Shown: positions 1-6,142 of the stretch, piece after piece
Position numbering within the stretch: the stretch's first letter is position 1
Layout: the number at the start of each line of letters is the position of its first letter
Assembly (NCBI GenBank): GCA_016783505.1
Contig: JADHWK010000083.1
Location: 1 to 6,142, forward strand
Length of the DNA stretch: 6,142 nucleotides
From: Candidatus Zhuqueibacterota bacterium
GTDB lineage: Bacteria > BS750m-G25
Reading direction: 5' to 3'
The notes under the pieces: generated by a model
Told to the model about the DNA's origin: nothing
What the model saw: the letters and a program-made list of their open reading frames with translations, nothing else
The model's database searches: none
Position numbers and translations under genes: made by a program

Positions 1-12
1 TATCTAACGGGG
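1..12. mobile_element. Right end of a small inverted-repeat element (element E5, partial)
   Basis: The window opens with TATCTAACGGGG, identical to the right terminal repeat of the complete element at 4707-4804. It is followed by TAAA (13-16), the same 4-bp sequence that flanks that element as a target duplication. The rest of the element lies outside the window. It appears to interrupt the lipoprotein gene read on the minus strand. Only one end is visible, so the insertion is inferred from sequence identity; the octamer-plus-CCCC core could in principle be a native stretch of the gene. Confidence 0.6.
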
Positions 13-655
13 TAAATGTTATCCAGTTCAAACTGTCCCCCACCGCAATCAGCGTTCCTCTTACCTTCAGCTTATAAAATCCGTCCCCGGCCGGGTCTGT
101 CGAAAACCTGATTACCGCCCCCGGTTCTATGGTCAAGGTTACAGCTTCGGGAACTTCAACATCTCTGGTTAATATGTAGTGGCGGTTAGATTCCCAGATG
201 GTATTTTCAGTCAAAGCACCGATTACTTGCCTCTCGGACAACAAGTTTATAGTCGGCAGTTCATAGTTGTTAGTTGATAATGAAACATCGAACGTATAGT
301 GGTAGCCAAAACCGATTTTTTTGTAAACAACAATATAATCATTATAAGGAATATTTTCAAGTGAAAAGTTTCCGTTCTGCTCAGTAGTGGTCTCAAATTC
401 AGGGTAATGTGACCGATGGTCGAATTCTGTTCGTTGAGAAATAATAACCCCGATGTTGGGGTGTTCTTGATTTATGGCAACCATATCAGGATCGAGTTCA
501 ATAGGCTCATATAAGGAAATGGTAATTCCAGAATGGTTAGACATTCCTTCTAAGGTTACTTGTCCAGAAATGGTGCCTTCGTCAGTATCGGTATTGAATA
601 ATTTGGAACAATTAAGGAATAGGAAGATGGTAAATAAGGGTAAAATTTTAGTCAT
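1..655 (-). CDS. Beta-helix surface lipoprotein with a carboxypeptidase-regulatory-like domain, 3' end missing
   Basis: The frame is open from the ATG at 655 to the window edge (218 codons). The product starts MTKILPLFTIFLFLNCS, a short lipoprotein signal with a candidate lipidated Cys16; Asn at -1 is atypical for a lipobox. Residues about 28-125 resemble a carboxypeptidase-regulatory-like beta sandwich (ISGQVTLEG..., TTTEQNGNFSLENIPYNDY). From about 145 follows the N-terminal cap and first coils of a right-handed parallel beta-helix: TIWESNRHYILTRDVEVPE, LTIEPGAVIRF, LKVRGTLIAVGDS, WITFT. Such proteins are usually several hundred residues long, so most of the helix is missing here. The last in-frame residues (PLD) come from the TATCTAACGGGG element end at 1-12, so the gene is probably interrupted as well as cut by the window. 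No Shine-Dalgarno sequence is seen. The likely role is an outer-surface binding or polysaccharide-related protein; the substrate is unknown. Confidence 0.75.
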   Translation of the reverse strand, partial: MTKILPLFTIFLFLNCSKLFNTDTDEGTISGQVTLEGMSNHSGITISLYEPIELDPDMVAINQEHPNIGVIISQRTEFDHRSHYPEFETTTEQNGNFSLENIPYNDYIVVYKKIGFGYHYTFDVSLSTNNYELPTINLLSERQVIGALTENTIWESNRHYILTRDVEVPEAVTLTIEPGAVIRFSTDPAGDGFYKLKVRGTLIAVGDSLNWITFTPLD

Positions 656-868
656 AGATTAAAAGGGGGAAAAGGTTCCCTTACCAGTTTAACGGTGGCG
701 ATACCCGTCAAGGAATATAGTGCACACAAATCCCAGAGGGTATTCAGGATCATTAACATCGTTCCCATCAGTCGGGCGTCAGTCAGCCGCCTGACTTGAC
801 CTGACCGATTCCAAATCATTTTAAACCATTTGGTAATTAAGTAATTAAGTTATTGCCTGCCCCGTTCA
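656..868. other. Non-coding spacer upstream of the lipoprotein gene
   Basis: No credible gene is present. A GTCAGTCAG/CTGACTTGAC imperfect hairpin lies at 778-800. A 26-codon minus-strand open stretch (about 688-765, encoding ...DPEYPLGFVCTIFLDGYRHR then a stop) could be the tail of a lost gene, but I cannot assign it. Simple 8-bp repeats follow at 832-855. Confidence 0.4.
832..855. repeat. 8-bp tandem repeat, locus 1
   Basis: Three consecutive octamers read GTAATTAA, GTAATTAA and GTTATTGC. They fit the loose consensus GTYATTRG shared with the repeat tracts at 1048-1080, 4481-4549 and 5512-5575. Confidence 0.65.
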
Positions 869-972
869 CCCTGTTAAATAATAAAATTAATTCATTTAGT
901 TTAACCTTACTGCCTTAAATAATTTTTCAGCCTGTTTCTTAAGAAATAACCAATTGTAAATATTTAACAGGG
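869..972. mobile_element. Small inverted-repeat element E1 (104 bp)
   Basis: The element begins CCCTGTTAAATA and ends TATTTAACAGGG, a perfect 12-bp terminal inverted repeat. Flanks are TTCA (865-868) and TAAA (973-976), so the 4-bp duplication seen at related copies is imperfect here. The interior is very AT-rich, has no ORF, and contains a perfect 12-bp palindrome TTTCTTAAGAAA (935-946). Its first ~40 bp resemble the copy at 5623-5720 (shared CATTTAGTTT); the rest does not align well. This copy lies in non-coding DNA. With no coding capacity it would have to be mobilised in trans. Confidence 0.75.
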
Positions 973-973
973 T

Positions 974-1031
974 AAAATCCTACGAAGGATTTATCCCGTG
1001 AAATTGAACGAAGTGAATTATTTCACTGGGA
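974..1031. repeat. Two adjacent small hairpins
   Basis: A 7-bp stem AAATCCT/AGGATTT with loop ACGA lies at 975-992. Directly next to it, CCCGTGAAAT (995-1004) pairs with ATTTCACTGGG (1020-1030) with one bulged T. The second hairpin echoes the termini of the ~100-bp elements (CCC-GT-AAAT / ATTT-AC-GGG) with a 15-nt loop. No T-run follows either hairpin, so they do not look like intrinsic terminators. They abut the right end of element E1. Confidence 0.6.
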
Positions 1032-1047
1032 GGTATTTCATCGGGGA

Positions 1048-1080
1048 GTTATTAAGTCCTTGGGTTATTAGGTCAATAAG
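1048..1080. repeat. 8-bp tandem repeat, locus 2
   Basis: Four octamers in a row: GTTATTAA, GTCCTTGG, GTTATTAG, GTCAATAA. They match the degenerate GTYATTRG consensus of the other tracts in the window. No coding role is seen. Confidence 0.6.
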
Positions 1081-1152
1081 CGCCGTGCGTAGTCCGTAGG
1101 GCGGTAAACGTTAAATCGACGTTACTTACAGAGGCATAGATAATCCAAGGTC

Positions 1153-1434
1153 TCAGCCACCTGCAATCTGCCGTTGAATGTTTGATGTTGGCAGGCCCTG
1201 TTTCTCAAGCGCAGCATAGAGTTCTCGAACGCCCAGTCCCAGCTCGTTGGCAAAATATTCCAGGCTGATCCTGCCAGCTTCAAACTCCCGATATAGTTGC
1301 TCCAGGCGATGCTCGAAGCCCAAATTGATCAACTCAGCCAGGTGCTGGCCTACCTCGCCAATAGCACCACTGGCTTTGCGTCGCTCGGCCGACCGCAAAA
1401 TCTCTTCCTTAATCGGAACTACCACTTTTGGCAT
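1153..1434 (-). CDS. UPF0175-like putative antitoxin, second gene of TA module 1
   Basis: The 93-residue product has a helical N-terminal half (about 8-45: EEILRSAERRKASGAIGEVG...) and a C-terminal half matching the UPF0175 pattern: LEQLYREFEAGRISLEYFAN, then ELGLGVRELYAALEKQGLPT, a helix-turn-helix-like segment. Proteins of this family are commonly found beside PIN-domain toxins and are thought to act as antitoxins and DNA-binding autoregulators. The start at 1434 is supported by GAGG at 1444-1447, 9 nt upstream. The first 26 bases overlap the end of the PIN gene, so the two are translationally linked. The order toxin then antitoxin is the reverse of the usual arrangement. The base composition is richer in G+C than the flanking sequence. 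The antitoxin role is inferred from family resemblance and pairing. Confidence 0.7.
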   Translation of the reverse strand: MPKVVVPIKEEILRSAERRKASGAIGEVGQHLAELINLGFEHRLEQLYREFEAGRISLEYFANELGLGVRELYAALEKQGLPTSNIQRQIAGG

Positions 1435-1948
1435 CTTTTTTTACCTCACGTAATTTCTCCAGGCTATACTCGATTACCCCAGCCCGATAACGCGGCCGAA
1501 TCACCTCAAGTATAGTCCTTGCCAGCCTACTTGTCAACAGCCCTCGGCTCATTAACTCGATCACCAGATCAGGAAGCATCCATACTGCCAACCCCAGTCG
1601 TGTCGCGGTAACAAACGCCAGATGATCATCCGTAACGAGCGCTTGCACATTCGGTTCCTGACCACACAGTCCGATGCTATCTCGCTCGCCATCTCCCAGC
1701 GCATATTCGTGCAAATGACGGTCCCAGCGCCTGGCGCTTACACTGACGACCCGAATCCTGCCATCCGCTATGCGTTCGCCTGCCGCCACACCATCGGGAT
1801 ATATGGCGCCCATTATGGCTACCTCCTCTTCCACAGACGGCGGAATCAGGACCCTGCAATCCGTGAGCAGATGGTCAATCACCAGTTTTTTCTCAACTTC
1901 AAACTTACAGGCTGTGATCAGCGGGCCGGCATCGAACACCACGTTCAT
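1409..1948 (-). CDS. PIN-domain putative ribonuclease toxin, first gene of TA module 1
   Basis: The 179-residue protein starts MNVVFDAGPLI, giving the first PIN acidic residue Asp6. Further candidate metal ligands are Glu40-42 (SVEEEV), Asp86/Glu88/Asp90 (GDGERDSIG) and Asp107-Asp108 (LVTDDHLA). This spacing is PIN-like and closest in style to the longer DUF3368-type PIN proteins found with UPF0175 partners. PIN toxins are Mg2+-dependent RNases that usually cleave tRNA, rRNA or mRNA; the target here is unknown. Its ATG overlaps the stop of the upstream truncated beta-helix gene by 4 bp (ATGA), with a weak GGGGA ahead of it. The 3' end overlaps the UPF0175-like partner by 26 bp. All the acidic residues expected for catalysis are present. 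The G+C-rich composition contrasts with the AT-rich neighbours and suggests recent acquisition. Confidence 0.75.
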   Translation of the reverse strand: MNVVFDAGPLITACKFEVEKKLVIDHLLTDCRVLIPPSVEEEVAIMGAIYPDGVAAGERIADGRIRVVSVSARRWDRHLHEYALGDGERDSIGLCGQEPNVQALVTDDHLAFVTATRLGLAVWMLPDLVIELMSRGLLTSRLARTILEVIRPRYRAGVIEYSLEKLREVKKDAKSGSSD

Positions 1949-2472
1949 ACAATCCCCACTTCATCATTCCCAACCACCACATTCCTTTCTATCAGGCCCG
2001 AACTTACACCTTCAAACTGCAATCCCACCCTATTGCCTTCGGCAAGAATAAAAGATAAATGATGAAGGATTGAGGGGACAGAAGAAAAGCAAATGCCGGT
2101 GTCAGAACAATTTCTCACGATAAGGTGGTTTAGTTCCGGCGACGCCCCATCGGAGTAAACCCCAAAGTTAGCGTATTCTATTTTGCACCAGGACATGCGG
2201 GAGTTGGTGCTGGAGGAGGAAAATTCAATTCTATTCCAGCTACCCAGGGAAGAGGAGTTAGTCATATCGGAGTGGGGAGGGGTTAGTGATGAGTTGCTGA
2301 TTGTTGATTGCGCCCAGGCGGGCGGGCGTCTGCCCGGATTGTTGATTGTCCCGAATGCTCGGTACTGATAGCTGACAGCTGAATCCATAATCCGTGATCC
2401 GGGATGAAATGGGGAATTGAAAAATAATAAGAATAGGCAACTAAGAATTAGGATGATTTTTTTGTTTTTCAT
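1945..2472 (-). pseudogene. Truncated secreted beta-helix protein, copy A
   Basis: The product from the ATG at 2472 starts MKNKKIILILSCLFLLFFN, a clear signal peptide; an in-frame ATG at 2487 is possible but gives a less typical start. Residues about 23-70 are low-complexity and derive from simple DNA repeats (GATTGTTGATTG at 2299-2310 and 2337-2348). From about 72 comes a beta-helix segment: LGSWNRIEFS, SRMSWCKIEYANFGVYSDGA, LNHLIVRNCS, GLIERNVVVGNDEVGI. The N-x-x-I and asparagine-ladder turns are typical of parallel beta-helices. The ORF stops after 175 residues with its TGA inside the ATG of the PIN toxin gene, far short of a full beta-helix. The segment 2104-2250 is about 90% identical by eye to 5292-5434. 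I infer that the 3' part was replaced by TA module 1. A shortened secreted product could still be made. Confidence 0.7.
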
Positions 2473-2563
2473 TTTTGGTTTATTCAATTAGACGATATAC
2501 GATAATAAATCGGAATTCAGTGTAGATCCTAGTCTTTAAGAGACTTTTAGTTATTCTTAATCA

Positions 2564-2950
2564 TCACCATATTGTTTCCACCACTTTTGCACTGGCAATT
2601 GTTTCATCCTTTGTAATTAAAGGAACCCCAGAAAAAAGTGCTGTTGCCACAATAAGTCTGTCGTGCATCTCCAGATCCACAGAAATGGTATCGGCTGTTT
2701 TCAGAACATCTACATCTAAAGGGACAATCTCGAAATTTTCATACATCTCCAGTCGGGTAAGCGTCTCCGCAAAGGTCAAAACGGTCTTACCCTTCTGGGC
2801 GATGTACATCAGCTCTGCCAGCACGATTGTCGGGACTAAAATGAGGCCTTCCTTTAGGGTTTCTTCAAAAGCATTTGAGGCTTTAAGACTTAACCTCTCG
2901 TCTTCCATAAAATACCAGACCAACGGATGGGTGTCTGTGAGATAATCCAT
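2564..2950 (-). CDS. vapC: VapC-type PIN-domain ribonuclease toxin, TA module 2
   Basis: The 128-residue protein starting MDYLTDTHPLVWY has the four VapC acidic positions: Asp6 (LTDTH), Glu46 (VLAELM), Asp97 (EMHDRLIVATA) and Asp115 (LITKDE). Length and motifs match the usual ~130-residue VapC. An in-frame GTG two codons upstream (2956) is possible, but ATG at 2950 places the DTH motif at the standard distance from the start. Family members are Mg2+-dependent RNases neutralised by the VapB antitoxin. The gene lies 21 bp downstream of the VapB-like gene in the same transcript and shows no damage. It is the closest relative in the window of the split toxin at 4551-5042 (shared VPTIVL, HDR and ITxD segments). 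Confidence 0.88.
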   Translation of the reverse strand: MDYLTDTHPLVWYFMEDERLSLKASNAFEETLKEGLILVPTIVLAELMYIAQKGKTVLTFAETLTRLEMYENFEIVPLDVDVLKTADTISVDLEMHDRLIVATALFSGVPLITKDETIASAKVVETIW

Positions 2951-2971
2951 AAGCACCGTAGAATTACAGGG

Positions 2972-3208
2972 TCAGTGATCCTCGTAATGAAAAAGCGACC
3001 GCCGAGCTTCTCTGAATAGATGTTCGTCAATTTGGCTTCCTTTCCAGATCCCTTTTAAGGAACCCCGCCCATTCCCCTTCTTTTTAGTTACCCTCTGCCA
3101 CTGAACTTCAAGAAGCCTGATCATCCTGTAGAGACTAGGAATAATTTCCCGAGGAAGCGTTTGGATTTCCTCGATAATTTTCTCGCGATAGTTTTGTTGT
3201 ATAGCCAT
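2972..3208 (-). CDS. VapB-like antitoxin, TA module 2
   Basis: The 78-residue protein has an amphipathic N-terminal half (YREKIIEEIQTLPREIIPSL..., about 7-45), a basic linker (TKKKGNGRG) and a C-terminal toxin-binding-like tail, GSLKGIWKGSQIDEHLF then REARRSLFHYED. The tail motif SLxGxxKG...EAxRSLF is shared with the antitoxin at 5043-5261, so both belong to one family (VapB / DUF2281-like by resemblance). The start at 3208 has AGGAG about 7-8 nt upstream, inside the end of the preceding RHH gene, with only 1 nt between genes. The product would bind and inhibit the VapC encoded directly downstream and probably autoregulate the operon. Confidence 0.75.
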   Translation of the reverse strand: MAIQQNYREKIIEEIQTLPREIIPSLYRMIRLLEVQWQRVTKKKGNGRGSLKGIWKGSQIDEHLFREARRSLFHYEDH

Positions 3209-3209
3209 T

Positions 3210-3425
3210 TCACAACTCCTTTTCCTTCAAAGCCGCTTCAAAATTCGCCAATGCTTCGTCACTTAGCTTATCCCATGCCCTTAATTCATCTTCTAAGCCC
3301 TCTTCCACTATGGGTAAATAATACCTCAGGGCTTCAACGACAATTTCTTCTTGTGTTGTCTTTTTCCCCTTTGCCAGTTTTGTGACCTTTTCCCCAATAT
3401 CGTTTGGAATAGTTACTTTTATCAT
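3210..3425 (-). CDS. Ribbon-helix-helix (CopG/Arc-like) protein, first gene of TA module 2
   Basis: The 71-residue product begins MIKVTIPNDIGEKVTKLAKG then KKTTQEEIVVEALRYYLP. This is the beta-strand, helix, turn, helix plan of an RHH DNA-binding domain (residues 1-38). It is followed by an acidic helix, LEDELRAWDKLSDEALANFE, typical of an antitoxin's toxin-binding tail. The start at 3425 has GGGAG (3433-3437) at a good distance. It leads a tight operon (1-nt gap to the VapB-like gene). An RHH protein in addition to a VapB-like antitoxin is unusual. It may be the operon repressor, a second antitoxin, or an orphan from another module. Confidence 0.7.
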   Translation of the reverse strand: MIKVTIPNDIGEKVTKLAKGKKTTQEEIVVEALRYYLPIVEEGLEDELRAWDKLSDEALANFEAALKEKEL

Positions 3426-3429
3426 GATT

Positions 3430-3642
3430 TTACTCCCTTATGTTTAGTTTAAATGAAGAAATTGAGACATTTATATTTACACCAAAGTTGGCATATTCTA
3501 TTTTGCACCAAGACATGCGTGAGTTGGTGCTGGAGGGGGAGAATTCAATTCGGTTCCAGGAGCCAAGCTGGGCTGTAACCTAATTAAGAATTAAGAAAAT
3601 TAAAACCCAGAAATTGGCCAAGTTTATGTTGGTTTTTGTCAT
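3430..3642 (-). pseudogene. Truncated secreted beta-helix protein, copy B, with an internal stop
   Basis: The frame starts at ATG 3642 as MTKTNINLANFWVLIFLILN, a signal peptide nearly identical to copy C. A TAG at 3580-3582 then replaces the TCG serine codon of copy C, a single base change. The frame continues with VTAQLGSWNRIEFSPSS and SRMSWCKIEYANFGV. Homology to the other copies ends near 3482, after which the frame reads unrelated residues and stops at 3430-3432, directly ahead of the RHH gene. The copy is therefore both truncated and nonsense-mutated. It lies in the same orientation directly upstream of TA module 2, so its promoter region may now serve that operon. Confidence 0.75.
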
Positions 3643-3804
3643 TTTTTGAAGAATGTTTCATTTACTTAAAAGGGTGAAAAGGGTCCCGATTCCGAATTTT
3701 GTTCAGATCGAGGATCCCGACCACAAGTGTCGGGACTTAACAGGGCTTTATCCCGAAGCTTCGGGGTTAAAAAAGGCAATAGAGCGGAAAGGGCTCTGGT
3801 TTCA
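3643..3804. repeat. Spacer with mini-palindromes of the TCCCGA...TCGGGA type
   Basis: No gene is seen. TCCCGAC (3715-3721) pairs with GTCGGGA (3729-3735) across a 7-nt loop. CCCGAAGCTTCGGG (3752-3765) is a perfect 14-bp palindrome. Between them, CTTAACAGGG (3737-3746) resembles a lone right end of the ~100-bp elements, and GGGCTTTATCCC (3743-3754) is another inverted repeat. Neither hairpin is followed by a T-run in either direction, so terminator function is not supported. A hairpin of the same style sits inside a broken gene at 5850-5865. Confidence 0.55.
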
Positions 3805-3854
3805 TTAAGCCTTTGATAGCTTTTTTTCGCTTTTACGACCTTTTACAGCCTTTT
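3805..3854. repeat. 50-bp direct repeat, left copy, flanking the first four-helix pseudogene
   Basis: This segment aligns without gaps to 4309-4358 with 41 of 50 identical positions, including CCTTTTACAGCCTTTT, identical at 3839-3854 and 4343-4358. Both are built from degenerate AAAAGGCT units (minus-strand reading). The end of the four-helix gene (stop at 3843) lies within this copy. The pair brackets the gene like the ends of a cassette. Confidence 0.7.
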
Positions 3855-4259
3855 GCCCCCCTTTTTGCCCACTTCTTTTCTCTTGTTTTCTAATGAAAAC
3901 CGTAGTCTATCAATCAAATACATTGTTTGCATTGATAATTTATCAAAAGCATCGTAATCATCGTTGCTCACCAGATTCTTACGTAAAGCCCTTCTTATCC
4001 TTTCTTGTAGTTCACCCAACGATCGTTTGCTATAATTAAGAAATCTTAGGTATTCACCCAATGAGCCACTATAATACCCCTCAACAAAATTTGCTCCTGT
4101 TGAATCAGAAGCATCATCTATTTAATTTTTAAGTTTGAGATATCTATCAGGAATCCTTTTTAAAATTTTCTGAACCAAAACATCAAGTTTGTCAATGTTT
4201 TGCCAGACCTTCATCTTCTTGTGCCCATGTAGCTTCTGTCCCCTTTCTTCAGTTTTCAT
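3843..4259 (-). pseudogene. S23-type four-helix-bundle protein, nonsense-mutated (copy 1)
   Basis: The frame from ATG 4259 gives MKTEERGQKLHGHKKMKVWQ, NIDKLDVLVQKILKRIPDRY, LKLKN, then TAA at 4122-4124. Without a frame change it continues IDDASDSTGANFVEGYYSGS, LGEYLRFLNYSKRSLGELQE, and so on to the stop at 3843. This is the S23 / 23S rRNA intervening-sequence four-helix-bundle family (KVWQ; GANFVEGYYS; EYLRFLNYSKRSLGELQ). The stop most likely replaces CAA (Gln), a single C-to-T change; the restored length is about 138 residues, normal for the family. An upstream in-frame ATG at 4304 would add 15 repeat-derived residues. Proteins of this family form homopentamers in solved structures; their function outside rRNA spacers is poorly known. 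Confidence 0.8.
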
Positions 4260-4308
4260 TTTGCCTTGAATTTCATTCTTTAAGCCGTTTCTAGCCTTGT
4301 TCATCTTT

Positions 4309-4358
4309 TTAAGCCTTCTTTAGCCTTTTTTCACTTTTGAAGCCTTTTACAGCCTTTT
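4309..4358. repeat. 50-bp direct repeat, right copy, flanking the first four-helix pseudogene
   Basis: This copy aligns to 3805-3854 over 50 bp (about 82% identity, no gaps). On the minus strand it consists of AAAAGGCT-like units that continue at lower similarity into the 5' end of the four-helix reading frame (to about 4280). It begins exactly where the reading frame of the lipoprotein fragment at 4358-4456 stops. Confidence 0.7.
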
Positions 4359-4456
4359 TAACCCTCTACAATAATTTGAAAGAGGTCAGGATCGAGTTGA
4401 ACTGTTTCATACAAATCTACCGATATGGCTGAGAAGTATTTTTCTATTTTTTCCCA
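4358..4456 (-). pseudogene. Remnant of a second carboxypeptidase-regulatory-like lipoprotein gene
   Basis: The minus-strand frame reads ...SAISVDLYETVQLDPDLFQ then IIVEG and a TAA at 4358-4360. It resembles residues about 43-58 of the lipoprotein at 1-655 (GITISLYEPIELDPDM): LYE and LDPD are identical, and the DNA matches in CAGGATCGAGTT (4387-4398, versus the stretch near 487-498). There is no start codon or signal peptide. I read it as a scrap of a paralogue whose other parts are lost; the match is short, so a chance resemblance is possible. Confidence 0.5.
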
Positions 4457-4480
4457 TTTTTGTAAGACTTAACAATATGT

Positions 4481-4549
4481 TTATTATTGGGTCATTAAAG
4501 TCATTGTGTAATTTAGTTGACTTTTTGCTTTTTTCCAATGACCCGATAA
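4481..4549. repeat. 8-bp repeat, locus 3, with an inverted arm
   Basis: TTATTGGGTCATT at 4484-4496 is followed by further GTCATT units and is matched in inverse by AATGACCCGATAA at 4537-4549 (one mismatch). Inner segments AGTCA (4499-4503) and TTGACT (4516-4521) can also pair, so the tract could fold into a long imperfect hairpin. It sits just downstream of the vapC pseudogene stop at 4551 (minus strand). No clear T-run terminator is seen. Confidence 0.5.
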
Positions 4550-4550
4550 G

Positions 4551-5042
4551 CTATTCAATAATTGTGACCTCACCAGAATCCTTTATGATCCGGTCTCTTG
4601 TAATAATCCCCGCACCATAAAATCTCGCTGTTGCCGATATGATGCGATCATGGATCTCTATAACCCCTTTCGCCCTTATCGTTTCATCAAAAATCTCAGG
4701 GGTAAACCCCGTTAGATAACATTGTAAATTTGGACATTTAAGTAGGTTTTTTTGAAACTTACTAATTCTATCAGCTAATAAAGATTACAGAATATCTAAC
4801 GGGGTAAACCCAATGATCTCAAAACTTGGATCATTCCTTACAAACCGATACATTTCCTCAAAATCAAACTCAGCCTTTCGCTTCTCCGCTATATCAAGAG
4901 CCTCCGAAAGCACTATCGTAGGGACTAACAACTTCCCTCCCATAATACGACATCTATCAATGGCTTCCCTGGCCTTAAGTTTTAGCCGTCTGCTGCCAAT
5001 TAAATACCAGATGAGACTATGAGTATCCAATAGATAATTCAT
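4551..5042 (-). pseudogene. vapC: VapC-type PIN toxin split by a 98-bp element, TA module 3
   Basis: From ATG 5042 the frame encodes MNYLLDTHSLIWYLIGSRRL ... SFEIIGFT (80 residues), then enters the element at 4707-4804, reads PLDIL and stops at 4785. The rest of the toxin resumes beyond the element as PEIFDETIRAKGVIEIHDRI, ISATARFYGAGIITRDRIIK, DSGEVTIIE and a TAG at 4551-4553. Joining the halves with one TAAA target copy gives an uninterrupted 129-residue VapC with Asp6, Glu47, Asp98 and Asp116, the same length and plan as the toxin at 2564-2950. The truncated product lacks Asp98 and Asp116 and should be inactive. Its start directly abuts the antitoxin stop (TAGATG). The insertion leaves an intact antitoxin with a disabled toxin. 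Confidence 0.9.
4707..4804. mobile_element. Small inverted-repeat element E4 (98 bp) inside vapC
   Basis: Ends are CCCCGTTAGATA and TATCTAACGGGG, a perfect 12-bp inverted repeat, with TAAA on both sides (4703-4706 and 4805-4808) as a 4-bp target duplication. Removing the element and one TAAA rejoins GAG ATC ATT GGG TTT with ACC CCT GAG and restores the VapC frame. The interior carries a 9-bp hairpin (AGTAGGTTT at 4741-4749 with AAACTTACT at 4755-4763) and no ORF. The terminal sequence differs from the other complete copies by CCCC for CCCT and GATA for AATA, marking a subfamily shared with the end at 1-12. Confidence 0.88.
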
Positions 5043-5261
5043 CTATATATCTTTCAGTTCCCGGAATAGGGAGCGCTTGGCCTCTTTTATCATCTCCTCT
5101 GTGACATCTCCCCCCTTAACGCTACCGTATAAAGAAGCCTTTTGAATTCTCCTCGTCGGCTGAATACCTCTCACCAACGCCCGTTTTAAGAACTCCAATT
5201 GTCTCTGCATAGTATCTAGGCGCTTTAGAAAACGTTCGGTATCTAACAATGCCTTGCTCAT
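5043..5261 (-). CDS. VapB-like antitoxin, TA module 3
   Basis: The 72-residue product starts MSKALLDTERFLKRLDTMQR with a helical N-terminal half (to about residue 30) and ends ASLYGSVKGGDVTEEMIKEA then KRSLFRELKDI. The tail matches the SLxGxxKG...EAxRSLF motif of the antitoxin at 2972-3208, placing both in one VapB-like family. AAGGG and GAGG lie just upstream of the ATG, and a TATAAT box precedes them. The stop codon TAG directly abuts the ATG of the disrupted vapC. The gene looks intact even though its toxin is broken, so it may persist as an orphan antitoxin. Confidence 0.75.
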   Translation of the reverse strand: MSKALLDTERFLKRLDTMQRQLEFLKRALVRGIQPTRRIQKASLYGSVKGGDVTEEMIKEAKRSLFRELKDI

Positions 5262-5267
5262 TTTCCC

Positions 5268-5510
5268 TTACCTCATTACATTATACCAATTAGAACAATT
5301 TCTCACGATAAGGTGTTTCAGTTCCGGCGAAGCCCCATCGCAGTAAATCCCAAAGTTAGCGTATTCTATTTTGCACCAGTACATGCGGGAGTTGGTACTG
5401 GAGGGGGAAAACTCAATTCTATTCCAATCGCCAGGCTGGGCTGTAACCGAATTAAGAATTAAGAAAATTAAAACCCAGAAATTGGCCAAGTTTTTGTTGG
5501 TTTTTGACAT
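5268..5510 (-). pseudogene. Truncated secreted beta-helix protein, copy C
   Basis: The frame starts at ATG 5510 with signal peptide MSKTNKNLANFWVLIFLILN followed by SVTAQ, then the mature start PGDWNRIEFSPSS, SRMYWCKIEYANFGIYCDGA and LKHLIVRNCS. Homology with copy A stops at RNCS (near 5292); the last seven residues (NWYNVMR) come from the regulatory region of TA module 3 and include its TATAAT. The 80-residue ORF therefore carries only the first two or three coils of a beta-helix. The first 80 bp of this copy match copy B at about 95% by eye, and the next 145 bp match copy A at about 90%. A short secreted peptide could still be produced, but the gene is clearly a fragment. Confidence 0.8.
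5280..5285 (-). promoter_or_regulatory. Candidate -10 box of TA module 3
   Basis: TATAAT, a perfect sigma-70 -10 hexamer on the minus strand, lies 18 nt upstream of the antitoxin ATG at 5261. No good TTGACA is seen 17 bp further upstream. It lies just outside the beta-helix homology, so it would have arrived with the TA cassette or formed at the junction. The call rests on one hexamer in AT-rich DNA. Confidence 0.35.
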
Positions 5511-5511
5511 A

Positions 5512-5575
5512 AGTAATTAAGTCATTGAGTCATTAGGTCATTGGGTTATTGGGTAATTAGTTATTGGGTCATAGT
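5512..5575. repeat. 8-bp tandem repeat, locus 4
   Basis: About eight units follow the pattern GTYATTRG: GTAATTAA, GTCATTGA, GTCATTAG, GTCATTGG, GTTATTGG, GTAATTAG, TTATTGG, GTCATAG. The tract fills the gap between the second four-helix pseudogene, whose last codons and TAA (5561-5563) lie in it, and the start of beta-helix copy C. It is the longest of four such tracts in the window. The strict 8-bp period without spacers excludes a CRISPR array. Confidence 0.75.
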
Positions 5576-5622
5576 CGCTGTTTTCTCTTTTTGCCTTTGA
5601 ATTGAGGCAATATAGCCGTTTA

Positions 5623-5720
5623 CCCTGTTAAATAATACTTGTTTATTAACCATTTAGTTTGATGTTCTTTATATTGTTTTGCTGAAAAAGTCGTTATTAA
5701 ATATCATATATTTAACAGGG
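5623..5720. mobile_element. Small inverted-repeat element E2 (98 bp) inside the second four-helix gene
   Basis: Ends are CCCTGTTAAATA and TATTTAACAGGG (perfect 12 bp). Flanks are TTTA (5619-5622) and TGAA (5721-5724); in gene orientation TTCA and TAAA, so the 4-bp duplication has diverged. Excision keeping TAAA rejoins GTT CTA AAC GGC (Val-Leu-Asn-Gly) in frame, matching the expected LIKVLNGYI of the protein family. The interior is AT-rich without an ORF and shares CATTTAGTTT with the element at 869-972. Confidence 0.85.
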
Positions 5721-5849
5721 TGAAGAACTTTAATCAAGTGATAGGCATCGCGTTTCAAGCTGTCCCGATATTCTTCATCAATGTAACCTTCATCAAAACA
5801 TTCATTGAAGTCGTCTATCAGTTCACATATAGATCCTCTTGATTGACGA

Positions 5850-5865
5850 TCCCGATTATTCGGGA
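5850..5865. repeat. Mini-palindrome TCCCGATTATTCGGGA causing a frameshift
   Basis: A 6-bp stem (TCCCGA/TCGGGA) with loop TTAT sits between the codons for QENI and QSRGS of the second four-helix gene. Family members normally have about four residues there (12 nt); here there are 20 nt, a net +8 that breaks the frame. It resembles the palindromes at 3715-3735 and 3752-3765. Confidence 0.6.
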
Positions 5866-6017
5866 AATATTCTCTTGATAATGGTAGCGACCATAGCCTT
5901 CAGCAATGTTGTTTGTAACCGATAATTTGGCTCTTCGCATTTGACTTTTGAGATTGTATTTTTCTTCTTCTGGTAATATTTTTATTAACATGCTGACTTT
6001 TCGACTAAACGCTCTGG

Positions 6018-6117
6018 CCCTGTTAAATAACCAGCATATCCCATCCGTCGTCAGCGATCTGATCTACCATTTCTAACTTGTTTCAAATAACGTTATCTGT
6101 TGATCTATTTAACAGGG
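6018..6117. mobile_element. Small inverted-repeat element E3 (100 bp) inside the second four-helix gene
   Basis: Ends are CCCTGTTAAATA and TATTTAACAGGG, flanked by a perfect 4-bp direct repeat CTGG (6014-6017 and 6118-6121). Removing the element and one CTGG gives, on the minus strand, AAG TTA GCC AGA GCG TTT (KLARAF), restoring the conserved LEVYKLARAF start of the four-helix family. The interior is less AT-rich than the other copies and does not align with them, although length and ends are conserved. Confidence 0.9.
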
Positions 6118-6142
6118 CTGGCTAACTTATAAACTTCAAGAT

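What the first reader, a model, noticed from the sequence alone, without database searches (positions are those of the whole stretch)
869..6117. Family of ~100-bp non-coding elements with conserved 12-bp inverted ends and 4-bp target duplications
Seen directly: four complete units (869-972, 4707-4804, 5623-5720, 6018-6117; 104, 98, 98 and 100 bp) and one partial end (1-12). Each is bounded by CCC[T/C]GTTA[A/G]ATA and its exact reverse complement. Two have perfect 4-bp direct repeats (TAAA, CTGG) and two have imperfect ones. Three lie in genes, and removal of each restores the frame. Five ends in 6 kb is a high density. The perfect inverted termini and short target duplication fit a MITE mobilised in trans by a DDE transposase. 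IS1380-family elements also end in CC and make 4-5 bp duplications, but the link to any IS family is only a guess. I do not recognise this family.
Basis: partly seen in the sequence, partly recalled or inferred. Interest (0 to 1): 0.85.

Follow-up and report, generated by a model that had tools for sequence, protein, structure and literature searches.

The report
Tiny jumping hairpins linked to nuclease
The window holds four copies of a very short, gene-free mobile DNA element found across many bacterial phyla; its only gene-carrying relatives encode a single 85-residue GIY-YIG DNA-cutting enzyme instead of a normal transposase, which would be an unusual and extremely small way for DNA to jump.

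Summary
Four complete elements (98-104 bp) and one cut end carry perfectly inverted CCCYGTTARATA ends. The home genome has 31 exact ends against 1 in a control. Interiors are mostly unrelated; conserved are the ends, their complementarity (91 of 91 clusters), the length, and a 4-nt word outside each end whose outer bases pair. Empty sites exist in the same genomes, so these are insertions. The DDE/IS1380 partner is not supported. The ORF-bearing elements with these ends are about 280 bp and encode an ~85-aa GIY-YIG endonuclease: 6 of 6 elements of 270-300 bp in end-pattern searches, TIR sequence follows nuclease phylogeny, and a 144-bp element keeps the first 26 codons of the nuclease. Best reading: non-autonomous, MITE-like derivatives of a GIY-YIG transposon-like element. 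Cutting and joining are inferred. No nuclease partner was found in the home genome (60% complete). I found no published description in the open-access library.

The parts
1..12 (-). Right end (TATCTAACGGGG) of a partial element cut off by the contig start
   Evidence: Exact match; the window is the whole contig C38.
869..972 (.). Element A, 104 bp, intergenic; flanking words TTCA (865-868) / TAAA (973-976)
4707..4804 (+). Element B, 98 bp, CCCCGTTAGATA type; TAAA (4703-4706) / TAAA (4805-4808); interrupts a PIN-domain gene
   Evidence: the two gene parts match PIN profile positions 1-58 and 84-116
5623..5720 (+). Element C, 98 bp, CCCTGTTAAATA type; target word TTTA (5619-5622), element-side word TGAA (5721-5724); in the 3' part of a four-helix-bundle gene
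   Evidence: keeping TTTA gives ...LNGYI, the residue seen in 3 of 3 other four-helix proteins checked
6018..6117 (.). Element D, 100 bp, CCCTGTTAAATA type; true 4-bp duplication CTGG (6014-6017) / CTGG (6118-6121); in the 5' part of the same four-helix-bundle gene
   Evidence: dropping the element and one CTGG lengthens the PF05635 match from profile 9-58 (52.5 bits) to 3-58 (60.7 bits)
4785..5042 (-). 5' part of the PIN-domain gene interrupted by element B
   Evidence: PF01850 positions 1-58
4560..4706 (-). 3' part of the same PIN-domain gene
   Evidence: PF01850 positions 84-116, E 0.0046, below Pfam's cut-off
5560..6142 (-). Four-helix-bundle (23S_rRNA_IVP) gene carrying elements C and D plus a separate frameshift
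   Evidence: PF05635; frames

Best explanation
The ~100-bp units are non-autonomous, MITE-like members of a family of minute transposon-like elements whose only encoded protein is an ~85-aa GIY-YIG endonuclease (~277-314 bp, perfect terminal inverted repeats). Shown: same ends, same flanking-word rule, insertion with one extra 4-nt word, empty sites, co-variation of TIR type with nuclease clade, and an internal-deletion derivative that keeps part of the nuclease gene. Inferred: the nuclease recognises the two inverted ends (possibly as a hairpin or cruciform) and cuts at the 4-nt words whose outer bases pair (T..A or C..G). The element, usually carrying a TRAA word at its right end, is then joined into a target opened around a similar 4-nt word. 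Depending on how the 4-nt overlap is repaired, the new copy shows either target word + TRAA (usual) or a true 4-bp duplication (about 11% of clusters). Short copies keep only the ends and a preferred length and are moved in trans.
For: Association with the nuclease: 20 of 110 short GIY-YIG ORFs sit in accepted CCC-starting perfect TIRs (22 before two doubtful cases were dropped), against 1 of 697 other short ORFs, Fisher p about 2e-17. In exact-end pattern searches of genomes, 6 of 6 pairs of 270-300 bp are GIY-YIG. Phylogeny: TIR type needs 3 changes on the nuclease tree against 12.3 when shuffled (0 of 500); the nine CCCYGTTAAA-type proteins form a 97/98 clade spanning Scalindua, Desulfobacteraceae, Patescibacteria and Bacteroidetes. 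Nucleotide similarity between these elements generally stops at or near the TIR. Derivation: a 144-bp element (L370) keeps codons 1-26 of the nuclease between intact ends (tblastn 57.7%, E 4e-8). Insertion: empty and occupied copies of one host repeat in MAG CSMAG_2168; the CACC[4]CCCTCYCCC repeat has exactly 4 nt when empty and word+element+word when occupied. Word rule: T..A 101 and C..G 63 against T..G 5 and C..A 1 (p 2e-39). In ORF-bearing elements the word after the ORF is TRAA in 16 of 20 and the word before it varies; frame tests in two genes identify the other word as the target's. Active-site-like Y, YxG, R and H are invariant and the distal E nearly so. A different GIY-YIG enzyme, I-TevI, also needs a motif with pairing outer bases, CNNNG (PMC4065259).
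Against: No biochemical or mobility assay exists. The home genome has six GIY-YIG matches, none with these ends, though it is 60% complete. Interiors of most ~100-bp copies share nothing with the nuclease element beyond the ends. GIY-YIG enzymes are not known to join DNA (own knowledge), so joining must rely on the host or on an unknown activity. Empty copies of the host repeats mostly carry C..A words (CGAA, CTAA, CCAA) while occupied ones carry C..G; this is unexplained. The GIY-YIG sample was biased to high-scoring matches in genomes already known to hold the short elements, and a few word calls depend on where the TIR edge is set.
Confidence: 0.68

Rival explanations
1. GIY-YIG is cargo: the inverted-end elements are moved by an unidentified enzyme encoded elsewhere, and the small nuclease gene simply rides in, or homes into, some of them.
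For: GIY-YIG enzymes lack a known joining activity (own knowledge). Other cargo occurs: two Patescibacteria copies carry a tRNA gene. The home genome shows no end-bounded nuclease.
Against: At least nine TIR sequences each go with their own nuclease lineage. Every 270-300-bp element found in the end-pattern searches is GIY-YIG. For the SYLTG-ending subfamily the ORF stop lies in the end/word itself.
Confidence: 0.18
2. Classical MITEs of a DDE insertion sequence (IS1380-like or other 4-bp-duplication family).
For: Inverted ends starting CCC, and exact 4-bp duplications in about 11% of clusters.
Against: No transposase ORF was found between a clean pair of these ends in the fetched DNA. In most copies the two words are not duplicates but a fixed word plus a target word. 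IS1380-family genes were not searched directly.
Confidence: 0.08
3. REPIN-like or IS200/IS605-like elements moved by a Y1 (HUH) transposase: no true duplication, fixed 4-nt word on one side, conserved length, hairpin-forming ends.
For: The geometry (target tetranucleotide on one side, element tetranucleotide on the other) resembles IS200/IS605 (own knowledge). REPINs are likewise defined by ends, length and hairpin capacity (PMC3116915). Y1 genes occur in the home genome.
Against: Five element-bearing genomes (G121, G106, G125, G102, G107) have no Y1_Tnp match; only 1 of 30 Y1 loci has an end nearby. True 4-bp duplications also occur.
Confidence: 0.04
4. Non-mobile hairpins (RNA processing signals or protein-binding sites) kept by selection.
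For: Strict complementarity of the two ends, constant length and free interior.
Against: Empty sites in the same genomes, gene interruptions with exact 4-nt bookkeeping, identical subfamily copies at different loci, cross-phylum spread.
Confidence: 0.02

Closest known systems
MITEs (type II, non-autonomous; PMC10969869)
   Same: Short, non-coding, inverted ends, similarity to the larger element confined to the ends, interrupt genes, high copy number in some genomes
   Different: The larger partner encodes a GIY-YIG nuclease and no transposase; 4-bp duplication is exact in only a minority; a fixed TRAA word sits outside one end
REPINs with RAYT (PMC3116915)
   Same: Paired inverted ends, conserved length with free interior, predicted hairpin
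   Different: No Y1/RAYT partner tracks them; the partner is GIY-YIG and is itself mobile; no GTAG/CGTC tag seen in the ends
Free-standing GIY-YIG homing endonuclease genes (e.g. the I-TevI type)
   Same: GIY-YIG nuclease as the only protein; cleavage motif with pairing outer bases (CNNNG for I-TevI, PMC4065259)
   Different: Bounded by perfect terminal inverted repeats, many unrelated insertion sites, non-autonomous derivatives, no intron
GIY-YIG-encoding and short ORF-less 'ISs' in CPR rRNA genes (PMC11270868)
   Same: GIY-YIG ORFs in insertions that are not introns, together with many ORF-less insertions mostly under 200 bp; those authors judged GIY-YIG outside the homing pattern
   Different: The passages read describe no inverted ends, target words or mobile family; identity with the present elements was not tested here
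UPF0213 / YhbQ-type small GIY-YIG proteins
   Same: Closest solved structures by sequence (1ywl, 1zg2; E 4e-5 and 7e-5)
   Different: Stand-alone proteins; no link to mobile ends known to me

Membership tests
MITE | Short non-coding DNA with terminal inverted repeats | tested here: met
MITE | Target-site duplication at insertions | tested here: inconclusive
   Exact 4-bp duplication in 10 of 91 clusters against 1.4 expected, none at 5 bp; most copies carry two different words
MITE | Inserted DNA (empty sites exist) | tested here: met
MITE | Autonomous DDE partner sharing the ends | tested here: not met
   The ORF-bearing partner found is GIY-YIG, not DDE; complete genomes were not exhausted
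IS1380 family | IS1380 transposase bounded by the ends | not tested
   No direct IS1380 family search was made; none appeared between end pairs
REPIN / RAYT | Y1/RAYT gene linked to the repeats in the same genome | tested here: not met
   Absent from 5 of 10 element-bearing genomes; 1 of 30 Y1 loci has an end nearby
GIY-YIG nuclease (PF01541) | Domain match and active-site residues in the ~280-bp elements | tested here: met
   PF01541 E 2e-17; Y, YxG, R, H invariant, distal E nearly so
Homing endonuclease gene | Insertion into a cognate allele by cleavage and homologous repair | not testable with these tools
   Insertion sites are diverse; no assay possible
Group I/II intron | Match to an intron covariance model | tested here: not met
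   No Rfam family reaches its threshold in the window

The most novel reading that the evidence does not exclude
A previously undescribed class of DNA transposon in bacteria, spread over many phyla, in which a single ~85-aa GIY-YIG nuclease recognising ~12-20-bp inverted ends and a paired 4-nt word is the whole mobility machinery; at ~280 bp it would be among the smallest autonomous mobile elements, and it feeds swarms of 30-105-bp derivatives.
Probability: 0.45. Interest if true: 0.93.

Novelty: new variant of a known kind. Interest (0 to 1): 0.84.

Why it matters
Known bacterial DNA transposons rely on DDE, HUH or tyrosine/serine enzymes. A family in which a minimal GIY-YIG nuclease is the only encoded protein, with TIRs co-evolving with it and non-autonomous derivatives across many phyla, would add an enzyme class to transposition. 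It may explain a large pool of multi-copy small 'GIY-YIG family proteins' in environmental genomes, and possibly the unexplained short insertions in CPR rRNA genes. It is directly testable with one small gene and one short DNA.

Tried and rejected
Integron attC sites: the ends match GTTRRRY/RYYYAAC but in the inverted arrangement, so not attC (sequence inspection). Shared interior as one MITE lineage: rejected, since 136 elements fall into 91 interior clusters and oriented alignment shows no conserved interior. Guide-like pairing between the flanking word and the interior: no clear interior partner; the best interior position is only marginally above the shuffled maximum. TSD lying outside the words: no comparable enrichment. 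Rfam: no hit. IMG/VR scan for the CCCC-type ~100-bp form: none. DNA query with a whole element in its own genome: only end matches. Close relatives of the home genome: none held; 97 unrelated genomes show only background ends, with one (G093) at 6. Literature by sequence string and by concept: nothing describing it; the library lacks most subscription journals and bioRxiv. Plasmid search with the nuclease: one weak hit, not followed. A structure prediction was not run because the allowed alignment would have been a single sequence.
Full report
WHAT IS THERE. The window is the whole contig C38 of a 2.51-Mb, 60%-complete genome for which no related genome is held. The genome has 31 exact CCCYGTTARATA sites against 1 for the reversed control, and pairing them gives about 20 elements: 30-33 bp (7), 44, 62 (2), 80 and 95-104 bp. 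The interior of a 98-bp copy matches nothing else in the genome except end-length pieces and chance-level hits, so the family is defined by its ends and lengths, not by a common interior.

DISTRIBUTION. The fetched elements plus those of the home genome make 136 unique elements in 91 interior clusters. Lengths peak at 93-102 within the scanned range. Searches for single ends, which do not preset a length, give pairs at about 60-66, 90-110 and 270-300 bp and few elsewhere. One Cloacimonadota genome has 209 exact ends. Related interiors do occur as recent subfamilies (16 copies, mostly from one MAG, CSMAG_2168; 6 copies across Scalindua and other Planctomycetes).

RULES OF THE ENDS. The scan pattern left position 9 free on each side, yet the two ends are always complementary there (58 A-T, 33 G-C, 0 mismatched). 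Outside each end lies a 4-nt word whose first and last bases pair: T..A 101, C..G 63, T..G 5, C..A 1 over cluster representatives (p 2e-39). Exact 4-bp duplications are in excess (10 against 1.4), with none at 5 bp. Most copies instead have TTYA (that is, TRAA read outward from the element) on one side and a C..G or T..A word on the other.

INSERTIONS, NOT FIXED FEATURES. In MAG CSMAG_2168 a host repeat reads ...GCTGCAATGA-CGAA-GGATGCAGCG... when empty (L208, L232) and ...GCTGCARTGA-TTTA-[93 bp]-CAGG-GGATG... when occupied. The widespread CACC[4 nt]CCCTCYCCC repeat is found empty with exactly four bases between its halves (42 sites in three genomes) and occupied as word + element + word. In the window, removing element D with one CTGG lengthens and strengthens the PF05635 match (52.5 to 60.7 bits). 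For element C, keeping TTTA gives LNGYI, as in 3 of 3 other four-helix proteins checked, while keeping TGAA gives LHGYI. The interrupted PIN gene was examined only as two separate pieces. An independent frameshift near 5830-5870 remains in the four-helix gene.

THE CODING PARTNER. Scanning the fetched DNA for intervals of 140-4500 bp bounded by one clean pair of ends gave two cases; the one with a recognisable ORF was a 280-bp stretch (276 bp between the TIR edges) in Scalindua rubra (L137) whose ORF is a GIY-YIG domain (PF01541 E 2e-17), inserted in a GxxExxY (PF13366) gene. Dropping it and keeping the left word TTTA gives 55.7 bits, keeping TGAA 49.2, so the left word is the target's. A PF01541 search of 30 element-bearing genomes and retrieval of the loci gave 110 short GIY-YIG ORFs. 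Of these, 20 accepted cases lie in perfect CCC-starting TIRs of 10-20 bp with element lengths 276-314 bp, against 1 of 697 other short ORFs. TIR sequences differ by lineage (CCCTGTTAAATAA, CCCCGTTAGAGATA, TCCCGTTAGTGAC, CCCCGTGAGATAA, TCCCACACATAACTAATGCG, TCCCTCACCCTTAAAGCAT and others), and TIR type follows the nuclease tree (3 changes against 12.3 shuffled; the CCCYGTTAAA-type clade has 97/98 support). All six 270-300-bp end pairs from the pattern searches are GIY-YIG elements (searches matched with 31, 45; tally). L370, 144 bp in a Patescibacteria genome, keeps the first 26 codons and then jumps to the right end: a deletion derivative of the kind expected for a non-autonomous copy. In ORF-bearing elements the word after the ORF is TRAA in 16 of 20 and the word before it varies, which orients the non-coding copies too.

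MECHANISM. Shown: ends, words, insertion arithmetic, co-variation and derivation. Inferred: the nuclease cuts at words with pairing outer bases next to the ends. A precedent for such a rule is I-TevI, whose GIY-YIG domain needs 5'-CNNNG-3' (PMC4065259). Joining is likely to need host repair, since no joining activity of GIY-YIG enzymes is known to me. Heteroduplex repair of the 4-nt overlap would explain why some copies show a duplication and most show target word + TRAA; this is conjecture. Unexplained: empty host repeats mostly carry C..A words while occupied ones carry C..G.

RIVALS. Y1/HUH: five element-bearing genomes lack the family, and only 1 of 30 Y1 loci has an end nearby. DDE: none found bounded by the ends, though no IS1380-specific search was made. 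GIY-YIG as cargo remains the most serious rival. The home genome shows six GIY-YIG matches, none end-bounded, so its own mobilising gene is missing, lost or in the unassembled part.

NOVELTY. No paper in the open-access library was found to hold these end sequences in a relevant context or to describe TIR-bounded GIY-YIG elements. The nearest precedent found is a survey of CPR rRNA insertions reporting GIY-YIG ORFs only in non-intron insertions, alongside many ORF-less insertions under 200 bp (PMC11270868); a link is plausible but untested.

Noticed in passing
L145:4861-4966 and L176:7583-7700: Two Patescibacteria elements with the same ends enclose a whole tRNA gene (tRNA-Val gac, tRNA-Pro ggg); the right flank of the L145 element itself looks like part of another tRNA gene.
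   Followed up: partly
window 5830-5870: The four-helix-bundle gene has a frameshift independent of elements C and D, so it was decaying anyway.
   Followed up: partly
window 2183-2368, 3440-3583, 5313-5510: Three similar copies of a short coding fragment (..NRIEFSSSSTNSRMSWCKIEYANFG.. on the - strand) are dispersed through the contig.
   Followed up: no
window 2564-3208, 4785-5261, 1153-1948: Several adjacent small gene pairs that look like toxin-antitoxin modules (PIN domain plus small partner in two of them) share the contig with the elements.
   Followed up: no
L007 1480-1512, L042 1501-1533, L008, L022, L028, L030: 33-bp versions in the home genome with CGAG duplications, and 31-32-bp copies lying inside a CACCCCCACC..CCCTCCCCC repeat.
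   Followed up: partly
L126 1858-2395 (and G102:C31, C35): Arrays of 108-bp elements separated by single 4-nt words such as TAAA in a Bacteroidetes genome.
   Followed up: no
L356, L359, L366 (Cloacimonadota NIOZ-UU1): Identical 63-bp copies with near-identical flanks on several contigs: a recent burst or a composite repeat.
   Followed up: no

What the first reader, a model, noticed from the sequence alone, without database searches (positions are those of the whole stretch)
4551..5042. VapC toxin cleanly split by a 98-bp element; precise excision would re-create the toxin
The halves join exactly to a 129-residue VapC with all four acidic residues once the element and one TAAA are removed. 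The antitoxin upstream is intact. This is a toxin-inactivation event that could be reversible if the element excises precisely, leaving an orphan antitoxin in the meantime.
Basis: partly seen in the sequence, partly recalled or inferred. Interest (0 to 1): 0.65.

Follow-up and report, generated by a model that had tools for sequence, protein, structure and literature searches.

The report
Palindromic mini-element that broke vapC
A toxin gene in an uncultured bacterium is cut in two by a 98-base palindromic mini-element whose 12-base ends recur in many bacterial phyla and, in longer copies, enclose a gene for a tiny GIY-YIG DNA-cutting enzyme, which points to a kind of small mobile element I found no description of.

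Summary
A VapC/PIN toxin gene (minus strand) is split into two undecayed in-frame halves by a 98-bp element (4707-4804) flanked by direct TAAA repeats (4703-4706, 4805-4808). The antitoxin ORF is intact.

The element has perfect 12-bp inverted ends, CCCCGTTAGATA..TATCTAACGGGG. The window's genome holds 31 such ends (1 for the control pattern) and 8 exactly paired 95-104-bp elements. More than 118 contig stretches in WOR-3, Planctomycetota, Desulfobacterota, CPR, Omnitrophota and other groups carry the same ends. Interiors of the ~98-bp class are unrelated to each other; only the ends and the length are kept.

In at least 11 of 47 genomes holding small copies, longer elements (269-300 bp) with matching ends each encode one ~84-residue GIY-YIG nuclease. 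The right end typically encodes the protein's C-terminus (YLTG), and the stop codon begins the flank. In diverged members both ends changed together: 28 of 65 GIY-YIG genes have strong paired ends, against 8 of 1,063 random ORFs.

Most likely the vapC insert is a non-autonomous member of this family, possibly moved by the nuclease (inferred). Precise, reversible excision has no support: no empty allele and no matching nuclease copy was found in the (60% complete) genome.

The parts
4806..5042 (-). 5' half of vapC (79 codons; PIN domain N-terminal part with two of the four acidic residues)
   Evidence: Pfam PIN 1-58, E 2.5e-5; 43% identity to the intact VapC at 2564-2956
4551..4700 (-). 3' half of vapC (49 codons plus stop; carries EIHDR and TRD)
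   Evidence: open frame; Pfam PIN 85-116, E 0.0055; 48% over 29 aa to intact VapC
4707..4804 (.). 98-bp palindromic insertion element
   Evidence: paired exact ends; DNA fold z -5.25; single copy of this interior in the genome
4707..4718 (+). left 12-bp inverted end CCCCGTTAGATA
4793..4804 (+). right 12-bp inverted end TATCTAACGGGG; read on the + strand it spells YLTG followed by TAA, as at the C-terminus of the GIY-YIG genes in the coding elements
4703..4706 (.). TAAA, left copy of the 4-bp direct repeat (target duplication)
   Evidence: perfect 4-bp repeats in 15 of 156 elements against 1.7 expected
4805..4808 (.). TAAA, right copy of the 4-bp direct repeat
4785..5042 (-). 85-aa read-through ORF (truncated VapC ending TPLDIL* inside the element)
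5043..5261 (-). intact putative antitoxin ORF (72 aa) directly upstream of vapC
   Evidence: C-terminal similarity to the putative antitoxin 2972-3208
869..972 (.). same family, 104 bp, ends CCCTGTTAAATA..TATTTAACAGGG, flanks TTCA/TAAA
5623..5720 (.). same family, 98 bp, flanks TTTA/TGAA
6018..6117 (.). same family, 100 bp, perfect 4-bp direct repeat CTGG
1..12 (.). right end of a further copy, cut by the contig end (TATCTAACGGGG, flank TAAA)

Best explanation
The 98-bp insert is a non-autonomous member of a family of very small mobile elements defined by 12-bp inverted ends (CCCYGTTARATA..TATYTAACRGGG). The coding members are 269-300 bp and encode one thing, a ~84-residue GIY-YIG nuclease. 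The right end typically encodes the enzyme's C-terminus (YLTG) and the stop codon is the start of the flank. A copy inserted into vapC at TAAA, duplicated those 4 bases, and cut the gene so that the toxin can no longer be made whole, leaving the antitoxin gene intact. Shown: the insertion anatomy, the family, the coding members, and the joint change of end sequence and gene lineage. Inferred: that the GIY-YIG enzyme recognises the ends and moves both coding and non-coding members, and that the vapC insertion happened by that route. No evidence for reversal.
For: Own genome: 14 + 17 ends against 0 + 1 for the control pattern, and 8 exact pairs against 0 for the control. Perfect 4-bp direct repeats in 15 of 156 elements against a shuffled mean of 1.7, maximum 6. 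In two genomes from different phyla, 276-bp elements TTTA|CCCTGTTAAAT..ATTTAACAGGG|TGAA enclose a GIY-YIG gene ending LKSYLTG* (Pfam PF01541, E 2e-17). Among the 47 genomes with small elements searched (41 of them with a nuclease relative), at least 11 hold a GIY-YIG gene with both ends within one mismatch of the consensus. One of these, L264, has ends identical to the vapC insert. Ends covary with the gene: for example CCCCGTGAAGTA/TTACTTCACAGGG, TCCAGTTAGAAATT/AATTTCTAACTGGA, TCCCGTTAGTGAC/GTCACTAACGGGA. Own pairs beat all 5000 permutations in each identity class. 28 of 65 GIY-YIG genes score 12 or more, against 8 of 1,063 random ORFs (Fisher p 7e-31). Two 88%-identical copies in one genome are alike only over the element plus about 12 bp or less.
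Against: The interiors of the small elements do not derive from the GIY-YIG gene, so they are not simple deletion derivatives. Most elements, coding ones included, have unequal flanking tetramers (TTYA or CYTG on the left, TRAA on the right) instead of a direct repeat. No GIY-YIG gene with matching ends was found in the window's own genome, although that genome is only about 60% complete. No known transposition mechanism uses a lone GIY-YIG domain.
Confidence: 0.65

Rival explanations
1. The palindromes are ordinary miniature inverted-repeat elements moved by an unidentified transposase. The GIY-YIG genes are homing endonucleases that settled inside such palindromes and use them as landing sites, so they ride along rather than drive the movement.
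For: Interiors of small elements are unrelated to the nuclease gene. 4-bp direct repeats are what a conventional transposase would leave. Single-domain GIY-YIG proteins are known mainly as homing or repair-like nucleases. Elements with the same ends come in several size classes.
Against: No long end pair with a transposase was seen in 1.1 Mb around elements. Y1 and Y2 transposase genes do not accompany the ends. End sequence and nuclease lineage change together, and the stop codon sits at the end border, so the gene and the ends form one unit.
Confidence: 0.27
2. The palindrome is a structural or regulatory repeat (REP-like hairpin, terminator) that arose in place or spread by recombination, not a mobile insertion.
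For: Many copies look intergenic, some lie in larger repeats, and the shorter classes (48-57 bp) fold into an outer stem plus two hairpins.
Against: The vapC copy interrupts a coding frame with a perfect 4-bp direct repeat, and further copies in several genomes have one too. No Rfam family matches.
Confidence: 0.05
3. A reversible genetic switch: the element excises precisely and turns the toxin back on.
For: Both halves are undecayed and in frame.
Against: No empty allele and only one copy of the region in the assembly. No matching nuclease gene was found in the genome. Undecayed halves are equally explained by a recent insertion.
Confidence: 0.03

Closest known systems
Bacterial MITEs (miniature inverted-repeat transposable elements; for example the one interrupting hupL in Thiomargarita, PMC4853749)
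   Same: Short, non-coding, inverted ends, direct repeats at some copies, many copies, can interrupt genes.
   Different: The ends match no IS that I could find. They match GIY-YIG nuclease genes instead. Interiors differ from copy to copy while end sequence and length stay.
Free-standing and intron-encoded GIY-YIG homing endonucleases (Pfam PF01541; nearest solved structures 1YWL and 1ZG2, UPF0213)
   Same: Single GIY-YIG catalytic domain; selfish behaviour is plausible.
   Different: Here the gene lies exactly between covarying inverted ends of a 270-300-bp unit and has non-coding relatives with the same ends.
REP/RAYT (Y1 transposase) systems
   Same: Palindromic repeats paired with a small nuclease gene that shares them.
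   Different: No Y1 gene is associated. One genome with 25 ends has no Y1 match.
VapBC type II toxin-antitoxin (PIN-domain toxin)
   Same: The interrupted gene is a VapC/PIN toxin next to an antitoxin-sized ORF.
   Different: Toxin gene broken; antitoxin family unassigned.

Membership tests
VapC (PIN) toxin gene, interrupted | PIN domain in both halves | tested here: met
   profile 1-58 and 85-116 (the 3' half alone is below the curated cut-off)
VapC (PIN) toxin gene, interrupted | antitoxin gene directly upstream | tested here: inconclusive
   72-aa ORF abutting vapC, similar to a neighbouring putative antitoxin, but no Pfam or NCBIfam match
MITE | terminal inverted repeats, no ORF, multicopy ends | tested here: met
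MITE | target-site duplication | tested here: met
   TAAA/TAAA here; family-wide 15 of 156 against 1.7 expected, but most copies lack a perfect repeat
MITE | ends shared with a transposase-bearing parent | tested here: inconclusive
   ends are shared with GIY-YIG nuclease elements, not with a transposase
GIY-YIG element family (this work) | ends identical to those of a coding member | tested here: met
   L264: CCCCGTTAGATA..TATCTAACGGGG around a GIY-YIG gene
GIY-YIG element family (this work) | moved by the GIY-YIG enzyme | not testable with these tools
   needs biochemistry
REP/RAYT | Y1 transposase gene next to the palindromes | tested here: not met
IS91-type (Y2 transposase) | Y2 transposase carrying the ends | tested here: not met
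   none of the Y2 loci carries the ends
Integron attC | RYYYAAC at the 5' side and GTTRRRY at the 3' side | tested here: not met
   order is the reverse, GTTARAT first and ATYTAAC last

The most novel reading that the evidence does not exclude
A single-domain GIY-YIG nuclease of about 84 residues is the only enzyme of a widespread class of 270-300-bp mobile elements with covarying inverted ends, and it also moves non-coding palindromes of about 30-107 bp, one of which broke this vapC. That would be among the smallest autonomous mobile elements known and a mobility enzyme class outside DDE, HUH, serine and tyrosine recombinases.
Probability: 0.45. Interest if true: 0.87.

Novelty: new variant of a known kind. 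Interest (0 to 1): 0.68.

Why it matters
Palindromic repeats of this kind are scattered through genomes of uncultured phyla without an explanation that I could find. Tying their ends to small GIY-YIG nuclease genes gives them a candidate source and a direct laboratory test: does the enzyme cut or move DNA that carries its own ends? If so, it adds a new enzyme class to DNA mobility. The vapC break itself is an ordinary gene inactivation.

Tried and rejected
(1) Y1 transposase/REP: Y1 genes do not accompany the ends; a genome with 25 ends has none. (2) IS91/Y2, suggested by GAAC and CAAG flanks: no ends near the Y2 genes. (3) attC of integrons: box order reversed. (4) A hidden full-length IS: no end pair 130-5000 bp apart with a convincing direct repeat in 1.1 Mb. 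The one 1.5-kb pair encloses ordinary genes. (5) Small elements as internal-deletion copies of the nuclease gene: no real similarity of interiors. (6) Structured interior in the ~98-bp class: none (mean z +0.26). (7) An empty site for the 62-bp TCAA copies in the own genome: none found. (8) Empty sites of the 32-bp copies: three GGGGGAGGG..GGTGGGGGT repeats without the insert exist, two with 4 bases and one with 3 between the halves, compatible with a 4-bp duplication but not proof. (9) Rfam, literature by motif and by topic, viral contigs and plasmids: nothing informative. The literature library lacks most subscription papers and all bioRxiv preprints.

Full report
1. The observation. The window is one whole contig (G000:C38) of a 2.5-Mb, about 60% complete genome that the tools do not place in any phylum. 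On the minus strand the 5' half of a vapC runs 5042-4806 and the 3' half 4700-4551. Each half alone matches its own part of the PIN profile and its own part of the intact VapC at 2564-2956. Between them lies a 98-bp element, 4707-4804, with perfect 12-bp inverted ends and TAAA on both sides. Read into the element, the gene gives an 85-residue product ending TPLDIL* without the last two acidic residues. The upstream 72-aa ORF is open and resembles the antitoxin-like ORF of the second pair over its C-terminal part.

2. The element is one of a family. In the own genome the 12-mer CCCYGTTARATA occurs 31 times against 1 for its reversed control, and eight elements of 95-104 bp have both ends exact. 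Four of these lie in this window (869, 4707, 5623 and 6018), and the contig itself starts inside a fifth copy. Shorter forms of about 30-33 and 62 bp exist. They come from WOR-3, Stahlbacteria, TA06, Scalindua and other Planctomycetota, Desulfobacterales, CPR groups, Omnitrophota, Bacteroidota, Armatimonadota and a Clostridium. Single genomes carry up to about 167 ends. Sizes cluster at 48, 53-56, 59-63 and 92-104 bp. In the 91-110-bp class the interiors are not structured (mean z +0.26), and in the own genome they are as unlike each other as shuffled sequences (mean score 16.6 against 16.5). Ends and length are kept and the rest is not. Some genomes do hold amplified sub-families with a shared interior.

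3. Flanks. 15 of 156 distinct elements have a perfect 4-bp direct repeat (TAAA, CTGG, TCAA, CGAG, TATA, CAAG..) against 1.7 expected from shuffling and at most 6 in 1000 shuffles, so some copies, the vapC one included, look like true insertions with a 4-bp duplication. Most copies instead have unequal tetramers. Read outward these are mostly TGAA, TAAA, CAGG, GAAC, CGAG or CAAG. I do not have an explanation for this.

4. The coding members. Two longer end pairs in a complete deltaproteobacterial genome (276 and 422 bp) are 77% alike and encode a small GIY-YIG nuclease, the 422-bp one with a broken frame. A Planctomycetota genome (Scalindua rubra) has the same 276-bp layout: TTTA, CCCTGTTAAAT, start codon, GIY-YIG domain, and a C-terminus LKSYLTG encoded by ..TATTTAACAGGG with TGA as the first bases of the flank (PF01541, E 2e-17). 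I searched 47 genomes that hold small elements. 41 have relatives of this protein, and in at least 11, from several phyla, a gene is framed by ends within one mismatch of the consensus; sizes of intact ones are 269-299 bp. L264 has exactly the ends of the vapC insert. Within one genome, two 88%-identical copies are alike only over the element plus about 12 bases or less on each side, as expected of a mobile unit.

5. Covariation. In diverged members the ends differ from the consensus but still pair with each other. Examples are CCCCGTGAGATA/TATCTCACGGGG, CCCTGTGTAATA/TATTACACAGGG, TCCAGTTAGAAATT/AATTTCTAACTGGA, and a 22-bp CCCCCACACTAATTAAGGATTT with its exact complement. Complementarity between a gene's own two sides exceeds that between sides of different genes in every identity class (0 of 5000 permutations). 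28 of 65 GIY-YIG genes reach a score that only 8 of 1,063 random ORFs reach. The ends are therefore a property of the nuclease unit, not a chance palindrome.

6. Mechanism. The best-supported reading is that the nuclease and its ends form one small mobile element, that the non-coding palindromes share the ends, and that they are moved in trans. The last step is inferred. The main rival is that the palindromes are moved by something else and the GIY-YIG genes are homing endonucleases living in them. Against that stand the absence of any transposase with these ends and the gene-end covariation. For it stand the unrelated interiors and the fact that no lone GIY-YIG domain is known to me as a transposase.

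7. Reversibility. Nothing supports it. The genome has a single copy of the region with the insert, no GIY-YIG gene with such ends, and no reads were available. Undecayed halves mean only that the insertion is recent relative to decay.

8. Novelty. I found no paper on this motif or on GIY-YIG elements with inverted ends in bacteria, but the library is incomplete. I file the insert as a new variant of a known kind (MITE-like element). If the nuclease proves to be the mobility enzyme, the class would be new.

Noticed in passing
L233, L237, L242, L246 (own genome C81:39314, C5:38558, C81:27079, C85:50600): Four other small GIY-YIG ORFs in the own genome sit directly next to a tRNA gene (Pro, Asp, Ala, Asn), with direct repeats of tRNA or tRNA-flank sequence on the other side, in some a degenerate partial copy of that tRNA: apparently a second class of GIY-YIG mini-element aimed at tRNA genes.
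   Followed up: partly
L236, L247: Further GIY-YIG ORFs lie between GTCATTGCGAGG..CCTCGCAATGAC and ATTCCCGC..GCGGGAAT repeats, which look like common genomic repeats; they may be the ends of still other GIY-YIG families.
   Followed up: partly
window 2104-2238, 3424-3558, 5292-5426: Three copies (65-93% identical) of a fragment that looks like part of a surface-protein gene lie around the toxin-antitoxin genes; the last two share 161 nt at 89%.
   Followed up: no
window 2564-3208 and 3210-3425: A second, intact VapC-like PIN toxin with its putative antitoxin (weak DUF2281 match), plus a ribbon-helix-helix ORF (weak match): a cluster of toxin-antitoxin-like genes.
   Followed up: partly
window 961-1035: Directly after the 869-972 element follow AAATCCTACGAAGGATTT and CCCGTGAAATTGAACGAAGTGAATTATTTCACTGGG, two further palindromes; the second resembles the GTGAAAT-type ends of diverged GIY-YIG elements.
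   Followed up: no
window 6018-6142 and G000:C43:1-97: The right end of the contig overlaps the start of contig C43, so the window can be extended to the right.
   Followed up: no
window 5818-5991: A partial 23S rRNA intervening-sequence protein (PF05635, E 1e-12) lies between two copies of the element.
   Followed up: no
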